This document shows, one piece after another, positions 1 to 64,000 of a stretch of DNA of 64,000 nucleotides. The translations under genes and the position numbers were made by a program. The stretch spans positions 1 through 64,000 of the forward strand of contig NZ_ATVD01000003.1 in NCBI RefSeq assembly GCF_000420545.1. Reading direction: 5' to 3'. The stretch comes from Arenimonas oryziterrae DSM 21050 = YC6267. Lineage in GTDB: Bacteria; Pseudomonadota; Gammaproteobacteria; Xanthomonadales; Xanthomonadaceae. Each line of letters opens with the position of its first letter. Position 1 is the stretch's first letter. A model generated the notes under the pieces. It made no database searches. It had not been told where the DNA came from and worked only from the letters and a program-made list of their open reading frames with translations.

Positions 1-28
1 AACTGCTAGTGCAAAAAATAGGCAAGAC

Positions 29-89
29 TTTGCACTGAGCCAAGCTGAAACCCGCGCCGTTGCTGGGTATGAAAACCGCCCAGTGCAAA
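29..89. repeat. Module A: 9-bp inverted arms around a shared 24-bp core
   Basis: TTTGCACTG at 29-37 is the exact reverse complement of CAGTGCAAA at 81-89. Between them lies a 24-bp core (44-67) found again at 3374-3397 with one mismatch. A third copy of AGTGCAAA is at 8-15. The module is non-coding, just downstream of the Mor-like gene. Function is unknown; see findings. Confidence 0.75.
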
Positions 90-97
90 CTTTTGCC

Positions 98-409
98 CTA
101 ATTTTGGTTTTGGGCGTTTTTCGGTGCGGCTTTGAGTAGGTAGTAGAGCTTCCGCCGACTGATCCCGAACTCGGCGCAGGTCTTCGAAGCATCGCCGTGT
201 CGGTTGTAGTGGCTGACGATCTTGTCGATCAGGTGCTTCCTGTCTGCGGCAGGAATGTACAACCGCTGTCCGCCGTGAACGCTCTGCAAGAAGGCGAACG
301 CGGCCTCTGCGTAGGGCATCGCCAGTTCCTCGCGGAGTCCCGTGTCGCGGCAGATCGCGCCCAGAATCTCCCCGAACAGCTCCTGGGCCTGGTCAGCTTC
401 GCGATTCAC
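98..409 (-). CDS. Mor-type transcription activator family protein
   Basis: A 103-residue protein whose C-terminal half carries the Mor/C-family pattern: an HGGQRLYIP segment, then a helix-turn-helix (KTCAEFGISRRKLYYLLK). Mor proteins activate middle or late phage promoters as dimers. The GTG start at 409 is chosen because it overlaps the terminase stop as GTGA and has GGAG upstream; a TTG five codons earlier is possible. It is the last gene seen in the leftward operon, so it may control head/tail genes left of the window. Family assignment is from motif recognition; the phage role is inferred. Confidence 0.75.
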   Translation of the reverse strand: MNREADQAQELFGEILGAICRDTGLREELAMPYAEAAFAFLQSVHGGQRLYIPAADRKHLIDKIVSHYNRHGDASKTCAEFGISRRKLYYLLKAAPKNAQNQN

Positions 410-2601
410 AGGCGGCCACTCCAACCGGCGCTTCCGAAACCCGGCGCCGAAGTTGATGTTTCACGGGAAGCAGGTGACGCGGTCGACGAAGGCGGCGAAC
501 CTTGTGTTTCACGGGAAGCGTTGGGCGTAGAGAACAGATCCTCTGCCGGTGGGCCGAACTGCGCCTCCAAGGCTTCCCACTGCCACTCGCGCATGGCGTC
601 GACTTTCACCGCGGGGCTCAGCGAGGCCCAGAGCGCATAGACGAGCGTGTCGAGCGGCTCGTTGCGCGCACCCTTCGGCGTGATCCACTGCTCGGCGTCC
701 AGGTCGAAGTACTCGCAGGTCAATCCCTTGAAGTAAGTCGGCGGCAGCATGCCGGCGTCAGGCTTCATCGCGTTAAAGGGTTCTCCGCGACCACCGGGGA
801 AACGGAGCATTCGCTGCTCGATGGGATCCGCGGTACCCGCTTTGTCAGCCTCCGCGCGGGCAGTCACCGCACTGCTGAGCCAGCCGAAAATGATGTGCTT
901 GAGTACGCTCGTGCCGACACCCCACAAGCCCACGCTGCGTGCCACCGTCTTGTCCCGTTCGTTGACTTCCGTTTTCGCCGGGCGGTACACCGCTCGCTCC
1001 GACTTGTGCTCTGAGCGGCCACGCACCAGGTACACCGATTGCTTCCGAAACTCTTCGCCCACCTTGACCATGCGGTGGTGCCCTGAGAAGCCGACTTTCG
1101 ACTTCACGAACTGGGCCACCATTTCCGTCCAGTTGCCCCCGTCTATCGCGAGCGCGCTGATGTGCATGTCGTGGCCGTGCACATTTCGCCAGAGCCCCTG
1201 CAGATGGGCGTCGAGATCCGCATAGCCATCGGGCCGTGACGGATCGCCGTCGACGACGGTGTAGTCCACCACGCGGGCATGCTGGCCACGTCCGATGCCG
1301 ATGAGCTGCACTTCGAAGCGGTCATGTTGGCAGTCGACGCCGCACACCAGGACGAACGATCCCGCAGGCACCGCGCCGCGGTGCACGCCGGGTTCTGCGA
1401 GCGCTTCGATCTCCGACGAGTCTTGGGCCTTGCGCTCGCCCTCGTGGACTTCACCGCACACCAGGTTGTCGTAGGCGGCCTGCTTATCCGGGTTCGCTTC
1501 CGCGTCCGCACGTCGGCCCGCAATTTCGACCCAGCTCATTCCCAGACCTTCCGGCGTGTAGGCGGCCCAGCTGTGATAGCTGCGATGCAACGCCTCGGCG
1601 TCCGGATTCGTCGGAAGCCAGAAGGCGCCGTCCGGTGGCGAGGGATTCTCAACGGCCCCGCACATGCACTCGTCGGCGTAGGTCAGGTGGCCCTGGGCAT
1701 CTCGGTTGCGGATGACGCGTACCGGTACCTCGCCGCACCCTGCGCACGCGGACCGCTCCACGAGCATTGCGGCCTTGTGGTGCTCTTCGATCACGCATCC
1801 ATTCACCGCGCAGGCGAAGGTGCCGTTCGGCTGAAGTTGATCGCGCTGCAATCTCTGGTGCGCCAAGCAACTCGGGCAGCGCACCTGGTAGTACCGCTGG
1901 TCGCCGAGCTGGAATCCGGCATCGATCTTGCTGCGGCCCGCAACGGTCGGCGTGCACGCGCGGTAGATCTTGGCGCGATCGCCGTACGACATGGCGCGGG
2001 CAGCCAGCTGGTCGTCGGCGCCGCCCTGCCCGCCCAGGTCCGCGGGGTATTCGTCGAGTTCGTCCATGAACACGAATCGCGCCGTGCGTTGCCGCAGCTG
2101 GTTCGAGGAGTTCGCCCAGATGACCCAGAGCGTGCCACCGGGAAACCGCTTCTCCAGCGTGTTGTCGGATTCGATCTTTCCTGCGAGCGACGGCATCAGC
2201 TGCACGGCCGGCTCGAACTTGCTGGTCGACCAGCTGCGCGCCAGGTCCTTGACTGGCTGCGCGACGATCATCGAGTCGAGGCCGCGATCGATGACGTAGC
2301 AGGTCCAGTTGATTCCGATCTCGGTCGCACCGATCTGCGCGGACTTCTTGAAGTCCACTTCGCGGACCGGCGAGTGGTCGCTGAGCGCGTCCTGGATCTC
2401 GCGCAGCATCGGATTGCGGCTGGTGCGCCACGGGCCCGGCTCAGCGCCGGCGCCCTTGGCGATCATTCGCGTCTGGTCCGCGTGCTGGCTCACGGTCACG
2501 CGCGGTGGCACCGTCATGCCGCGCACCCACGCCTCGGTCACCGTCCGAGTGGCATCGGCAAGAATGACGTCGTAGTCGATCGAGAAGGAATCCAGCATCA
2601 C
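406..2601 (-). CDS. Phage terminase large subunit (GpA family)
   Basis: The ATP-driven DNA-packaging motor with headful or cos nuclease. The 731-residue protein matches lambda gpA-type TerL in length and order: a Walker A-like KSAQIGATE (about 86-94), Walker B FVFMDELDE (176-184), a Cys-rich zinc-ribbon-like insert (CPSC at 242-245, CAGC at 286-289), and an RNase H-fold nuclease starting near VCGVDCQHD (Asp423). The start is GTG at 2601, overlapping the TerS stop, or the adjacent ATG at 2598. It is translationally coupled to TerS upstream and to the Mor-like gene downstream. All key motifs are intact. Confidence 0.95.
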   Translation of the reverse strand: MMLDSFSIDYDVILADATRTVTEAWVRGMTVPPRVTVSQHADQTRMIAKGAGAEPGPWRTSRNPMLREIQDALSDHSPVREVDFKKSAQIGATEIGINWTCYVIDRGLDSMIVAQPVKDLARSWSTSKFEPAVQLMPSLAGKIESDNTLEKRFPGGTLWVIWANSSNQLRQRTARFVFMDELDEYPADLGGQGGADDQLAARAMSYGDRAKIYRACTPTVAGRSKIDAGFQLGDQRYYQVRCPSCLAHQRLQRDQLQPNGTFACAVNGCVIEEHHKAAMLVERSACAGCGEVPVRVIRNRDAQGHLTYADECMCGAVENPSPPDGAFWLPTNPDAEALHRSYHSWAAYTPEGLGMSWVEIAGRRADAEANPDKQAAYDNLVCGEVHEGERKAQDSSEIEALAEPGVHRGAVPAGSFVLVCGVDCQHDRFEVQLIGIGRGQHARVVDYTVVDGDPSRPDGYADLDAHLQGLWRNVHGHDMHISALAIDGGNWTEMVAQFVKSKVGFSGHHRMVKVGEEFRKQSVYLVRGRSEHKSERAVYRPAKTEVNERDKTVARSVGLWGVGTSVLKHIIFGWLSSAVTARAEADKAGTADPIEQRMLRFPGGRGEPFNAMKPDAGMLPPTYFKGLTCEYFDLDAEQWITPKGARNEPLDTLVYALWASLSPAVKVDAMREWQWEALEAQFGPPAEDLFSTPNASRETQGSPPSSTASPASRETSTSAPGFGSAGWSGRL

Positions 2602-3182
2602 GCGGCGGCCTCGCGGTGCGCCGGCGTCGGCTCCTTCGTGCGGTCGAACATCGCGGTAGCCGACTTCTGCAGGTCCTCGCAGACCTTCGCAACTTCCGCA
2701 TCCAGCAACGCCTCGCAGGCGCGAGGATCTGTTTCCGCGGCGAGCTGGGAGCGGAGGCGGCTGGGGATGGAACGCAACCGTTCCAGCGCCTGACGCGCCA
2801 GCGTGAATACATCGCGGTCGACCTGATCGACTCTCACGAGCTGCTTGGCCGTTTCGCCGAGCTCGAGTTCTGCCATCCGGGCCCTGGCCAGGCGCTCGCG
2901 CCGCATGGCTTCGCGCAGGCTGAAAGGATCGACCTCAGGCGCAGCGCCGGCGGCCGTCGGTGCGGCGGTCTCGGCCGGGGCCTCTGTGGGCGCACTGCGG
3001 TCACCGCCGCGCGTGGGGTCGCTGGTCTCGTCGAGCAGCGCATCGGATGCCGCTACATCGATCAACTTGTCTTCGCGCTCGACCAGGCGCCGGTCGCGAC
3101 GCATCCGACGGACGTAGGAGTCGCTGACCCCGCGGTGCGCGGCGTATTCCGCCGTGGTCATGAAGGGCTTGCCGGAACTCAT
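2598..3182 (-). CDS. Phage terminase small subunit (Nu1-like)
   Basis: A 194-residue protein. Its N-terminus reads as a winged-helix/HTH of the Nu1 kind (TTAEYAAHRGVSDSYVRRMR), followed by an Ala/Pro-rich linker and a charged helical C-terminal half typical of TerS oligomerisation regions. TerS proteins recognise the phage pac or cos site and recruit TerL. The ATG at 3182 with a GGGGTGG-like site upstream is preferred; the longer frame upstream would run into the repeat region and has an un-phage-like composition. Its stop overlaps the TerL start. Function rests mainly on HTH plus position directly before TerL. Confidence 0.8.
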   Translation of the reverse strand: MSSGKPFMTTAEYAAHRGVSDSYVRRMRRDRRLVEREDKLIDVAASDALLDETSDPTRGGDRSAPTEAPAETAAPTAAGAAPEVDPFSLREAMRRERLARARMAELELGETAKQLVRVDQVDRDVFTLARQALERLRSIPSRLRSQLAAETDPRACEALLDAEVAKVCEDLQKSATAMFDRTKEPTPAHREAAA

Positions 3183-3363
3183 GCAGCCACCCCGGGACCA
3201 GAACGGAACCCCGGAACCAAACACGGAACAAGAAACATGCACGCAAATCGCGAGCCATATTGCCCGCGGAACATCCGCCCAGGGAGGACCCGCGAATGTG
3301 CCTCGGTCTCGGTTCCGCTTGAGAGCTGCACGCCCGTCCAACGCCCTTCGAGGGTTGGACGGA

Positions 3364-3416
3364 GGTTGGACGCGCTGAGACCCGCGCCGTTGCTGGGCGC
3401 GTCATACCGTCCAACC
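3364..3416. repeat. Module B: second copy of the 24-bp core with different inverted arms
   Basis: GGTTGGAC (3364-3371) and GTCCAACC (3409-3416) are exact inverted arms around the core at 3374-3397, which matches module A (44-67) at 23 of 24 positions. The arms differ completely from those of module A yet are again self-complementary. Confidence 0.75.
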
Positions 3417-3503
3417 ATGTCCAACCGATTTGTTGTGTATAGAGAAAAGCGGGCTACTGTCTTTTGCTTACGCGGGTACGTGAAACAGGTTGGACGGTAT
3501 GAC
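3401..3503. repeat. Perfect 16-bp inverted repeat enclosing an AT-richer spacer
   Basis: GTCATACCGTCCAACC (3401-3416) is the exact reverse complement of GGTTGGACGGTATGAC (3488-3503). The 71-bp spacer is visibly richer in A/T than its surroundings (for example GATTTGTTGTGTATAGAG). It could be a strand-opening region of an origin or a large cruciform or RNA hairpin; this is inference. Confidence 0.7.
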
Positions 3504-3572
3504 GGCCCCGCGTCCCGCCTGCATTTGAGGTTGGACGGGGTTGGACATTCGGTTGGACGGGGTTGGACGGAC

Positions 3573-4940
3573 CTATCCACGGCCTTCCTCCTGCGGACGG
3601 TAGTAGCACCACACGCGCTCACCGCGCTTCACGGGTCGGTACTTGTCCCAGCCCAGGCGCCGCATGATGGAGCCCACACGCGTCTGTGCCGTGCGGTCGT
3701 GGCGCGCCGTGTCGATCCTCAGGCAGTCGCCCAGCAGCTCAGCCACCGAGCATTCGTCCACGCGCCCATCTTTGTCGCGCTCTTCCATGCTGATGTGCTC
3801 GTAGTGGCTCGCGGCCGCCTTACCCTCCAGCCATCGCACGATCGTTTCGATCCAGACGTCCTCGCTGAAACGCGCGTCCTGCTCGCGCTTCGCGCCTGGG
3901 GGTAGCTGCCACCACTCGAAGCCATGCTTGAACAGGTGAACCGCCTCGGCCCACAGTTGGTCACGCGCAGCCACGACTGCCTGGATGTCGATCATGCCCA
4001 CGGTGACGGGCAGGAAGCGCCGAGCGCCCGTGGCGTCACGCAGGTAGTCATCGCCATTGACCGTGCCGACGAACACGCACTCGCGACGGAATGACCTGGC
4101 GGTGCGCCCGTAGCTGGGGCGGTAGACGTCGAAGCGCGTGGTGATGGCCTGCTTGACCTTCGAGACGTCGGCCTTCGAGAACGAGTCCATCTCGCCAATC
4201 TCGATGGCCCAACGTCCGCGCAACGTCTGGTAGAAGTCCTTGTGTGCCGGCGACTCGGTTGCCTCGGCGTACCACTCGGCCGTGAACAGCTCCAACACCG
4301 ACGTCGTCTTGCCCGCACCCTGCCCGCCCTCGAGCACCACCATGAAGTCGACCTTGGAGCCCTTGCTGGGCTGGGTCGGGTCCTGCCACAGGATGCGGGA
4401 GACTGCCGATACCATCATGCAAGGAGCAGCGCCCAAGGCGTACTCGCTCTCGCTCGCCCCGAAGAGGTCGACGAACATCCGCGACACGCGCGGTGTGCCA
4501 TCCCAGACCAGGCGTTCGAGGTATTCGCGCACCGTGTGTCGCTTCTTGCGGCGGGCAATCGCCTCGACACCCTGCATCACCAGGTCGATACCGACAGCCA
4601 TCGTGTAGCGATCCGGACTGCCCAGCCACGCCGAGAGTTCGAGAGCGTCTACCTCGGTGAATTCGTCGCGCGTACCTCCACTCCATGGCGGCAGGCGATC
4701 CAATGCGATGCGATTGCCGAATTCATCGAGCCAAAACAGATTCTTCAGCGCGGGGTCGTTGTCCAGGATGAGCATCACGTTGTGGCTCACACCCTTCACG
4801 GCGCCGGTGTTCGTGCGGACGAGACCTGCGCGCCAGTCACCCGGCGCGTTGAATCCACCGCCACCGGAGCCGTCGCTGCCGCCAGCATCGTCGCCTTTGC
4901 CACCGGCGATCACTTTCATCTTTTCGCGGGCCACGTTCAT
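3573..4940 (-). CDS. VirE/D5-like superfamily 3 replicative helicase
   Basis: A 455-residue P-loop ATPase of the virulence-associated E family, used by phages and satellites as a replicative helicase. Visible motifs: Walker A EGGQGAGKT (204-212), Walker B WAIEIGEMD (244-252), sensor FVGTVN (290-295) and an arginine-rich RDATGARRFLPV (301-312). The ATG at 4940 is chosen because it forms an ATGA overlap with the preceding 52-residue ORF; a longer upstream frame lies in a shadow of the primase gene. The C-terminal 100 residues look like a winged-helix tail. The gene ends 5 bp from the iteron cluster, which suggests it acts there. Confidence 0.9.
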   Translation of the reverse strand: MNVAREKMKVIAGGKGDDAGGSDGSGGGGFNAPGDWRAGLVRTNTGAVKGVSHNVMLILDNDPALKNLFWLDEFGNRIALDRLPPWSGGTRDEFTEVDALELSAWLGSPDRYTMAVGIDLVMQGVEAIARRKKRHTVREYLERLVWDGTPRVSRMFVDLFGASESEYALGAAPCMMVSAVSRILWQDPTQPSKGSKVDFMVVLEGGQGAGKTTSVLELFTAEWYAEATESPAHKDFYQTLRGRWAIEIGEMDSFSKADVSKVKQAITTRFDVYRPSYGRTARSFRRECVFVGTVNGDDYLRDATGARRFLPVTVGMIDIQAVVAARDQLWAEAVHLFKHGFEWWQLPPGAKREQDARFSEDVWIETIVRWLEGKAAASHYEHISMEERDKDGRVDECSVAELLGDCLRIDTARHDRTAQTRVGSIMRRLGWDKYRPVKRGERVWCYYRPQEEGRG

Positions 4941-5095
4941 TGGTCTCCCGCAGGTTTCTGCCGGCGGTTCGCTTCGCGCCGTGCTTGCGCCAACAAGGAC
5001 TGCGACTGCGGGATTTCTCGCACCAGGCGCTCGATCAACAGCAGGAGGTCCGCATCGGAGAGTCGCTGAACCGAGGCAGGTGGAAGTGGCTTCAT
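4937..5095 (-). CDS. Small 52-residue protein coupled between primase and helicase
   Basis: The protein begins MKPLPPASVQRLSDADLLLL and continues as an amphipathic helix with a basic C-terminus (RREANRRQKP). Both ends are ATGA overlaps, with the primase stop upstream and the helicase start downstream, so translation is coupled and this is very likely a real gene. No known domain is recognised. The position suggests a replication accessory, perhaps a linker between primase and helicase, but nothing in the sequence proves this. Confidence 0.7.
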   Translation of the reverse strand: MKPLPPASVQRLSDADLLLLIERLVREIPQSQSLLAQARREANRRQKPAGDQ

Positions 5096-6153
5096 GCTGC
5101 CCTCCGACTGTCGTCGAGCACGATGTCCAACTCGCACACGCGCGTTGCGGCCCAGGCCGCGAGCTGGCGTGGCGTCCAGCCGTCGACTTGCAGGGCGTCG
5201 GCGATGTCCCAGCCCTTGGGCTGGCCTTCGGGATCCACCAGGCGAATCGAACGCGCCCCAACGCGCCATGCAAGCTGCGCGACACCATCGAACAGGCGAC
5301 CGGTGTAGTCCTCGCGACCCAGCATTGCTTCCATGCCCGGCTTGTCCGCGTCAGGCCAGAGCACCAGGTCGCGGCCTTTCAATGGCTCGAAGTTCACGTG
5401 CCGCATGCCTTTGCTGCCGCCGGGCCAGCTGATAACCGCATACGGTGGCAACGCGTCAGCGCCAGCTAGCGCGCATTTCTCGCCTTCGACGATCAGCACC
5501 GGCTTCTCGGGATACGCAGCAAGCCGATCGAGACCGAACAGTGGCCGCGGCTCGGGAAAAGGCCGCACGCACCATTGGGAGAGCCCGTCGGGCCCAATGC
5601 ACCAGGTGACCTGTGGCGTGATCTTGGCTCCATCGCGCATTTCGATGCGGAGGACGTACCCCAGCAGCTTCCCTTCGGCGTTTCGATACGCATCAGCACG
5701 TGCGGGCGTGCAGGTCCAGTAACGGCCGCGCTTCGGATTGAACATGGTCGCCTTGCCGTCGGCCGCAATCAGCGGCGACGCATCATCCGGCACCACGCGC
5801 ATGGGTATCCAGGTTGCACCTGCCGCAAGTGGACGTCCGTACGAAGTGCGTTTGATCCGGGCTGGCGCAGACTCGCCGCCTGAGAGCTGGGCGCAAGCCT
5901 CGACGAAACTCTTTCCCGTCAACGCCATCACGAAACCGATCGCGTTGTGGTGCGCCCCGCATCCAAAGCAATGCACGAACCCTTTGTCCGGGTTCACCGT
6001 GAAGCTTGGCGAGCGTTCGTCGTGGAAGGGACACAACCCGGTCCACTCCCGACCGGCCCGGCGCAGTTTGACCGTAGCGGCCACGAGCGCCACCAAGTCG
6101 ATCTCAGCAAGCAGGGCGACGCTGTCGATTCGCTTTGCCGCGCCGGACGTCAT
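5092..6153 (-). CDS. Phage DNA primase with CHC2 zinc finger and TOPRIM domain
   Basis: A 353-residue DnaG-type primase that would make RNA primers for phage replication. The N-terminal zinc-binding domain is clear: CPFHDERSPSF followed by VHCFGCGAHHNAI (residues about 41-72). The TOPRIM fold shows the acidic motif VLIVEGEKCA and the DxD-type LVLWPDADKPG. The helicase-interaction tail of cellular DnaG is missing, as in many phage primases where a separate helicase follows. It starts with ATG at 6153 in an ATGA overlap with the ORF upstream and overlaps the 52-residue ORF downstream. Confidence 0.92.
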   Translation of the reverse strand: MTSGAAKRIDSVALLAEIDLVALVAATVKLRRAGREWTGLCPFHDERSPSFTVNPDKGFVHCFGCGAHHNAIGFVMALTGKSFVEACAQLSGGESAPARIKRTSYGRPLAAGATWIPMRVVPDDASPLIAADGKATMFNPKRGRYWTCTPARADAYRNAEGKLLGYVLRIEMRDGAKITPQVTWCIGPDGLSQWCVRPFPEPRPLFGLDRLAAYPEKPVLIVEGEKCALAGADALPPYAVISWPGGSKGMRHVNFEPLKGRDLVLWPDADKPGMEAMLGREDYTGRLFDGVAQLAWRVGARSIRLVDPEGQPKGWDIADALQVDGWTPRQLAAWAATRVCELDIVLDDSRRAA

Positions 6154-6332
6154 GCTGCGCGCTCCAGCGGTAGCGGCTGCTGAGGATCGGTGAGCACGTC
6201 CTCGCGGCCAAGAACGCGAGCAATGCGCTGCCGCTCTTCCTCGGTGGGCGGGTTGAACAATTCCGCTGCCATCTCGCGCTCGCGCTTCAGGACCTCAGCG
6301 CGGTGAACGGGGTCACGGCGTCCTAGACGCAT
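6150..6332 (-). CDS. Small hypothetical phage protein (60 aa)
   Basis: A short, highly charged protein (MRLGRRDPVHRAEVLKRERE...) with one long predicted helix and a Pro-rich C-terminus. No domain is recognised. The ATG at 6332 overlaps the end of the zinc-finger gene upstream, and the stop overlaps the primase start as ATGA, which supports it as a real operon member. Confidence 0.65.
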   Translation of the reverse strand: MRLGRRDPVHRAEVLKREREMAAELFNPPTEEERQRIARVLGREDVLTDPQQPLPLERAA

Positions 6333-6544
6333 GTTCGCGCACCCCGCTTGCGTAGTTCGGCTTCGAAGGCCTCCTGGTGCATCACGCACAAGCGCGCACC
6401 GAGACTGCGACGCAGTGGACTGATGGAGTCACCGCATTCCTCGCATTCGCACAGGCCCACGCGCTGCCTGTTGAGCTGGTCACGAAGCGCGAATTCACGG
6501 TCCAACTGCTCGCGATCCTGTGCTCGATCGATCGAGTCACCCAT
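6323..6544 (-). CDS. DksA/TraR family C4-type zinc-finger protein
   Basis: A 73-residue protein with an acidic helical N-terminus (MGDSIDRAQDREQLDREFAL) and a zinc finger CECEECGDSISPLRR...LCVMHQ, here of C-C-C-H rather than four-Cys form. Phage and plasmid TraR-like proteins bind the secondary channel of RNA polymerase and reshape host transcription. The ATG at 6544 is preferred over an upstream ATG because it keeps the typical family length; the stop overlaps the next gene by 10 bp. Confidence 0.8.
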   Translation of the reverse strand: MGDSIDRAQDREQLDREFALRDQLNRQRVGLCECEECGDSISPLRRSLGARLCVMHQEAFEAELRKRGARTCV

Positions 6545-7106
6545 GGGGCATCTCCTGCAGCAGGCCCGCGACATTGCGGCGCGTGGCAAGCACAGCTGAA
6601 ATCAGGTCATCCGCCTCGGCAACGATGCGACGAGCGTGCGGCAAGTCCGATTCGGTGATCCGACCGTCCGACAAGGCAGGCCCGAGAGCCGTCACCAGCT
6701 CACCGAACTGGGTCGCCAGATCCGCCAGACCAATGGCTTCGCCGTGTGCGGTCGCCTCGATGCGTTTCTCGGAGTAGCGACCGCGGCGAGCGGCCAACTC
6801 ACGCTCGCAGTCGCTGCGATAGGGTTCCGGCAAGGCGTCAACCCAAGCGTCCTCGAGATCGGCCGGCAACACCTTGACGGTGCCCTTCATATACCGATCG
6901 AGGATCTGCGCATTGCTCTTCGCGCTGGCAACCAGGTCTTCCCGAAACTTGACCTGGCGGAAATCCGGGTGCACCTGTTCGAGGTAGCGCTCGGCCACGT
7001 GCATAGCGAACGTCATCACGTTCTGTGCGGTCGCGTTGAGCATTTTTCGCGTGATGTCGTAGATCACCGATGACCGCGGTGGCAGGAAGTGAGAACTACG
7101 CTTCAT
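6537..7106 (-). CDS. Phage regulatory protein, CII/CP76-like C-terminus
   Basis: A 189-residue protein. The C-terminal stretch (DLATQFGELVTALGPALSDG onwards) resembles the tail of the phage regulatory CII (CP76) family, but the N-terminal half (MKRSSHFLPPRSSVIYDITR) is not the usual HTH and is not recognised. The start is the ATG at 7106, preceded by GGAGG. It lies third in the leftward operon after Cro, where lambdoid phages keep a lysogeny regulator. The name is therefore tentative; it may be a new early protein. Confidence 0.55.
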   Translation of the reverse strand: MKRSSHFLPPRSSVIYDITRKMLNATAQNVMTFAMHVAERYLEQVHPDFRQVKFREDLVASAKSNAQILDRYMKGTVKVLPADLEDAWVDALPEPYRSDCERELAARRGRYSEKRIEATAHGEAIGLADLATQFGELVTALGPALSDGRITESDLPHARRIVAEADDLISAVLATRRNVAGLLQEMPHG

Positions 7107-7305
7107 GCGGAGAACCTCCGCGTTGCCACAAGCTGCGCGGTATGAAATCCGCGCCCTCCCCTTTCCGGTTCGTCGCATTGCGTGCCTGGTCCACCTCGAA
7201 CGGTCCGGGAGACGTAGTCGCGTTGCTGATGTATCTGCGCGTCACGGCGACGCCAACGGTTCCATGCCGAGTCGCGCTCAATTCAAAAGTCGCTGCGCGA
7301 GGCAT
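7096..7305 (-). CDS. Small hypothetical phage protein (69 aa)
   Basis: A basic protein rich in Arg, Thr and Ser (MPRAATFELSATRHGTVGVA...). No domain is recognised. The start at 7305 follows the cro stop after one base, GGAGG lies upstream, and the C-terminus overlaps the next gene by 11 bp, which supports it as a coupled operon member. Codon use is plausible but the protein is too short to be sure. Confidence 0.5.
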   Translation of the reverse strand: MPRAATFELSATRHGTVGVAVTRRYISNATTSPGPFEVDQARNATNRKGEGADFIPRSLWQRGGSPHEA

Positions 7306-7306
7306 G

Positions 7307-7513
7307 TCAGGCCGCCTCCGCGCTGGGCGGATACAGGACATCAACCACACTGATGTCCAGCAGCTCCGCGTAACGCTTCGCCACGTCGACGTCAGGCCGG
7401 ATCTCGCCGGCCTCGTACTTGGAGATGCTGCTTTGATCCCTGCCCAACGCCGCAGCGAGCTCGGCTTGGGTCAGCCCTTTTTTCTTTCGTGCTTCGCGCA
7501 GGAGAGTGCTCAT
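7307..7513 (-). CDS. Cro-like XRE-family repressor
   Basis: A 68-residue protein that is almost wholly one XRE helix-turn-helix: LREARKKKGLTQAELAAAL, then GRDQSSISKYEAGEIRPD. It is divergent from the CI-like gene, separated by 91 bp that carry a perfect operator palindrome. First gene of the leftward early operon, so by analogy with lambdoid phages it should repress cI and, at higher levels, its own promoter. The start ATG at 7513 has only a weak AGGG upstream. Confidence 0.88.
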   Translation of the reverse strand: MSTLLREARKKKGLTQAELAAALGRDQSSISKYEAGEIRPDVDVAKRYAELLDISVVDVLYPPSAEAA

Positions 7514-7517
7514 GGAC

Positions 7518-7544
7518 CCTAATATGCATTATCTGCATATTAGG
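7518..7544. promoter_or_regulatory. CI/Cro operator palindrome in the divergent switch region
   Basis: CCTAATATGCA (7518-7528) and TGCATATTAGG (7534-7544) form a perfect 11-bp inverted repeat with a 5-bp centre. On the minus strand a TTGACG (7550-7545) precedes it, so the operator would cover the cro promoter. Related ATATGC sites recur at 8779-8812. The regulator is inferred from position. Confidence 0.85.
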
Positions 7545-7604
7545 CGTCAACTGCATGCGCATTCCGCCCTTTATGCGCCGGGCTCATACGCGGACACTGC
7601 CCGA

Positions 7605-8285
7605 ATGGACAGGAATCAGCAGCTAGGGGCCGCACTGGCCCAGTTTCGCGCCGCAGCGGGCCTAAAACAGGTCGACGTTGCAGACCGCATGCAAGTGGAC
7701 CAAACCACTATCTCGCGGATTGAGAGGGGGCGCCAAGGCGTCGACCAGGACACCCTAGCCCGGCTGGCCGAGATCTACGGCGTCAGGGTCTCGGAGATAT
7801 TTGAGGCCGTGGAAACGGACCTCAAAGTCCGCGATTCTGGTGCAGCGACCTATCGCCCTCGAGCTGAGTCTGGAACGACGCTTGTTCCGCTCATCGGCTG
7901 GGTTCAAGCCGGAACCTTCACCGAGTCTGATGAACCCCTCGCACCCGAAGACGTGAAGGAGTGGGTTCCAACGCATGCTCGCGTGTCCACTCGAGCTTAT
8001 GCGCTCCAGATTGAGGGAGAGTCGATGGTCAATCCTCGCGGAGCTCCCAGCTTCCCTCCGGGCACCAGAATCGTCGTCGATCCGAAAGCAACCGCTACCT
8101 CAGGCGATTTTGTAGTTGCCCAGATCGATGATGAACCAGCTGCCACATTCAAGAAATTGACGCAGGATGGCGGGCGCATGTACTTGACGCCTCTAAACCC
8201 TCAGTTCCCCGCGCTGTTAATCGACAAGACCGTGATCATTCTTGGCGTGGTGCGCACGATTGCCGAACACGCCTTCCGCAACTAG
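7605..8285 (+). CDS. CI-like repressor with S24 self-cleaving domain
   Basis: A 226-residue repressor. Residues 5-60 are an XRE DNA-binding domain (QVDVADRMQVDQTTISRIER); the C-terminal half is a LexA/CI peptidase S24 fold with an Ala-Gly cleavage site in WVQAG (102-103), nucleophile Ser140 in GESM and the general-base Lys in TFKKL (183 or 184). It should keep the prophage silent and self-cleave after RecA activation, making this a DNA-damage-inducible lysogen. The ATG at 7605 is chosen because the HTH begins just after it; an upstream extension would run into the operator. Confidence 0.92.
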   Translation: MDRNQQLGAALAQFRAAAGLKQVDVADRMQVDQTTISRIERGRQGVDQDTLARLAEIYGVRVSEIFEAVETDLKVRDSGAATYRPRAESGTTLVPLIGWVQAGTFTESDEPLAPEDVKEWVPTHARVSTRAYALQIEGESMVNPRGAPSFPPGTRIVVDPKATATSGDFVVAQIDDEPAATFKKLTQDGGRMYLTPLNPQFPALLIDKTVIILGVVRTIAEHAFRN

Positions 8286-8296
8286 TCGAGGAGAGC

Positions 8297-8767
8297 ATGG
8301 ACGAATCAGACACCAAGGCTGTGGCCAGCCGAGCTCGCGAAGCAGTCGCGACATCCCGAGGCCGCGCCGCCGCTCGAAAGGATGTAAGAGCTCTAGTGGT
8401 GCTTGCCATTTTGGCTGGGGCGCTCTATTTGTGGTTTCGCTCGAATGAGCGCGTCACTGCGGATCCGGCGAGCGTTAACTGCGAACAGACCGACAGCCGT
8501 TGTATGGCCGCCAAAGTCGCGTCAAAGATCCAGATCCCCTGCAGTGACGCAATCACCAGTCAGGCACCTCCTGGTGCCGCATGGGACCACCTATTGGACG
8601 CACGGCTCACCTACACGAGCGTCTACGACCCCTCGACAGGGTCGCTGATCTTCAACGGCAATTCCCTAGAGCATCCCGCCAAAGGCCAGACGCCTGCGCG
8701 CCGCCTGTCCTACTTCTGCGTGGTCGATCGCTGGGGCGCCGTCCTAAAAGCGGACATCAACGACTAG
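8297..8767 (+). CDS. Unknown single-pass protein with a four-Cys periplasmic domain
   Basis: A 156-residue protein: a basic cytoplasmic N-terminus, one membrane segment at about 31-47 (LVVLAILAGALYLWF), then a soluble domain with Cys62, Cys69, Cys82 and Cys141, likely disulfide-bonded. It has a strong GAGGAG site and lies 11 bp after the CI gene, so it should be expressed in the lysogen. No family is recognised. Genes in this spot often alter the host surface or exclude other phages, which is inference only. Confidence 0.75.
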   Translation: MDESDTKAVASRAREAVATSRGRAAARKDVRALVVLAILAGALYLWFRSNERVTADPASVNCEQTDSRCMAAKVASKIQIPCSDAITSQAPPGAAWDHLLDARLTYTSVYDPSTGSLIFNGNSLEHPAKGQTPARRLSYFCVVDRWGAVLKADIND

Positions 8768-8778
8768 GCGCATTTCGC

Positions 8779-8816
8779 CATATGCGCTTGACACATATGC
8801 GGTATATGCATATTGT
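8779..8816 (+). promoter_or_regulatory. Rightward phage promoter overlapped by CI/Cro-like sites
   Basis: TTGACA (8788-8793), a 17-bp spacer and TATTGT (8811-8816) form a near-consensus sigma70 promoter. CATATGCG occurs at 8779 and 8794 and the palindrome ATATGCATAT at 8804-8813, echoing the switch operator at 7518-7544. It should drive the rightward operon from 8901 under repressor control. Confidence 0.82.
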
Positions 8817-8818
8817 CC

Positions 8819-8898
8819 CCCTGCCGGCCTCCCCGCCGGCAGGGTAGCCCCGGTGTTCCACCCCTAGAGCACTGGGGCTGCCCTCCACTTCGGAGGGC
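8819..8898 (+). promoter_or_regulatory. Structured leader: three tandem hairpins, last one covering the RBS
   Basis: Hairpin 1: CCCTGCCGGC (8819-8828) with GCCGGCAGGG (8835-8844). Hairpin 2: 8846-8855 with 8870-8879, ten pairs with one G-U. Hairpin 3: GCCCTCC (8880-8886) with GGAGGGC (8892-8898), which buries the ribosome-binding site of the ORF at 8901. Transcription should start near 8823, trimming hairpin 1 to six pairs. Attenuation, antitermination or translational control are possible. Confidence 0.7.
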
Positions 8899-8900
8899 AC

Positions 8901-9185
8901 ATGCGCACTCGTTCCGTTCGCACTCGCATCGCGTACTGCATAGGTCTGACTCTCGCCACGCTGGCCGGGGTCGGCATCGCCATGTCTGCTGACCTGGTGC
9001 GCATCACTGCCTCGTCGGCCGGCGCGATTGCCATGGCTGGCGCGTGCCTGTTGGTCGGCGGTTTCGCGCTGGGCTTCGCCTGCGCGCTCTGGGCCGACAA
9101 CGTCTCCCAACGCCGAGCCGCCTCACGCGACCTGCGATACGTCGCGCCGCCGGCGCCGCGCCCGAATCCCACCCTCTGGTCCTGA
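8901..9185 (+). CDS. Small two-helix membrane protein (94 aa)
   Basis: First gene of the rightward operon. Two hydrophobic segments are visible, about residues 9-29 (IAYCIGLTLATLAGVGIA) and 40-64 (GAIAMAGACLLVGGFALGFA), followed by a basic, Pro-rich tail. The GGAGGGC site lies in the stem of a hairpin. No family is recognised. Its size and topology would fit a holin-like or membrane-remodelling protein, but no lysis enzyme is beside it, so this stays open. Confidence 0.65.
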   Translation: MRTRSVRTRIAYCIGLTLATLAGVGIAMSADLVRITASSAGAIAMAGACLLVGGFALGFACALWADNVSQRRAASRDLRYVAPPAPRPNPTLWS

Positions 9186-9198
9186 CTCGGAGTCCGCC

Positions 9199-9459
9199 AT
9201 GCATCTCTCGCATTGCACCACCGCGTTCGTCGCCACAACTGCACTACTCACCAGCAAGCCGTCGCGGTCCGATGCGACCGACATTTCCCGCGCGGTCGAT
9301 CGCCACTGCCGGCAGATCGGATGTGACGAGTCCAACACCATCGCCGCGATCGCCTGGGCGATGCGCGAACCGGGACACACGCTGCTGGCCATCCGCGCCG
9401 GCAAGAAGCGCGCCGAGCAGCTGCGTCGCCGGCAACCCAACGAACCCGAGCTCGCGTGA
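9199..9459 (+). CDS. Hypothetical phage protein (86 aa)
   Basis: The N-terminus (MHLSHCTTAFVATTALL) is mildly hydrophobic; the rest is charged with a CRQIGCDE pair of cysteines and a basic C-terminus. GGAG sits nine bases before the ATG. The stop overlaps a possible GTG start of the next ORF. No domain is recognised. Confidence 0.55.
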   Translation: MHLSHCTTAFVATTALLTSKPSRSDATDISRAVDRHCRQIGCDESNTIAAIAWAMREPGHTLLAIRAGKKRAEQLRRRQPNEPELA

Positions 9460-9518
9460 TCGTCATGTGCGACTTCGCCGCCGCCACCGCCCACCTTCGA
9501 CAACTGGAGAAAGACAAC

Positions 9519-9833
9519 ATGGCTGATCAAGATGAAATCACCGGCCCGGATTTTCTGGACACCTACGCGGACCGCCTCGAGGCGAACGGCTTGAACATCG
9601 AAGCCGGACTCATGCGCAAACGCGCCCGCGAGTGGAGCCTCGAACGCCAGGCGTTCGCAGACGGCGCTCCGCCACCGGCCAACGTCAAACCGACGTCGGG
9701 CAAAGCGTTCAGCGCCAATGTGTCCCAGGTGAACTTCGACCAGGGCACGGTGACGTTGCGCCCCGAGGGCAAAGAATGGCTCGGACGCACGGCGGGCCGT
9801 TACCACCTGATTCCCGTCGCGAACGCCGCCTGA
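9519..9833 (+). CDS. Hypothetical phage protein (104 aa)
   Basis: An acidic-then-basic soluble protein (MADQDEITGPDFLDTYADRL...). The ATG at 9519 is chosen because GGAGAA lies just upstream; an alternative GTG at 9456 overlaps the previous stop (GTGA) and would add 21 residues. No domain is recognised. It shares orientation and tight spacing with its neighbours, so it belongs to the rightward operon. Confidence 0.6.
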   Translation: MADQDEITGPDFLDTYADRLEANGLNIEAGLMRKRAREWSLERQAFADGAPPPANVKPTSGKAFSANVSQVNFDQGTVTLRPEGKEWLGRTAGRYHLIPVANAA

Positions 9834-9841
9834 GGTCTGCC

Positions 9842-10105
9842 ATGAATCTCGAATTCAGCAGCCTCAGCGAATTGCAGCGCGACGTCCTGCTCAGCGCGAG
9901 CAATGTGTCCCATCTCAAACGCGCCCGCGGTGGCTACGTCGCCATCGCCGGCGGCAAGGCTTTCACCACGCGCACTGTGTTCGCGCTGCAGCGCTGGGGC
10001 CTGCTCACGCTTCAGCAGGACGGCCAGCGCGCCATGATCACGCGCAGCGGAAACGAGCTGCTCAGGACGGGGCACACCACCGTCCTCGAGGAGCAAGCCG
10101 GATGA
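9842..10105 (+). CDS. Hypothetical phage protein, winged-helix-like (87 aa)
   Basis: The pattern RTVFALQRWGLLTLQQDG followed by ITRSGNELL resembles the recognition helix and wing of a small winged-helix protein, in which the last strand often reads as ITxxG. That is a shape-based guess; no family is recognised. Its stop overlaps the next start as ATGA. Confidence 0.55.
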   Translation: MNLEFSSLSELQRDVLLSASNVSHLKRARGGYVAIAGGKAFTTRTVFALQRWGLLTLQQDGQRAMITRSGNELLRTGHTTVLEEQAG

Positions 10106-10296
10106 CCTACTACGCGATCTGCGAAGGCGCCGACATCAAGATCTGTGGCACCTGCCGGCGTTTCGCCGAGTTCAATCCCGACGCCGCACAAGACCCTTTT
10201 CAGGCGCGCATGGCGCCGCAAGCAGACCTCGAGCGCTGCCCGGCTTGGATGCCGAAACCCGCGACGAATCCTCCCCGCGCCCACACCGGCGACTGA
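10102..10296 (+). CDS. Small Cys-containing hypothetical phage protein (64 aa)
   Basis: Starts in an ATGA overlap with the ORF before it. It contains CGTC (residues 15-18), with further cysteines at about 8 and 46, which could bind one zinc ion. No family is recognised. It lies 26 bp before the ParB-like gene. Confidence 0.6.
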   Translation: MTYYAICEGADIKICGTCRRFAEFNPDAAQDPFQARMAPQADLERCPAWMPKPATNPPRAHTGD

Positions 10297-10322
10297 CGCC
10301 GACTCCTTCGACAGGACCTCCG

Positions 10323-12308
10323 ATGAATCTCACCACCCTCCCGCTTTCCGCGCTGCAACCGTCGCCGCAGAACGTCCGCAAGACCGGCGGCAAATCCATT
10401 CCCGAACTGGCCGCCAACATTCGCGCGGTCGGCCTGATGCATAACCTGGTCGTGCGCACAGGCATCGATGGCAAATACGAAGTCGTCGACGGCTCGCGCC
10501 GCGTGGCTGCGCTCCGCGTCCTCATCGAACAGGACCACCTGCCGGCGAGCTATGAGGCGCCGTGCGCAATCATGGCGGCCAACACCGACGAGCGCGCTAC
10601 CGAAGCTTCGCTGTCCACGTTCATCATGCGCGAAGCACTGCACCCCGCCGACCAGTTCGAGGCATTTCGCGACCTGGTGGAGCGCGGTACGTCGATTGCA
10701 GACGTCGCGGCCCACTTCGGCGTTACGGAGCTGTTCGTGAAGCAGCGCCTGAAGCTGGCCAACGTCAGCCCCCGCCTGTTCGACCTGTATCGCCAGGGCG
10801 GTATGGACCTGGAGCAGCTGCAGGCGCTCGCACTGACGGACGACCACGAGGCACAGGAGAATGTCTGGGACAAGACCACGCACCGGCACGAGCGCGAGCC
10901 CATGGAGCTGCGTCGTCGACTCACGTCGGCCGAAGTGCGTGCCAATTCGGAGCTGGCCGTGTTCGTCGGCCTCGACGCCTATGTCGCCGCCGGCGGCGCG
11001 GTGCGCAAGGATCTATTCTCCACGAACGACGACGCTTATCTGACAGACCCCAAGCTACTGCGCGAGCTCGCCCAACAAAAGCTGGCCCTGGTCGCCGCGG
11101 CCGTCGAGAAGGAGGGCTGGTCGTGGGTGGAAGCGCATCTGACCCTCGATCACAGCCAGCTTTACGAATACCAGGCCCACCCGTCGCGCCCGATCGTGAC
11201 CAAGCCCAGCAAGGAAGTCACCGATCGCAAAAAGGCCATCGCTGCGAGGCTCGAACAGATCCACCAGGAAGTCGGCGACCTCGAGCAAGTCGAGGAATGG
11301 GACGAGGAGGCGATCGACGCGCTGCGGCACGAAGAGGACACGCTCAAGCTCGAAGTCGAGCGGCTCGATCGAGACCTGGAGAAGTGGTCCGACAAAGCGA
11401 AAACCGAGGCCGGCGCTTTGGTGTTCCTCAGCCACTTTGGCCTGCAGGTGCACCGTGGCCGACTGAGGCCTGGGCAGCAGGCGAAGGGCGACAAGGTCAC
11501 CGGCACTCCGAAGGCGGACAAGCCCGCCGCGCCGAAGAAGACCGAACTCGGCGAGCCGATGATCCGTCGCCTGTCGGCGCACCGCACGCTCGCGCTGCAG
11601 GCGCTGGTGTCGACCAACGTCGACGTCGCGCTGCCGCTCCTGATTCACGCGATGGCAAACCGCCTGCTGTTCAACAACAGCGGCGGCTCCGCGTTGCACA
11701 TCAATCCGACCAACAGTTTCGAGTCACACGACCTGCACATCCGCGCCGGCGCGAAAGACCTGGCAGACGGCGTGGCATGGAAAGCGATGAAGGCGGGCGT
11801 CGACGTCTGGCTCAAGAAGGGCCTCCCGAAAAACTCGGACGCGATGCGCGAGTGGATCTTCAAGCAGAGCCGTGACACGCAGTTGCAGCTGCTCGCGTTT
11901 CTCACTGCATTGACGCTGGAAGCTGGGCACGGCAAGAACGGCCGCGTTCCGGCAGCGGACGCGATCGCCGGCATCTTGAAGCTGGACATGGCCAAGTACT
12001 GGCAGCCGACGCCGGATACGTTCCTCGCCCAGGTGCCGAAGGCTTTGGTTATCGAGGCCATCAAGGAAACCTGCGGCAAGGCCGATGCAGACAAGCTGTC
12101 CGATGCAAAACGCGACGAGGTCATCGCCAGCGCAGGCAAGTTACTCCAGGGCAAGGGCTGGCTGCCGAAGGTACTCCGCGGCCCGAACTACGGCGCGAAG
12201 CCTCAGCTTGCGGCGCCCGCACCCAAGTCGGCGAAAGCACCGGCGGCGAAGAAGGCGCCCGCGAAGAAGGCCAAAACCGCGGTCAAGAAGAAGCCAGCGA
12301 AGAAGTGA
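10323..12308 (+). CDS. ParB-like protein with lysine-rich H1-like tail
   Basis: A 661-residue protein. The N-terminal ParB/sulfiredoxin-like domain (about 5-95) has the arginine box as GSRRVAAL (57-64), a variant of GERR. A helix-turn-helix follows (SIADVAAHFGVTELFVKQ, about 124-141). The middle has a charged coiled coil, and the last 30 residues are an Ala/Lys/Pro repeat like histone H1 or AlgP tails. ParB proteins bind centromere-like sites and hydrolyse CTP, but no ParA is seen here. Phage members of this type may instead act in transcription or DNA protection. The ATG at 10323 has a GGAC-type site upstream. Confidence 0.85.
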   Translation: MNLTTLPLSALQPSPQNVRKTGGKSIPELAANIRAVGLMHNLVVRTGIDGKYEVVDGSRRVAALRVLIEQDHLPASYEAPCAIMAANTDERATEASLSTFIMREALHPADQFEAFRDLVERGTSIADVAAHFGVTELFVKQRLKLANVSPRLFDLYRQGGMDLEQLQALALTDDHEAQENVWDKTTHRHEREPMELRRRLTSAEVRANSELAVFVGLDAYVAAGGAVRKDLFSTNDDAYLTDPKLLRELAQQKLALVAAAVEKEGWSWVEAHLTLDHSQLYEYQAHPSRPIVTKPSKEVTDRKKAIAARLEQIHQEVGDLEQVEEWDEEAIDALRHEEDTLKLEVERLDRDLEKWSDKAKTEAGALVFLSHFGLQVHRGRLRPGQQAKGDKVTGTPKADKPAAPKKTELGEPMIRRLSAHRTLALQALVSTNVDVALPLLIHAMANRLLFNNSGGSALHINPTNSFESHDLHIRAGAKDLADGVAWKAMKAGVDVWLKKGLPKNSDAMREWIFKQSRDTQLQLLAFLTALTLEAGHGKNGRVPAADAIAGILKLDMAKYWQPTPDTFLAQVPKALVIEAIKETCGKADADKLSDAKRDEVIASAGKLLQGKGWLPKVLRGPNYGAKPQLAAPAPKSAKAPAAKKAPAKKAKTAVKKKPAKK

Positions 12309-12338
12309 CCGCACCGTCGGCCACCGCCTTCGCACCCC

Positions 12339-12369
12339 GACGTGTTCGGCGCCAGGCGCCGAGCACGTC
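12339..12369 (+). terminator. Strong hairpin after the ParB-like gene
   Basis: A 15-pair stem with one G-U (12339-12353 with 12355-12369), 30 bp after the stop. The following bases are CTCTCCC, not a U-run, so it may act as a 3'-end stabiliser or a weak terminator before the PrtN gene. Confidence 0.55.
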
Positions 12370-12397
12370 CTCTCCCGCATATGACTGAGGCATCGGC

Positions 12398-12658
12398 GTG
12401 AACCACTCTCGGACTCTTTTCCTTTTGCTTGCCGAGTTCGGCACCGGGCAGATTCCCGTCGACCAATGCGCGCACCACTTCGGAATGTCGAGCGAAGAGG
12501 GAAAGCGTGCCGCGGCACGGCAGAGACTGCCCATCCCAACCTTTCGCCTGGGAACACAAAAGTCGCCCTGGCTAGTCTCGGCGGAATCCCTCGCAGAATA
12601 CATAGACTTGCGTCAGACCACGGCGGCTGCCGAATGGCGGAAAATCAACGCTGCTTAG
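12398..12658 (+). CDS. PrtN-family pyocin-activator-like protein
   Basis: An 86-residue protein matching the PrtN pattern: FLLLAEFGTGQIPVDQCAHH at the start, then basic residues, then VSAESLAEYIDLRQ. In Pseudomonas PrtN activates pyocin genes; in prophages of Xanthomonadales similar genes often sit beside integrases and may serve as excisionase-like or DNA-binding proteins. Here no integrase follows. The start is GTG at 12398 with GAGG upstream. Its end overlaps the convergent next gene by 14 bp. Confidence 0.75.
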   Translation: MNHSRTLFLLLAEFGTGQIPVDQCAHHFGMSSEEGKRAAARQRLPIPTFRLGTQKSPWLVSAESLAEYIDLRQTTAAAEWRKINAA

Positions 12659-13181
12659 ATACCCCCTGCTTAGTCTCTGCAAAAGCGACGAGCTTTTTGC
12701 TGGCTTCGAGCCCTTTCTCAGCACTCAACTGCGTGTGCTTTGAGAGATTTTTTAGATGGTCCCCAGAGATTTGCGGCACCGCCAGCGCCCAACGCTGCAA
12801 TCCCGCATTTGCCATAGCAAAAAGTGCGTACGCGGACACCACCTCTCCGATCAGCTCACTGGGAACTGCATCGGGTCTATCACAGACGCGCGAGTAGAAC
12901 AGTGGGGTTCCCGTCAGCTCCGCTTTGAGCAGAGCCGTATCCAAGGCGTGCCCTTCCTCTACAAACCGGGCAAACGCATTGGTGATTGCCTGGTTTTGCG
13001 CTGCCATCATTTTGAGTTCCGCGGCGAGCGCCAGAGACACTGCGACCTGCTCACGGAGTCGTTGTTCGGCGAGCTTCTTACGTTCGGTATGGGAACTCAG
13101 CCACGATCCAAGCATGGTGGCACCGGCTCCTAGTACCGAGCCGACGAGGCCAAAAACTGCAGCGATCCACGCATCGTTCAT
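12645..13181 (-). CDS. Unknown membrane-anchored coiled-coil protein (178 aa)
   Basis: One N-terminal membrane segment (about 5-27, IAAVFGLVGSVLGAGATML) followed by a long charged helical stretch (ERKKLAEQRLREQVAVSLAL) and a C-terminal region with a second, weaker hydrophobic patch. No family is recognised. It opens a leftward accessory block opposite to the phage operon, a place where phages carry cargo such as exclusion or defence genes. Function is unknown. Confidence 0.7.
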   Translation of the reverse strand: MNDAWIAAVFGLVGSVLGAGATMLGSWLSSHTERKKLAEQRLREQVAVSLALAAELKMMAAQNQAITNAFARFVEEGHALDTALLKAELTGTPLFYSRVCDRPDAVPSELIGEVVSAYALFAMANAGLQRWALAVPQISGDHLKNLSKHTQLSAEKGLEASKKLVAFAETKQGVSKQR

Positions 13182-13345
13182 GAGGGCTCCATGGGAAGAG
13201 CCGCAGCACGCGTGCAGAGCGAACCTCCCCCGTCTTGGACAAAGAGCTTCAATTTCTTGGTTCTTAGGAGGAGGAACACGTCAGCGCAATCGACACAGAC
13301 TTTCAACCATCTTCCGTCGGGAGGACGTTCGACGCATCGCTCGGA

Positions 13346-13996
13346 CTATCCACGGCCCAGCGTTTTGATGAAATCCGCGAAAATTTTTGCCAGCTCCACA
13401 TTGGGGGTTTTGATGTCGGCAACTTCCCACTTGTCGTCAGGCTTTTCCGTAATCATTTTCACGAGAGCCATCGCCAAGGTAAGCGGGATGGCCGCAAAGA
13501 CGATAAGGACAATCCCAACCAACACGTACACGTGCCAGTTCCACGCGTGCGAAATAATAGCCGGGGCCTTTTCGGCATTGAAGAAGCCGATGAGGATTAC
13601 AAGTAGCGCAACCAAGTACGCGAAACTCATGAGGCCCAATAGGCGAAATGCCGAACCACGAAGCTCGCGATTGGCCTTTAGGTTGAGCTCGACTTGGCTG
13701 CGATAGTCCTCTTTTAGCGCGGTCGACGGCAGAGGAAGCTGCTCGACCATCGAGGCGGCAGACGGATCGTTATTGTCACCGGCTTTCGCGACGTCGAGCT
13801 CGATCTCGGGAAAACGGCCGGTCGGAGCGTCGGACGTCGCTTCTAAGATATCGGCCGCAGGGGCCGCAATCTTAGGCGGCTCTGTTGGCACGGACCCATC
13901 ATCGGATTTCTTTGGTTCCGATTTGCCCTTATGTGCATCGCTTTGCGGAGGCGAAGCAGCGCCTTCGTCAGATCCCTGCGCTCCGCCGCCATTCAC
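13346..13996 (-). CDS. Two-helix membrane protein coupled to a Panacea gene, candidate toxin
   Basis: A 216-residue protein with a disordered, Pro/Asp/Ser-rich N-terminal half, two membrane segments (about 119-139 and 156-180) and a short cytoplasmic C-terminus. Its GTG start overlaps the stop of the Panacea-domain gene as GTGA, the usual coupling for toxin-antitoxin partners. Panacea antitoxins are known to neutralise many unrelated toxins, including membrane-acting ones. No toxin family is recognised here, so the role is inferred from context alone. Confidence 0.7.
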   Translation of the reverse strand: MNGGGAQGSDEGAASPPQSDAHKGKSEPKKSDDGSVPTEPPKIAAPAADILEATSDAPTGRFPEIELDVAKAGDNNDPSAASMVEQLPLPSTALKEDYRSQVELNLKANRELRGSAFRLLGLMSFAYLVALLVILIGFFNAEKAPAIISHAWNWHVYVLVGIVLIVFAAIPLTLAMALVKMITEKPDDKWEVADIKTPNVELAKIFADFIKTLGRG

Positions 13997-14493
13997 GCTA
14001 ATGCCGCCTCAGGTCGCGACTGGCTGATCTTCTGCTTGTAATGACGCTCAATAACGTCATCGGAGATTTCAGCAAAATATTGGGAGCTGCCACCTTGGAG
14101 GTGCCACGCCTCGTACCAAGGCGTGTCAAGTTGATGGGTCATGGCAGACAGCTGAATTCCGCTGAAACCGGCGTACGCCGACCACACGCTATCCAGCAAG
14201 GATTGCGTCTGAGCATCGAGTGTGTCTCTGGACCATGGAACGGAAGTCGTTTGCACCGGCTCGCTAACAGCGCCGCTGCCGTATCGCTTAACTTTGTCGT
14301 ACAAGGATTTGACGACGGGGCCATAACGCCAAGCCTGCACGGTTTCGTTGATCAGCGGTTTGCTGAAGTAGCCTAGATGCCACCCATGGGCTATGTAGAC
14401 CAGCTTGATCAATTGCATGGGCGTAACTGCCCGTCCCTCGCTCGAGGCCTTGTCGATAAAGAAGTTGGCGACTGTGGATGCCGAGTAGGCCAT
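13993..14493 (-). CDS. Panacea-domain (SocA-like, DUF4065) antitoxin
   Basis: A 166-residue protein with the Panacea signature: PMQLIKLVYIAHGWHL (25-40), AWRYGPV (54-60) and a helical C-terminus. Panacea proteins, first known as SocA and GepA, act as antitoxins for a wide range of toxins, sometimes by presenting them to proteases. The ATG at 14493 follows a strong GGAGGTGA. The gene comes first in a two-gene operon with a membrane protein, the usual antitoxin-first order. Confidence 0.88.
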   Translation of the reverse strand: MAYSASTVANFFIDKASSEGRAVTPMQLIKLVYIAHGWHLGYFSKPLINETVQAWRYGPVVKSLYDKVKRYGSGAVSEPVQTTSVPWSRDTLDAQTQSLLDSVWSAYAGFSGIQLSAMTHQLDTPWYEAWHLQGGSSQYFAEISDDVIERHYKQKISQSRPEAALA

Positions 14494-14591
14494 GCTCACC
14501 TCCAGAACGGGCCGGGACAAAAGCCCAGTTAACGAAACAATATAGGGTCGGCCTCGGCAAATTGCCAGCGGCAACATCGCACCACAAGCCG

Positions 14592-14807
14592 TTATGGCGT
14601 GTACCAGGTGCCGGTGGTTTTGTCGTTCACTTGGATGCCGGGAGCCGCTGCGATGACCATGCGAAGCCCAGCCAAGCAGCCTTCACGAGTGGTGTAGCCC
14701 TCGCCGGAATCGGCAATCTTGCGCGAATTGGCGGCGTACATAACCCAGCGGTACTGTCCAGCAGCGTCTTTATAAAGGACGAATTGCTTGGGTACGCCAG
14801 CGGTCAT
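14592..14807 (-). CDS. DUF1508 (YegP-like) protein
   Basis: A 71-residue protein with one DUF1508 repeat: KQFVLYKDAAGQYRWVMYAA, then NSRKIADSGEGY and a Cys-containing helix. The family is small, cytoplasmic and of unknown function; E. coli YegP has two such repeats. The ATG at 14807 with GAGG upstream gives the usual single-repeat length. It may be either the last prophage cargo gene or a chromosomal gene. The gap that follows (14808-15131) holds an A/T-rich stretch with a T-run at 14981-14988 and the tetR promoter, and no gene. Confidence 0.8.
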   Translation of the reverse strand: MTAGVPKQFVLYKDAAGQYRWVMYAANSRKIADSGEGYTTREGCLAGLRMVIAAAPGIQVNDKTTGTWYTP

Positions 14808-15094
14808 GGTCGGAACCTCATACTGGAGAGCATACGACGGAAAGGTCTCAATTCTTGGGGCATGGCCACGCGAGTTCAACGCATAGAGCTTGCCCTTTTC
14901 ACGCTTCGCGAAATGTGAAGCGCCTCGTGCGTGCTACATACAACTTTGGCAAGCTCCGAAACCAATGATTTATATAGACCTTTTTTTTATGTCTGTCCAA
15001 TCCATCATGGGGGCCACGGACAGGCGGTCGAACGGGGAGCGGGCGGGCGAAGTCATAACGACAGTCTAGCGGCCGCCTTGATTTCCAGCCCCTG

Positions 15095-15124
15095 TTGACA
15101 ATTATTTATGTGTTTAATTATTAT
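15095..15124 (+). promoter_or_regulatory. AT-rich tetR-operon promoter with internal palindrome
   Basis: TTGACA (15095-15100), an 18-bp spacer and TATTAT (15119-15124). AATTA (15100-15104) and TAATT (15115-15119) form an imperfect operator-like palindrome between the two boxes. The start codon at 15132 lies only 7 bp after the -10 box, so the transcript would be nearly leaderless. Binding by the TetR product is inferred. Confidence 0.7.
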
Positions 15125-15131
15125 TCGCCGC

Positions 15132-15785
15132 ATGACCCGCCCCCGCCCCGCTCTGCCCCGAAAACCCGGCCGCCCCCTCGCCGCCGATGCGGACCATCGC
15201 ACGCGCATTCTCGATACGACCCTCGCGCAGTTCGTCTCCGAAGGCATCGCCGCGGTCACCCTGCGCGGCATCGCCAAACAAAGCGGCGTGACCCCCGCCC
15301 TGGTCAGCTACTACTTCGGCAGCAAGGAACAACTGGTCACCACCGTGATCGAGGAGCGGGTGCTGCCGGTATTTGCCGAGGCGGTGGCGATGCTCGGCAA
15401 CGCTCCGCCTGCCGATCTGATCGCCGGCTTCGTGGCCGGGGTCGGCGCGATGGTTCAACGTCATCCCTGGCTGCCGGGACTGTGGGTTCGGGAAATCCTC
15501 ATGGAAGGCGGAACGCTGCGCGAGCTCATCATCGAGCGCATGGCGCCGCAACTTCCGCGCATGCTCGCGGCGCGGTTCACTGAACTGCAACGCACCGGCG
15601 ACCTCAATCCCGATCTCGATCCCCGCCTGCTCGTGGTGTCGCTCATGGGACTGACGCTTTTCGCCCACGCCGCCAGGCCGGTGTGGACACGGATATTCGC
15701 GGCCGACGACGTCGGTACAGAACAGATGCAACGTCACACGCTCGCCCTGCTCAGCCGGGGACTGGAACTGAAACATGAAAACTGA
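15132..15785 (+). CDS. TetR/AcrR-family transcriptional regulator
   Basis: A 217-residue regulator. The N-terminal HTH is typical: TRILDTTLAQFVSEGIAAVT, then LRGIAKQSGVTPALVSYYFG. The C-terminal ligand domain resembles the CecR (YbiH) group, which in E. coli also controls a YbhGFSR export operon. Here too it is followed directly by a HlyD-type protein, an ABC ATPase and a permease. It probably represses its own operon until a ligand binds. The ATG at 15132 is preferred over a non-consensus upstream ATG. Confidence 0.88.
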   Translation: MTRPRPALPRKPGRPLAADADHRTRILDTTLAQFVSEGIAAVTLRGIAKQSGVTPALVSYYFGSKEQLVTTVIEERVLPVFAEAVAMLGNAPPADLIAGFVAGVGAMVQRHPWLPGLWVREILMEGGTLRELIIERMAPQLPRMLAARFTELQRTGDLNPDLDPRLLVVSLMGLTLFAHAARPVWTRIFAADDVGTEQMQRHTLALLSRGLELKHEN

Positions 15786-16734
15786 TCATCGTCGGCTGCT
15801 CGCGGTCGCGCTCGCATTGTGCGTCTCCGCCTGTGGCACGAAATCCGCGCCGCCCCTGCTCGGCACGCTCGAGTGGGATCGCATCAGCCTGCCCTCGGAA
15901 GCAAGCGAGCCTGTGCAATCCCTGGCGGTGGCCGAGGGCGACGCCGTCGACGCCGGCGCGCTGCTGTTGACGCTTGATGGCCGCCGCATGGACCGACGTC
16001 TGGCGCAGGCCCAGGCCGTGGTCGCGCAGCAGCAGGCGCAGCTCGCCGAACTCACCAACGGTACACGCAGCGAACAACTCGACGCTGCGCGCGCCGCGCT
16101 GACGAGCGCAGAAGCTGGTCGCGCGGAAGCCCAGAAACAGTACGCGCGCCAGGCCGACCTCGCCGACAAACAGCTCGTCGCGCGTTCGACCCTCGATGCC
16201 GCGCGTGCCACCCGCGATCGCAGTCAGGCGCAGGTGTCCCAGGCACAAGCGCAACTGCGCGAACTAACCCACGGCGCCCGCCCCGAGCAGATCGCGCAGG
16301 CCGAGGCCGCAGTCAAATCAGCGCAGGCAGCACTGGAAGAATTGCGCCTGAGTCGGGCGCGGCTGGAAGTGCGCGCCCCGCGCGCCGGACGCGTCGACGC
16401 CCTGCCCTTCAAGGCCGGCGACCAGCCACCGCTCGGGGCGAGTGTGGTGAGTCTGCTGGTGGGCGAGGCGCCGTATGCACGCGTATTCGTTCCGGCCAGT
16501 CAGCGCGCGTCGCTGCGTCCGGGACAGAAATTTCTGGTGCGCGTCCGCGGTGTCGACGCGGAACAGCCTGCGCATCTGCGCAACATCAGCCGCGAGCCGG
16601 CATTCACGCCCTACTACGCACTAACCGGCGATGACGCCAGTCGTCTGGTCTACCGCGCCGAACTGGTGCTCGACGACGCCGCTGCGAAAAATCTGCCGGC
16701 CGGCCTGCCGCTGGAAGCCCGCATCGCCCCATGA
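15775..16734 (+). CDS. HlyD-family periplasmic adaptor lipoprotein (YbhG-like)
   Basis: A 319-residue membrane-fusion protein. The signal peptide ends in a lipobox, VSACG (Cys20). A biotinyl-lipoyl-like half (LAVAEGDAVDAGALLLTLDG) is followed by two long Gln/Ala-rich coiled-coil helices, each closing with ELT-NGTR or ELT-HGAR, and then a beta domain (LEVRAPRAGRVDALPFKAGD). It should bridge the ABC pump to an outer-membrane channel. It overlaps tetR by 11 bp and the ATPase gene by ATGA. Confidence 0.9.
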   Translation: MKTDHRRLLAVALALCVSACGTKSAPPLLGTLEWDRISLPSEASEPVQSLAVAEGDAVDAGALLLTLDGRRMDRRLAQAQAVVAQQQAQLAELTNGTRSEQLDAARAALTSAEAGRAEAQKQYARQADLADKQLVARSTLDAARATRDRSQAQVSQAQAQLRELTHGARPEQIAQAEAAVKSAQAALEELRLSRARLEVRAPRAGRVDALPFKAGDQPPLGASVVSLLVGEAPYARVFVPASQRASLRPGQKFLVRVRGVDAEQPAHLRNISREPAFTPYYALTGDDASRLVYRAELVLDDAAAKNLPAGLPLEARIAP

Positions 16735-17681
16735 ACACGCCCGCCACCGGCAATGGCGGGCCGGTCATCCGAGCCCGCGGCCTGACCAAACGTTTCGGCG
16801 AACTCACCGCCGTCGATCACGTCGACCTCGCGATCGCGCGCGGTCAGGTCTACGGTTTTCTGGGCCCCAATGGCTCGGGGAAGTCGACCACCTTGCGCAT
16901 GCTGTGCGGCTTGCTTACGCCGACCAGCGGCGAAGTCGAAGTCCTCGGCCTGCGCATTCCCGAGCAGGCCGAGGCGCTGAAGCGGCGCATCGGCTACATG
17001 ACGCAGAAGTTTTCGCTGTACGAAGATCTGACGGTGCTGGAGAACCTGCAATTCCTCGCCGCCGTGCACGACTTGCCGCGCGCGTTGGCCAAGCAGCGCG
17101 TCGACGAAATGATCGAGCGCTATCACTTCGGCGATCGCCGTCAGCAACTGGCTGGCACGATGTCCGGTGGCCAGAAGCAACGCCTGGCACTCGCGGGCTC
17201 GGTGCTGCACGAACCGGAACTGTTGCTGCTCGACGAACCTACGAGCGCGGTCGATCCGGAGTCGCGTCGCGATTTCTGGGCGAATCTGTTCGAACTCGCC
17301 GACGCCGGCACTACCTTGCTGGTGTCCACGCACTACATGGACGAAGCCGAGCGCTGTCACCGCCTGGCCATCCTGGAAAGCGGACGGCTGGTCGCCGATG
17401 ACACGCCGCAAGCGCTGTGCGCGGCGCTGCCTGGGCGCGTGTGGCGCATCCGCGTGACGCAGACGCGCGTTGCCGAAGCCGTCCTGCGCGGGCATCCCGG
17501 CGTGCTCGGCGTTGCGCAGATCGGCACGGATCTGCGCGTGCTCGCCGACAACGCGATCGACGAAGCCACCCTGCGCCGGCTGATCCCGAATACGGAGCAG
17601 GTCGTGATCGACACCGTGACGCCGAATCTCGAGGATGTTTTCGTCGCCGCCACGCGTCTGAGCCGAGCGGAGGCTGCATGA
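16731..17681 (+). CDS. ABC transporter ATP-binding protein (YbhF-like)
   Basis: A 316-residue ATPase with Walker A GPNGSGKST, Q-loop MTQKFSLYEDLT, signature MSGGQKQRLALA and Walker B LLLLDEPTSAVDPESR. The order fits drug or antibiotic exporters of the DrrA/YbhF type; unlike E. coli YbhF it has one, not two, nucleotide-binding domains. It overlaps both neighbours by four bases and should work as a homodimer with the permease encoded next. Confidence 0.93.
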   Translation: MNTPATGNGGPVIRARGLTKRFGELTAVDHVDLAIARGQVYGFLGPNGSGKSTTLRMLCGLLTPTSGEVEVLGLRIPEQAEALKRRIGYMTQKFSLYEDLTVLENLQFLAAVHDLPRALAKQRVDEMIERYHFGDRRQQLAGTMSGGQKQRLALAGSVLHEPELLLLDEPTSAVDPESRRDFWANLFELADAGTTLLVSTHYMDEAERCHRLAILESGRLVADDTPQALCAALPGRVWRIRVTQTRVAEAVLRGHPGVLGVAQIGTDLRVLADNAIDEATLRRLIPNTEQVVIDTVTPNLEDVFVAATRLSRAEAA

Positions 17682-18760
17682 ATTTCACGCGCCTGTTCGC
17701 CATCGTCGTCAAGGAACTGCGACAACTGCGTCGCGACCGCCTGACGTTCGGCATGATCCTCGGCATCCCGACGCTGCAATTGCTGCTGTTCGGGTTCGCG
17801 ATCAATCTCGATATCCGCCATATCGACGCGGCCGTCGTGGACCAGTCCAATACCGTGCGCTCGCGCGAGGTGTTGGCGGACCTGGAAGCGACTGGCGTCA
17901 TCAACCTCCGCCGCCAGGTACAGACGCCCGACGAGTTGCAGACGCTCATGCGACAAGGGCGCATCAGCATCGGCATCGTCTTACCGGCGGATTTCGAGCG
18001 CCGCCTGGAAACGCAGGACCGTCCGGCACTGCAGGTCATGGTCGACGGTTCCGACCAGACCGTACAGGCGGCCGCGCGGCAACTCGCCGTGCTGCCCCTG
18101 CCCGGAATCCGGCCGGCGTATCAGGGCGTCGAGGTCGTCAACTTCTACAACCCCGAGCGACGCGCCCCGGTGAATACGGTGCCGGGATTGATCGGCGTAA
18201 TCCTGACGATGACCCTGGTCATGTTCACCGGCATGGCTTTGGTGCGCGAACGCGAACGCGGCAATCTGGAAATGCTGATCGCCACGCCGGTCTCGCCCTG
18301 GGAGCTGACGATCGGCAAGGTCTTGCCGTTCGTCGGTATTGGCCTGGTGCAGGTAACGGTCGTGCTGTTGCTGGGAAAGCTCGTGTTCGCGGTACCCATT
18401 CGTGGCAGCCTGCTGGAAGTGTACGTCGCTGCCCTGCTGTTCATCGTCGCAAACCTGTCGCTCGGCGTGTTCATCTCGACCCTGGCCAAAAGCCAGTTCC
18501 AGGCGATGCAGATGGCGTTTTTCACTCTGTTGCCGCAGATCCTGCTGTCGGGCTTCATGTTTCCGTATGCCGGCATGCCGCGCGCGGCGCAGTGGCTGTC
18601 GGAAATCCTGCCGATGACGCATTTTATCCGGCTGATCCGCGGCATTATGTTGCGCGACGCCGATCTGCTCGATCTTCCGACCGACCTGGGTGCACTGGCG
18701 CTGATCGCGACCGTGCTGCTGGTGGCTTCGACGCGACGGATCAGCAAACGGCTCGACTGA
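17678..18760 (+). CDS. ABC-2 type transporter permease (YbhS/YbhR-like)
   Basis: A 360-residue permease. An N-terminal helix (LTFGMILGIPTLQLLLFGFA) is followed by a large periplasmic loop and then five C-terminal membrane segments, with the ABC-2 motif RERERGNLEMLIATPVSPWE. E. coli has two permeases (YbhS, YbhR) in the matching operon; here only one is encoded, so a homodimer is likely. It starts by ATGA overlap with the ATPase gene and ends the operon. Confidence 0.92.
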   Translation: MNFTRLFAIVVKELRQLRRDRLTFGMILGIPTLQLLLFGFAINLDIRHIDAAVVDQSNTVRSREVLADLEATGVINLRRQVQTPDELQTLMRQGRISIGIVLPADFERRLETQDRPALQVMVDGSDQTVQAAARQLAVLPLPGIRPAYQGVEVVNFYNPERRAPVNTVPGLIGVILTMTLVMFTGMALVRERERGNLEMLIATPVSPWELTIGKVLPFVGIGLVQVTVVLLLGKLVFAVPIRGSLLEVYVAALLFIVANLSLGVFISTLAKSQFQAMQMAFFTLLPQILLSGFMFPYAGMPRAAQWLSEILPMTHFIRLIRGIMLRDADLLDLPTDLGALALIATVLLVASTRRISKRLD

Positions 18761-18776
18761 GATCGACCAACCGCCG

Positions 18777-19190
18777 TCAGGCCTGGCTCAAATGCGCGAG
18801 AGCCGCGGCATTTTCTTCCCAGTTGCGTCCGTCGAATGGCTCGACGGTGATCGCCGAAGTGACATCTTCATCGAGACAGCGTGCGTTGACATCAACGCCA
18901 TCGGGATTGCTACGCGGGATGTAGAAACTCTTGATACCGCAGACACGACAGAACCGGTGTTTGGCGACGCCGGTGTTAAAGGTGTACTCGACGAGATATT
19001 CCTGTCCGGACAGCAGACGAAACTGGGCGGCCGGCACGATCAGATGCCAGAACCCGCTCATCCGGCACAGCGAGCAATTGCACTCCTGCACGACGAGCGT
19101 GGAATCGGCATCGACCTCGAAGCGGACGCGCCCGCAATGGCAGCCCCCGCGATAGGTGACTTTGTCCTGGTTGGAAAGATCGCTGGCCAT
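18777..19190 (-). CDS. GFA/CENP-V-family zinc protein
   Basis: A 137-residue protein of the glutathione-dependent formaldehyde-activating fold. Zinc ligands are visible as GGCHCGRVRFE, then CNCSLC and FCRVCG. Members bind zinc and often act on glutathione adducts, but most are not biochemically defined. The ATG at 19190 lies 16 residues before the first ligand; no strong ribosome-binding site is seen. It is convergent with the export operon. Confidence 0.85.
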   Translation of the reverse strand: MASDLSNQDKVTYRGGCHCGRVRFEVDADSTLVVQECNCSLCRMSGFWHLIVPAAQFRLLSGQEYLVEYTFNTGVAKHRFCRVCGIKSFYIPRSNPDGVDVNARCLDEDVTSAITVEPFDGRNWEENAAALAHLSQA

Positions 19191-19240
19191 GCGCGTACCG
19201 TCGAAGCTGCCTGAGGTATCGAGCTTAGCCGCGAACCGGA

Positions 19241-19717
19241 TCAGGGCGCCATGCGCTGCAAACGCAAGGCTTCGCCATGGGCCTGCGGATGACCCTCGGT
19301 GTCGAGCAGCTCCAGCGAGCCGTCGTCGTGCAGCCAAAACGACTGGGCTCTGCCACGCGGGTCCAGCACGATGACCTCGGCGGAGGCGCCGTCAATCGCG
19401 ACTGTCCGTTCCAGCCAGTCACCGGTCTGATCGAACGCATTCACTCCGCGCCCGCCAAGGTAAACCTCATGTAGGGCATAAGTGCGTCGACCCGCGGCCT
19501 GCCGCAATTGCAGGCGCGTGTCGATGCCCAGGCAATCACTGCAAGGCAGGACGCCCTGCCAAAGTCGCTCGCTGTCCTCGCCCGCTACGACCTCAGCCGG
19601 TGGTGGGGAGGTTGCCGCAGGCGTCTCGCCGCCCGCGTCTTGCGCAGAACGTTGGCAGCCCGCCAGAACCAGCAGCGGGACCAGCAGGACAACCAGCAGG
19701 GCGAAACGCTTCGGCAT
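19241..19717 (-). CDS. NlpE-like lipoprotein
   Basis: A 158-residue lipoprotein with the signal peptide ending in LVLAGCQ and the NlpE N-terminal motif LPCSDCLGIDTRLQL. NlpE senses lipoprotein trafficking and adhesion, signalling to the Cpx system in E. coli, and its CxxC can bind copper or form a redox-sensitive disulfide. The C-terminal OB-fold of full NlpE is absent, as in many short relatives. GAGGAG lies eight bases before the ATG. Confidence 0.85.
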   Translation of the reverse strand: MPKRFALLVVLLVPLLVLAGCQRSAQDAGGETPAATSPPPAEVVAGEDSERLWQGVLPCSDCLGIDTRLQLRQAAGRRTYALHEVYLGGRGVNAFDQTGDWLERTVAIDGASAEVIVLDPRGRAQSFWLHDDGSLELLDTEGHPQAHGEALRLQRMAP

Positions 19718-19839
19718 GACTCGACTCCTCGCGCATTGTCGGCATCGTACCGCCGAAACCGTGATGCGCTTCAAGCGCCGGATCAACCCCGCCGCCCGAG
19801 GGCAGACGTTCATGCGTTTGCCCAACCCGGAGGTGTCCC

Positions 19840-20484
19840 ATGGTCCACGCCCACTCCCGCTTTCCCGCCCTGGCCTTGGATGGCAAGCGCATCGCTGCGA
19901 ACAGCTTCGTCATTGCGTTGCATGCGGGCGCCCTGATGCTCCTGCTCGCTCCGATGCAATCCCCCGCGCCTGCCGTCGAGGACGACATCACGACGGAGGT
20001 TTCGTGGATCGAAGCGCTGCCTCCGCCTCCGCCTCCGCCGCCTCCGCCCGTCCAGACGGTGCGGCCGCAAACCGTTCCGCACCCCACCGCAGTCACGCGA
20101 ACCACGCCGGTCGAGCCCACCGCGCAGATCACCTACGAGGACGGTACCGAAGTCTTCGTGCCCGACACCGGCGAGGCGGACACGAGCTTCGATCCTGGCC
20201 CGCCGACGCTCGCCGCCTTGACGGCCGATCGCGCGCCGCCGCCGCCCTATCCGGCGATGGCACAACGACGCGGCATCACCGGGACGGTCGTGTTGCTGAT
20301 CCTCGTCGGCCCGGACGGCAGCCCGATCGACGTCGCGATCGAGCAAAGCAGCGGTTCGAAACTGCTCGACGAAGCCGCGCAGAAATTCGTGAAGGCGCGC
20401 TGGCACTTCAATCCGGCCTTGCAGGGCGGTGTCGCGATCAGCGCCTACGCCCGGGTGCCGATCAACTACACGATGGACCGCTGA
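19840..20484 (+). CDS. TonB-family energy-transducer protein
   Basis: A 214-residue protein with a cytoplasmic start, one membrane helix (about 20-37, FVIALHAGALMLLLAPM), a run of ten prolines (about 61-70) and a TonB C-terminal domain (YPAMAQRRGITGTVVLLILV through WHFNPA). It would couple the proton motive force to an outer-membrane receptor. No ExbB/ExbD or receptor is adjacent. A GGAGG site precedes the ATG. Confidence 0.88.
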   Translation: MVHAHSRFPALALDGKRIAANSFVIALHAGALMLLLAPMQSPAPAVEDDITTEVSWIEALPPPPPPPPPPVQTVRPQTVPHPTAVTRTTPVEPTAQITYEDGTEVFVPDTGEADTSFDPGPPTLAALTADRAPPPPYPAMAQRRGITGTVVLLILVGPDGSPIDVAIEQSSGSKLLDEAAQKFVKARWHFNPALQGGVAISAYARVPINYTMDR

Positions 20485-20603
20485 CCACGGCGGCGGCGCC
20501 GGGACGGACTCGTTTCCGTCCCAGTGCCGCCTCGTCGCGAGGAAACTCGCCGCTTCACGTAGCTGAGGGATAGGATGAGGGCCAGACCACCCGGAGAAAC
20601 GCC

Positions 20604-21335
20604 ATGCGCCTGGCTCCCGTCGCCCTCGCCGCCACCGTCGTGCTCTTGCTGGGCACCGCCACCGCATCCGCCGATTCGTGGAAGGACAAACTCCGACAGG
20701 CCGTCGCCCAACCCGGCACCGCCAACGGCGTCAGCCAGAACGAAGCCGCGGGCGGCATCAAGGAAGCCCTGGCGCAAGGCGTCAAACGCGCCATCACCCA
20801 ACTCGGACGCAGGGACGGCTTTCAGGGCGATCCCCTTGTCCGCATCCTGGTCCCGGAAAAAATCCGCGGACTCACCGACACCGCGCGCCGCCTCGGGGCG
20901 GGTCGCAAAGTCGACGAATTCGAGTTGTCGATGAACCGCGCCGCCGAACAGGCGATCCCGGTCGCCGCCGACATCTTCTCCGATGCCGTGCGGCAGATGA
21001 CCGTGCAGGATGCGCTCAACATCGTCCGCGGCGCCGATGACGCCGGCACCCAATATTTCCGCCGCGTCACCGAGAACAGCCTGCGCGCGAAATTCCAGCC
21101 CATCGTCGCGCGCGCGACCGCGCAGACCGGCGTCACCCAGCGCTACAAGTCGATCGTCGGAAAAAACCAGAACGTGACCCAATTGCTCGGCGGCGGCCAG
21201 AGCCTCGATCTCGACAGTTACGTCACCACCAAGGCGATGGACGGCCTGTACTTCTACGTCGCCCAGCAGGAGAAGGAGATCCGCCGCGATCCGCTCAAGC
21301 GCACCACGGCCCTGCTGAAGAAAGTCTTCGGCTAG
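20604..21335 (+). CDS. DUF4197 family exported protein
   Basis: A 243-residue protein with a clear signal peptide (ending ASADS) and the DUF4197 pattern: LGRRDGFQGDPLVRILVPE, SMNRAAEQAIP, YFRRVTENSLR and the closing KRTTALLKKVFG. The family is periplasmic or envelope-bound in proteobacteria and of unknown function. CGGAGAA precedes the start. It is monocistronic. Confidence 0.88.
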   Translation: MRLAPVALAATVVLLLGTATASADSWKDKLRQAVAQPGTANGVSQNEAAGGIKEALAQGVKRAITQLGRRDGFQGDPLVRILVPEKIRGLTDTARRLGAGRKVDEFELSMNRAAEQAIPVAADIFSDAVRQMTVQDALNIVRGADDAGTQYFRRVTENSLRAKFQPIVARATAQTGVTQRYKSIVGKNQNVTQLLGGGQSLDLDSYVTTKAMDGLYFYVAQQEKEIRRDPLKRTTALLKKVFG

Positions 21336-21339
21336 GCGA

Positions 21340-21573
21340 CTAGCTCCAGAGCGGACGCAACATCAGAAACACCGCCAGCGCACCCGCCAGCGCGCTGGCG
21401 ATCGCCGCCGCGAACGAGCCCAGGTAGAGCGCCTTGCCCATGAAGCGCTGTCGCGGCGTGAACGAATGGTAGTTGGCGCCATACGCCGACAGGGATGACA
21501 GGCTCAGCATCACGAAGAAGGCGCAGGACATCGCCATCACCGCCGCCACGATCAACCAGATCCACCACGTCAT
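21340..21573 (-). CDS. Small two-helix membrane protein (77 aa)
   Basis: Two hydrophobic segments are visible, residues 2-25 (TWWIWLIVAAVMAMSCAFFV) and about 47-72, separated by a basic loop (TPRQRF). No family is recognised. It lies downstream of the DUF1453-like gene on the same strand with a 54-bp gap, so the two may be cotranscribed. Confidence 0.65.
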   Translation of the reverse strand: MTWWIWLIVAAVMAMSCAFFVMLSLSSLSAYGANYHSFTPRQRFMGKALYLGSFAAAIASALAGALAVFLMLRPLWS

Positions 21574-21627
21574 CGTTCGTTCTCTCGTTGTTGGCACCGG
21601 GCCCGTCGCAGACCGGAGCGCGTCGAC

Positions 21628-22152
21628 TCAGGGCAGGAACACCGCATCGTTCGCGGCCGAGGCAGCGTTCGTCGCGCGCGCACGGCGCAGCACGCCGATG
21701 TTGAAAGTCAGGTAGTAGCCGATCAAGGCTGCCGCGAGGGTCAAGGTCAGGGGCGAAAACGACGCCGCCGGATCGCCGCCGAACGAGATCAGCGAACCGA
21801 CCTGCAGGAACCGATACGCCAGCCGGCCTAAGAGCACGGCGCTCAGGGCCATGCCCATCACGGGGTTGGGTGTGTAGAAGAACACGCCGCCCTCTGCGCG
21901 GAAGGTCGCCAGGCGCAGCCCCCAGACCGCCAGGCCTGCCCCCGCAGCCAATCCCGCGAGCGCGCCCAAGCCCAGCACCGGCTTGACCAGGCCCGTGGTC
22001 AGCAACAGCAGGGCGACGGCCGCCAGCATCACGATCCGGAAGATCATCCAGGCCGGCCGGACGCGCTGCCTGCCGAAGTTCCGCCGGAAACGCCGATACA
22101 GACTGAAAGCGAGCAAGGGACCCACGACGAAAGGCAGATAGTGCGCAGCCAT
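21628..22152 (-). CDS. CcdC-like (DUF1453) integral membrane protein
   Basis: A 174-residue protein with about five membrane helices and basic loops (YRRFRRNFGRQRVRP). The layout and the motif FRAEGGVFFYTPNPVMGMAL resemble DUF1453/CcdC-like proteins of proteobacteria. Function is unknown. It is divergent from the glutaredoxin fusion, with a TAAAAT-like -10 box for the latter in the shared gap. Confidence 0.65.
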   Translation of the reverse strand: MAAHYLPFVVGPLLAFSLYRRFRRNFGRQRVRPAWMIFRIVMLAAVALLLLTTGLVKPVLGLGALAGLAAGAGLAVWGLRLATFRAEGGVFFYTPNPVMGMALSAVLLGRLAYRFLQVGSLISFGGDPAASFSPLTLTLAAALIGYYLTFNIGVLRRARATNAASAANDAVFLP

Positions 22153-22296
22153 GCAGGCGATTCCGGACAGACGAAGCCGCGATTATGGCCTGCGAAACGA
22201 CGCCTGCGCAGGGCCCAATCCCGGTTCGTGCGGGCCGTTCCATTCACGTCGCCGTTCGTCGTGCAGGTAAAATATCGCTTTCCCCCGGAGCCGCCC

Positions 22297-23226
22297 ATGT
22301 CCCTGACCCCCGAACTCAAGGCCCGCATCGAAAGCACGCTGCAGGCAAACCGCGTGGTGCTCTTCATGAAGGGCGACCCGGCTTCGCCGCGTTGCGGTTT
22401 TTCGGCCAAGGCGGTGGGCATCCTCAACGACCTGCTGCCGGACTACGGCAGCGTGGACGTCCTGGCCGATCCGGAGATCCGCGAAGGCATCAAGGAATTC
22501 GGTCAATGGCCGACGATTCCGCAGCTCTATGTCGACGGCGAGCTCGTCGGGGGCAGCGACATCATCGAACAGATGCTCAACTCCGGCGAGCTGCACGAGG
22601 TGCTCGGTGTGGCGCCGCCGGATCGCCGCGTCCCCGAGGTGCACATCAGCGCCGCCGCCGCCGAGGCCATCGGCCGGGCGATGGCCAATGCCGAAGCCGG
22701 CATCGGTCTGCACCTTTCGGTCGACCCGCGCTTCAACGCGCAGTTCCAGCTCAAGCCGGTGACCGGCCAGGAGATCGTCGCCGAGGCCGCCGGCCTGCGT
22801 CTGCATTTCGATCTGGCCAGCGCGCCGCGCGCCAACGGCATCCGCATCGACTGGATCGACGACGCCCGTGGTGCCGGCCTGGCGGTCGACAACCCCAATG
22901 CGCCGCCGGCCGTGAAGACGCTGTCCGTGCAGGATCTTCACGACCGCATCATCGCCGGCAGCGTCGATGTGGTCGACGTGCGGCCAGCTGACGCCCGCGC
23001 GCTGGCACCCTTTCCGTATCCGCACGAAGTGCTCGACGAGGACAATCACGCCCGGCTCGCTGCCCTGCCCAAGGACCTGCCCCTGGCCTTCCTGTGCCAT
23101 CACGGCAACTCCAGCCGCCAGGCCGCCGAGCACTTCCGTGGCCTGGGCTTTCACGACCTCTACAACGTCGAGGGCGGCATCGACGCGTGGTCGGCGCAGA
23201 TCGACCCGAAGGTGCCGCGCTACTGA
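22297..23226 (+). CDS. grxD: Monothiol glutaredoxin fused to degenerate IscA-like and rhodanese domains
   Basis: A 309-residue three-part protein. Residues 1-105 are a Grx4-type monothiol glutaredoxin with CGFS (Cys33), which carries or hands over 2Fe-2S clusters. Residues about 112-203 look like an A-type carrier fold (VHISAAAAEAIGRAMA) but lack its three cluster cysteines. Residues about 208-305 are a rhodanese domain with active-site Cys267 (LCHHGNSS). The start at 22297 has GGAG upstream. The order suggests coupling of cluster and sulfur transfer; this is inference. Similar fusions are known in this order of bacteria. Confidence 0.88.
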   Translation: MSLTPELKARIESTLQANRVVLFMKGDPASPRCGFSAKAVGILNDLLPDYGSVDVLADPEIREGIKEFGQWPTIPQLYVDGELVGGSDIIEQMLNSGELHEVLGVAPPDRRVPEVHISAAAAEAIGRAMANAEAGIGLHLSVDPRFNAQFQLKPVTGQEIVAEAAGLRLHFDLASAPRANGIRIDWIDDARGAGLAVDNPNAPPAVKTLSVQDLHDRIIAGSVDVVDVRPADARALAPFPYPHEVLDEDNHARLAALPKDLPLAFLCHHGNSSRQAAEHFRGLGFHDLYNVEGGIDAWSAQIDPKVPRY

Positions 23227-23372
23227 GCGGGTCCCGCAATCGCAGGTGAACACCGCTTTCGCCAACCGTGACGACTGGCAGGCTTACGGTTAGAGTAAAG
23301 ACGCTAGCTTTCTGTCAGACGGCAACCCGGCGTCCGGCAGCTCCGCTCCGCAATGGTCTCGAGGGGTCCACG

Positions 23373-23696
23373 ATGAGAACAGTTCTGTTGTTGGCGATCT
23401 GCATCGGCCTGGCTGGCTGCGGCGGCAGTGCGGGCGGTGGCAGCAAGGGTGACCTCGCCGCCAAGTCCTGCGACGTCTATGCCAAAGGCCAGCTCGGGGA
23501 CAAACCCTATCAGCTCGATCTGGCCGCGCTGGCGACGAGCATGAAGGACCAGGGCGACGGGTCGATGCTGCTCACTGCGCCGATCGTCATCGAACCCGGC
23601 CTCACCGCCGAGAGCAAGCAATCGCTCGAATGCCAGGTACGCTTCACCGAAGGCAAGGAATTGCCGGACGTGATCAAGATGCAATTCATCTGGTAA
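23373..23696 (+). CDS. Small lipoprotein of unknown function
   Basis: A 107-residue protein with a lipoprotein signal (LAICIGLAGCGG, Cys16 or so), a Gly/Ser linker and a beta-rich domain with two cysteines. No family is recognised. A good intrinsic terminator follows at once, so it is monocistronic. Confidence 0.7.
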   Translation: MRTVLLLAICIGLAGCGGSAGGGSKGDLAAKSCDVYAKGQLGDKPYQLDLAALATSMKDQGDGSMLLTAPIVIEPGLTAESKQSLECQVRFTEGKELPDVIKMQFIW

Positions 23697-23699
23697 AGA

Positions 23700-23725
23700 A
23701 ACCCGGCGCAGGCCGGGTTCTTTTT
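23700..23725 (+). terminator. Intrinsic terminator
   Basis: AACCCGGC (23700-23707) pairs with GCCGGGTT (23712-23719) around GCAG, followed by CTTTTTC. It ends the lipoprotein transcript. Confidence 0.9.
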
Positions 23726-23764
23726 CTCGGCGGCCGCAATCGCCCGCCGTGCACAAAGCGCTGA

Positions 23765-24541
23765 CTATTCGTCGAAACGCAGGTGCTTGACCGATTTGCC
23801 GTGGCGGCGGATCAGCTTGAGCGCTTCGATGCCGACGTTGATGTGCGCCTCGACGAAATTTTCGGTGACCTTCTTGTCCGAGGCTTCGGTTTTCACGCCT
23901 TCGGGAATCATCGGCTGATCGGAGACCAAGAGTAGTGCGCCAGTCGGTATCGAATTCGCGAAACCGGTGGCGAAGATCGTCGCCGTTTCCATATCGATCG
24001 CCATGCAACGCGTCTTGCGCAGGTATTCCTTGAATTCCTCGTCGTGCTCCCAAACGCGGCGATTGGTCGTGTAGACCGTGCCGGTCCAGTAGTCGTGGCC
24101 AAGGTCGCGAATCATCGTCGACACCGCGCGCTGCAGCGCGAACGCAGGCAAGGCCGGCACTTCCGGCAGCAGGTAGTCGTTGGAGGTGCCTTCGCCGCGG
24201 ATCGCCGCGATCGGCAGGATCAGGTCGCCCAGCTCGTTCTTGCGCTTGAGGCCGCCGCACTTGCCCAGGAACAGCACCGCCTTCGGTGGTAGCGCGCTGA
24301 GCAGGTCCATGACCGTAGCGGCGTTGGCGCTGCCCATGCCGAAGTTGATCATCGTCATGCCATCGAAGGTCGCGCTCGGCATCGGCCGATCCAGGCCGAC
24401 GATTTGTGCGCCGGTCAGACGCGCGAAGGTCTGCAGGTAGCCGCCAAAATTGGTCAGCAAAATGTGTTCGCCGAACGCCTCCAGCGGCAGACCGGTGTAG
24501 CGCGGCAGCCAGTTGCTGACGATCTCGTTCTTGTCTTTCAT
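23765..24541 (-). CDS. amn: AMP nucleosidase, short form
   Basis: A 258-residue enzyme of the nucleoside phosphorylase fold that cleaves AMP to adenine and ribose 5-phosphate. Seen: LGKCGGLKRKNELGDLILP (substrate pocket) and the catalytic-site pattern AIDMETATIFATGF, followed by LLLVSDQPM with the catalytic Asp. It matches the short amn-type of Xanthomonads and Bacteroidetes, which lacks the N-terminal regulatory domain of the 484-residue E. coli enzyme. GGAG precedes the ATG. Confidence 0.88.
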   Translation of the reverse strand: MKDKNEIVSNWLPRYTGLPLEAFGEHILLTNFGGYLQTFARLTGAQIVGLDRPMPSATFDGMTMINFGMGSANAATVMDLLSALPPKAVLFLGKCGGLKRKNELGDLILPIAAIRGEGTSNDYLLPEVPALPAFALQRAVSTMIRDLGHDYWTGTVYTTNRRVWEHDEEFKEYLRKTRCMAIDMETATIFATGFANSIPTGALLLVSDQPMIPEGVKTEASDKKVTENFVEAHINVGIEALKLIRRHGKSVKHLRFDE

Positions 24542-24661
24542 TCTCTCTCTCCGTTTTTCGCGGCCATTTTGCCACGTCCCGTTCGCGCGGTATGCCGAAA
24601 GTCACTGTTGGCAAGGCCCCAGCCGAGGGGCTAGGGTGGCCCGTCCCTCGGGGAGAGACCC

Positions 24662-26011
24662 ATGTTCCGACCTTTGCTTGTCGCCGCGCTTGCGGCGCTG
24701 ACGGCGACCGCGTCCGCGGCCCAGCCCGATCCGTATCCCAGCACTTATCGCGCGATCGCTTCCGGTCCCGTGCTGATCCAGAACGCCACCGTGCTCACCG
24801 GCAGCGGCGAGCGCCTGGACGAGGCCGATGTGCTGATGAGCGACGGACGCATCGTCGCGATCGGGCGGGACCTCGAGGTACCGGCGAATGCGCAGATCAT
24901 CGACGGCCACGGCAAATGGGTCACGCCCGGCATCATCGATGTGCATTCCCATCTGGGCGTGTACGCCAGCCCCGGCGTCAACGCCAGTTCCGACGGCAAC
25001 GAGATGACCAGCCCCGTCACCGCGCAGGTCTGGGCCGAACACGCGTTGTGGCCGCAGGACCCCGGTTTCTCGACGGCGCTGGCCGGCGGCGTGACATCGA
25101 TGCAGATCCTGCCCGGTTCGGCCAATCTCATCGGCGGACGCGGCGTCACGATCAAGAACGTCGCGGCGACCACCTATCAGGCGATGAAATTCCCGGGTGC
25201 GCCCTGGGGCCTGAAGATGGCCTGCGGCGAAAACCCCAAGCGCGTGTACGGCGGCAAGGGCGGATCGCCGATGACGCGCATGGGCAATGTCGCCGGCTAT
25301 CGTGCGGCCTTCCTCGAAGCGCAGAACTACCGTCGCGCCTGGGACAAATACGACAGCAGCGACCGCAGCGGCGATCCGCCGACACGCGATCTGCGCATGG
25401 AAACCCTGCGCGGCGTGCTCAAGGGCGAGATCCTCGTGCACATCCACTGCTACCGCGCGGATGAGATGGCGATCATGCTCGACCTCGCCAAGGAGTTCGG
25501 TTTCCACATCGCCGCATTCCATCACGGTGTCGAGGCGTACAAGCTCGCCGACCGCCTGGCCGCCGAAAATGTCTGCGGTGCGCTCTGGGCCGACTGGTGG
25601 GGCTTCAAGATGGAATCGCTCGACGGCATCAAGGAAAACATCGCCCTGGTCGACCGGCCGGCGAACGGTTGCGCGATCGTGCATTCCGATTCGGCCGAGG
25701 GTATCCAGCGACTGAACCAGGAGGCGGCGAAAGTCATGGCGAGCGCGCATCGCGTCGGCATCGAGATTCCGCCCGAACGCGCGATTCGCTGGCTGACCAG
25801 CAATCCGGCGCGCGCGCTCGGCATCGAGGCGCAGACCGGCAGCCTCGCGCCGGGCAAGATGGCCGATGTCGTGGTGTGGAACGGCACGCCGTTCAGCGTC
25901 TACGCGCATGCCGAAAAAGTGTTCATCGACGGCGCGCTGATGTACGACCGATTCGACCGGTCGCGACAGCCGCGTTCGGACTTCATGCTCGGCCAGGAGG
26001 TCTCGCCATGA
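24662..26011 (+). CDS. Exported metal-dependent amidohydrolase
   Basis: A 449-residue secreted enzyme: signal peptide (ending ASAAQ), the metal motif DVHSHLG (His95, His97), later ligands in VHIHCY and AAFHHG, and the catalytic Asp in VHSDSAEG. These fit an active binuclear or mononuclear amidohydrolase of the imidazolonepropionase-like group; substrate unknown, with peptides or cyclic amides possible. Its stop overlaps the start of a paralogue by ATGA. Confidence 0.88.
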   Translation: MFRPLLVAALAALTATASAAQPDPYPSTYRAIASGPVLIQNATVLTGSGERLDEADVLMSDGRIVAIGRDLEVPANAQIIDGHGKWVTPGIIDVHSHLGVYASPGVNASSDGNEMTSPVTAQVWAEHALWPQDPGFSTALAGGVTSMQILPGSANLIGGRGVTIKNVAATTYQAMKFPGAPWGLKMACGENPKRVYGGKGGSPMTRMGNVAGYRAAFLEAQNYRRAWDKYDSSDRSGDPPTRDLRMETLRGVLKGEILVHIHCYRADEMAIMLDLAKEFGFHIAAFHHGVEAYKLADRLAAENVCGALWADWWGFKMESLDGIKENIALVDRPANGCAIVHSDSAEGIQRLNQEAAKVMASAHRVGIEIPPERAIRWLTSNPARALGIEAQTGSLAPGKMADVVVWNGTPFSVYAHAEKVFIDGALMYDRFDRSRQPRSDFMLGQEVSP

Positions 26012-27273
26012 CGCGCCTGACTTTTCCGCTGCTCGCCCTGCTCGCGTTCGCCGGCACGGCCCAGGCGCAAAACCTGCTCATCCGCCACGCGACCGTGCAC
26101 ACCGCCGGTGCGCGCGGCACGCTCAAGGATGCCGACGTGCTCGTGCAGGGCGGCGTCATTCGCGCCGTCGGGCCGGGCCTGCTCGCTCCGCCCGGCGTGT
26201 CCGTGATCGATGCCGCCGGCAAGCGCCTCACCCCCGGCCTGTTCGGCGGCCTGGGCGATATCGGCCTGGAAGAAGTGTCGGCCGAAGAAAGCACCGTCGA
26301 CGGTGCACTTACTCTCGCTGGCGAAGGCCAGCCGCAAATGCGTCCGGAATTCGATGTGACGCTTGCGTACAACCCGAACTCGATCCTGATTCCGGTCGCG
26401 CGCCTGGACGGGCTGACCTTCACCGCGATCGCCGCCAACAGCGGTGGCAGCCTTATCGCCGGTCAGGGCGGCATCGTGCGTCTGGACGGCGATTCCCTGC
26501 CCCTTCCTGGCCGCCGCCTGCTGTTCACCAGCATCGGCAGCCGCGCCGATTCGCTCAGCGGCAAATCGCGCGCAGCGCAGTACATGATTCTCGACCAGGC
26601 GATCCGCGAAGCGCGCGGACTCACGCCCTACGGCTCGCCCAACGCCCTGCTCACGCCGGCCGGACGCGAAGCGCTGGCGAAATATCTCGTCGGCGGCCGC
26701 ACTGTAATCACGGTCGATCGTGCATCCGATATCCGTCAGGTACTCGCTTTCAGCCGCCGCCAGGGCCTACGTCCGGTCATCGTCGGCGGTGCGGAATCGT
26801 GGCAGGCCACGCGTGAACTCAAGGCCGCGAACGCGACCGTCTTCATCGACGCGCTGGAGAACCTGCCCGCGAGTTTCGATCAGCTCGGCGCACGCCTGGA
26901 TACCGCCGCCTTGCTGGAAAAGGCGGGCGTGAAAGTCGCGTTCTATCGCAACGATGATGCCTCGCCGAATGCGCGCAAGATTCGTCAGGCTGCCGGCAAT
27001 GCCGTCGCCAATGGCCTGTCCTGGGAAGCGGGACTGGCCGGCCTCACGCGCGTGCCCGCCGAGGCCCTCGGCGTCGGCGACCAGGTCGGGCGCATCGATG
27101 TCGGCCTCGTCGGCGATCTGGTGCTCTGGGACGGCGACCCGCTGGAAGTGACCTCGTTGCCCCTGCAGGTGTGGATGGCCGGCAAGGCGATGCCGATGAC
27201 GTCGCGACAGACCGAACTGCGCGATCGCTACCTGCCCGCTCCCGGGGCCTTGCCGCGCGCCTATTCGCGCTAG
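26008..27273 (+). CDS. Amidohydrolase-like protein lacking the metal-binding HxH
   Basis: A 421-residue exported protein (signal ending AQAQ) that aligns in layout with the enzyme encoded before it, including the final DLVLWDGDPLEV strand. The position of the HxH motif reads LTPGLFGGLGDIG (75-87), with no histidines, and the later His ligands are also absent. It is therefore likely a non-catalytic paralogue that pairs with, or regulates, the active one. The two are translationally coupled (ATGA). Confidence 0.85.
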   Translation: MTRLTFPLLALLAFAGTAQAQNLLIRHATVHTAGARGTLKDADVLVQGGVIRAVGPGLLAPPGVSVIDAAGKRLTPGLFGGLGDIGLEEVSAEESTVDGALTLAGEGQPQMRPEFDVTLAYNPNSILIPVARLDGLTFTAIAANSGGSLIAGQGGIVRLDGDSLPLPGRRLLFTSIGSRADSLSGKSRAAQYMILDQAIREARGLTPYGSPNALLTPAGREALAKYLVGGRTVITVDRASDIRQVLAFSRRQGLRPVIVGGAESWQATRELKAANATVFIDALENLPASFDQLGARLDTAALLEKAGVKVAFYRNDDASPNARKIRQAAGNAVANGLSWEAGLAGLTRVPAEALGVGDQVGRIDVGLVGDLVLWDGDPLEVTSLPLQVWMAGKAMPMTSRQTELRDRYLPAPGALPRAYSR

Positions 27274-27282
27274 GCCGGAGCG

Positions 27283-27909
27283 ATGGACGCGCGCTGGTAT
27301 TTCGATTTCATTTCGCCCTTCGCGTACCTGCAATGGCCGAAAGTGCGCGCGCTCGCGGAACGGCAGGCGATCGCGTGGCGGCCGCTGCTGTTCGCCGGCT
27401 TGCTCGATCATCTCGAGCACAAGGGGCCGGCGGAAATTCCAGCCAAGCGCCTGTTCACCTATCGCCACGTGACCTGGCTCGCACGCCAACGCGGCGTCGC
27501 ACTGAGGTTTCCGCCCGCGCACCCGTTCAATCCGCTGCTGGCCTTGCGCCTGTGCGTCGCGGCAAACAGCACGCCCACCGCGATCGGCGCCATCTTCGAT
27601 TGGATCTGGGGCCAAGGCCGCGCGGCCGACAGCCTCGAGGCGATCGCGCCGCTCGCGGCCACACTCGGTATTGCCGACCCAGCACAGGCGCTGTCCGATG
27701 CCGCGGTGAAGACCACGCTGCGGCAGAATTTCGATGAAGCCGTCGCCGCGCAGGTCTTCGGCGTGCCGACCCTGAGCCTGGACGGCCAGCTGTTTTGGGG
27801 CGACGACGCCTTCGATTTCGCGACCGCCTTCCTCGCCGATCCCGGCCTGCTGTCCCAAGCCCCTTTCCACGACCTGACGCAGCTGCCGATCGGCAGCGCG
27901 CGTCGCTGA
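27283..27909 (+). CDS. 2-hydroxychromene-2-carboxylate isomerase-like DsbA-fold protein
   Basis: A 208-residue cytoplasmic protein with the kappa-GST/HCCA isomerase pattern: WYFDFISPFAYL at the start with the catalytic Ser in SPF, and VFGVPTLSLDGQLFWGDD near the end. The family uses glutathione in isomerisation of aromatic breakdown products, but many members have other unknown substrates. No aromatic-degradation genes lie nearby. It starts 10 bp after the amidohydrolase pair with GGAG. Confidence 0.83.
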   Translation: MDARWYFDFISPFAYLQWPKVRALAERQAIAWRPLLFAGLLDHLEHKGPAEIPAKRLFTYRHVTWLARQRGVALRFPPAHPFNPLLALRLCVAANSTPTAIGAIFDWIWGQGRAADSLEAIAPLAATLGIADPAQALSDAAVKTTLRQNFDEAVAAQVFGVPTLSLDGQLFWGDDAFDFATAFLADPGLLSQAPFHDLTQLPIGSARR

Positions 27910-27926
27910 CCCCCTGCGAGACTTCG

Positions 27927-30900
27927 ATGAAACTGCTTCCGCTGACCGCCGCCGTATTGCTGATCCTGTCTGCGAGCGGCACGCTCGCCGCCGACAAAAA
28001 ACCCGCCCCCTGGAATGTCGGCGCCAGTCATGGTCCCGAAAAGACGGTCGCCTTTTCGACCGATGAAGGCACCTGGCTGGATCTGGATGTGAGTCCCGAC
28101 GGCCGCACGATCGCGTTCTCCCTGCTCGGCGACATCTATACCCTGCCGCTCGCCGGCGGCACCGCCACGCGCATCAGCAGCGGTCGCGCCTGGGACGTGC
28201 AGCCGCGGTTTTCGCCCGATGGCCGCGAGATCGCGTTCACTTCCGACCGTGCCGGCGGCAACAACCTGTGGCGCATGAAATCCGACGGCAGCGGCGCGAC
28301 CCAGGTCACCGAGGAAAACTTCCGCCTGTTCAACAATCCGGTGTGGACGCCGGACGGCCAGTTCCTGATCGGCCGCAAGCACTTCACCTCCGAACGTTCG
28401 CTCGGTGCCGGCGAGTTGTGGCTGATCCATCGCGACGGCGGCGACGGCTTGCAGCTGACCAAGCGCAAGAACGACCAGATGGATCTGGGCGAGCCGGCGG
28501 TGAGTCCCGACGGCCGCTACGTCTACTACTCCGAGGATGTCAGCAGCGGCGACACCTTCGAATACAACAAGAACGTGCACGCGGTGATTTACGCGATCAA
28601 GCGTCTGGACCGCGAAACCGGCGAAACGCGCACCCTGGTCTCGACCCCGGGCGGTGCGATCCGCCCGCAGCCCTCGCCCGACGGCCGGCGCCTGGCCTTC
28701 GTCAAACGCGTGCGCGACAAGACGGTGCTGCACGTGCTCGACCTGGCCTCGGGCGAGGTCAAGCCGGTCTGGGATGGTCTCTCGCACGATCAACAGGAAG
28801 TCTGGGCGATCTTCGGCCCGTATCCGAATTTCAACTGGACGCCGGATTCGAAATCGGTGGTGATCTGGGCGCAGGGCAAGCTGTGGCGCGTGGACATGCA
28901 GACCGGCGTGCCGAGCGAAATCGCCTTTCGTGCCGAGGTGCAGCAGACCGTCACGACCGCGCTGCGCTTTGACCATCCGCTCGACGGCGCGCAGTTCACG
29001 CCGAAGATGCTGCGCGACGGCGCGACCAGCCCCGATGGCCGCACGCTGATCTTCCATGCGGTCGGGCATTTGTGGATGAAGGCCTTGCCGGGCGGCACGC
29101 CGCAGCGTCTGACCGGCGATGACAGCCGGTTCGAGTACCAGCCCAGCTTCAGCGCCGATGGCCGCAAGCTGCTGTACACGACCTGGAGCGATCAGGCCCA
29201 GGGCGCGATCGTCGAACTGGATCTGGCCAGCCAGCAGACGCGCACGCTGAGCACCGAACCGGGTTTCTACTACGCGCCGCATCACTCGCCCGACGGTCGC
29301 CGCATCGTCTATTCGCGCCAGTCCGGCAATGGCCTCACTGGCAGCCTGTGGAGCGGCACGCGCGGCGTGTTCGTGATGAACGCCGACGGCAGCGACCCGG
29401 TACGCATCGCCAACAGCGGCAGCGATCCGCAATTCACCGCCGGCGGCACGCGCATCGCCTACCTCACCGGCAGCGACCTCGACAAGAAACTCATGAGCGT
29501 TGGCGTGCATGGCGAATTGCCGCGCGAGCTGGCCTCGCTCAAGTACGCCGATTTCGTCAGCCTCAGTCCGGACGGAAAACAAGTCGCGTTCACCGAGGCG
29601 TTTCGTGCCTACGTGATGCCGCTGCCGGCCACCGGCAAGAGCATCGAGTTGTCCAAGGACGCCGCGGTGCCCGTGACCAAGCTCGCGGGCAACGGCGTCG
29701 GCTCCCTGCACTGGTCGGCCGACGGCCGGACCGTGCACTGGTTCGAGGGCGAGCGCTATTTCAGCCAACCGGCGGGTGGCGGCGCGGCGACGCCGATCGC
29801 GGCCGGCCTGCAGGTCGCCAGCGATACCAGCACCGACACCGTCGCCTTTGCCGGCGGTCGTGTGGTGACCATGCGCGACGCACAGACGCGCCAGGAAGTC
29901 ATCGAGGACGGTGTAGTGATCGTACGCGGCGACAGCATCGTCGCCGTCGGGCGCAAGGGTGATATCGCGGTACCCGCCGGCGCGCGCCTGGTCGATACCA
30001 CCGGCAAAACGCTGTACCCGGGCATCGTCGACGTGCACGCGCACGCCGCGCATTTCGCCAACGGCGTGATCGCGCAGCAGAACTGGGCGTACTACGCCAA
30101 TCTCGCGTTCGGCATCACCACGATGCACGACCCGTCGGCGACCACCGAAACCGTGTTCTCGCAGTCGGAACTGCTCAAGGCCGGCACCCTGGTCGGGCCG
30201 CGCGTGTTTTCCACCGGCACGATCCTGTATGGCGCCGACGGCGATTTCCGCGCGACGGTCAATTCGCTCGACGACGCCCGCGGCCATCTGCAGCGGCTCA
30301 AGAACGTCGGCGCGTTCAGCGTCAAGAGTTACAACCAGCCGCGCCGCGAACAACACCAGCAGATCAACCAGGCCGCGCGCGAACTGGGCATGCTCGTGGT
30401 CGAAGAAGGCGGCTCCACGCTCAACCACAACCTGCCGATGATCCTCGACGGCGTCACCGGCATCGAACACAACGTACCCGTCGCGCCGCTGTATCGCGAC
30501 GTGGTCGAGCTGTGGCGACAGACCGATGTGCGCAACACGCCCACGCTGATGGTGAGCTACGGCGGCATCAACGGCGAATACTGGTGGTACGCGCGCGACA
30601 ACGCCTTCGACAATGCGCGCCTGCTGAAATATTTCCCGCGCGAAACCCTCGACGCACGCTCGATCCGTCGCGAAATCGGCCCGGACTGGGACTACTACCA
30701 TCTGGAAGTCGCCAAGCAGGCCAAGCGCCTGCGCGATGCCGGCGTACGCATCCAGGTCGGCGGCCACGGCCAGCTGCAGGGCCTGGGCACGCAATGGGAA
30801 ATCTGGATGCTGACCCAGGGCGGCATGACGAACTGGGAAGCCCTGCGCGCGGCAACCATCGACGGCGCCGACTACCTGGGCCTGTCGCGCCAGCTCGGTT

Positions 30901-31148
30901 CGATCGAAACGGGCAAGCGCGCCGATCTCGTGGTGGTCGCCGGCAATCCGCTGGAGAACATCCGCGCCAGCGCCGACGTCGCCTATGTCATGGTCAACGG
31001 CCGCCTGTTCGACGGCGAGACGATGGCCGAGATCGGCGGGCGTCAACGGCCCGCACCGACCTTCTACTGGCAGCGGCATGGCAGCGGCGGTCTTAGCGTG
31101 GGCCAGGAAAACGGTCCGGCCGCCGACGTGGACGTCGACAACGATTGA
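27927..31148 (+). CDS. Large exported amidohydrolase with TolB-like propeller
   Basis: A 1073-residue exported protein. After a signal peptide (ending TLAAD), residues about 40-620 hold repeated WD40-like PD40 blades (DVSPDGRTIAFSLLGDIY, FSPDGREIAFTSDR, TSPDGRTLIFH and others). The C-terminal part is an amidohydrolase with DVHAHAAHF (His704, His706), VEEGGS and DLVVVAGNPLENI. The fold combination suggests a secreted peptidase or amidase with a substrate-filtering propeller. It is the third amidohydrolase-type gene in this group, in the same direction. Confidence 0.9.
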   Translation: MKLLPLTAAVLLILSASGTLAADKKPAPWNVGASHGPEKTVAFSTDEGTWLDLDVSPDGRTIAFSLLGDIYTLPLAGGTATRISSGRAWDVQPRFSPDGREIAFTSDRAGGNNLWRMKSDGSGATQVTEENFRLFNNPVWTPDGQFLIGRKHFTSERSLGAGELWLIHRDGGDGLQLTKRKNDQMDLGEPAVSPDGRYVYYSEDVSSGDTFEYNKNVHAVIYAIKRLDRETGETRTLVSTPGGAIRPQPSPDGRRLAFVKRVRDKTVLHVLDLASGEVKPVWDGLSHDQQEVWAIFGPYPNFNWTPDSKSVVIWAQGKLWRVDMQTGVPSEIAFRAEVQQTVTTALRFDHPLDGAQFTPKMLRDGATSPDGRTLIFHAVGHLWMKALPGGTPQRLTGDDSRFEYQPSFSADGRKLLYTTWSDQAQGAIVELDLASQQTRTLSTEPGFYYAPHHSPDGRRIVYSRQSGNGLTGSLWSGTRGVFVMNADGSDPVRIANSGSDPQFTAGGTRIAYLTGSDLDKKLMSVGVHGELPRELASLKYADFVSLSPDGKQVAFTEAFRAYVMPLPATGKSIELSKDAAVPVTKLAGNGVGSLHWSADGRTVHWFEGERYFSQPAGGGAATPIAAGLQVASDTSTDTVAFAGGRVVTMRDAQTRQEVIEDGVVIVRGDSIVAVGRKGDIAVPAGARLVDTTGKTLYPGIVDVHAHAAHFANGVIAQQNWAYYANLAFGITTMHDPSATTETVFSQSELLKAGTLVGPRVFSTGTILYGADGDFRATVNSLDDARGHLQRLKNVGAFSVKSYNQPRREQHQQINQAARELGMLVVEEGGSTLNHNLPMILDGVTGIEHNVPVAPLYRDVVELWRQTDVRNTPTLMVSYGGINGEYWWYARDNAFDNARLLKYFPRETLDARSIRREIGPDWDYYHLEVAKQAKRLRDAGVRIQVGGHGQLQGLGTQWEIWMLTQGGMTNWEALRAATIDGADYLGLSRQLGSIETGKRADLVVVAGNPLENIRASADVAYVMVNGRLFDGETMAEIGGRQRPAPTFYWQRHGSGGLSVGQENGPAADVDVDND

Positions 31149-31239
31149 GCGTTCACACGCCCTGATCGGATCGGCCGCGATACTCGTGCGGCCGCTCCGG
31201 TCATGCCGGGGCCATCCCTTTCCGCAGCGAGACCCGGCC

Positions 31240-31584
31240 ATGGCTACCCGTTTCTATCTTCGCCTTCCCAATCCCGCGCAGGCGCGCGGCAGCGATCCCG
31301 ACCTCGCGTTCCACAGCGACGGCGCCGAGGGCTTCGCCGAAGAACTGCAGGCTGCCCTGCGCACGCCGGTCCTGTTCGAGCGCTGGCGGCGCAAGCAGGA
31401 CGATCCGGACGCGATCGACGACGCGTTCGCCGCAACCGATCCGGTCGCGATCGTCCGCGGCGAGCAGCACGACCTGTCGATCGACCTGATCGTCACCACC
31501 AGCCTGCCCGGCGACGTCTTCAAACAGCGCCTGCGCTGGCTCGCCGGCGGTGGCTGGCAGCTGCGCGACGTCAGCGCCGCCTGA
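31240..31584 (+). CDS. Hypothetical protein (114 aa)
   Basis: A soluble alpha/beta protein (MATRFYLRLPNPAQARGSDP...). No domain is recognised. The start at 31240 is well placed after a GAGACCC stretch. It is followed 55 bp later by the TPR protein on the same strand. Confidence 0.65.
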   Translation: MATRFYLRLPNPAQARGSDPDLAFHSDGAEGFAEELQAALRTPVLFERWRRKQDDPDAIDDAFAATDPVAIVRGEQHDLSIDLIVTTSLPGDVFKQRLRWLAGGGWQLRDVSAA

Positions 31585-31639
31585 GGGCTGCAAGGGCGGC
31601 ACCGGTTCGTGGACAATGGCCGCCTCGCCAGGAGGTCGC

Positions 31640-32395
31640 ATGCCCATCGCCGGACTCGGACTGCACATCATCATCGCGATCTTTTTCGCGACCCATGCGA
31701 TCCGCAGCGGGCAGGACCGTTACTGGCTGTGGATCCTCTTCATGTTCCCGGGCCTGGGCAGCCTGGTTTACGCCTTGACGATCTGGCTGCCGGACGCGCG
31801 GCACAGCCGGCAGGGCCAGCAAGTGGTGCGCGGCGTGCGGCGCATCCTCGATCCGAGCCGCGAGTTGCGCGAAGCACAGGAACAGCTCGACATCGCTGCC
31901 ACGCCCGAGCATCGCCTGCGCCTGGCCGATGCATTGCTCGGCGCGGGTCGCGCCTCGGAATCGGTCGTGCAATTCCAGGCCGTGCTCAGCGGCATCTATG
32001 CCAAGGACGCCGCGATCACCGTGCGCTACGCCGAGGCGCTGCTCGAAGCGGGCAAGGCCGGCGAGGCGCGCACGACGCTGGAAACCCTGATTAGCGAGCA
32101 ACCCGGCTTCAAATCCTCCGACGGTCACCTGATCTATGCCCGCGCGCTCGCCGCGCTCGACGAACGCGTCAAGGCGCGCGAGGAGTTCGAGGTGCTGGTC
32201 GGTTATTTCGGCGGACTGGAGGCGCGAGCGCGTTACGCCGGCGTGCTGCAGGCCTGGGGCGACCGCGAGCGCGCCCGCGCCTTGCTCGATGAAAGCCTTA
32301 CGCTCGCCAAACGCATGCCCGGCTACGCCCGCGACTTGAACAAGCCCTGGCTGGCGGAACTCAAACGTCTCGATGGCGTGCTGCGTGCCGCGTAG
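31640..32395 (+). CDS. Membrane-anchored TPR protein
   Basis: A 251-residue protein. Two N-terminal hydrophobic segments (LGLHIIIAIFFATHAI and WLWILFMFPGLGSLVYALTI) resemble a PLDc_N-type anchor, followed by at least three tetratricopeptide-like helical pairs (ADALLGAGRASESVVQFQAV, AEALLEAGKAGEARTTLETL). TPR arrays bind protein partners; the partner is unknown. A strong AGGAGG precedes the ATG. Confidence 0.8.
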   Translation: MPIAGLGLHIIIAIFFATHAIRSGQDRYWLWILFMFPGLGSLVYALTIWLPDARHSRQGQQVVRGVRRILDPSRELREAQEQLDIAATPEHRLRLADALLGAGRASESVVQFQAVLSGIYAKDAAITVRYAEALLEAGKAGEARTTLETLISEQPGFKSSDGHLIYARALAALDERVKAREEFEVLVGYFGGLEARARYAGVLQAWGDRERARALLDESLTLAKRMPGYARDLNKPWLAELKRLDGVLRAA

Positions 32396-32407
32396 GCACG
32401 CAACGAC

Positions 32408-33772
32408 TCAATACGCGAATTCCTTGAACACCGGTTCCACCGAGCCGTTCCACTCGCCGTGGAACAGCGCGAGCTTGCGTTCGGCCGGCGTCTGGTTGGC
32501 CATCGCGAACTCGATCAGCGGCTCGAGGAACACCGCCTCGCTGGCGCCGTTGCGATTGAGGCGATTGCGCCGCGCCAGGCCCTGACCGGAAATCTTGAGC
32601 GCCTCGATGGCGATGTCGCGCAGCGTGCCGTTGCGATGCGGCACCTTGAAACCGAGCTTGGGCACGCCGTCGCGCAGCGCATTGCGCTCGGCCATCGTGA
32701 AATCCTTGACCAAGTCCCAGGCCGCATCGAGCGCCTCATCGTCGTAAAGCAGGCCGACCCAGAACGCCGGCAAGGCGCACAGACGATTCCAGGGGCCGCC
32801 ATCGGCGCCGCGCATCTCCAGATACTTCTTCAAGCGCACTTCCGGGAACGCCGTGGTCATGTGGTCGCCCCAGTCCTTGAGCGTCGGCAGCGCGCCGGGC
32901 AGGTTGGGCAATTTGCCGGCGAGGAAATCGCGGAAGCTGCGGCCGGCACAATCGATGTATTCGCCGCCGCGGTAGGTGAAGTACATCGGCACATCGAGCA
33001 GGTAGTCGACATAACGCTCGAAACCAAAGCCCTCCTCGAACACGAAATCGAGCATGCCGGTGCGATCGGGATCGGTATCGGTCCAGATATGCGAGCGGTA
33101 CGACAGAAAGCCGTTCGGCTTGCCTTCGGTGAACGGCGAATCGGCGAACAAGGCCGTCGCGATCGGCTGCAGTGCCAGCGAGACACGGAATTTCTTCACC
33201 ATGTCCGCTTCGGAGGAGAAATCAAGATTGACCTGCACCGTGCAGGTGCGCGTCATCATGTCCAGGCCGAGGCCGCCGACCTTGGGCATGTAATCGCGCA
33301 TGATCTTGTAGCGGCCCTTGGGCATCCAGGGCATCTCGTCGCGGCGCCACTTGGGCTGGAAGCCCATGCCGAGGAAACCCAGGCCGAGTTCTTCGGCGAC
33401 GGTTTTCACTTCGTCCAGATGCTGCATGGTCTCGCAGCAGGTCTCATGGATGTTCTCGAGCATCGCACCGGAGAGTTCGAACTGGCCGGCCGGCTCGAGC
33501 GTGATCGAGCCGCCGCCGCGCGTGAGCGCGATGACCTTGCCCTTCTCCTCGACCGGCTCCCAGCCGAAGCGGGTCAAGCCGCGCAGCATCGCCTCGATGC
33601 CGCGTTCGCCTTCATAGGTCGGCGGACGCAGGTCGTCGAGACGAAAGCCGAACTTCTCGTGCTCGGTACCGATGGTCCATTGCTCGCGCGGACGGCTGCC
33701 GGACGCGTGGAAGTCGACCAGCTGGCGCTTGTCGGTGATGGGCAGTTCCTGGACGTTGCTCGGACCGGACAA
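32408..33772 (-). CDS. gshA: Glutamate-cysteine ligase, plant/alphaproteobacterial type
   Basis: A 454-residue ligase for the first step of glutathione synthesis. Recognised by [12 protein letters not shown], the [14 protein letters not shown] substrate motif and the paired segments [13 protein letters not shown] and [19 protein letters not shown]. This class differs from enterobacterial GshA and is normal in Xanthomonads. The start appears to be TTG at 33772: an in-frame stop lies 30 bp upstream, no ATG or GTG is available near it, and GAGG sits at suitable distance. The rare start may limit expression. Divergent from oppA. Confidence 0.92.
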
Positions 33773-33916
33773 AGGGGCGTCCTCGGAGGGATGGATACGT
33801 CACATGGGGGCCAGGCTCTACAATCCCAACCCGTGGCCGCCGCCAGCCCGCTGGCGAATTCCGCCAGAAGCGACCACCGTGCTGGCAACCTTGTGTCCGG
33901 AGTGTACCCGTTGCCA

Positions 33917-35485
33917 GTGAAGGCCTCGTCCGTCGCCCTGCTGCTGATGTCGCTGTGCGCACCGGTCGCGGCGCAGACGCTGGAACGCGGCAATGGCCCG
34001 GAGCCTTCCACGCTCGATGCGCACCGTTGCCCGGAAGTGACCTGCGGCAACATCCTGCGCGACCTGTATGAAGGCCTGGTCGCCGAAGACGCCCACGGCC
34101 GCCTCATTCCCGGCATGGCCGAGCGCTGGGAGCTGTCGGCCGACGGTCGTCGCTGGACCTTCCATCTGCGCGACGGCCTGCGCTGGTCCAATGGCGAGGC
34201 CCTGACCGCGGAGCAGATCGTCGCGAGCTTCCGACGCGCCTTCGCACCCGCGACGGCGGCGCCATTTGCCGTGCATTTCGACGCGATCGCGAATGCCACG
34301 GCCGTGCAGCAGGGAAAGCTGCCGCCCGAGCAGCTCGGGATCTCGGCACCGGATGCGCGCACGATCGTATTCCGGGTCGAACGCAGCGTCGCCCTGCCGC
34401 AACTGTTGTTGCTGCCGATCGCCTATCCGGTCTATCTGCCGGCAGTGGCGAATTTCGGCGCGCAGCACACACGGCCCGGTCATCTGGTCAGCAATGGCGC
34501 CTATCGCCTCGTCGCGTGGACCCCGCAGGCGCAGCTGACCGTCGAGCGCAACGCGCATTTCCGCGACGTCGCGCCGATCCCGCGCGTGCGCTTCCAGGTC
34601 ACCGAAGATGCCGCCAGCGAACTGCAGCGCTTCCAGGCCGGCGGCCTGCACCTGACCGAAACCGTGCCCCCGCAACCGCTGCCGCAGCTGCGCGCGCGTT
34701 TCGGCACGCAACTGCGCATCAGCCCCTACCTGGGCGCGATGTGGATCGGCCTGAACCTGCAACAGCCGCCGCTGAAGAACAACCCGGCCCTGCGCGAAGC
34801 CCTGTCGCTGGCGATCGATCGCGACAAGCTCACGCGTTACATCACCGGCCTCGGCGAATCTCCGGCCTACGGCCTGGTGCCGCCGGGGGTCAGCGACTAT
34901 CGACCTGCCTCGCAGCCCTGGTCACGCGCCACGCAGGCACAACGCGAAGCACTCGCGCAGCGCCGCTATCGCGAGGCCGGTTACGGCGCCGACCGGCCGC
35001 TGCAGATCGAGCTGCGCTACAACACCTCCACGCCCTTGCGCCGCATGAATCTGGCGATCGCGGCGATGTGGCGCGAGGTGCTCGGCGCGCGCGTGACCTT
35101 GCGCAATGAAGAATGGAAAGTGTTCGTTGGCAATCGCAAGCAGCGCGTGATCACCCAGGCGTTTCGCGGCGGCTGGATCGCCGATGTCGACGATGCGCGC
35201 AACTTCCTCGCGAATTTCCACAGCGACGGCGTCACCAACTGGAGCGGCCTGCAGGATCCGGCCTTCGACGCGCTACTCGCCGCCGCCGATGCCGCGCCGG
35301 ACCTGTCCGCGCGCGCGCAGCAACTGCATCGCGCCGAAGCGCGTCTGCTCGCGCAGCAGGCGATCGTGCCGGTGTATTTCTACACGTCCAAACACCTGGT
35401 GCGCCCGGACGTGCTCGGCTTCGAAGCCAACCCGCTGGACCATCACCCGAGTCGTTTCCTTCGCCTGCAAGAGCCGAAACGATGA
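33917..35485 (+). CDS. Oligopeptide ABC transporter substrate-binding protein (OppA-like)
   Basis: A 522-residue periplasmic binding protein of SBP family 5, with a signal peptide (ending APVAAQ), LERGNGPEPSTLDAHRC, DLYEGLVAEDAHGRLIPGMA and VSNGAYRLVAWTP-type motifs. The start is GTG at 33917, the only start codon that places the signal peptide at the N-terminus. A TACAAT (33829-33834) may be the -10 box. Its stop overlaps the permease start by ATGA. It should bind di- or oligopeptides. Confidence 0.88.
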   Translation: MKASSVALLLMSLCAPVAAQTLERGNGPEPSTLDAHRCPEVTCGNILRDLYEGLVAEDAHGRLIPGMAERWELSADGRRWTFHLRDGLRWSNGEALTAEQIVASFRRAFAPATAAPFAVHFDAIANATAVQQGKLPPEQLGISAPDARTIVFRVERSVALPQLLLLPIAYPVYLPAVANFGAQHTRPGHLVSNGAYRLVAWTPQAQLTVERNAHFRDVAPIPRVRFQVTEDAASELQRFQAGGLHLTETVPPQPLPQLRARFGTQLRISPYLGAMWIGLNLQQPPLKNNPALREALSLAIDRDKLTRYITGLGESPAYGLVPPGVSDYRPASQPWSRATQAQREALAQRRYREAGYGADRPLQIELRYNTSTPLRRMNLAIAAMWREVLGARVTLRNEEWKVFVGNRKQRVITQAFRGGWIADVDDARNFLANFHSDGVTNWSGLQDPAFDALLAAADAAPDLSARAQQLHRAEARLLAQQAIVPVYFYTSKHLVRPDVLGFEANPLDHHPSRFLRLQEPKR

Positions 35486-36411
35486 GCGGCATGACGCGCC
35501 TGCTCGCCCGCGTCGGCGAAGCTCTGCTCACACTCTGGCTGCTCGCCACCCTGTGTTTTTTCCTGCTGCGCGCCGCGCCGGGCGGCCCTTTCGACAGCGA
35601 GAAAGCCGCCCCGCCGGAAGTACAGGCCGCGCTGGATGCGCAGTACCACCTCGACCAACCCTTGTTCGCGCAATACGGACACTGGCTGGGCGCGGTGCTG
35701 CGTGGCGACCTGGGGCCCTCGTTCCAGTATCCCGACTACACCGTCAACGAACTGATCGCCAACAGCCTGCCGGTCTCACTCCTCAACGGCGGTTGCGCCT
35801 TGCTGCTGGCACTGTTGTTCGGGCTCACGCTCGGCGTCTGGGCCGCACTGCGTGCCGGGTCCGGCATTGATCGCGTGCTGATGTTCGGCGCCGGCTTGGG
35901 CTTGGCGATGCCCAAGTTTGTCGTCGCGCCTGTGCTGATCCTGTTGTTCGCCGTGACCTTGCACTGGCTGCCTGCGGGCGGCTGGGACGGCGGCTGGCGC
36001 AGCGCCGTCCTGCCAATCATCGCGCTCGCGCTGCCGAACCTCGCGTATTGCGCGCGACTCACCCGCGCCAGCCTGCTCGAAGTGCTCGACGCCGACTATC
36101 TGCGCGCCGCACGCGGCCGCGGCCTGTCGGAAACACGGCTGCTGTTCGCGCATGCGCTCAAGCCGGGGCTGCTGCCCGTGGTCGCCTGGCTGTCGCCGGC
36201 CCTGATCAATGTCGTCAGTGGCTCGGCCGTGGTCGAACAGGTGTTCGGCATTCCCGGCATCGGCCGCTATTTCGTGCAGGGCGCACTCAATCGCGACTAC
36301 ACCCTCGTGCTCGGTGTCGTGCTCGTGGTCGGCGCCGCGATCGTGGTGATCAATGCGCTGGTCGATGCGCTGCGCGCTTGGCTCGATCCGCGCCTGGACG
36401 ATCAGGCCTAG
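35482..36411 (+). CDS. Oligopeptide ABC transporter permease (OppB-like)
   Basis: A 309-residue permease with six membrane helices, the N-terminal WLLATLCFFLLRAAPGGPF pattern of OppB/DppB and the EAA loop (DYLRAARGRGLSETRLLFAH). OppB normally pairs with OppC and two ATPases, but the next gene is convergent engB, so those are missing here. They may lie elsewhere, or this operon is a remnant. Confidence 0.9.
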   Translation: MSGMTRLLARVGEALLTLWLLATLCFFLLRAAPGGPFDSEKAAPPEVQAALDAQYHLDQPLFAQYGHWLGAVLRGDLGPSFQYPDYTVNELIANSLPVSLLNGGCALLLALLFGLTLGVWAALRAGSGIDRVLMFGAGLGLAMPKFVVAPVLILLFAVTLHWLPAGGWDGGWRSAVLPIIALALPNLAYCARLTRASLLEVLDADYLRAARGRGLSETRLLFAHALKPGLLPVVAWLSPALINVVSGSAVVEQVFGIPGIGRYFVQGALNRDYTLVLGVVLVVGAAIVVINALVDALRAWLDPRLDDQA

Positions 36412-36427
36412 GTCGCGTCGTCGCGAC

Positions 36428-37027
36428 TTAAAGGCCCAACCAGCCGGTGACCACCGCGCGCGCCTCGTCGACGCCGATGCGCGTGTCGCCGGAGAACAGC
36501 TGCACGCTGGCGGTATCGCCGAAATCCGCTGCCAGCTGTTTGCGCACCGCCTGCAGGGCATTGCCTTGCTGGCCGCGACCGAGCTTGTCGGCCTTGGTCA
36601 GCAGGCAGTGCGCGGGCAAGCCGCGCGTGCGGGCGAAGTCGAGCATCTGCAGGTCGTATTCGCGCAACGGGTGCCGGATGTCCATGACCACGACCAGACC
36701 GGCCAGCGCCTGCCGGCTTTCGAAGAAACGGTTGATGAAACTCTGCCAGTGCGCGCGCAGGTGCGCCGGCACCTTGGCGTAGCCATACCCGGGCAGATCG
36801 ACCAGGTAGCGGTCCTTGCCGACCTCGAAATACACCAGCTGCTGGGTGCGTCCCGGGGTCTTGGAGGTGCGCGCCAAGCTGTTCTGGTTGCACAGGGCGT
36901 TCAGCGCGGTCGACTTGCCGGCATTGGAGCGGCCGGCGAACGCGACCTCGCGCCCGGTATCGGGCGGAAGCTGGGTCGGCAGGTGGGCGGCCAGACGATA
37001 GGTGGCCGAAGACAGGACATTGGACAT
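36428..37027 (-). CDS. engB: Ribosome-biogenesis GTPase EngB/YsxC/YihA
   Basis: A 199-residue GTPase needed for large ribosomal subunit assembly. G1 GRSNAGKST (32-40), G3 DLPGYGYAKV (from 77) and G4 TKADK (144-148) are intact, and the length fits the family. The ATG at 37027 is preferred; the frame continues upstream but into the region of the divergent cytochrome gene. Confidence 0.95.
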   Translation of the reverse strand: MSNVLSSATYRLAAHLPTQLPPDTGREVAFAGRSNAGKSTALNALCNQNSLARTSKTPGRTQQLVYFEVGKDRYLVDLPGYGYAKVPAHLRAHWQSFINRFFESRQALAGLVVVMDIRHPLREYDLQMLDFARTRGLPAHCLLTKADKLGRGQQGNALQAVRKQLAADFGDTASVQLFSGDTRIGVDEARAVVTGWLGL

Positions 37028-37091
37028 GCCGCCATGGTACGCGAGCCGGCGGGCCGCCCGAACACGGCGCGCCCTCCGGGGCCGGGTTTCA

Positions 37092-37121
37092 TTGACCATG
37101 CCGGTCTGCGACTGGGATAAT
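37092..37121 (+). promoter_or_regulatory. Promoter of the cytochrome c gene
   Basis: TTGACC (37092-37097), an 18-bp spacer and GATAAT (37116-37121), 66 bp before the start codon, in the gap shared with engB. Confidence 0.65.
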
Positions 37122-37187
37122 CCGCCGCTGTCCTGCGTGCCCGCAGGCCCTGTATTCCGCGACTTTCCGCTTTCTCGGAGCTTGTCC

Positions 37188-37946
37188 ATGAAGTTCTTGC
37201 GCATCCTCGGTGTCGCCAGCGCCGTGCTCGTCACGACTGCCGTCGCCCAACAGGCCGCCACCGTGACGCCGGCCCCCGAGCCCGCCGCGGCACCGGTGGT
37301 CGCTCTGGCCGACGCCAAACCGGCGACCTTCGGCGACGCCAAGGCCGGCCAGGCCAAGGCCGGCGCCTGCGCCGCCTGCCACGGGCTGGACGGCAATTCC
37401 GCTGATTCGCAGTACCCCAAGCTCGCCGGCCAGCACGAGCGCTACATCTGGCGCCAGCTGAAGCTGTTCAAGAGCGGCGAGCGCAACAACGCCATCATGA
37501 TGGGCATGGGTGCGCCCCTGTCCGAACAGGACATGCGCGACATCGGCGCGTTCTTCGCCACCCAGAAGGTCGTGCCCGGCGTCGCCGACGACACCAAAAT
37601 CGCGACCGGTCCCAACCAGGGCCGCAAGTTCTACGAAGTCGGCGAGCGCATCTTCCGCGCCGGCAAGCCCGCCGCTGGCGTCCCGGCCTGCCTGGCCTGC
37701 CACGGCCCGAGCGGCCGCGGCAACCCGGGCCCGTCCTATCCCTCGCTCGGCGGCCAGCACGCTGCCTATACCGTGGCCAAGCTGCAGGGCTTCCGCGGCG
37801 GCGAAACCTGGGGCAAGGACGCGAACGCCAATGTGATCATGCCGGCGATCGCGCGCAATCTCAGCGACGAAGAGATCCAGTCGCTGGCGACCTATATCCA
37901 GGGCCTGCACAACAGCGCCGACGACGCGGCTGTCGCGGCGAAGTAA
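37188..37946 (+). CDS. Diheme cytochrome c4-like protein
   Basis: A 252-residue periplasmic electron carrier with a signal peptide (ending VAQQ) and two class I heme sites, CAACH (61-65) and CLACH (168-172), in two similar domains, each with a distal Met region (MMGMGAPLSEQDM, IMPAIARNLSDEE). c4-type cytochromes feed electrons to terminal oxidases. An intrinsic terminator follows. The neighbours encode DsbA proteins, which could help keep heme-site cysteines in the right redox state. Confidence 0.9.
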   Translation: MKFLRILGVASAVLVTTAVAQQAATVTPAPEPAAAPVVALADAKPATFGDAKAGQAKAGACAACHGLDGNSADSQYPKLAGQHERYIWRQLKLFKSGERNNAIMMGMGAPLSEQDMRDIGAFFATQKVVPGVADDTKIATGPNQGRKFYEVGERIFRAGKPAAGVPACLACHGPSGRGNPGPSYPSLGGQHAAYTVAKLQGFRGGETWGKDANANVIMPAIARNLSDEEIQSLATYIQGLHNSADDAAVAAK

Positions 37947-37991
37947 GCGGTCACTGAACTTTCGCCATGTGCGACAGTCAGCACCCATCAG

Positions 37992-38019
37992 GCCGGCGAC
38001 AGCGTGTCGCCGGCTTTTT
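37992..38019 (+). terminator. Intrinsic terminator
   Basis: GCCGGCGACA (37992-38001) pairs with TGTCGCCGGC (38005-38014) around GCG, followed by TTTTTC. It separates the cytochrome and dsbA genes. Confidence 0.9.
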
Positions 38020-38041
38020 CATTTCTGCGAGGAGTATCCCC

Positions 38042-38902
38042 ATGTCCCGCCGTATCCTGGCCGCCCTGTTGATCGCTGCGGCCCTGGCCGCCTGCACCAA
38101 GCCCGCGCCCACGCCCGACACGACCGCCACGCCGACGACCGAGGCCACGACCCCCGAGGCCACGCCGTCGACCGAACCCAGCACGCCGGCAACCGAGGGC
38201 ACCCCGGCCCCGACGTCCGCCGTCGACACCGCCGCGATCACCGCCGAACTCGCCGCGCTCGGTGCGGATGCGCCGCGCCTGGGCACCGATTTCGAGATCC
38301 TGACCACGCCGCAGCCGACCTGGGGCCAGGGCGGCGTCGAAGTCGTCGAGGTCTTCAGCTACATGTGCATCCATTGCGCGCACTTCCAGCCGTCGGTGGA
38401 CGCCTGGACGCCCAAGCTGCCCAGCGGCGTGCGCTTCGAATACGTGCCGGGCGTCTTCGGCGGTCCCTGGGACAGCTTCGCGCGCGCGTTCTACGCCGCC
38501 GAGATCCTCGGCGTGCGCGAGCGCACGCATGACGAGATCTTCAAGGCCGTGCACATCGACCACGTGCTCAAGACCGGCACGCTGGAAGAAATCGCCGACC
38601 TGTACGGCAAGTACGGCGTCGACCGCGACAAGTTCCTGGCCACGATGAACAGCTTCGCGGTGACCGGCAAGCTCAACCGCGCCAAGCAGTTCGCGCTGCG
38701 CACCGGCGTCACCGCGACGCCGACCTTCATCGTCGCCGGCAAGTACCGCGTCATGGCGACGCCGGACCGCAGCTTCGAAGGCATGCTCAAGACCACCGAC
38801 TTCCTGATCGCGCGCGAACTGGCCGAAGCGGCCAAGGCCGCCGCCGCACCGCCGGCCGCCACGCCGGAACCCACGGCGCCGGCGGCTCCCGCGAAGCCGT
38901 AA
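38042..38902 (+). CDS. dsbA: DsbA-family disulfide oxidoreductase, lipoprotein form
   Basis: A 286-residue thioredoxin-fold protein. The signal peptide ends in LAACT (Cys18), so it is probably a lipoprotein. A Thr/Pro/Glu-rich linker (about 20-60) precedes the DsbA domain with the active site CIHC (109-112) and the cis-Pro region ATPTFIV. The C-terminus is again Ala/Pro-rich. It should introduce disulfides in the periplasm while tethered to a membrane. It is followed by a close paralogue. Confidence 0.9.
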   Translation: MSRRILAALLIAAALAACTKPAPTPDTTATPTTEATTPEATPSTEPSTPATEGTPAPTSAVDTAAITAELAALGADAPRLGTDFEILTTPQPTWGQGGVEVVEVFSYMCIHCAHFQPSVDAWTPKLPSGVRFEYVPGVFGGPWDSFARAFYAAEILGVRERTHDEIFKAVHIDHVLKTGTLEEIADLYGKYGVDRDKFLATMNSFAVTGKLNRAKQFALRTGVTATPTFIVAGKYRVMATPDRSFEGMLKTTDFLIARELAEAAKAAAAPPAATPEPTAPAAPAKP

Positions 38903-38910
38903 GCAGCCGC

Positions 38911-38936
38911 GGCGAAGGGTCCCCGGGCCCTTCGCC
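38911..38936 (+). terminator. Hairpin between the two dsbA genes
   Basis: GGCGAAGGG (38911-38919) pairs with CCCTTCGCC (38928-38936). No U-run follows, so it may be a weak terminator or an mRNA-stabilising stem that allows different levels of the two proteins. Confidence 0.5.
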
Positions 38937-38977
38937 GACGCCTCCGACTCTCCATCGCTGACCTCGCAGGAACGCCC

Positions 38978-39652
38978 ATGCTTCGTCGCCTGATGCTCGC
39001 CCTGATCCTGCTGCTGCCCTTGTCGGCCCTTGCGGCCACGCCGGCGGCAGCGCCCGAACCGCGCCTGGGCATCGACTACGAAGTGCTCGAAACGCCGCTG
39101 CCGACCTATCGACCGGCTGCGGGTCAGATCGAGATCGCCGAGGTCTTCAGCTACGCCTGCATCCACTGCGCGCATTTCCAGCCGCTCGTGAACGAATGGA
39201 AAGCCAAATCCATGCCGCGCGGCACGCGCTGGGAATACGCGCCGGCGCCGATGGGTGGCGTGTGGAACAACTTCGCGCGCGCCTTCCTCGCCGCCGAATT
39301 GCTCGGCGTGCAGGCCAAGACGCACGACAAGGTGTTCAAGGCCGTGCACGAATATCACCAGTTCCAGACCGGCAGCCTGGAAGAAATCGCCGACTACTAC
39401 GGCAAGCTCGGCGTCGATCGCAACAAATTCCTCGCCACGATGAACGGCCCGGTCGTCGAAGAGCGCCTCGAGCACGCCCGTCGCTTCGCCGTCGATGTCT
39501 CGATTCGCGGCACGCCGACCCTGGTCATCAACGGCAAGTACACCGTGCTCGCGACCCAGGACCGCGGCTTCGAAGGCATGCTGCAGACCACTGAATTCCT
39601 GATCGCACGCGAGAAAGCCGGCCAGCGGCCCGCCGCTGCGGGCAAACACTGA
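38978..39652 (+). CDS. dsbA: DsbA-family disulfide oxidoreductase, soluble form
   Basis: A 224-residue periplasmic protein with a cleavable signal peptide (ending ALAAT) and DsbA active site CIHC (61-64), cis-Pro region GTPTLVI. It is the paralogue of the gene just before it, sharing the FSYxCIHCAHFQP core and the closing GFEGMLQTTEFLIARE pattern, but without lipobox or linker. Tandem dsbA genes here are usual for Xanthomonads. Confidence 0.92.
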   Translation: MLRRLMLALILLLPLSALAATPAAAPEPRLGIDYEVLETPLPTYRPAAGQIEIAEVFSYACIHCAHFQPLVNEWKAKSMPRGTRWEYAPAPMGGVWNNFARAFLAAELLGVQAKTHDKVFKAVHEYHQFQTGSLEEIADYYGKLGVDRNKFLATMNGPVVEERLEHARRFAVDVSIRGTPTLVINGKYTVLATQDRGFEGMLQTTEFLIAREKAGQRPAAAGKH

Positions 39653-39734
39653 GTCCGCGCGCGCCGCACGCACCTGGCGCGCCTTCACATCCCACTGCTT
39701 GCCCTCGCGCGGTCAGGGCGCGAGGATGTTGACC

Positions 39735-40478
39735 ATGTCCGTCCCCGCCGTCACGCCGCTGCGTCTGCTCAGTTGCAACATCCAGGCCGGCTCGAGCACA
39801 CGCGCATACCGCGAATACGTCACGCGCAGCTGGTCGCACGTGCTGCCGAACGGCAAGCGCGCCAATCTTGACAGCCTCGCCGAACTGTTCGGCCCCTTCG
39901 ACGTGGTCGGCCTGCAGGAAAGCGACCCGGGCAGCCTGCGCTCGGGCTTCGACAACCAGAGCGATTATCTGGCCGAACGCGCGCAGTTTCCGTATTTCAG
40001 CCATCAGGCGAACCGGCGCATCTCGCGCATCGCCGGCAGCGGCAACGCCCTGCTCAGCCGCCTGCCGCCGACCGACCTGCTCGACTACGCCCTGCCCGGC
40101 CGCGTCGCCGGGCGTGGCGTGCTGATCGCGAACTTCGGCGATGGCGACGAGGCCTGGCAGCTCGCGGTGACCCATCTGTCGCTCGGCGCACGCTCGCGCC
40201 AGTTGCAGATCGCCTTCCTGGCCGAGCTGTTGTCCGAACAGAAACGCCTGGTGCTCATGGGCGATTTCAACTGCGACGTCAACGCGCCCGAGATGCAGTC
40301 GCTGTATCGGCGCACGCGCCTGCAGCCGCCGCCGGCCTGCGTGCCGAGCTTTCCGAGCTGGGCGCCCGAGCGCGCCCTCGACCACATCCTGACGGCTGGC
40401 TTCCGCACCTGCGACTACCGCGCGATCCCGGCCGCCGGTTCGGACCACCTCGCCGTCGCGATCACGCTGAGCCCCTGA
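39735..40478 (+). CDS. Endonuclease/exonuclease/phosphatase family protein
   Basis: A 247-residue hydrolase of the DNase I fold: LLSCNIQAG with metal-binding Asn, GLQESD with the catalytic Glu, LMGDFNCD with Asp/Asn and GSDHLAVAI with the catalytic His. The substrate (nucleic acid or phosphoester) cannot be told. The ATG at 39735 is chosen because GAGG lies nine bases before it; an ATG three codons earlier is possible. Confidence 0.88.
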   Translation: MSVPAVTPLRLLSCNIQAGSSTRAYREYVTRSWSHVLPNGKRANLDSLAELFGPFDVVGLQESDPGSLRSGFDNQSDYLAERAQFPYFSHQANRRISRIAGSGNALLSRLPPTDLLDYALPGRVAGRGVLIANFGDGDEAWQLAVTHLSLGARSRQLQIAFLAELLSEQKRLVLMGDFNCDVNAPEMQSLYRRTRLQPPPACVPSFPSWAPERALDHILTAGFRTCDYRAIPAAGSDHLAVAITLSP

Positions 40479-40527
40479 GCTACGCGCGCCGGTTGGGCCG
40501 CCGCGGCGGATGCCCTACTCTTGGCGC

Positions 40528-41445
40528 ATGTACCTCACGCACTACGGCCTGACCGAGCCGCCGTTCGCCATCACCCCCGACCCGCGTTTCGTGTTTCTCA
40601 GCGAACGCCACCGGGACGCGCTGGCGCACCTGCTGTACGGCATCGGCCAGGGCGGCAGCGGCGGCTTCGTGCAGCTCACCGGCGAAGTCGGCACCGGCAA
40701 GACCACGTTGTGCCGGCTGTTGCTCGAACAGCTGCCCACGAACGTGCGCGTCGCCCTCGTGCTCAATCCGCGCCAGACCGCGCTGGAACTGCTGGAAACG
40801 ATCTGCGAGGAACTGCATCTCAAACTGCCCGGCAAACGCCGCAGCCTGAAGATGCAGATCGATGCGCTCAACCAGTATCTGCTCGAAGCCTATGCACAGG
40901 GATTGCGCGTGGTGCTGATCATCGACGAGGCGCAGGAGCTGTCGCGGGAAACACTCGAACAAGTGCGCCTGCTCACCAACCTGGAAACGCCGACGCAGAA
41001 ACTGCTGCAGATCGTCCTGCTCGGCCAGCCGGAACTGCGCGACACGCTCGCGCGCCCCGGCCTGCGCCAGCTGGCGCAGCGCATCACCGCGCGCTACCAC
41101 CTCACGCCGCTCGTGGCGGAAGAATCCGAAGCGTATCTGCGCCATCGTCTCGCGATCGCCGGGGCGAAGACCTTCGTGTTCGACGAGTCGGCCGTGCGCC
41201 GGCTGCACACCTTGTCCGGCGGCGTGCCGCGCCTGTTGAACGTGCTGGGTGAACGCGCCTTGCTGGCGGGTTACGTGCACGGACGCGAGCGCGTCGATAG
41301 TGCGCTGGTCGATCTGGCCGCGAGCGAAGTATTGCCGCCGGTGGAAGCGCCGAAGATCCGCTGGCGCTGGCTCGGCTGGAGTTTGGGCGCGGGTGCGTTT
41401 GGCGTGCTCGCGCTATGGCTGACCTTGCGCGCGGGAGTGGCCTGA
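40528..41445 (+). CDS. gspA: GspA/ExeA-like AAA ATPase of type II secretion
   Basis: A 305-residue protein beginning MYLTHYGLTEPPFAITPDPR, the signature start of ExeA. Walker A GEVGTGKTT (52-60) and Walker B VVLIIDEAQ (128-135) are intact; a membrane helix lies at the C-terminus (WLGWSLGAGAFGVLALWLTL), but the peptidoglycan-binding domain of full ExeA is absent. With GspB it helps assemble the secretin of type II secretion through the cell wall. The gspB start follows the stop directly. Confidence 0.88.
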   Translation: MYLTHYGLTEPPFAITPDPRFVFLSERHRDALAHLLYGIGQGGSGGFVQLTGEVGTGKTTLCRLLLEQLPTNVRVALVLNPRQTALELLETICEELHLKLPGKRRSLKMQIDALNQYLLEAYAQGLRVVLIIDEAQELSRETLEQVRLLTNLETPTQKLLQIVLLGQPELRDTLARPGLRQLAQRITARYHLTPLVAEESEAYLRHRLAIAGAKTFVFDESAVRRLHTLSGGVPRLLNVLGERALLAGYVHGRERVDSALVDLAASEVLPPVEAPKIRWRWLGWSLGAGAFGVLALWLTLRAGVA

Positions 41446-41446
41446 G

Positions 41447-42127
41447 ATGTCGCTGATCCTCGATGCCTTGCGCAAGTCCGAAGCCGAGCGCCGCCGCGGG
41501 CAGGCCCCGGACCTGTTTGCGCCGACACCGTTGTCGCGCAAGCCCTCGTCGCCGGGTCGCGATGTGCGCGGCATCCTCGGCCTCGTCGGCGTGCTCGTGC
41601 TCATCGCCGTCGTGTGGTGGTGGCGCGATGCCTCCGCACCGACCGCCGCGCCAGTCGCTCCGGCGGTGACTGCCGAGGCCACGATCATCGCGCCGACGCC
41701 GGTCACCGTGGCGTCGAACCGCGTGGAACCAGCGCGCGATGCGCACACGGATACGCCGGTCGCAAAACCTGTGCCGCCGCCGGCGACGGTTCGCGAGTCG
41801 ACCACCGACACGCCGCCGCCCGCGGCAAGCATCGCGCCAGCCGTGCCGCCCGCACCCATCGACCTTCCCACGATCGCCGAACCCGTCCCCGAGGCCGAGG
41901 CCTTGCCCACCTTGTCCGCGCTGTCGACGGAAGAACGCGCGTCGCTGCCCGCGCTCAAATTGAGCATGCACTACTGGTCGGAAACGGCGGAACGGCGTTT
42001 CGCGATCATCGACGGCCAGCGTGTCACCGAAGGGTCAAGTCTGGGCGGCAGCATCGTCGCGCAGATTCGCCGCGATGGTGTCGTGCTCGACCTGCGCGGC
42101 CGCCGCTATTTGCTGCCTCGCCCCTAG
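41447..42127 (+). CDS. gspB: GspB/ExeB-like type II secretion assembly protein
   Basis: A 226-residue protein with the GspB start SLILDALRKSEAERRRGQAP, one membrane helix (about 45-62), a long Pro/Ala-rich periplasmic linker and the C-terminal GspB domain (LSMHYWSETAERRFAIIDG, through VVLDLRGRRYLL). It should pair with GspA in placing the type II secretin. The gap to gspA is one base, so they are cotranslated. Confidence 0.88.
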   Translation: MSLILDALRKSEAERRRGQAPDLFAPTPLSRKPSSPGRDVRGILGLVGVLVLIAVVWWWRDASAPTAAPVAPAVTAEATIIAPTPVTVASNRVEPARDAHTDTPVAKPVPPPATVRESTTDTPPPAASIAPAVPPAPIDLPTIAEPVPEAEALPTLSALSTEERASLPALKLSMHYWSETAERRFAIIDGQRVTEGSSLGGSIVAQIRRDGVVLDLRGRRYLLPRP

Positions 42128-42138
42128 GACGACCACGG

Positions 42139-42828
42139 ATGGTTTTCGTTCACCTGCCCCGCCGCAAGCAACCAAAACTTCGTTGGGCCGCGTCCCTGTT
42201 GGCGGTCATCGCGATCGCCGCGTACGTGTGGCTGGCCTGGGGCCCGGGCAGCGGCGGCGACGCCGCGCATCAGGCGCAGTTGCTGCGCTGGGGCACGCTG
42301 TCGGGCGACGCCGGGCATTGGCAGCAGCTGTGGCGCAATGGCCGCGCGTTCAATCTGATCACTGCCTTGTTCATCCACGCGAGCCTGTGGCATCTGCTCG
42401 GCAACGGTCTGTTCCTGATCATCTTCGGCGTGCCGGCCGAACGCGCGCTGGGATCGTGGCGATTGCTCGCGCTGTTCCTGGTCGGCGGCGCCTTGGCCAA
42501 TCTCGCCGCCGCGATGCTCATGGGCGCGACGACCCAGGTCATCGTCGGTGCGAGCGGCGGCATCTCGGCGCTGATCGGTGCGTACCTGGTGCTGTTCCCG
42601 CGCGCGCGCCTGGGCATCGTCGTGCCCCTGGGCCTGTGGCTGGAATTCGTGCGCGCCCCCGCCGCCCTGCTGATCGGCCTGTGGGCGACCTTGCAACTGA
42701 TCTTCACCTTCGTCGGCCCGACCTTCGGCGCCGTCGCCTGGTGGGCGCATCTGGCCGGCTTCATGGTCGGCGTGATCATGGCGCTGTTCTTCCGCCCGGC
42801 GTTGAATCGCAGCAAACGCGGGCGCTGA
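42139..42828 (+). CDS. Rhomboid-family intramembrane serine protease
   Basis: A 229-residue six-helix protein. Rhomboid hallmarks are visible: HASLWHLLGN (His80, His85, Asn89), the catalytic serine in GASGGISA (Ser139) and the catalytic His in WAHLAGFMVG (His204). It cleaves substrates inside the membrane; substrates are unknown. It follows gspB by 11 bp, suggesting cotranscription. Confidence 0.9.
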   Translation: MVFVHLPRRKQPKLRWAASLLAVIAIAAYVWLAWGPGSGGDAAHQAQLLRWGTLSGDAGHWQQLWRNGRAFNLITALFIHASLWHLLGNGLFLIIFGVPAERALGSWRLLALFLVGGALANLAAAMLMGATTQVIVGASGGISALIGAYLVLFPRARLGIVVPLGLWLEFVRAPAALLIGLWATLQLIFTFVGPTFGAVAWWAHLAGFMVGVIMALFFRPALNRSKRGR

Positions 42829-42829
42829 G

Positions 42830-43270
42830 ATGCCGTCTGCGCCGCAACCATCTCAATTTGGCAGCTTGCTCGACTGGCTGCGCGCGTGGGTCGATTACCA
42901 AATCGCCTTGGCAACGCCGACCGGCCAGATCAATACGGTCGAGCTACCGTCTGGGCGCGCACTGTCGCTGATTGGCTCTTTGGGATTGTCTTCGGCTCTC
43001 ACCCGCGACGGCGAGATCTGGATCGATCGGAACGAAGATCTTTTCGAAGCGACTCCGAATTGGCGCCCTGCAAACCAAGACGAACGCTGCGCCGTGCTGG
43101 CTTGCTCACAACGCCGGCTTTATCCCGAACTCGGTGTCCTGTTGCCTCAGCGACCGATCGACGCACCCGACTGCAGGCATTGCGCAGGTCGGGGAACCAT
43201 CGGGGACATCGCCGTATGCGAGCACTGTCTCGCGCTGGGCTGGGTATCTCCAGAGGAACGCAAGCCGTAG
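42830..43270 (+). CDS. Zinc-ribbon hypothetical protein (146 aa)
   Basis: A soluble protein with a C-terminal zinc-ribbon-like motif: CRHCAGRGTIG, then VCEHCLALGW. The N-terminal 100 residues are not recognised. It starts one base after the rhomboid stop, so it belongs to that operon. Its text looks less GC-biased at third positions than the neighbours, which may mean later acquisition. Confidence 0.7.
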   Translation: MPSAPQPSQFGSLLDWLRAWVDYQIALATPTGQINTVELPSGRALSLIGSLGLSSALTRDGEIWIDRNEDLFEATPNWRPANQDERCAVLACSQRRLYPELGVLLPQRPIDAPDCRHCAGRGTIGDIAVCEHCLALGWVSPEERKP

Positions 43271-43286
43271 GTCATTCCGACTAGAA

Positions 43287-44489
43287 CTATTTCTTAAGCC
43301 AGATGCGCGGATCCTGCGGCTGGCCGTTGCGGCGCAGTTCGAAATACAACGCGGGCCGGCCCTGGCCGCCGGAGCTGCCGACGGTCGCGATCGGCTCGCC
43401 GGCGCGCACGCTGTCGCCGGTGTTCTTGAGCAGGGCGTCGTTGAATGCATACAGCGTCATCCAGCCGTTGCCGTGGTCGAGGATCAACAGCAAGCCGTAA
43501 CCCTTGAGCCAATCGGCATACGCGACGCGGCCGGCATTGACCGCGCGCACTTCCGCCCCGGCGGTGCCCGCGATCAGCAGGCCCTGGCTGGTGTGACCAT
43601 CGGGCATGACGCCGCCGTAGCCGGCCAGCACCGTGCCCGACAGCGGCAGGTTCATCGGGCCGAGCGGGATATTCGCGTTGCCCACGGTGGGCGGCACGCG
43701 CGCGCTCGGCGTGCGTCCGGTCGGCGCACGCGGCGTCACCGGCTTGGGCATCTGCGCCATGAGCTTGCGCAGGCGCTCGAGCAGGGCAACGGTGTTCTTT
43801 TCATCGCGGCCGAGCGCGTTGATGCGTGCGCTGCGATCGCGGTAGCGCGCCTCGATCGACGACACGAGCTTGCCGCGTTCGCGTTTCTGCGCGGCCAGAT
43901 CGGCCAGCTGTGCCTGCTGCTGTCCGCGCGCGACTTCCAGCGATTGCTGGCGCGCCTGCACCTGCTCGGCGACCTGCGCCAGCGATTGCAGCTCGGTGGT
44001 CAGGCCGGCGATGCGCTGCTGGCGATCGTTCTGGAAATAGCGGTGATAGGCGAGCACGCGCGCGCGATCGCTCATGCGTCCTTGTTCGAGCAGCAGCTTG
44101 AGTTGCTCGTGCTTGCCCAGCGCGTAGGCCGAGCGCACGAGGCGCGCGAGTTCCTCGCGCTGCCGGCTGAGCTTGCTTTCCAGTTCGAGCTGACGCTGCT
44201 GCAGGCGCACGAGTTCGGCTTCCTGCACGGCGATCTGCGCTTCGGTCTCGCGCAGCGCCCGTTGCGAGGTCGACACCTTGCCGTCGACGCTGCGCAGCTC
44301 GCCGGCGGCGGCATCGCGTTCGCTATCGAGGCGGCGCTGTTCTTCGCTCAGCGCCTTGATCTGCGCGCGCACGTCGCCGAGCTGCTTCTGCGCCGCGGCC
44401 TGACGCTGCGCGCGCTGCGCCGGCGTCTCCGCGGCGTGCGCGACGCCGACGGCGAAAACCAGAAGCGCACTCAGGACAAGAACTCGCAC
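43287..44489 (-). CDS. envC: Murein hydrolase activator EnvC
   Basis: A 400-residue periplasmic protein: signal peptide (ending VAHAAE), a long coiled coil (about 25-230) and a C-terminal LytM/M23 domain. The LytM motif reads HGNGWMTLYAFNDALL, where active enzymes have His in place of Phe, so it is non-catalytic as expected for EnvC, which activates amidases at the division site. The start is GTG, directly adjoining the gpmI stop. Confidence 0.92.
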   Translation of the reverse strand: MRVLVLSALLVFAVGVAHAAETPAQRAQRQAAAQKQLGDVRAQIKALSEEQRRLDSERDAAAGELRSVDGKVSTSQRALRETEAQIAVQEAELVRLQQRQLELESKLSRQREELARLVRSAYALGKHEQLKLLLEQGRMSDRARVLAYHRYFQNDRQQRIAGLTTELQSLAQVAEQVQARQQSLEVARGQQQAQLADLAAQKRERGKLVSSIEARYRDRSARINALGRDEKNTVALLERLRKLMAQMPKPVTPRAPTGRTPSARVPPTVGNANIPLGPMNLPLSGTVLAGYGGVMPDGHTSQGLLIAGTAGAEVRAVNAGRVAYADWLKGYGLLLILDHGNGWMTLYAFNDALLKNTGDSVRAGEPIATVGSSGGQGRPALYFELRRNGQPQDPRIWLKK

Positions 44490-46019
44490 TCAGCCCGGTT
44501 CCACGAGCGAACGTCCGGTCATTTCCGCCGGGGCGGGCAGGCCGAGCAGATCGAGCAGGGTCGGCGCGATGTCGCGCAAGGCACCGCCATCGCGCAGACG
44601 GAAGGAACGGCCGAGGTAGACCAGCGGCACCGGGCCGACGGTATGCGAGGTATGCGGTTCGCCGGTGAGGGGGTCGCGCATCATTTCCAGATTGCCGTGA
44701 TCGGCGGTCACGATCATCTCGCCGCCGACCGCTTCGAGCGCGGCGCGAATCTCGCCAAGCGCGACATCGACCGCTTCCGCCGCCTGGATCGCCGCCGCGA
44801 GCAGGCCGGTATGCCCGACCATGTCGGGATTGGCGATATTGCACACGATCACATCGTGGCGCTGCGCGCGAATGTCTTCGCACAGCGCGGCAGTGAGTTC
44901 GGGGCAGCTCATCTGCGGCTGCAGGTCGTAGGTGGCGACTTTCGGCGAGGGAATCAGCAGACGGTCTTCGCCGGGCTCGGGCTGTTCGCGGCCGCCGCTG
45001 AAGAAGAAGGTCACGTGCGCGTATTTTTCCGTTTCGGCGATGCGCAGCTGGGTCAGGCGATGTGCCGCCAGCACTTCCGACAACACGTTGCGCAAGGTCT
45101 CCGGCCCATAGGCGACGGCGGCCGGCAGACGCGCGTCGTATTCGCTCAGACACACGAAGCGCGACAGGGCGATCGGGCGCTGGCGCACGAAGCCGGAGAA
45201 ATCCGGCTGCACAAAACACGCGCTCAGCTCGCGCGCGCGGTCGGCACGGAAATTCATGAACACCACGGCGTCGCCGTCAGCGAATTTCGCGCCCGCGCCG
45301 ATCACGGTCGGTTTGACGAACTCGTCGGTTTCGCCGCGCGCGTACGCGGCATCGAGCGCGGCCAAGGCATGGTCCGCGTGATACTCGGCGCTGGCGTCGG
45401 TGATCGCGTAGTAGGCCGTCTGCACGCGATCCCAGCGCTGGTCGCGGTCCATCGCGAAATAGCGGCCGGTGACCGTGGCGATCGTGGCGTTGCCGGCCGC
45501 CGCACACGCGGCCTGCAAGGCGCGCAGGCTCGCGTCGGCCGATTTCGGCGGCGTGTCGCGCCCGTCGAGGAAGGCATGCACGGCCACGCGCGCCACGCCC
45601 TGGCGACGCGCGAGTTCGATCATCGCGAAGATGTGCGCCTCGTGGCTGTGCACGCCACCCGGCGACAGCAGGCCGAACAGATGCAGGCAGCCCTGGTCCG
45701 CGTTCGCTGCCGCGCATGCGGCGAGCAATTCGGCATTGGCGAAGAAACTGCCATCCTCGATCGCGGCATCGATGCGGGTGAGGTCCTGGTAGACGATGCG
45801 GCCCGCGCCGATATTCATGTGTCCGACTTCGGAATTGCCCATCTGCCCGTCCGGCAGGCCGACGAAGCGACCTTCGGTATGCACGAGCGTGTTCGGGCAC
45901 TCGGCCAGCAGCCGTCGCCAGTTCGGCACTTCGGCCAGGGCGATGGCATTGTCGGCGCGTTCGAGGCGGTGTCCCCAACCGTCCAGGATCAGCAACAGCA
46001 AGGGTTTGGGGCGGGCCAT
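44490..46019 (-). CDS. gpmI: 2,3-bisphosphoglycerate-independent phosphoglycerate mutase
   Basis: A 509-residue glycolytic enzyme using two manganese ions. ILDGWG (Asp13) and the catalytic GQMGNSEVGHMNIG (Ser63), FLDGRDTPP and VTADHGN with NPDMVGHTG are all present. The ATG at 46019 has CAGGAG upstream; the frame upstream is longer but is a shadow. The stop abuts the envC start, giving the two-gene operon gpmI-envC. Confidence 0.95.
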   Translation of the reverse strand: MARPKPLLLLILDGWGHRLERADNAIALAEVPNWRRLLAECPNTLVHTEGRFVGLPDGQMGNSEVGHMNIGAGRIVYQDLTRIDAAIEDGSFFANAELLAACAAANADQGCLHLFGLLSPGGVHSHEAHIFAMIELARRQGVARVAVHAFLDGRDTPPKSADASLRALQAACAAAGNATIATVTGRYFAMDRDQRWDRVQTAYYAITDASAEYHADHALAALDAAYARGETDEFVKPTVIGAGAKFADGDAVVFMNFRADRARELSACFVQPDFSGFVRQRPIALSRFVCLSEYDARLPAAVAYGPETLRNVLSEVLAAHRLTQLRIAETEKYAHVTFFFSGGREQPEPGEDRLLIPSPKVATYDLQPQMSCPELTAALCEDIRAQRHDVIVCNIANPDMVGHTGLLAAAIQAAEAVDVALGEIRAALEAVGGEMIVTADHGNLEMMRDPLTGEPHTSHTVGPVPLVYLGRSFRLRDGGALRDIAPTLLDLLGLPAPAEMTGRSLVEPG

Positions 46020-46165
46020 GAGCACTCCTGACGTTCGGCACGGGACGATTGTAGCGAACAGGCCTAGAAAGGGGCTGCGGACGCGACGCCCCGGGGATCG
46101 CGCGGGCCTGTAAACCAAATCCCGCGTCCCGGCATCCGATCCGTACCACCCATGGAGATACCCGC

Positions 46166-46846
46166 ATGCGCCGCACCCTGCTTGCCCTTGCCCTGAGCCT
46201 CGCCGCTGCCAGCGTGGCCGCACACGACGACCAGCACCGTGACATCGACCGCGTCAACGGCGGCGTCACTGCCGAAGCCGGGCAGACCTACGGCGACCTC
46301 AGCACGGTCAACGGCGGCGTCAGCATCGAAGCGGGCGCGATCGTCGACGAGGCCGAAACCGTCAATGGCGGCATCACCATCGCCGACAATGCCCAGCTCG
46401 GCAGTGCGACCACCGTCAACGGCGGCATCCATGCCGGCCAGCACATCGTGGTGAAGAACGACGTGGAGACCGTCAATGGCGGCATCCGCATTTCCTTCCT
46501 GTCCCAGGTCGGCGGCGACGTCAGCACCGTCAACGGTGGCATCACGATCCAGCAGACCGAGGTCAACGGCCGTCTGAACACCGTCAACGGCGACATCACC
46601 GTGGGCGCCAAGTCGCATGTCCGCGGCGGCATCCTGGTCGAAAAGCCCAACCACGGCTGGAACTGGAGCGGCAAGCCGCGCATCCCGCGCATCGTGATCG
46701 GTCCCGACGCCGTGGTCGACGGCGAGCTGCGCTTCGAGCACGAGGTCGAGCTGTTCGTGCACACCAGCGCCAAGGTCGGCACGGTCACCGGCGCGACCGC
46801 CAAGCCCTATACCGACACGCTGCCGGCGCGCGCCGACGGCCGTTGA
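46166..46846 (+). CDS. Exported VNGG-repeat protein, polymer-forming or DUF4097-like
   Basis: A 226-residue exported protein (signal ending VAAHDD). From residue 30 the motif TVNGGI or a close variant recurs seven times at about 19-residue steps, as in right-handed beta-helix or bactofilin-like solenoids. The C-terminal part continues with VVDGELRFEHEVELFVH. The fold suggests a surface or periplasmic scaffold; no exact family is certain. Confidence 0.8.
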   Translation: MRRTLLALALSLAAASVAAHDDQHRDIDRVNGGVTAEAGQTYGDLSTVNGGVSIEAGAIVDEAETVNGGITIADNAQLGSATTVNGGIHAGQHIVVKNDVETVNGGIRISFLSQVGGDVSTVNGGITIQQTEVNGRLNTVNGDITVGAKSHVRGGILVEKPNHGWNWSGKPRIPRIVIGPDAVVDGELRFEHEVELFVHTSAKVGTVTGATAKPYTDTLPARADGR

Positions 46847-46861
46847 CCGCCTGCGGCTAGA

Positions 46862-46888
46862 ATGCGGGTCTCGCCTGGAGACCCGCAT
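46862..46888 (+). promoter_or_regulatory. Hairpin covering RBS and start of the M28 peptidase gene
   Basis: ATGCGGGTCTC (46862-46872) and GAGACCCGCAT (46878-46888) form an 11-pair perfect stem with loop GCCTG. It includes part of the GGAG site and the first two bases of the start codon. A TAGAAT at 46858-46863 may be the -10 box; if so, transcription starts inside the stem and the hairpin could be a DNA rather than an RNA feature. Confidence 0.5.
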
Positions 46889-48593
46889 GTCCCGAGCCCT
46901 GCTCTGCCTCACCCTCGCGCTGTCGCTGTGCGCCTGCCAGCACAGCGCGATGCACACCACCGAATCCTCCCTGGTCGCCGCGAACAATCGCGCCGGCCAT
47001 GCCTTCGGCCCGGAGATTTCCGCCGAAGACTTTTCCGCGCACGTGAAGGTGCTGGCCTCCGATGATTTCGGCGGCCGCGCCCCCGGCAGCGAGGGCGAAG
47101 AAAAAACCGTGCAGTACTTGCGCGAGCAGTTCGAACGCCTGGGCCTGCAGCCGGGCAATGGCGACAGCTATTTCCAGACCGTGCCCATGGTCGAGACCAC
47201 GCCCGATGTCGCGCACAGTCATGTCGTGCTGCGCCAGGGCGGCAAGAAGCGCACGCTGAACTTCGGCGACGAGGTGATGATGGGCACGCGCACCGGCCAG
47301 ACCGAGGTCGCGGTCACCAACAGCGACCTGGTCTTCGTCGGCTACGGCGTCAATGCGCCCGAGCAGGGCTGGAACGATTACGCCGGCATCGACGTGAAGG
47401 GCAAGACGGTCGTGATCCTGATCAACGATCCGGGCTTTCATGCCGGTGACGCCAGCCTGTTCCAGGGCCGACGCATGACCTACTACGGCCGCTGGACCTA
47501 CAAGTTCGAAGAGGCCGCGCGCCAGGGCGCCGCCGCCGCGATCATCGTCCACGACACCGCCGGCGCCGCCTACGGCTGGGACGTGGTGAAGAACAGCTGG
47601 GGCGGCCCGCAGTTCGATCTGCGCATGAGCGACGAACCCGAACCGCGCTTGCCCGCGCAGGGCTGGATCAGCGCCGAGGCCGCAAAAACCCTGTTCGCCG
47701 AGGCCGGGCTCGATCTCGCGCAGTTGTATGTCGCGGCCGGCAAACGCGGCTTCCACGCGGTGCCGCTGACCGGGACGCGCCTGGACGTGAGCTTGCGCAG
47801 CACGATCCGCGAATCGAGCTCGCGCAATGTCGTGGCAAAACTGCCAGGCACGAAATATCCCGACGAGGCCATCGTCTACAGTGCGCACTGGGATCACCTG
47901 GGCACGCATGCCGACGAGGCGGGCGATCACATCTACAACGGCGCGATAGACAACGCGACCGGCGTCGCCGGCGTGCTGGAAATTGCCGAGGCCTTCACCG
48001 TGGCCAAGCCGGCGCCGGAGCGCACCCTGGTGTTCCTGCTGGTGACGTTGGAGGAATCGGGCCTGCTGGGTTCGAAATACTACGTCGCGCATCCGCTGGT
48101 ACCGCTGGCGCAGACGGTCGCGGTGATCAATATCGATGCGATGCCCGTGGTCGGGCCGACGCGCGATCTGGTCGTGGTCGGCCTGGGCAATTCCGAGCTC
48201 GACGACGTGCTGCGTCCGATCACCGACAAGCAGGGCCGCGTGCTCATCGAAGAAAGCGCGCCGGAGAAAGGCCAGTTCTTCCGCTCGGATCATTTCAGTT
48301 TCGCGCGCGCGGGCGTGCCGGCGCTGTATGCGAAAGGCGGCATCGACCATGTCGAGAAGGGCCGTGCCTACGGCCTGTCCGTGCTCGATGACTACACCGC
48401 CGAGCACTATCACAAGGCCGCCGACAACTTCGACCAGAATTGGGATCTGCGCGGCATCGTGCAGGACCTCGCGGCGCTGTACGGCGTCGGTCGCGAACTG
48501 TCGCGCACGCGCGCCTGGCCCAACTACCGGGAAGGCAATGCGTTCCGGGCGGTGCGGGATGCGTCGCGCAAGGAGGCGGCCGCGACGCATTGA
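46887..48593 (+). CDS. M28-family metallopeptidase lipoprotein
   Basis: A 568-residue aminopeptidase-like protein, probably a lipoprotein (LSLCACQ). After a PA domain region (about 170-250) the M28 zinc ligands are visible: SAHWDHLG, GAIDNATGVAG, LEESGLLGS (catalytic Glu and ligand Glu), INIDAM and EHYHKAADNFD. It should cleave N-terminal residues from peptides outside the cytoplasm. All ligands are intact. Confidence 0.92.
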   Translation: MSRALLCLTLALSLCACQHSAMHTTESSLVAANNRAGHAFGPEISAEDFSAHVKVLASDDFGGRAPGSEGEEKTVQYLREQFERLGLQPGNGDSYFQTVPMVETTPDVAHSHVVLRQGGKKRTLNFGDEVMMGTRTGQTEVAVTNSDLVFVGYGVNAPEQGWNDYAGIDVKGKTVVILINDPGFHAGDASLFQGRRMTYYGRWTYKFEEAARQGAAAAIIVHDTAGAAYGWDVVKNSWGGPQFDLRMSDEPEPRLPAQGWISAEAAKTLFAEAGLDLAQLYVAAGKRGFHAVPLTGTRLDVSLRSTIRESSSRNVVAKLPGTKYPDEAIVYSAHWDHLGTHADEAGDHIYNGAIDNATGVAGVLEIAEAFTVAKPAPERTLVFLLVTLEESGLLGSKYYVAHPLVPLAQTVAVINIDAMPVVGPTRDLVVVGLGNSELDDVLRPITDKQGRVLIEESAPEKGQFFRSDHFSFARAGVPALYAKGGIDHVEKGRAYGLSVLDDYTAEHYHKAADNFDQNWDLRGIVQDLAALYGVGRELSRTRAWPNYREGNAFRAVRDASRKEAAATH

Positions 48594-48600
48594 GCGTTTG

Positions 48601-48661
48601 CGGTCGCCAGCAAGCTGGCTCCTGCCAAAGCGAAATGTAGGCGCCAGCTTGCTGGCGACCG
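48601..48661. repeat. REPIN-like pair of inverted REP sequences
   Basis: CGGTCGCCAGCAAGCTGGC (48601-48619) is exactly mirrored by the reverse complement at 48643-48661. Each half holds its own palindrome, GCCAGC-AA-GCTGGC. This form is close to REP elements known in Pseudomonas and relatives, which are spread by RAYT transposases. It lies between convergent genes. Confidence 0.85.
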
Positions 48662-48664
48662 AAC

Positions 48665-49597
48665 TCAGGGTGCCGCGTTCGCGAACCCCAGCAGCGCTTC
48701 GGCAACATTGCCCGGCTGCGCCATCATCGGCATATGGCCGCAGCCGGCGAGCAGCACAGTCTGGCTGCGCGCCAGGCCGCGATGGAAAATCTCGGCCGCG
48801 CTGACGTCGATGACACGATCGTCGCGGCACCACAGCAGCAGCACGGGCGCCTGGATCTTCGGCAGTTCCGCTTCCAGCGAAAACGCCTCCGGGCCGCGTC
48901 CGATGCGATCGAGGATGCCCTGCTCGAATGCGACATCGGCGCGACGACGGCGCACCAGCGCCTCGGTCGCCGGCCAGGGCACGAAGGGCGGATCAGTGAA
49001 CACGATGCCCAGATAGCGGCGCAGTTCGGCGCGCGTGGTCACTTCGAAAGGATTGCGGCCAGCAAGCACTTCGCGACCGAATTGATTTTCCTCGAACTTC
49101 ACGCCCGCCGACGACATCAGCACGATACGTCCGACCTGCGTGGGATGCCGTGCCGCGAGCAGACCGACGATCTGCCCGCCCATCGAATGGCCGACGAGCA
49201 GGGCCGGCTGCTCATGGAAGGTGGCGAGAAATTCGGCGAGGCGATCGGCCTGCGCGCCCGGACCATAGTCGGCATCCGCCTGGCGTTCGCTCTCGCCCCA
49301 GCCGGGCAGGTCGGGCGCGATCACGCGATGCGTCTTCGCCAACTCGCGCATCACCGGCAGCCAGTTCTCCTTGCTGCCGGTGAAGCCGTGCACGAGGACG
49401 ATCAGCGGGCCCTGGCCCGCCTCGAGATAGTTCCAGCGATGCCCGGCTGCCACGAGGGTGTGCTGGCTGGCGCCGGCCAGCCAGCGCTGCCGCGCGAACT
49501 CGGCTTCGAGCACGCGCTCGGGCATCGTCACCGCGACGCCCACCGTCGTCAGCGCCAGCCCCAGGGAAACTGCCAGCGCGACGCGGCTTTTTTTCAC
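48665..49597 (-). CDS. Alpha/beta-fold hydrolase
   Basis: A 310-residue hydrolase with an N-terminal hydrophobic signal or anchor (VALAVSLGLALTTVGVAVT), the oxyanion motif VHGFTGSKENW, nucleophile elbow GHSMGG, the acid in LWCRDDRVID and the catalytic His in AGCGHMPMM. Substrate unknown; esters or lipids are likely. The start is GTG, five bases from the stop of the M1 peptidase gene upstream. Confidence 0.88.
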   Translation of the reverse strand: MKKSRVALAVSLGLALTTVGVAVTMPERVLEAEFARQRWLAGASQHTLVAAGHRWNYLEAGQGPLIVLVHGFTGSKENWLPVMRELAKTHRVIAPDLPGWGESERQADADYGPGAQADRLAEFLATFHEQPALLVGHSMGGQIVGLLAARHPTQVGRIVLMSSAGVKFEENQFGREVLAGRNPFEVTTRAELRRYLGIVFTDPPFVPWPATEALVRRRRADVAFEQGILDRIGRGPEAFSLEAELPKIQAPVLLLWCRDDRVIDVSAAEIFHRGLARSQTVLLAGCGHMPMMAQPGNVAEALLGFANAAP

Positions 49598-49599
49598 GC

Positions 49600-51519
49600 T
49601 CAGGGCGCTTTCTTGTCGGCGAGCACGCCTTCGACCGATCCGATCGTGATCGGATGCAGGGCCGGACGCGCCTTGGCGAACACCTCACGCGCGAAGGCCA
49701 GGCCATCGGGCGTCTTCGCCAGCTCGCTGTAGATCGGCATGACCAGCTTGCGTCGGCCGATCGTGGCCAGGAAGTCGGCGATCGCCGGGCGGGCCGCCGT
49801 GTAGCCGCTGCGGATCGTCAGCGGATACCAGCGCTGCGCGATTTCGGCGTTCGGCGTGCCGGTGAAGTGGTAGGCGGCATCGAGCTGTTCGATCTGCTCG
49901 GCGCTGAGCTTCTCGGGCATGCCTTCGATGAAGCGCACCCATTCCTGCGTACCCCACTTGGACGCGTCGATGTCGGCCGGCGTCATGTGGCCGGCCAGCC
50001 AGTGCGTGCGCGACTCGTCGATCACGTCGAAACGCGCGGCCTTGGCCGGCGTGGCGAACGCGGGAATGCCCGGCTCGTGCAGCCAGGTGTGGATTTCCTC
50101 GGCCGTGGCCTTGCCCGGATTCTTGGCGACGAGTTCAGCATTGAGGAAGCGCTCGAACTCGGCGCTGTCCTGGCTGGTGAAAGCGTGTTCGTCGAACCAC
50201 TTGCGCAGGAACGCATCGAAGGTGCCACGGCCGTAGCGCTGTTCCAGGAAGCTCAGGAACCACTGACCCTTGGTGTAGGGCACGCCGCTGAGCGCATTGT
50301 CGGGATCTTCGCCGGTCAGCGGATCGAGCGCGAGCAGCTGGTTCTTCGGCAGGGTTTCCTTCAGTTCCTCGGTCAGGCCGTTCTGCGCGATCACGAACTC
50401 CATCTGCGCCAGGTCCGAGCCATACACGGCTTCGGTGATGCGGTTTTCGACATAGCTGGTGAAACCTTCGTTGAGCCAGATGTCCTTCCAGCTCGAGTTG
50501 GTGACCAGGTTGCCCGACCAGCTGTGCGCGAGTTCGTGCGCGATGAGGCTGACCAGCGACTTGTCGCCGACGATAACGGTCGGCGTGGCGAAGGTCAGGC
50601 GCGGATTTTCCATGCCGCCGTACGGGAATGAGGGCGGCAGCACGAGCACGTCGTAACGGCCCCAGCGATACGGACCGTAAAGCGATTCGGCCGTGACGAT
50701 CATCTTCTCGGTGTCTTCGAATTCCTTCGCGGCCTTGTCGGCCATCGCCGGCTCGGCCCAGACGCCCGCGCGTTCGGACACCGGACGGAATACCAGATCG
50801 CCGGCGGAAATCGCCAGCAGATAGGACGGGATCGACTGCGGCATCTTGAAGCTGTAGTCGCCGTCGCGCGGCGCCTTCGGATCGTTGTCGGCGCTCATCA
50901 GCGCCATGACGTCCTTGGGCGTGGTGATGTGCGCGTCATAGGTGAAACGCACGCCCGGGGTGTCCTGCAGGGGTACCCAGCTGCGCGCGTGGATCGCTTC
51001 GGACTGGCTGAACATGAAGGGCGTCTTCTTGCCCAGGGTCATCGACGGGCTCATCCACTGCAGGCCCGACGCGGTCGGCGACGTGCTGTAGGTGATGCGC
51101 ACTTTCGGCGCCTGCGCGACCGGCGTGATCGTGAGCTTGCTGCCGTAGATCGGATGCGCGGCGGCGAATTCGAATTTCGCGTCCTGCCAGGTCGTGCCGT
51201 CACCGGACTCGACCTTGGTGACGTTCAGATCGCGGCTGTCGAGCACGAGCGCGGTCGCGGTCTTGTCTTTCCAGTCCAGGTCGAGCGTGGCGGTACCGGC
51301 CAGCGTCTTCTTGTCGAAGTCCACGGCGAGGTCGAGGTCGAGATGCTTGATGACGACCTTCTGGGGTTCGGCAAAAGAATTCTCGTCGCGCACGGGCGGA
51401 GCCTCGGCAGATCCGGTGCTGCTTGCGGGCGGCGCGGGCGTAGCTTCCGGAGTGGACGGTTTCTGGCAGGCCGCGAGCGGCAGCAGGACGGCAGCGAGCA
51501 TCAGGACAGGCAGGCGCAT
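49600..51519 (-). CDS. M1-family aminopeptidase lipoprotein (LTA4-hydrolase type)
   Basis: A 639-residue peptidase with a lipoprotein signal (LPLAACQ). GGMENP substrate motif, zinc motif HELAHSWSGN with NEGF 18 residues on, and a C-terminal helical domain are all visible, in the order of leukotriene A4 hydrolase-like enzymes. It releases N-terminal residues from peptides, here probably in the periplasm. It forms an operon with the alpha/beta hydrolase. Confidence 0.93.
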   Translation of the reverse strand: MRLPVLMLAAVLLPLAACQKPSTPEATPAPPASSTGSAEAPPVRDENSFAEPQKVVIKHLDLDLAVDFDKKTLAGTATLDLDWKDKTATALVLDSRDLNVTKVESGDGTTWQDAKFEFAAAHPIYGSKLTITPVAQAPKVRITYSTSPTASGLQWMSPSMTLGKKTPFMFSQSEAIHARSWVPLQDTPGVRFTYDAHITTPKDVMALMSADNDPKAPRDGDYSFKMPQSIPSYLLAISAGDLVFRPVSERAGVWAEPAMADKAAKEFEDTEKMIVTAESLYGPYRWGRYDVLVLPPSFPYGGMENPRLTFATPTVIVGDKSLVSLIAHELAHSWSGNLVTNSSWKDIWLNEGFTSYVENRITEAVYGSDLAQMEFVIAQNGLTEELKETLPKNQLLALDPLTGEDPDNALSGVPYTKGQWFLSFLEQRYGRGTFDAFLRKWFDEHAFTSQDSAEFERFLNAELVAKNPGKATAEEIHTWLHEPGIPAFATPAKAARFDVIDESRTHWLAGHMTPADIDASKWGTQEWVRFIEGMPEKLSAEQIEQLDAAYHFTGTPNAEIAQRWYPLTIRSGYTAARPAIADFLATIGRRKLVMPIYSELAKTPDGLAFAREVFAKARPALHPITIGSVEGVLADKKAP

Positions 51520-51656
51520 GGTCGGTTCGTCGGTGTCGGGTGGGAGAGCCGGAGTTTATCGCGCCAGGCACGGAAAGGTTTAAATGACTAATGCCATGGG
51601 ACGTGAAGACGGGCCGGCCCTAGCCTTGGCGCACCTTTCCTACCGACCGGTGCCAC

Positions 51657-53846
51657 ATGCGCCTGCCCCGCCCCCTGATCCTTCTTTCTGCGGTGCTGGC
51701 CGCCGCGGGCCTGCCCGGTCGGGGCCTCGCCGCCGAGGCTACGAATGTCGCCCATGTCGACGGTCGGCCGACGATGGACGGCAAGCTCGACGAGGCGCTG
51801 TGGCAGCAGGCGACGCGCTTCGAGCTGCCCTACGAGACCAATCCGGGCGAAAACACCCCCGCCTCGGTGAAGACCACGGTCTACATGGCCGAAAACGGCA
51901 CCCATCTGCTGCTCGCCTTCGTCGCCGAAGATCCCGATCCGAGCCAGATCCGCGCCTATCTGCGCGATCGCGACAGCGCCTGGGACGACGACTTCGTCGG
52001 CGTCGTGCTCGACACCTTCGACGACCAGCGCCGCGCCTACGAAATCTTCGCCAACCCGTTGGGCGCGCAGATGGACCTGATCATCGAGGAACAGAGCGGC
52101 AACGAGGACGAATCCTGGGACGGCCTGTGGGAATCGGCGGGCAACATCAACGCCACCGGCTACATCGTCGAATTCGAGATCCCGTTCTCGACCCTGCGCT
52201 TCCAGAACAGCCAGCAGGCGCAGCAGTGGGGCATCGACGTGCTGCGCTTCCGCCCGCGCGACAACCGCTACCGGATGTCCAACAACGTGCGCGACCGCAA
52301 CAACCGCTGCTATTCCTGCGGTTTCGCCAAGTTCCGCGGTTTCGCCGGCGCCGAAGCGGGCAAGAATCTGGAAATCGCGCCGACCCTGACGATGAGCTAC
52401 GCGCAGGAACGACCGTCGGCCGGCGTGCCGTTCACCAGCGAAGGCATCAAGTTCGATCCGGGCCTCGACGTGAAGTGGGGCCCGAGCCCGAACCTGACCT
52501 TGAATGCGACCTTGAATCCGGATTTCTCGCAGGTCGAGACCGACGAGGCCGAACTCGACGTCAACAACACGTTCGCGCTGTTCTTCCCGGAGAAACGTCC
52601 GTTCTTCCTCGAAGGCGCCGATTATTTCAGCACGCCCAACGACCTGGTCTACACGCGCAACGTCACCGACCCCGACATCGGTCTGCGTGCGACCGGCCGC
52701 AGTGGCCAGCAGACCTACGGCGTGTTCGTCGCGCGCGACACCGTGACCAACCTGCTCAAGCCCGGCGTCTACGGCTCGCGCCTGGCGCGTTACGACATCG
52801 CCTCCAACGACGCGGCGCTACGCTATCGCTACGATCTCGCCGGCAATTCCAGCGTCGGCGTGCTGGCGACCGAACGTCGCGGCGACGACTACACCAACAG
52901 CCTGCAGGCCGTCGATGGCCGCTGGCAGCACGACAAGCATTCGATCGAAGCGCAATACATGCAGTCGCGCACCCAGGATCCGGGCGAGGCCGGCATCGAG
53001 GGAAACGCCTACTACGCCGAATACATGTACCGCTCGCGCGAGTGGACGGGCTTCGCGGGCCGCAATCATTTCGACGACGGCTTCCGCGCCGACCTCGGCT
53101 TCATCGGCCAGGTCGGCTATGAGAAGGACTTCGGCGGCCTGACGCGACATTGGTGGGGCGACAAGGGCGACTTCTTCAACCACATCACGGTCAATGGCCG
53201 CTGGAACGAGAGCCGCACCAGCGATGGCACGCTGATCGAGCTGGTCCGCGAAAGCTGGGTCGGCGCGAATGCGGCGCGGCAGAGCTACATCGAGTTCGGC
53301 CATGTCGAGCGCGACCGGATCTGGCGCGGCGTGCGTTTCGACGAGCGCATCAACCGCATCTACGGCAGCATCAAACCTGTCCGCGGCGTGAGCCTGGAAC
53401 TGTTCACGCGCCACGGCAGCAAGGTCGACCTGGCCAATGTGCGCATGGGCAAGATCACCACGATCCAGCCGAGTGCGAATTTCAACCTCGGCCGCTCGCT
53501 GACGCTGTCGGTGGATCACAACTACGAGCGGCTGAGCCGCGATGGCGGCGATGTGTACGTCGCGAACCTGACCGACCTGCGCCTGTCGTGGCAGTTCGAC
53601 CTGCGCCAACGTATCCGTCTGGCGGTCGTGCGCAGCGACGTGAAGCTCGACCCGTCGCTGTTCACCGACCCGGTGCCGGAGCGCCAGCGGGCGATCGGCA
53701 CGCAGCTGATCTATTCGTACAAGGTCAATCCGCGCACGGCGCTTTACGCCGGCTACGCGGATGGCTACGAAGGCGACGAATTCCAGCCGATGTACCAGCG
53801 CGCCCGCGCGCTGTTCTTCAAGGTCGGCTACGCCTGGGAACGCTGA
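51657..53846 (+). CDS. DUF5916 outer-membrane protein with CBM9-like domain
   Basis: A 729-residue exported protein. After the signal peptide a CBM9-like domain is seen (MDGKLDEALWQQATRFELPY, about 40-215), followed by a DUF5916 region with the family text NPDFSQVETDEAELDVNNTF and FFPEKRPFFLEGADYF, then many alternating strands of a beta-barrel ending VGYAWER. Such proteins are common in Xanthomonads and Bacteroidetes; function is unknown, sugar or peptide handling is possible. Confidence 0.88.
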   Translation: MRLPRPLILLSAVLAAAGLPGRGLAAEATNVAHVDGRPTMDGKLDEALWQQATRFELPYETNPGENTPASVKTTVYMAENGTHLLLAFVAEDPDPSQIRAYLRDRDSAWDDDFVGVVLDTFDDQRRAYEIFANPLGAQMDLIIEEQSGNEDESWDGLWESAGNINATGYIVEFEIPFSTLRFQNSQQAQQWGIDVLRFRPRDNRYRMSNNVRDRNNRCYSCGFAKFRGFAGAEAGKNLEIAPTLTMSYAQERPSAGVPFTSEGIKFDPGLDVKWGPSPNLTLNATLNPDFSQVETDEAELDVNNTFALFFPEKRPFFLEGADYFSTPNDLVYTRNVTDPDIGLRATGRSGQQTYGVFVARDTVTNLLKPGVYGSRLARYDIASNDAALRYRYDLAGNSSVGVLATERRGDDYTNSLQAVDGRWQHDKHSIEAQYMQSRTQDPGEAGIEGNAYYAEYMYRSREWTGFAGRNHFDDGFRADLGFIGQVGYEKDFGGLTRHWWGDKGDFFNHITVNGRWNESRTSDGTLIELVRESWVGANAARQSYIEFGHVERDRIWRGVRFDERINRIYGSIKPVRGVSLELFTRHGSKVDLANVRMGKITTIQPSANFNLGRSLTLSVDHNYERLSRDGGDVYVANLTDLRLSWQFDLRQRIRLAVVRSDVKLDPSLFTDPVPERQRAIGTQLIYSYKVNPRTALYAGYADGYEGDEFQPMYQRARALFFKVGYAWER

Positions 53847-53851
53847 GAACT

Positions 53852-53872
53852 CCCTCTCCCTTTGGGAGAGGG
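53852..53872 (+). terminator. Hairpin downstream of the DUF5916 gene
   Basis: CCCTCTCCC (53852-53860) pairs with GGGAGAGGG (53864-53872) around TTT, followed by CCGGGGTGAGGGC. This extended motif is a widespread intergenic repeat in proteobacteria. No U-run follows. Confidence 0.55.
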
Positions 53873-53918
53873 CCGGGGTGAGGGCAGCAAGTCGCAGCAA
53901 CTTCCGATTCGCCGCACC

Positions 53919-53989
53919 AGCCCCCTTACCTCCGCCTTCCAAGTCGCCGCACGTTACCGGCTTGGTTGGAAGGCGGAGGCAAGGGGGCT
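53919..53989. repeat. 24-bp inverted repeat, 1 mismatch
   Basis: The arm at 53919-53942 and the arm at 53966-53989 are inverted copies with one mismatch of 24, around a 23-bp centre. It lies between convergent genes and may be a bidirectional terminator or a small mobile repeat. Confidence 0.75.
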
Positions 53990-54025
53990 TGATTCGACTC
54001 GGCCGCTTGCTGCGAGAGCGATGCT

Positions 54026-54772
54026 CTAGACGCTGTAACCCGAATGAATCGCGACGATGCCGCCGCTGAGGTTACGGTGCGAGCAGCGCGCGAAGCCGGC
54101 CGTGGCCATCATCGCCTGCAGCTCTTCCTGCGGCGGATGTTTGCGGATCGACTCGGCGAGGTACTGGTAGCTGCCGGCGTCGTTGGCGAAGAGCTGGCCG
54201 AGTTTCGGCAGCACCTTGAAGGAGTGGAAGTCGTAGATCGGCCGGAACCATTCGGGCTTGACCTGCGAAAACTCCAGCACCAGGGCGCGGCCACCGGGCT
54301 TGAGGATGCGGCGCATCTCGTTGAGGCCGGCCTGCTTGTCGGTGACATTGCGCAAACCGAACGCGATCGTGACCAGATCGAAACTCGCATCGGGAAACGG
54401 CAGCGCTTCGGCATTGAGCTGCACATAACGCAAGCCGCGCACGAGGCCGCGATCGGTCAGTCGGTCGCGACCGACATTGAGCATCGCGGCATTGATGTCG
54501 CCGATGATGACTTCGCCAGTGTCGCCGACGCGCTCGTGCAGGAGCACGGCGATGTCGCCGGTGCCGCCGGCGAGATCAAGCACGCGATCGCCGCGCTTCA
54601 CGCCCGAGGTGCCGACGAAGTAGCGCTTCCAGACCCGGTGCACGCCCAGCGACATCAGGTCGTTCATGAGGTCGTACTTGGCCGCGACCGAAGAGAAGAC
54701 TTCGCCGACGAGCTTCTTCTTCTGCTCGACGGGCACGTCGCGGAAACCGAAATGGGTGGTCTTGTCGTCCAT
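54026..54772 (-). CDS. ubiE: Ubiquinone/menaquinone biosynthesis C-methyltransferase UbiE
   Basis: A 248-residue SAM-dependent methyltransferase. [18 protein letters not shown] and [18 protein letters not shown] are the UbiE start; SAM motif I is [12 protein letters not shown], and [15 protein letters not shown] and [16 protein letters not shown] follow. It performs C-methylation in ubiquinone synthesis. The ATG at 54772 gives the usual family length. Confidence 0.95.
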
Positions 54773-54839
54773 GCCGCGATTATCCCACGGCGTTCGCGGG
54801 AACGCGCGGGTGGCCGGAAAGCCTGGCGTGACGCGGCAA

Positions 54840-56078
54840 TCAGGCGGCGAGCAGCCCACGCGGCTTGAGCACATGACCAGGGAACAGGCCGGCGCCGGGC
54901 GCCACGCCGAGCTGCGCCTGCGCCAGCTCGCCGAGCACATCGCGGAAGTCGGTGGTGATCGCCAGGTCGCGGCCTTCGAACAGGTGTTCCGGGGCCAGGC
55001 CGGGCCAGTCGCCCAGGACCTTGCCGCCGTTCACGCCCGCGCCGAGCACGAACATCGTATTGCCGTGACCGTGATCGGTGCCGCGCGAACCGTTCTCACG
55101 CAGGGTGCGGCCGAACTCCGACATCGTGACCACGACCACGTCCTCGCGTGCCGGACCCAGGTCGGTCAGAAACGCCGCGATGCTGCCGCCGAAATCGCGC
55201 AGCCCATTCGCGAGCTGGCCCTGCGCCGCGCCCTGGTTCACGTGCGTATCCCAGCCGCCGGCTTCGGCGAAACCCAGACGCAGACCGACGTCGGCCTTGA
55301 TGAGTTGCGCGAGCTGGCGCAGCGAGGTGCCCAGCGCGCCAGTGGGATACGTCGCGCCATGCTCGGGCGCGCGTGCGGCGGCGCCGCTGCGCTTGAGCGC
55401 CTGCACCGCTTCGAAGGTTTCACGCCCGGTGTCGCCGAGGCCGCCCTGGTTGCGCTGTTCCCACAAGCCTTCGAAGCCGCCCTGCAACTGGCCGGTGTAA
55501 CGGCCGGCATCGATCGCGAACTGCGCGAGGTTGGTCATCGCGACGGCCGGCGCCGGTCCCGCCAACGAGCGCGGCAACTGCGCGTCCATCGCGACCGCCG
55601 TGAACGGCGAGTGCGAAGTCTGTGCCTGCAACAGGCGGTTCATCCAGCCATCGCGCGTGGACTTGCTGCCGGGCGTACCGCTTTCCATGTAGTCCTGCGC
55701 ATCGAAATGCGAGCGTGTGTTGTCGGGCGAGCCCACGGCGGTGATCGCCGTCATGCGCCGGTCTTTCCAGAACGTCTGCAAGGGTTGCAGGGCCGGATGC
55801 AGGCCGAAGCGGCCGTCGAGATCGAGCGCGCCACCGGCCTGGCCCGGACGCGGAATCGCGATCGTGCGACGTGCCGCGTAGTACGCGGCCTCGGCATACG
55901 GCACGAGCATGCTCAGACCGTCGACGGCGCCGCGCTGGAAAATCACGATCAGCGTCTTGCCCGGCCGACCGCGCGTTTGTGCGCTCGCCAAGGACTGCAG
56001 CACGCCCGGGATGGCACCACTCAGACCCAAGCCTGCCAATGCGAGGCCACCAGACTTGATGAAGAAACGACGGTTCAT
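54840..56078 (-). CDS. DUF1501 exported protein, Tat signal
   Basis: A 412-residue protein with a Tat-type signal ([20 protein letters not shown]). The DUF1501 body resembles the alkaline phosphatase/sulfatase superfamily: [18 protein letters not shown] at the start, and [20 protein letters not shown] near the metal site. Its partner is a DUF1800 gene 11 bp upstream; the two families almost always occur as a pair and are of unknown function. Confidence 0.9.
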
Positions 56079-56088
56079 CGCGGGCTCC

Positions 56089-58128
56089 TTACTGGCGCTG
56101 GAAATCGGGCGAGCCCAGGATCAGGCCGACCACCTTGATGCGTGCGGGATCGCCGCTCGAAGCGAGCAGACGCACCTGTTGGCCGCGAGTCAGTCCGCCG
56201 GCAGCGCGTTCGGGATCGCCGAACATTTCCTGCTGCTCGACTACGGCGGCATCGAGCCTCGCTTCTGGCAAGGGTCGCGCCAGCTGCTCCGCGAGCGTGG
56301 TCTGCGTATGCGCGGACACCTCGCCGCCGAGCAATCGCTGCACGCCGCTGGCGAGCAGGGCCTGCGGATCGCCATCGTTGCCCAACTGCGCCAGATCGAT
56401 GCGCGTGCCGGGGATGCGGTTGGCCGCAAGCGCCGTCGCGAAATTCATGCGCTTGAGCAGGGCGCCGGTATTGACCCAGTCCGCCGCGGTGTCGGGATAG
56501 CCCGTCGGTGCCTGGTAGCCGTACAGCGGTTCGCCCAGATCGAGCAGCAGCGCCTGGATTTCGCGGCCATTGGTGTCGGCGCGCAGCGTACGCAGGCTGC
56601 TGACCACGAGTTCGAACGGCGTCTTGATCTTGGCGCGATACGTCGCCGTGGTGAAGAACTCCGGGTCGTCGAACAGCGCGCGCAAGGTCGTGCGGATATC
56701 GCCCTTCGAGTGCAGGAAGGCCTGGGCGACGCGTTCGACCAGGGCCGGGCTGGGCTCGTCGCTGACAAATTTCACCGCGAGCTTGCGTGCGAGGAAACGC
56801 GCCGTCGCTGGTTGCGAAGCGAGCAGATCGATGACCGCCTCGCCATCGCGCTGGCCACCGGCGTCGATGCGGTGGCCGAGTACGGTTTTCACGCCGGCAT
56901 CGTGCAGGCGCGCATTGAAATAGAAGCCGCCGGTCGGCGCATCGCTGGGCACGCCATAGCGTTCGCGCTGACGCGTGAGGCGTGTGCTCAGGCGCGGGTC
57001 GTCGCTGTCCTGCGCATACACGCCGTAACCGCGCGCATCGGCGATCGTCCAGCCAGTGAAGCAGCGCGCGACTTCGCGCACATCCTGCTGCGTGTAGCCG
57101 CCATCGACACCGAGCGTGTGCAGCTCCATGAGCTCGCGCGCGTAGTTCTCGTTGATGCCGTTCGGCAGCCGCTGCGCGAGCTGACCGCCGGGATTGGCGC
57201 GCAGGCGCTGGATCTGGTCGTCGGCCTGTTCGGCGCTCAGACCGCGGCGCTGCATCAACTGGGTGCGCAACTGTTCGTCCGACATCGCCGCGAGACGCTT
57301 CTGCCGATCGCCGCCGGCGATCTGCGCAAGATTGGCTTCGGGCGAAACACTTTCGAAATTGTCGAGATAGAACAGCATCGCCGGACTGTGCGCGGTCGCC
57401 GCGAGCAGGTCGCGGAAATTGCCGAGCGCATGCGGACGGATCGCCTCACGATCGAACGCGGGCAGAAACCACTGCGTGACGTTCTTGCGCGCATAGATGT
57501 TGAAATGATTGCTCCAGAAATCGACCATGACTTCCTGCAGTTGGCGCTCGGAATACGTCGCGCGCAGCAGCCGATCGGCCGCGAGCTGCTGGTACACCTG
57601 CTGCGGCCGGCCGTAGCCGTTGTCGCGATACACCTGCGCGATCGCCTGCCGCATCTGGCTGCGCTCGGCTTCATTGGGCAGGTCGGCGGGCGCGGGGCTT
57701 TCCGGTACGCGCACCGCCGCGTCTGCATTGTCGCGTCCTCGACGGCCACCGCCCTGCGCACGCAAGACCTGCTGGCGGATCGCGGTCGGGTTCGGATATT
57801 TGCCGTACAGCTCGGCCGTGCTCATCGCAGGCACGGTGAGGCCTTTGAGCCGCGCGGCAAGCGCCGCATCCGGAATCGATTCCGGCTGCAACTGCTGCGC
57901 AATCCAGGCCTTCACGCCCATCTTCTGCACGCGCTCGACATCGCCCGGACGCGCGCCGAAGCCCAGTCGTTCCAGCACCAGCCGTGCTTTCTGCGCTTCA
58001 TTGAGTGGCGCCGCGGGCGCTGCGGTCATCGCCGGCGGTGTCGCGGCGGACGCGTTCAGCCACATCGTCGCCAGCAGCAGACCGACGGCGGCACAAGGTG
58101 CCCAAAGACGTGAGCGGAACAGGGTCAT
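56089..58128 (-). CDS. DUF1800 exported protein
   Basis: A 679-residue protein with a signal peptide (ending ASAATP) and the DUF1800 pattern: RLVLERLGFGARPGDVERV, EVMVDFWSNHFNIYARK, INENYARELMELHTLGVDGG and VARCFTGWTI. It includes a Gly/Arg-rich linker (about 125-150). The family is exported together with DUF1501 proteins. The start ATG at 58128 has AGGAG upstream; the frame upstream is a shadow of the DUF971 gene. Confidence 0.9.
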   Translation of the reverse strand: MTLFRSRLWAPCAAVGLLLATMWLNASAATPPAMTAAPAAPLNEAQKARLVLERLGFGARPGDVERVQKMGVKAWIAQQLQPESIPDAALAARLKGLTVPAMSTAELYGKYPNPTAIRQQVLRAQGGGRRGRDNADAAVRVPESPAPADLPNEAERSQMRQAIAQVYRDNGYGRPQQVYQQLAADRLLRATYSERQLQEVMVDFWSNHFNIYARKNVTQWFLPAFDREAIRPHALGNFRDLLAATAHSPAMLFYLDNFESVSPEANLAQIAGGDRQKRLAAMSDEQLRTQLMQRRGLSAEQADDQIQRLRANPGGQLAQRLPNGINENYARELMELHTLGVDGGYTQQDVREVARCFTGWTIADARGYGVYAQDSDDPRLSTRLTRQRERYGVPSDAPTGGFYFNARLHDAGVKTVLGHRIDAGGQRDGEAVIDLLASQPATARFLARKLAVKFVSDEPSPALVERVAQAFLHSKGDIRTTLRALFDDPEFFTTATYRAKIKTPFELVVSSLRTLRADTNGREIQALLLDLGEPLYGYQAPTGYPDTAADWVNTGALLKRMNFATALAANRIPGTRIDLAQLGNDGDPQALLASGVQRLLGGEVSAHTQTTLAEQLARPLPEARLDAAVVEQQEMFGDPERAAGGLTRGQQVRLLASSGDPARIKVVGLILGSPDFQRQ

Positions 58129-58222
58129 GACGAGCTCCTGGAGCGGTGGATGCTGCCAAGAACGCGCGAGGGGCGGATCGGATGACAAGGCCTCCGGCAC
58201 CTTCGCGCCGGAGCAGGCTGAA

Positions 58223-58582
58223 TCAGCGGTCCCGATCCAACCCACGCGCCTGCAACTCCGCCAGATACGCCGGCCAGCGCACGTCGTATTCCTGGCCGAG
58301 TTCGCGCAGCGTGGTCCAGCTGTAGATGCCCGACGCATGGCCGTCGTCGAAATGCAGGGCGACGGCGTAGTTGCCGATCGGTTCGATCTTCGCGATGTTG
58401 ACATTGCGCTTGCCGGGCACGAGCACACGCTGGCCGGGGCCGTGGCCCTGCACTTCCGCGGATGGCGATTCCACGCGCAGGTATTCGCAGGGCAGCGTGT
58501 AGCGCTCGCCGTTGTCGAAGGCGACTTCGAGCGCATGCGAGGCGCGGTGGTGGATGATGTCGATGGGACGGGGGTTGCTCAT
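58223..58582 (-). CDS. DUF971 (gamma-butyrobetaine hydroxylase-like N-terminal domain)
   Basis: A 119-residue protein: IDIIHHRASHALEVAFDNGE, the LPCEYLRVESPSAEVQGHGP motif and YSWTTLRELGQEYDVRWPAYL. In related proteins this zinc-binding fold is tied to iron-sulfur or carnitine enzymes; alone it is common in proteobacteria with undefined role. It starts 40 bp downstream of xerC. Confidence 0.9.
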   Translation of the reverse strand: MSNPRPIDIIHHRASHALEVAFDNGERYTLPCEYLRVESPSAEVQGHGPGQRVLVPGKRNVNIAKIEPIGNYAVALHFDDGHASGIYSWTTLRELGQEYDVRWPAYLAELQARGLDRDR

Positions 58583-58624
58583 GTGAGGGTCATTCCGAAT
58601 TCCGGTGTCGCAAGGCCAGGACTT

Positions 58625-59539
58625 TCATGAGCCATCGCCAGAACCCGCCTCGCGCTTGCGCCGCGCGCGCGGATGCGCGGCATCGTAAACCTTGGCGAGG
58701 TGCTGGAAGTCCAGGTGTGTGTAGATCTGCGTCGTCGCGATGTCGGCGTGACCGAGCAGTTCCTGCACGCCGCGCAGGTCGCCCGAGGATTCGAGCACGT
58801 GGCTGGCGAAACTGTGGCGCAGCAGATGCGGATAGATGCGTTTCCAGATGCCCTGCTGCTGCGCAAGATGGCGCAGGCGCAGCTGCACGGCGCGACCGCT
58901 GATCGGCTTGCCGCCGCGGCCGGGAAACACCGGCGCATCGGCCACCGGCGCGGATTCGGTCTGCCATTCCGTCAGCGCATTGCGCGCATGGCTGCCGACG
59001 GGCACGACGCGTGTCTTGCCGCCCTTGCCGGTCACGCGCACCAGGCCGTCAGCGAGATCGAGCTCGCGCCAGCGCAGCGTGCACAGCTCCGACAGGCGCA
59101 GGCCCGAGGAGTAGAACAGTTCCAGCATCGCGCGGTCGCGGCGTCCGAGCGCGCCGTCGGTCGGCACTTCGACCAGGCGCGCGGCTTCGTCGGCATCGAG
59201 AACCTGCGGCAGTTTGCGCGGGGCTTTTGGCGCGCGGATGCCCTGCGCGGGGTTGCCCGCGAGTTCACCGTGCTTAAGCAGGTCGGTGAAAAAACTGCGC
59301 AGCGCCGACAAGCGCCGCTGCAGACTCTTGCCCGACAGGCCGCGCCGATGCTCGCTGGCGATGAAGCTGCGCAGCTGCTCGCCGTGCAGGGCCTTGAAGC
59401 TCGCGATGCCGGCTTCGTCCATCCAGCCCGCGAGCGCCAGCAGATCGCGGCGGTAGTTGCTCAGCGTGTGCGCGGACATCCGCCGCTCGACCTCGAGATG
59501 CCGCAGGAAGGCTTCGATGCGCGCGGTCAGCACCGACAT
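58625..59539 (-). CDS. xerC: Site-specific tyrosine recombinase XerC
   Basis: A 304-residue recombinase resolving chromosome dimers at dif with XerD. The catalytic set is complete: Arg148 (SSGLRLSEL), Lys172, HLLRHSFASH (His238, Arg241), His264 (LLGHADIATT) and Tyr273. The SAM-like N-terminal domain (VERRMSAHTLSNYRRDL) fits XerC. Its place after dapF-DUF484 identifies it as the chromosomal gene and not the prophage integrase. Confidence 0.95.
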   Translation of the reverse strand: MSVLTARIEAFLRHLEVERRMSAHTLSNYRRDLLALAGWMDEAGIASFKALHGEQLRSFIASEHRRGLSGKSLQRRLSALRSFFTDLLKHGELAGNPAQGIRAPKAPRKLPQVLDADEAARLVEVPTDGALGRRDRAMLELFYSSGLRLSELCTLRWRELDLADGLVRVTGKGGKTRVVPVGSHARNALTEWQTESAPVADAPVFPGRGGKPISGRAVQLRLRHLAQQQGIWKRIYPHLLRHSFASHVLESSGDLRGVQELLGHADIATTQIYTHLDFQHLAKVYDAAHPRARRKREAGSGDGS

Positions 59540-59546
59540 GCCGATG

Positions 59547-60215
59547 TCATCCCCGCGCGAGCGCGGTCGTGAAGCTCTCGCCCATCAAGCGCAGGAACAA
59601 GGTGCCCATGCCCGGGAAAAAGCGGTTGCCGTCACGACTGCCGACCGCGATCAGGCCCACGCCCGGCAGCGGAATCAACGCGACCGACTGCGAGGCGTCC
59701 TGTTCGTCGCCGAACAGCACCTGCATCTTGTCGGGATTGAGCCGACCGCAGATCGGCTCGTTGGCGACGAGGCAGTCGCGGAACGGCGCGAGGCGCGCAT
59801 CCGTGCCCGGGATCACCTGCAGCCAGTCGGCGGCGAGACCGTCGATCGCGTCGAACAGCACCACGCGCACGGCGTCGCCGTCGAAATCCTCGCTCAGGCT
59901 CGCGACCATCGCGCGCACGGTGTCGGCGCGCGTACCGGCGCGCATCAGCGCCTGCGCGAGCTGGTGCGTGCGCACGGTCAGACGTTCGTTGTCCTGCGCG
60001 TTCGCGTACAGCTCGTTCAGGCGGCGATTGAGTTCACGGTTCTTGTCGCGCAGCACTTCCAGCTGATAGCTCGCCAGCGACGCGGCCGGGCCGTCTTCGC
60101 GCGGCACCACCATCGACAGCGCCAGGTCCGGGAACTGCGCCAGGAACTTCGGATGCCGGCGCAGCCATACCGCGACTTCGTGCGCGCTCAGGCGTTCGCT
60201 TTTTTCCTCGATCAT
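59547..60215 (-). CDS. DUF484 family protein
   Basis: A 222-residue GAF-like protein: EVAVWLRRHPKFLAQFPDLA at the start, then a coiled coil (VLRDKNRELNRRLNELYANA), then a GAF-type sensory domain closing with GLIAVGSRDGNRFFPGMGT. Function is unknown but the gene is always found between dapF and xerC. The ATG at 60215 overlaps the dapF stop as ATGA. Confidence 0.92.
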   Translation of the reverse strand: MIEEKSERLSAHEVAVWLRRHPKFLAQFPDLALSMVVPREDGPAASLASYQLEVLRDKNRELNRRLNELYANAQDNERLTVRTHQLAQALMRAGTRADTVRAMVASLSEDFDGDAVRVVLFDAIDGLAADWLQVIPGTDARLAPFRDCLVANEPICGRLNPDKMQVLFGDEQDASQSVALIPLPGVGLIAVGSRDGNRFFPGMGTLFLRLMGESFTTALARG

Positions 60216-61042
60216 GCCGACCACTCCCCTTCGAATACGAATGCCGCCGGTCCGGCCATGCGCACCGGCGCGTCGTCGCGCGGCCAGGCGATCGCGAGGC
60301 TGCCGCCGGGCAGATGCACCTGCACCAGGCGGTCGACGCGTTTTTGCCGGATCAGGATCGCGACCGCCGCGCTGGCGCCGCTGCCGCAGGCGAGGGTCTC
60401 GCCGGCGCCGCGCTCGAACACGCGCAGACGGATCTCGTCGCGATGCAGGACCTGCACGAAGCCGACATTGACGCCCTGCGGGAACAGATCTGAAGCCTGC
60501 AGGGCCGCGCCGATGCCGGCGACGTCGGCTTTTGCGACGTCTGCCACTTCGATCAGCGCGTGCGGATTGCCCATCGAGGCGGCACCGAAGCGCAGCTCGC
60601 GGCCGCCGATTTCGGCGCCGTATTCGGGCTTCTCAAAATCCATGCGCAGCGGAATGCGTTTGGGTGCGAACTCGGGCACGCCCAGGGCGAGCGAGTAGCG
60701 ACCATCGCCGATATTTTCGACCTCGACGCGACCGGCCGGGCTTTCCAGCGCGAAACGCGCGCTCGCCGTGGCGCCATCGCGCACCAGCCAAGCTGCGACG
60801 CAGCGCGCGCCGTTGCCGCATTGCTGGGCAAGGCTGCCGTCGCTGTTCCAGATCCGATAGCGGGCGATCGCATCGCCGTGTTCAGGCGTTTCGATGGTCA
60901 GCAGCTGGTCGAAACCGACGCCGGTATGCCGGTTGCCGATCGCGGCGGCGAGCGCCGGCGTCGGCGCCGGACCACCCCGGCGCAGGTCGATGACGACGAA
61001 GTCGTTGCCGGCCCCGTGCATCTTGGAAAAACGCAGACCCAT
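60212..61042 (-). CDS. dapF: Diaminopimelate epimerase
   Basis: A 276-residue epimerase converting LL- to meso-diaminopimelate for lysine and peptidoglycan. The two catalytic cysteines are in QQCGNGARC (Cys75) and LACGSGASAA (Cys219). MHGAGNDFVVID and ASMGNPHALIEV are the usual substrate motifs. It begins 6 bp after lptM. Confidence 0.95.
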   Translation of the reverse strand: MGLRFSKMHGAGNDFVVIDLRRGGPAPTPALAAAIGNRHTGVGFDQLLTIETPEHGDAIARYRIWNSDGSLAQQCGNGARCVAAWLVRDGATASARFALESPAGRVEVENIGDGRYSLALGVPEFAPKRIPLRMDFEKPEYGAEIGGRELRFGAASMGNPHALIEVADVAKADVAGIGAALQASDLFPQGVNVGFVQVLHRDEIRLRVFERGAGETLACGSGASAAVAILIRQKRVDRLVQVHLPGGSLAIAWPRDDAPVRMAGPAAFVFEGEWSA

Positions 61043-61048
61043 CGCCTG

Positions 61049-61189
61049 TTACTTCGCAGGCTCGGCGGGCGCGTCGGCCGGCGCATCCGGCTTGTCGGGC
61101 AGGACCAGGTCACCCTTGTTGCCGCAGGCGGCGAGCAAGGTAAGCACGGTCAGGGCGAACAACAGCGAGGCGAGGCGGGAGGTTTTCAT
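61049..61189 (-). CDS. lptM: LPS-assembly lipoprotein LptM
   Basis: A 46-residue lipoprotein with the lipobox LLAACGNKGDLVLPDKP, matching LptM (YifL), which helps the LptD-LptE translocon mature its disulfides. The gene is 6 bp upstream of dapF, the normal place. The start at 61189 with GGAGG upstream gives the full signal. Confidence 0.9.
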   Translation of the reverse strand: MKTSRLASLLFALTVLTLLAACGNKGDLVLPDKPDAPADAPAEPAK

Positions 61190-61280
61190 GGGGCGAGTAT
61201 AACGGCACGGCGGCGCGCGCTGGCAGGGCGCGATGCGCCGCCCGGGCCGCCCGGACGGCGGGATCGCCTGCCCGGGCGGC

Positions 61281-63410
61281 TTACTGCGCCACACCCAGTT
61301 CCTGCAGCAGGAACGCGTAGTACTCGGCGGTCTCGTGGTAGCGCTGGAAACGGCCGGACTTGCCGCCGTGGCCGGCTTCCATGTTCACGCGGAACACCAG
61401 CGGGTTCGTGTCGGTCTTGTGGTCGCGCAGGCGCGCGACCCACTTGGTCGGCTCGTAATACTGCACCTGCGAATCCCACAGGCCGGTACCGACGAAGATC
61501 GACGGGTAGGCTTTCTTCTCTACGTTGTCGTACGGCGAATACGACAGCATGTAGTCGTAGTACGCCTTTTCCTTGGGGTTGCCCCACTCGTCGAACTCGT
61601 TCGTGGTCAGCGGGATCGATTCGTCGAGCATCGTGGTGACGACATCGACGAACGGCACCTGCGCCAGGATCACGCGATAGTCCTCGGGCGCCATGTTCGC
61701 GACCGCGCCCATCAGCAGGCCGCCGGCGCTGCCGCCCTGCGCGGCGACCCGGTTCTTGGCCGCATAGCCTTCGGCGACGAGGAAGCGCGTCACGTCGATG
61801 AAATCGGTGAAGGTGTTCTTCTTGTTGAGCAGCTTGCCGTTTTCGTACCAGGCGCGGCCCATTTCCTCGCCGCCGCGGATATGCGCGATGGCGTAGACCA
61901 CGCCGCGGTCGAGCAGGCTCACGACCGTGGGCGAAAAACGCGGATCGGTCGAGCTGCCGTAACTGCCGTAGGCGTACTGCAGCATCGGCGCCGTGCCGTC
62001 CTTCTTGAACCCGCGGCGGTAGACCACCGACACCGGCACTTTCGTGCCGTCGCGCGCGGTCGCCCACAGGCGCTCGGTGACGTAGTTCGCCGGGTCATAG
62101 CCGCCGAGCACGGGATCGCGCTTGAGCAGGCGACGCTCGCCAGTGCGGATGTTGCGCTCGTAGGTCGTGTTCGGCGTGGTCATCGAGACGTAGCCGTAGC
62201 GCAGCCAGTCCGTGCCCGGTTCGGCATTCATGCCCAGGCTCATGGTGTACGCGGGCTCGTCGGAGGCGACGAATTCGCTCTTGCCGTCGGCCGTGAGTGT
62301 GCGCAGGCGCAGCAAGCCGCCGGACCGCTCCTCGATCGCAAGGAAATCGTCGAACAGCTCAACGTCCTCGATGAACACGTCGTCCTTGTGCGCGACGAAT
62401 TCGCTCCAGAGCGCACGGTCGCCCCAGGCCTGGCCATCCTGGAGGGTCATCAAACGGAAATTCGGCGCATCCCAATTCGTGCGGATCACCCAGCGGCCGT
62501 CGAGATGATCGGGCGAGTACTCGAAATCGCGCTGGCGCGGCGCGATCACCACGAACTCGCGCGGATCGGCTGCCGGCGCGCAGCGGTATTCGCTGCTGAC
62601 CGTGCTCTCGACGCCGATGCACAGGTATTTGTCCGAACGCGTGCGGGAGATACCCAGGTAGAAGCTGTCGTCCTGCTCCTCGTACACCAGCCGGTCCTGT
62701 GCGACCGGCGTGCCCAGCACATGCGCCTTCACGCGCGTGCTCAACAGGGTCACCGGATCCTTCTCGACGTAGAACACGGTGCGGTTGTCGTCGGCCCAGA
62801 CGATATTGGCCTCGACATTGCGCACGACGTCGTCGAGTACCTTGCCGGTGCTCAGGTCCTTGAAGCGCAGCACGTATTGGCGGCGACCGACGTCGTCCTC
62901 GGCCCAGGCAATGAGTTTGTTGTCCTGGCTGACTTCGGAGTCACCGATCTGGAAGAAGCCCTTGCCCGCGGCCATCGCGTTCTGGTCGAACAGGATTTCT
63001 TCCGGCGCCTCCATCGTGCCGGCGCGGCGCGCGTCGATCGGATAGTCCTTGCCGGTTTCGTAGCGGCGGTAGTACCAGTAGCCGCGTTCGCGGTAGGGCA
63101 CCGACGCATCGTCCTGCTTGATGCGGCCGGTGATCTCGGCATAGAGCGTGTCCTGCAGCGGCTTGGTCGGCGCGAGCAACGCGTCGGCATAGGCGTTTTC
63201 GGCCTTGAGATAGGCCAGCATCTCCGCGTTCTTGCGGGTGTCGTCGCGCAGCCAGTAGTACTCGTCCTGGCGCGTGCCGCCGGGAGCGACGACCGCGTGC
63301 GGTTTCTTGGCGACGGTGGGAGGCGTGGGCATGTCGGCGGCTCGGGAAATCAGGGGAAGGGCGACCAGGCAGGTCGCGAGGGCGATACGGTTCAACAGCA
63401 CGGTCGACAT
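61281..63410 (-). CDS. ptrB: Oligopeptidase B-like S9 peptidase, exported
   Basis: A 709-residue serine peptidase. A signal peptide (ending ISRAAD) is unusual for oligopeptidase B, which is often cytoplasmic. DEYYWLRDDTRKN begins the propeller, and the catalytic domain carries RGGEEMGRAWYENGKL, the nucleophile GGSAGG, and EAGHGGKSGRF with the catalytic His. It should cut peptides after basic residues. It follows a second S9 peptidase gene by 26 bp. Confidence 0.92.
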   Translation of the reverse strand: MSTVLLNRIALATCLVALPLISRAADMPTPPTVAKKPHAVVAPGGTRQDEYYWLRDDTRKNAEMLAYLKAENAYADALLAPTKPLQDTLYAEITGRIKQDDASVPYRERGYWYYRRYETGKDYPIDARRAGTMEAPEEILFDQNAMAAGKGFFQIGDSEVSQDNKLIAWAEDDVGRRQYVLRFKDLSTGKVLDDVVRNVEANIVWADDNRTVFYVEKDPVTLLSTRVKAHVLGTPVAQDRLVYEEQDDSFYLGISRTRSDKYLCIGVESTVSSEYRCAPAADPREFVVIAPRQRDFEYSPDHLDGRWVIRTNWDAPNFRLMTLQDGQAWGDRALWSEFVAHKDDVFIEDVELFDDFLAIEERSGGLLRLRTLTADGKSEFVASDEPAYTMSLGMNAEPGTDWLRYGYVSMTTPNTTYERNIRTGERRLLKRDPVLGGYDPANYVTERLWATARDGTKVPVSVVYRRGFKKDGTAPMLQYAYGSYGSSTDPRFSPTVVSLLDRGVVYAIAHIRGGEEMGRAWYENGKLLNKKNTFTDFIDVTRFLVAEGYAAKNRVAAQGGSAGGLLMGAVANMAPEDYRVILAQVPFVDVVTTMLDESIPLTTNEFDEWGNPKEKAYYDYMLSYSPYDNVEKKAYPSIFVGTGLWDSQVQYYEPTKWVARLRDHKTDTNPLVFRVNMEAGHGGKSGRFQRYHETAEYYAFLLQELGVAQ

Positions 63411-63436
63411 GGGTCTCTCCGGCGGAACAGGGATGA

Positions 63437-64000
63437 TCAGAACAGTTTCTTCTTGAGGAAGGTGAACGCGAGCGCCTGCATGAAGGCCGACTGCTCGTTG
63501 TTCGCCGCGCCGCCGTGGCCGCCTTCGATGTTTTCGTAATACAGCACGTCGTGGCCCTGCTCTTTCATGCGCGCCATCATCTTGCGCGCATGACCCGGAT
63601 GCACTCGGTCATCGCGCGTGGACGTGGTGAACAGCACCGGCGGATACGTCACGTCCTTGCTGACGTTCTGGTACGGCGAATATTTCTGCAGGAAGGCCCA
63701 GTCGGCGGGCACGTCCGGATTGCCGTATTCGGCCATCCACGAGGCGCCGGCGAGCAGATGGCTGTAACGCTTCATGTCGAGCAACGGCACCTGGCAGACG
63801 ACCGCGCCAAACAGCTGCGGATACATCACGGTCATATTGCCCATCAGCAGACCGCCATTGCTGCCGCCCTGGATGCCCAGGTGCGCCGGCGTGGTGATCT
63901 TTCGCGCGATCAGGTCTTCGGCGACCGCTGCGAAATCCTCATAGGCCTTGTTGCGATTCTCGCGCAACGCCGCCTTGTGCCAGCGCGGACCGTACTCGCC
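63437..64000 (-). CDS. S9 prolyl oligopeptidase-family protein, C-terminal part
   Basis: The gene continues past the window edge; 187 codons are seen and the frame stays open to 64000. Visible: GEYGPRWHKA, the nucleophile motif IQGGSNGGLLM, the acid region TRDDRVHPGHARKM, and the catalytic His in NIEGGHGGAANN. This is a prolyl oligopeptidase and differs from the oligopeptidase B-like neighbour. It ends 26 bp before that gene, on the same strand. Confidence 0.92.
   Translation of the reverse strand, partial: GEYGPRWHKAALRENRNKAYEDFAAVAEDLIARKITTPAHLGIQGGSNGGLLMGNMTVMYPQLFGAVVCQVPLLDMKRYSHLLAGASWMAEYGNPDVPADWAFLQKYSPYQNVSKDVTYPPVLFTTSTRDDRVHPGHARKMMARMKEQGHDVLYYENIEGGHGGAANNEQSAFMQALAFTFLKKKLF

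Follow-up and report, generated by a model that had tools for sequence, protein, structure and literature searches.

Origins of the geminivirus type place virus-specific iterons beside a conserved hairpin with a rolling-circle nicking site. In PICIs, as set out in the available part of PMC6092414, the origin lies directly after the primase and initiator genes and consists of two element-specific iteron sets around an AT-rich region. Similarly, the accessible portion of PMC7557826 gives the IncQ oriV of the RSF1010 type as iterons with a 20-bp consensus accompanied by A+T-rich and G+C-rich regions, a G+C-rich region being described for IncQ-3 origins as well, and the available text of PMC9499019, citing Gstalder et al., reports for the oriV of the PromA plasmid pMOL98 19-bp iterons and a 27-bp AT-rich region beside a 29-bp GC-rich region. 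The locus considered here belongs to a prophage in a 64-kb window (the whole stretch of Arenimonas oryziterrae DNA that was analysed) and comprises two modules, A and B, which share a short core. Judging from the sequences, the clustering of iterons, the gene neighbourhoods and the reappearance of the core alongside other iterons, the probable reading is that module B is a prophage replication origin with a reusable core and that module A is a copy of this core provided with Mor operator arms.

Core A (GCTGARACCCGCGCCGTTGCTGGG, 44-67, plus strand) and core B (3374-3397, plus strand, 24 bp, flanked by the genes for the terminase small subunit and the helicase) differ at one position, and both lie outside recognised genes. 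Core A is enclosed by the 9-bp arms TTTGCACTG (29-37) and CAGTGCAAA (81-89), which together delimit module A (29..89), and core B by the arms GGTTGGAC (3364-3371) and GTCCAACC (3409-3416). The word AGTGCAAA occurs three times in the window, each time within 8-89 (shuffles: mean 0.87; at least three copies in 6 of 100), and GTTGGAC occurs 14 times, ten of these at 3336-3568 (shuffles of the whole 64 kb: mean 6.25; 14 reached in 1 of 100). The core pair, its one mismatch and its intergenic position, as well as the different self-complementary arms with their words repeated nearby, had been described in a first-pass annotation and were confirmed by search and gene calls. No third copy with up to three mismatches was found in the 64-kb window or in the 3.09-Mb genome. 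Chance as the source of the pair in the window is excluded by 100 dinucleotide shuffles of the window, which contained no copy.

Within module B, the ten GTTGGAC iterons fall within 233 bp and form two sets, one on either side of an AT-rich stretch. The first set (3336..3425) flanks core B, with copies at 3336-3342 (minus), 3354-3360 and 3365-3371 (both plus), and 3409-3415 and 3419-3425 (both minus); the second set (3489..3568) consists of copies at 3489-3495, 3530-3536, 3540-3546, 3552-3558 and 3562-3568, all on the plus strand. The AT-rich stretch at 3426..3480 has 47% GC, against 57-75% in the neighbouring segments, and is proposed as the unwinding region. Among the 13 30-mers with at most 11 G+C in window positions 1-6229, four start at 3417-3420, at the left edge of this stretch, and the other nine lie at module A. 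Module B is situated directly 3' of a gene for a VapE-like (SF3-type) replication helicase (3573..5288, minus strand; PF05272, E=2.1e-65; phrog_1313 DNA helicase, E=4e-98), the stop of which, at 3573, stands some 175 bases away from core B, and a CHC2 zinc-ribbon primase (5092..6153, minus strand; PF01807, E=5.3e-28) is encoded upstream of the helicase. On its other side stand the genes for the terminase small subunit (open frame 2598..3341, minus strand, with an ATG start near 3180 likely; phrog_57, E=4.2e-30) and for a terminase large subunit of the lambda gpA type (406..2601, minus strand; PF05876, E=7.5e-56; PF20454, E=5.7e-47). Module B lies directly upstream of the gene for the terminase small subunit, the place of cos in lambda-type phages, and could accordingly be imagined as a packaging site with its repeats bound by the small subunit. 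This is highly improbable, however, since plasmids and integrative elements also carry the core by their replication initiators, in stretches where no terminase is annotated, and the core occurs 3' of IncQ repC as well.

In its 3' position and in its two iteron sets around AT-rich DNA, module B resembles the PICI origins of Gram-negative type; its carrier, however, has its own large terminase in the window, with a portal and a gpW-like frame on C8, which is taken as the continuing contig, and is thus a prophage and not a PICI, and the available part of PMC6092414 mentions no shared core. The IncQ-type replicons L055 and L094 have the core next to repC. The IncQ oriV differs from module B in its longer iterons and its RepA, RepB and RepC proteins; no match to RepC (PF06504) was found in the nine window proteins scanned (adjoining modules, up to 12308). 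Iterons and an AT-rich stretch are likewise shared with the pMOL98 oriV, compared by description only, and the combination of iterons with a shared hairpin recalls geminivirus-type origins, to which no relation is claimed. Searches against Rfam gave three matches up to E=5 in window positions 1-4000, all under the gathering score, and none at ten core loci. The earlier remark that the arrangement is not typical of simple origins does not hold for module B, whose layout is that of an iteron origin; it is best described as a probable iteron origin of known type plus a shared core, the latter being the main find.

Module A, 44 bp from the end of its contig (C3), begins 30 bases beyond the stop of a gene for a Mor-like late transcription activator (98..424, minus strand; phrog_836 late transcriptional activator, E=2.4e-5; PF08765, E=1.1e-4, under the curated cut-off). 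In phage Mu, the operators of the Mor/C activators are dyad sites near a Mor-family gene, and module A likewise has dyads beside such a gene. The dyad at 8..36 (plus strand), formed by GTGCAAA (9-15) and TTTGCAC (29-35) around the 13-bp middle AAATAGGCAAGAC (16-28), is a proposed operator of the Mor-like activator, and L003/L201 have a nearly identical middle with other arms. Because nine of 14 relatives with a Mor-like match have dyads with locus-specific arms in the corresponding interval past that gene (judged partly by eye), and no core is seen there in any of the nine, the arms of module A are most likely half-sites for the activator, a role predicted from sequence. The arms of the two modules are thus probably different kinds of part, iterons in module B and operator half-sites in module A, and the notion of a specificity word swapped between copies fits module B, whose words are iterons, and probably does not suit the arms of module A. 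Module A would then be a second core copy in the control region that separates the Mor-like gene from the late genes.

Beyond this prophage, the exact 18-mer of the core was found at 23 viral and 56 genome loci, and its gapped form at no fewer than 80 viral loci; in chromosomes, the gapped form is rare, being present in 2 of the 398 genomes searched within the phylum, and the reversed pattern, used as a control, in none. The words around the core vary (CAATTCTC, CTGTGCCA, GGGTAACC, AGTTGGCA, ACGCTAGT, ATTCGCAG, AGTCCTTA, AAAGTGGG and others), and one 8-mer occurs at least four times in 250 bp at 18 of 67 core clusters, compared with 16 of 640 random places. The core is likewise enriched near AT-rich DNA, with 34 of 65 loci in the lowest fifth. 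The core is, as the first-pass annotation had supposed, a unit of its own that is reused with different flanking words, in that it recurs with unrelated iterons. In the 14 loci chosen for having a recognised replication gene, the core lies 3' of a gene for VapE (the window, L003, L004, L010 and L032), D5/DUF5906 (L021, L092 and L095), AAA_25 (L102 and L162), IncQ RepC (L055 and L094), RPA (L087) or DnaB (L081). No single protein family always accompanies the core; where replication genes were recognised, they belong to several unrelated families, and many core matches have no recognised replication gene beside them. A family scan of 137 viral proteins yielded few replication proteins: VapE 3, DUF5906 4 and AAA_25 3 (among 25 of 97 families listed).

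A search for relatives by one protein yielded one relative; by alignment, the best 80 of at least 593 stretches were kept. The VapE relatives found by protein homology have the core with up to five mismatches just downstream in 11 of these 80 stretches, compared with 18 of 400 controls. L201, counted among the 11, is the same contig as L003; the rest have diverged or other cores. In the IncQ1 plasmid L189, a core-related sequence with three mismatches lies between the AT-rich stretch and the iterons, a position that would put a degenerate core at the G+C-rich place of this origin; a three-mismatch version is present in L190, and L191 has none with up to five mismatches. A blastn search of E. 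coli with a consensus carrying a GCCGTT loop had matches (E<=10) in 14 of 5426 genomes, and one with an ATGGAT loop matched none, the 11-letter words of the method being ill-suited to a gapped hairpin. No published name for the core was found in the open-access literature, searched by topic and by the core sequence itself; papers matching the sequence letters were, by title, on unrelated subjects.

Some copies of the core stand at places with no evident origin, namely in module A, in phi1/PAJU2-like Pseudomonas phages, and between tnpB and tnpC in the IS66-type elements L039 and L183. The core further stands with mismatches near a Tn3-family transposase (L182) and is repeated in contigs of Thauera/Zoogloea, frequently close to their ends. 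The copies in module A and in the IS66-type elements, with those of L182 and Thauera/Zoogloea, would suit a small hairpin, mobile or recombining, that inserts into intergenic DNA of mobile elements whether or not an origin is present; this is very unlikely given the 14 recognised loci with the core 3' of replication genes, the enrichment near iterons and the rarity in chromosomes. A transcription terminator or insulator hairpin at gene 3' ends would explain the core after helicase genes, the Mor-like gene and tnpB, that is, its 3' position in the 14 loci and module A, and L154 and L156 have extended, terminator-like palindromes. There is, however, no T-run: the T fraction in the eight bases past the stem is 0.23 against a background of 0.23 (68 loci), or 0.28 against 0.24 in 36 full hairpins, and TTTT occurs in 14 of the 68. 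A terminator sequence would not be expected to persist across unrelated replicons, the enrichment of the core near iterons also speaks against it, and this explanation is distinctly unlikely. Of the 57 exact 18-mer matches in the 56 genome stretches, 26 lie inside open frames of at least 300 codons; some matches are hence probably coding and due to chance, and they were kept in the iteron, arm, AT-rich and T-run counts, where they dilute the signal. By eye, the mutually similar Pseudomonas matches L052, L067, L076 and L088 resemble conserved coding DNA.

Exact inverted arms of at least 8 bp enclose 11 of 75 independent core loci, compared with 2.8% for mismatched pairings, so paired arms are enriched at cores, yet are a minority and not intrinsic to the core. 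The core itself, about 20 bp of general form AAACCCGCRNNNNTGCTGGGTTT (the hairpin-type 23-mer of core A, 48-70, has one mismatch to it), suggests a strand-specific hairpin with a tetraloop that varies between copies. At position 9, which the gapped search did not fix, 31 of 32 independent clusters have a purine (A in 24, G in 7; the remaining one has T), so that this strand can form an A-T or G.T pair there, which the opposite strand cannot do in every case. When five typed copies were folded as DNA, the stem formed with a single bulged T in three, and a fourth gave a shorter version of it. The hairpin energy of 31 hand-taken segments has a mean z of -0.99 (24 below zero, 2 with p<0.05) in a set that holds the mistyped L239 and four segments found through the core; the 26 segments without those five, many of them related, likewise give -0.99 (19 below zero, 2 with p<0.05), and a looser, too permissive automatic extraction of 164 segments gives -0.59. 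Structure in homology-chosen origins is weakly supported, and the selection for structure claimed at the outset retains, by these fold z scores, weak support outside the pattern-selected set.

These features raise the somewhat unlikely prospect that the core is a single-strand initiation site, where the unwound DNA folds into a hairpin on which a primase (of the phage, or host DnaG) starts a primer, with module B still the origin. The purine at position 9 with pairing favoured on one strand, the variable tetraloop and the folds would agree with it, as would the presence of the core on the very small Rep-gene plasmids L033 and, with one mismatch, L034. IncQ replicons, on the other hand, bring their own primase, and the pairing appears by eye to be broken in the IncQ copies L189 and L190; moreover, the orientation of the core relative to the replication gene differs among loci, and the fold scores are weak. 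IncQ replicons also have separate ssi sites, which counts further against a priming role of the core.

In the preferred explanation, prophage replication would fire from module B (about 3336-3568), where the GTTGGAC iterons would be bound by the phage initiator, most likely the adjacent VapE-like helicase or its partner, to judge from gene order and sequence. The bound initiator would open the AT-rich stretch between the two iteron sets, and the core, lying between inverted iterons and not specific to this initiator, would most likely act after strand opening, in a strand-specific manner and probably as a small hairpin beside the unwound region, where it may help to place the helicase or the priming machinery. 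The same core would be used in origins with unrelated initiators and unrelated iterons.

A broader proposal, advanced tentatively, is that one and the same origin element, some 20 bp long and read as a strand-specific hairpin by a factor that many bacteria have in common, is shared by the origins of unrelated replicons (SF3-helicase phages, AAA_25 phages, RPA and IncQ replicons, and small Rep plasmids), with the iterons freely exchanged; the G+C-rich block of IncQ origins would then be a worn version of it. IncQ replication is regarded as requiring few host proteins and is not known to need DnaA, DnaB or DnaG; the reader of such an element would for this reason have to be as general as SSB, gyrase or polymerase, unless the structure of the DNA serves by itself. 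Iteron origins are usually regarded as specific to the replicon that carries them, and a core common to unrelated initiators would, if true, be a new common origin part. The core by itself would then suffice to locate origins in sequences of phages, plasmids and integrative elements, and it would offer a direct handle on what the G+C-rich block of IncQ origins does. If a host factor reads the core, this would help to explain the broad host range of such replicons.

The first-pass annotation had described a repeated core within two different pairs of arms, and the core and both arm pairs are present in the window as described, with the core at 44–67 in module A and at 3374–3397 in module B. The genome comprises 3.09 Mb in 25 contigs; the window covers the leftmost 64 kb of one of them, C3 (NZ_ATVD01000003.1), which puts module A 44 bp from a contig end. 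Reading leftwards, the genes are a CHC2 primase (5092–6153), a VapE-like helicase (3573–5288), the small and large terminase subunits and a Mor-like activator (98–424), the terminase genes lying between those of the helicase and the activator. A genome search for the lambda-type portal family gave a single match, on contig C8, whose right end carries a 71-residue frame that is presumably gpW by its likeness; C3 and C8 are inferred to be adjacent parts of one prophage. A ParB-N-domain protein (phrog_7783) is encoded at 10245–12308, on the strand opposite to the replication genes.

Module B is located 3' of the helicase gene, where GTTGGAC occurs ten times within 3336–3568 in two sets flanking a stretch of 47% GC. 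Within 1–6229, 13 30-mers contain at most 11 G+C, and every one starts in 1–92 or 3417–3420, i.e., beside the two modules. The related phage L003 has an identical gene order and GGTTGGGC-type iterons, with the same core in the same place, and at locus L032, picked up by helicase similarity alone, inverted iterons enclose a sequence resembling the core (5 mismatches), again in the same place.

The exact 18-mer ACCCGCGCCGTTGCTGGG was found at 23 viral and 56 genome loci, and its copies suggest a general form, AAACCCGC-R-NNNN-TGC-T-GGGTTT, whose 18 fixed bases match at least 80 viral loci and occur in 2 of 398 genomes of the phylum (reversed pattern, 0). The 166 core instances were grouped by shared flanking words into 77 clusters, which include exact genome matches that may be coding and due to chance, 26 of 57 such matches lying inside an open frame of at least 300 codons. 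An 8-base word recurs four or more times within 250 bp in 18 of the 67 clusters whose flanks are complete, versus 16 of 640 positions drawn at random from the same loci; these words are not alike from cluster to cluster. The surroundings are also richer in AT, 34 of 65 ranking in the lowest fifth of positions within their own locus. Exact inverted arms of at least 8 bp accompany 11 of 75 clusters, versus 2.8% for left flanks matched with right flanks from other clusters; the paired arms noted at first pass are therefore a real tendency, not a property of the core.

A Pseudomonas aeruginosa plasmid (L036) carries an inverted duplication around parA with two cores head-to-head (4002 and 4526), and a Thauera contig (L047) has two exact cores 200 bp apart (788–805 and 988–1005) within GGGTAACC iterons. 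Six Thauera and Zoogloea loci (L042, L056, L061, L069, L070, L072) share a repeated sequence, mostly near contig ends, with the core in similar flanks, which suggests a multicopy element. A full hairpin at L039 4001–4031 and a near-full one at L183 3001–3027 each lie in an IS66-type element, between its tnpB and transposase genes, and a Paenibacillus contig, outside Proteobacteria, has a full hairpin beside CTGTCCCA-like words (L078 2799–2821).

Genes beside the core were surveyed among the three largest nearby reading frames at each of 49 viral loci (137 proteins) and up to five at each of 22 genome loci (102 proteins). Among the matches listed, 25 of 97 viral families included VapE (3), DUF5906 (4) and AAA_25 (3) as replication families, and 25 of 86 genome families included AAA_25 (3), RepC (2), DUF5906 (2), D5_N (2), RPA (1), DnaB (1) and lambda P (1); with tallies this low, many loci yielded none of these families. 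Wherever a replication gene was assigned, the core is 3' of it: VapE-like helicases (window, L003, L004, L010, L032), D5/DUF5906 helicases (L021, L092, L095), AAA_25 proteins (L102, L162), IncQ RepC (L055, L094), an RPA initiator (L087) and a DnaB helicase (L081). These 14 loci were selected for having a recognised gene and therefore show breadth, not rate; their coordinates place the core about 20 to 310 bp from the gene (for L004 and L032, counted from where the tblastn match ends). Annotated records add replication initiator protein A elements (L029, L037), RepB plasmids (L038, L181) and very small Rep plasmids (L033, L034), the core being exact in L033 and having 1 to 3 mismatches in the other five.

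Starting instead from an alignment of five helicases, the best 80 of at least 593 stretches by protein similarity were taken, a set that is not fully independent since four of the five queries come from core-bearing loci. The core with at most 5 mismatches lies just downstream of the helicase in 11 of the 80 (one being the contig of L003), versus 18 of 400 control stretches. Iterons are frequent in this region, and at many loci inverted iterons enclose one or two segments, whose sequence drifts among the 80 loci. Judged by eye, pairing is kept through changed bases in some variants (e.g., L249, L253, L251, L262, L270) and not in others; the fold z of 31 hand-taken segments, one mistyped, averaged −0.99, with two at p < 0.05, and the same values were obtained for 26 segments after leaving out the mistyped one and four found by the core. 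Folding of the core as a hairpin is therefore plausible, not established. The putative phage origins downstream of the VapE-like helicase in L217, L232, L223 and L271 contain two iteron-enclosed modules spaced by about 150 bp, and the G+C-rich palindrome in the second module is a different one; L194 (5589, minus strand) and L195 (2192, minus strand) each have, in addition to the core between iterons, what may be a further core with a longer loop (ACCCGCATTTCCCGTTGCTGGGT), some 360 bp beyond the helicase match.

An account based on origins alone is weakened most by the presence of the core in module A. Of the 14 loci in which a Mor-like match occurs, nine (L198, L199, L201, L202, L204, L205, L206, L208, L210) carry one or two dyads past the Mor-like gene, identified partly by eye, with arms that vary by group of loci and middles mostly of 8 to 17 bp; the core is absent from this interval in all nine. 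The AGTGCAAA words of the window match the dyad plan around a middle, AAATAGGCAAGAC, that is nearly identical in L003. Because dyads occur in relatives that have no core there, the arms of module A are probably operator half-sites of the Mor-like activator, and the core is best read as an addition to them. In L032, which is without such dyads, 12 bases of the core (CGCGCCGTTGCT) lie in other flanks at 10030–10041 (minus strand), some 250 bp beyond the Mor-like match, and may be fortuitous or left over from a second core. The dyads (window 1–97 and the nine loci) thereby give another instance, distinct from the core, in which the arms change around a constant middle, a TTGCCTA-like middle being found in L198, L201/L003 (one phage) and the window only.

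Plasmid origins offer a further comparison. In the IncQ1 plasmid L189, the best core match (3 mismatches) is flanked by an AT-rich stretch on one side and the iterons on the other; L190 has a copy with 3 mismatches, and L191 has none at up to 5. IncQ-3 origins are described as iterons with A+T-rich and G+C-rich regions (PMC7557826), and that of pMOL98 as 19-bp iterons with a 27-bp AT-rich region adjoining a 29-bp GC-rich region (PMC9499019); from its position, the core would correspond to the G+C-rich region. Searches of the open-access literature gave no recognised description of such a shared core, or of its letters in this context. A terminator is disfavoured, as no T excess follows the stem. 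A strand-specific hairpin is the favoured candidate, since position 9 is a purine in 31 of 32 clusters and G.T pairs there are possible on this strand only; the core may serve in placing the helicase, in placing the primase, or simply in keeping the strands apart.
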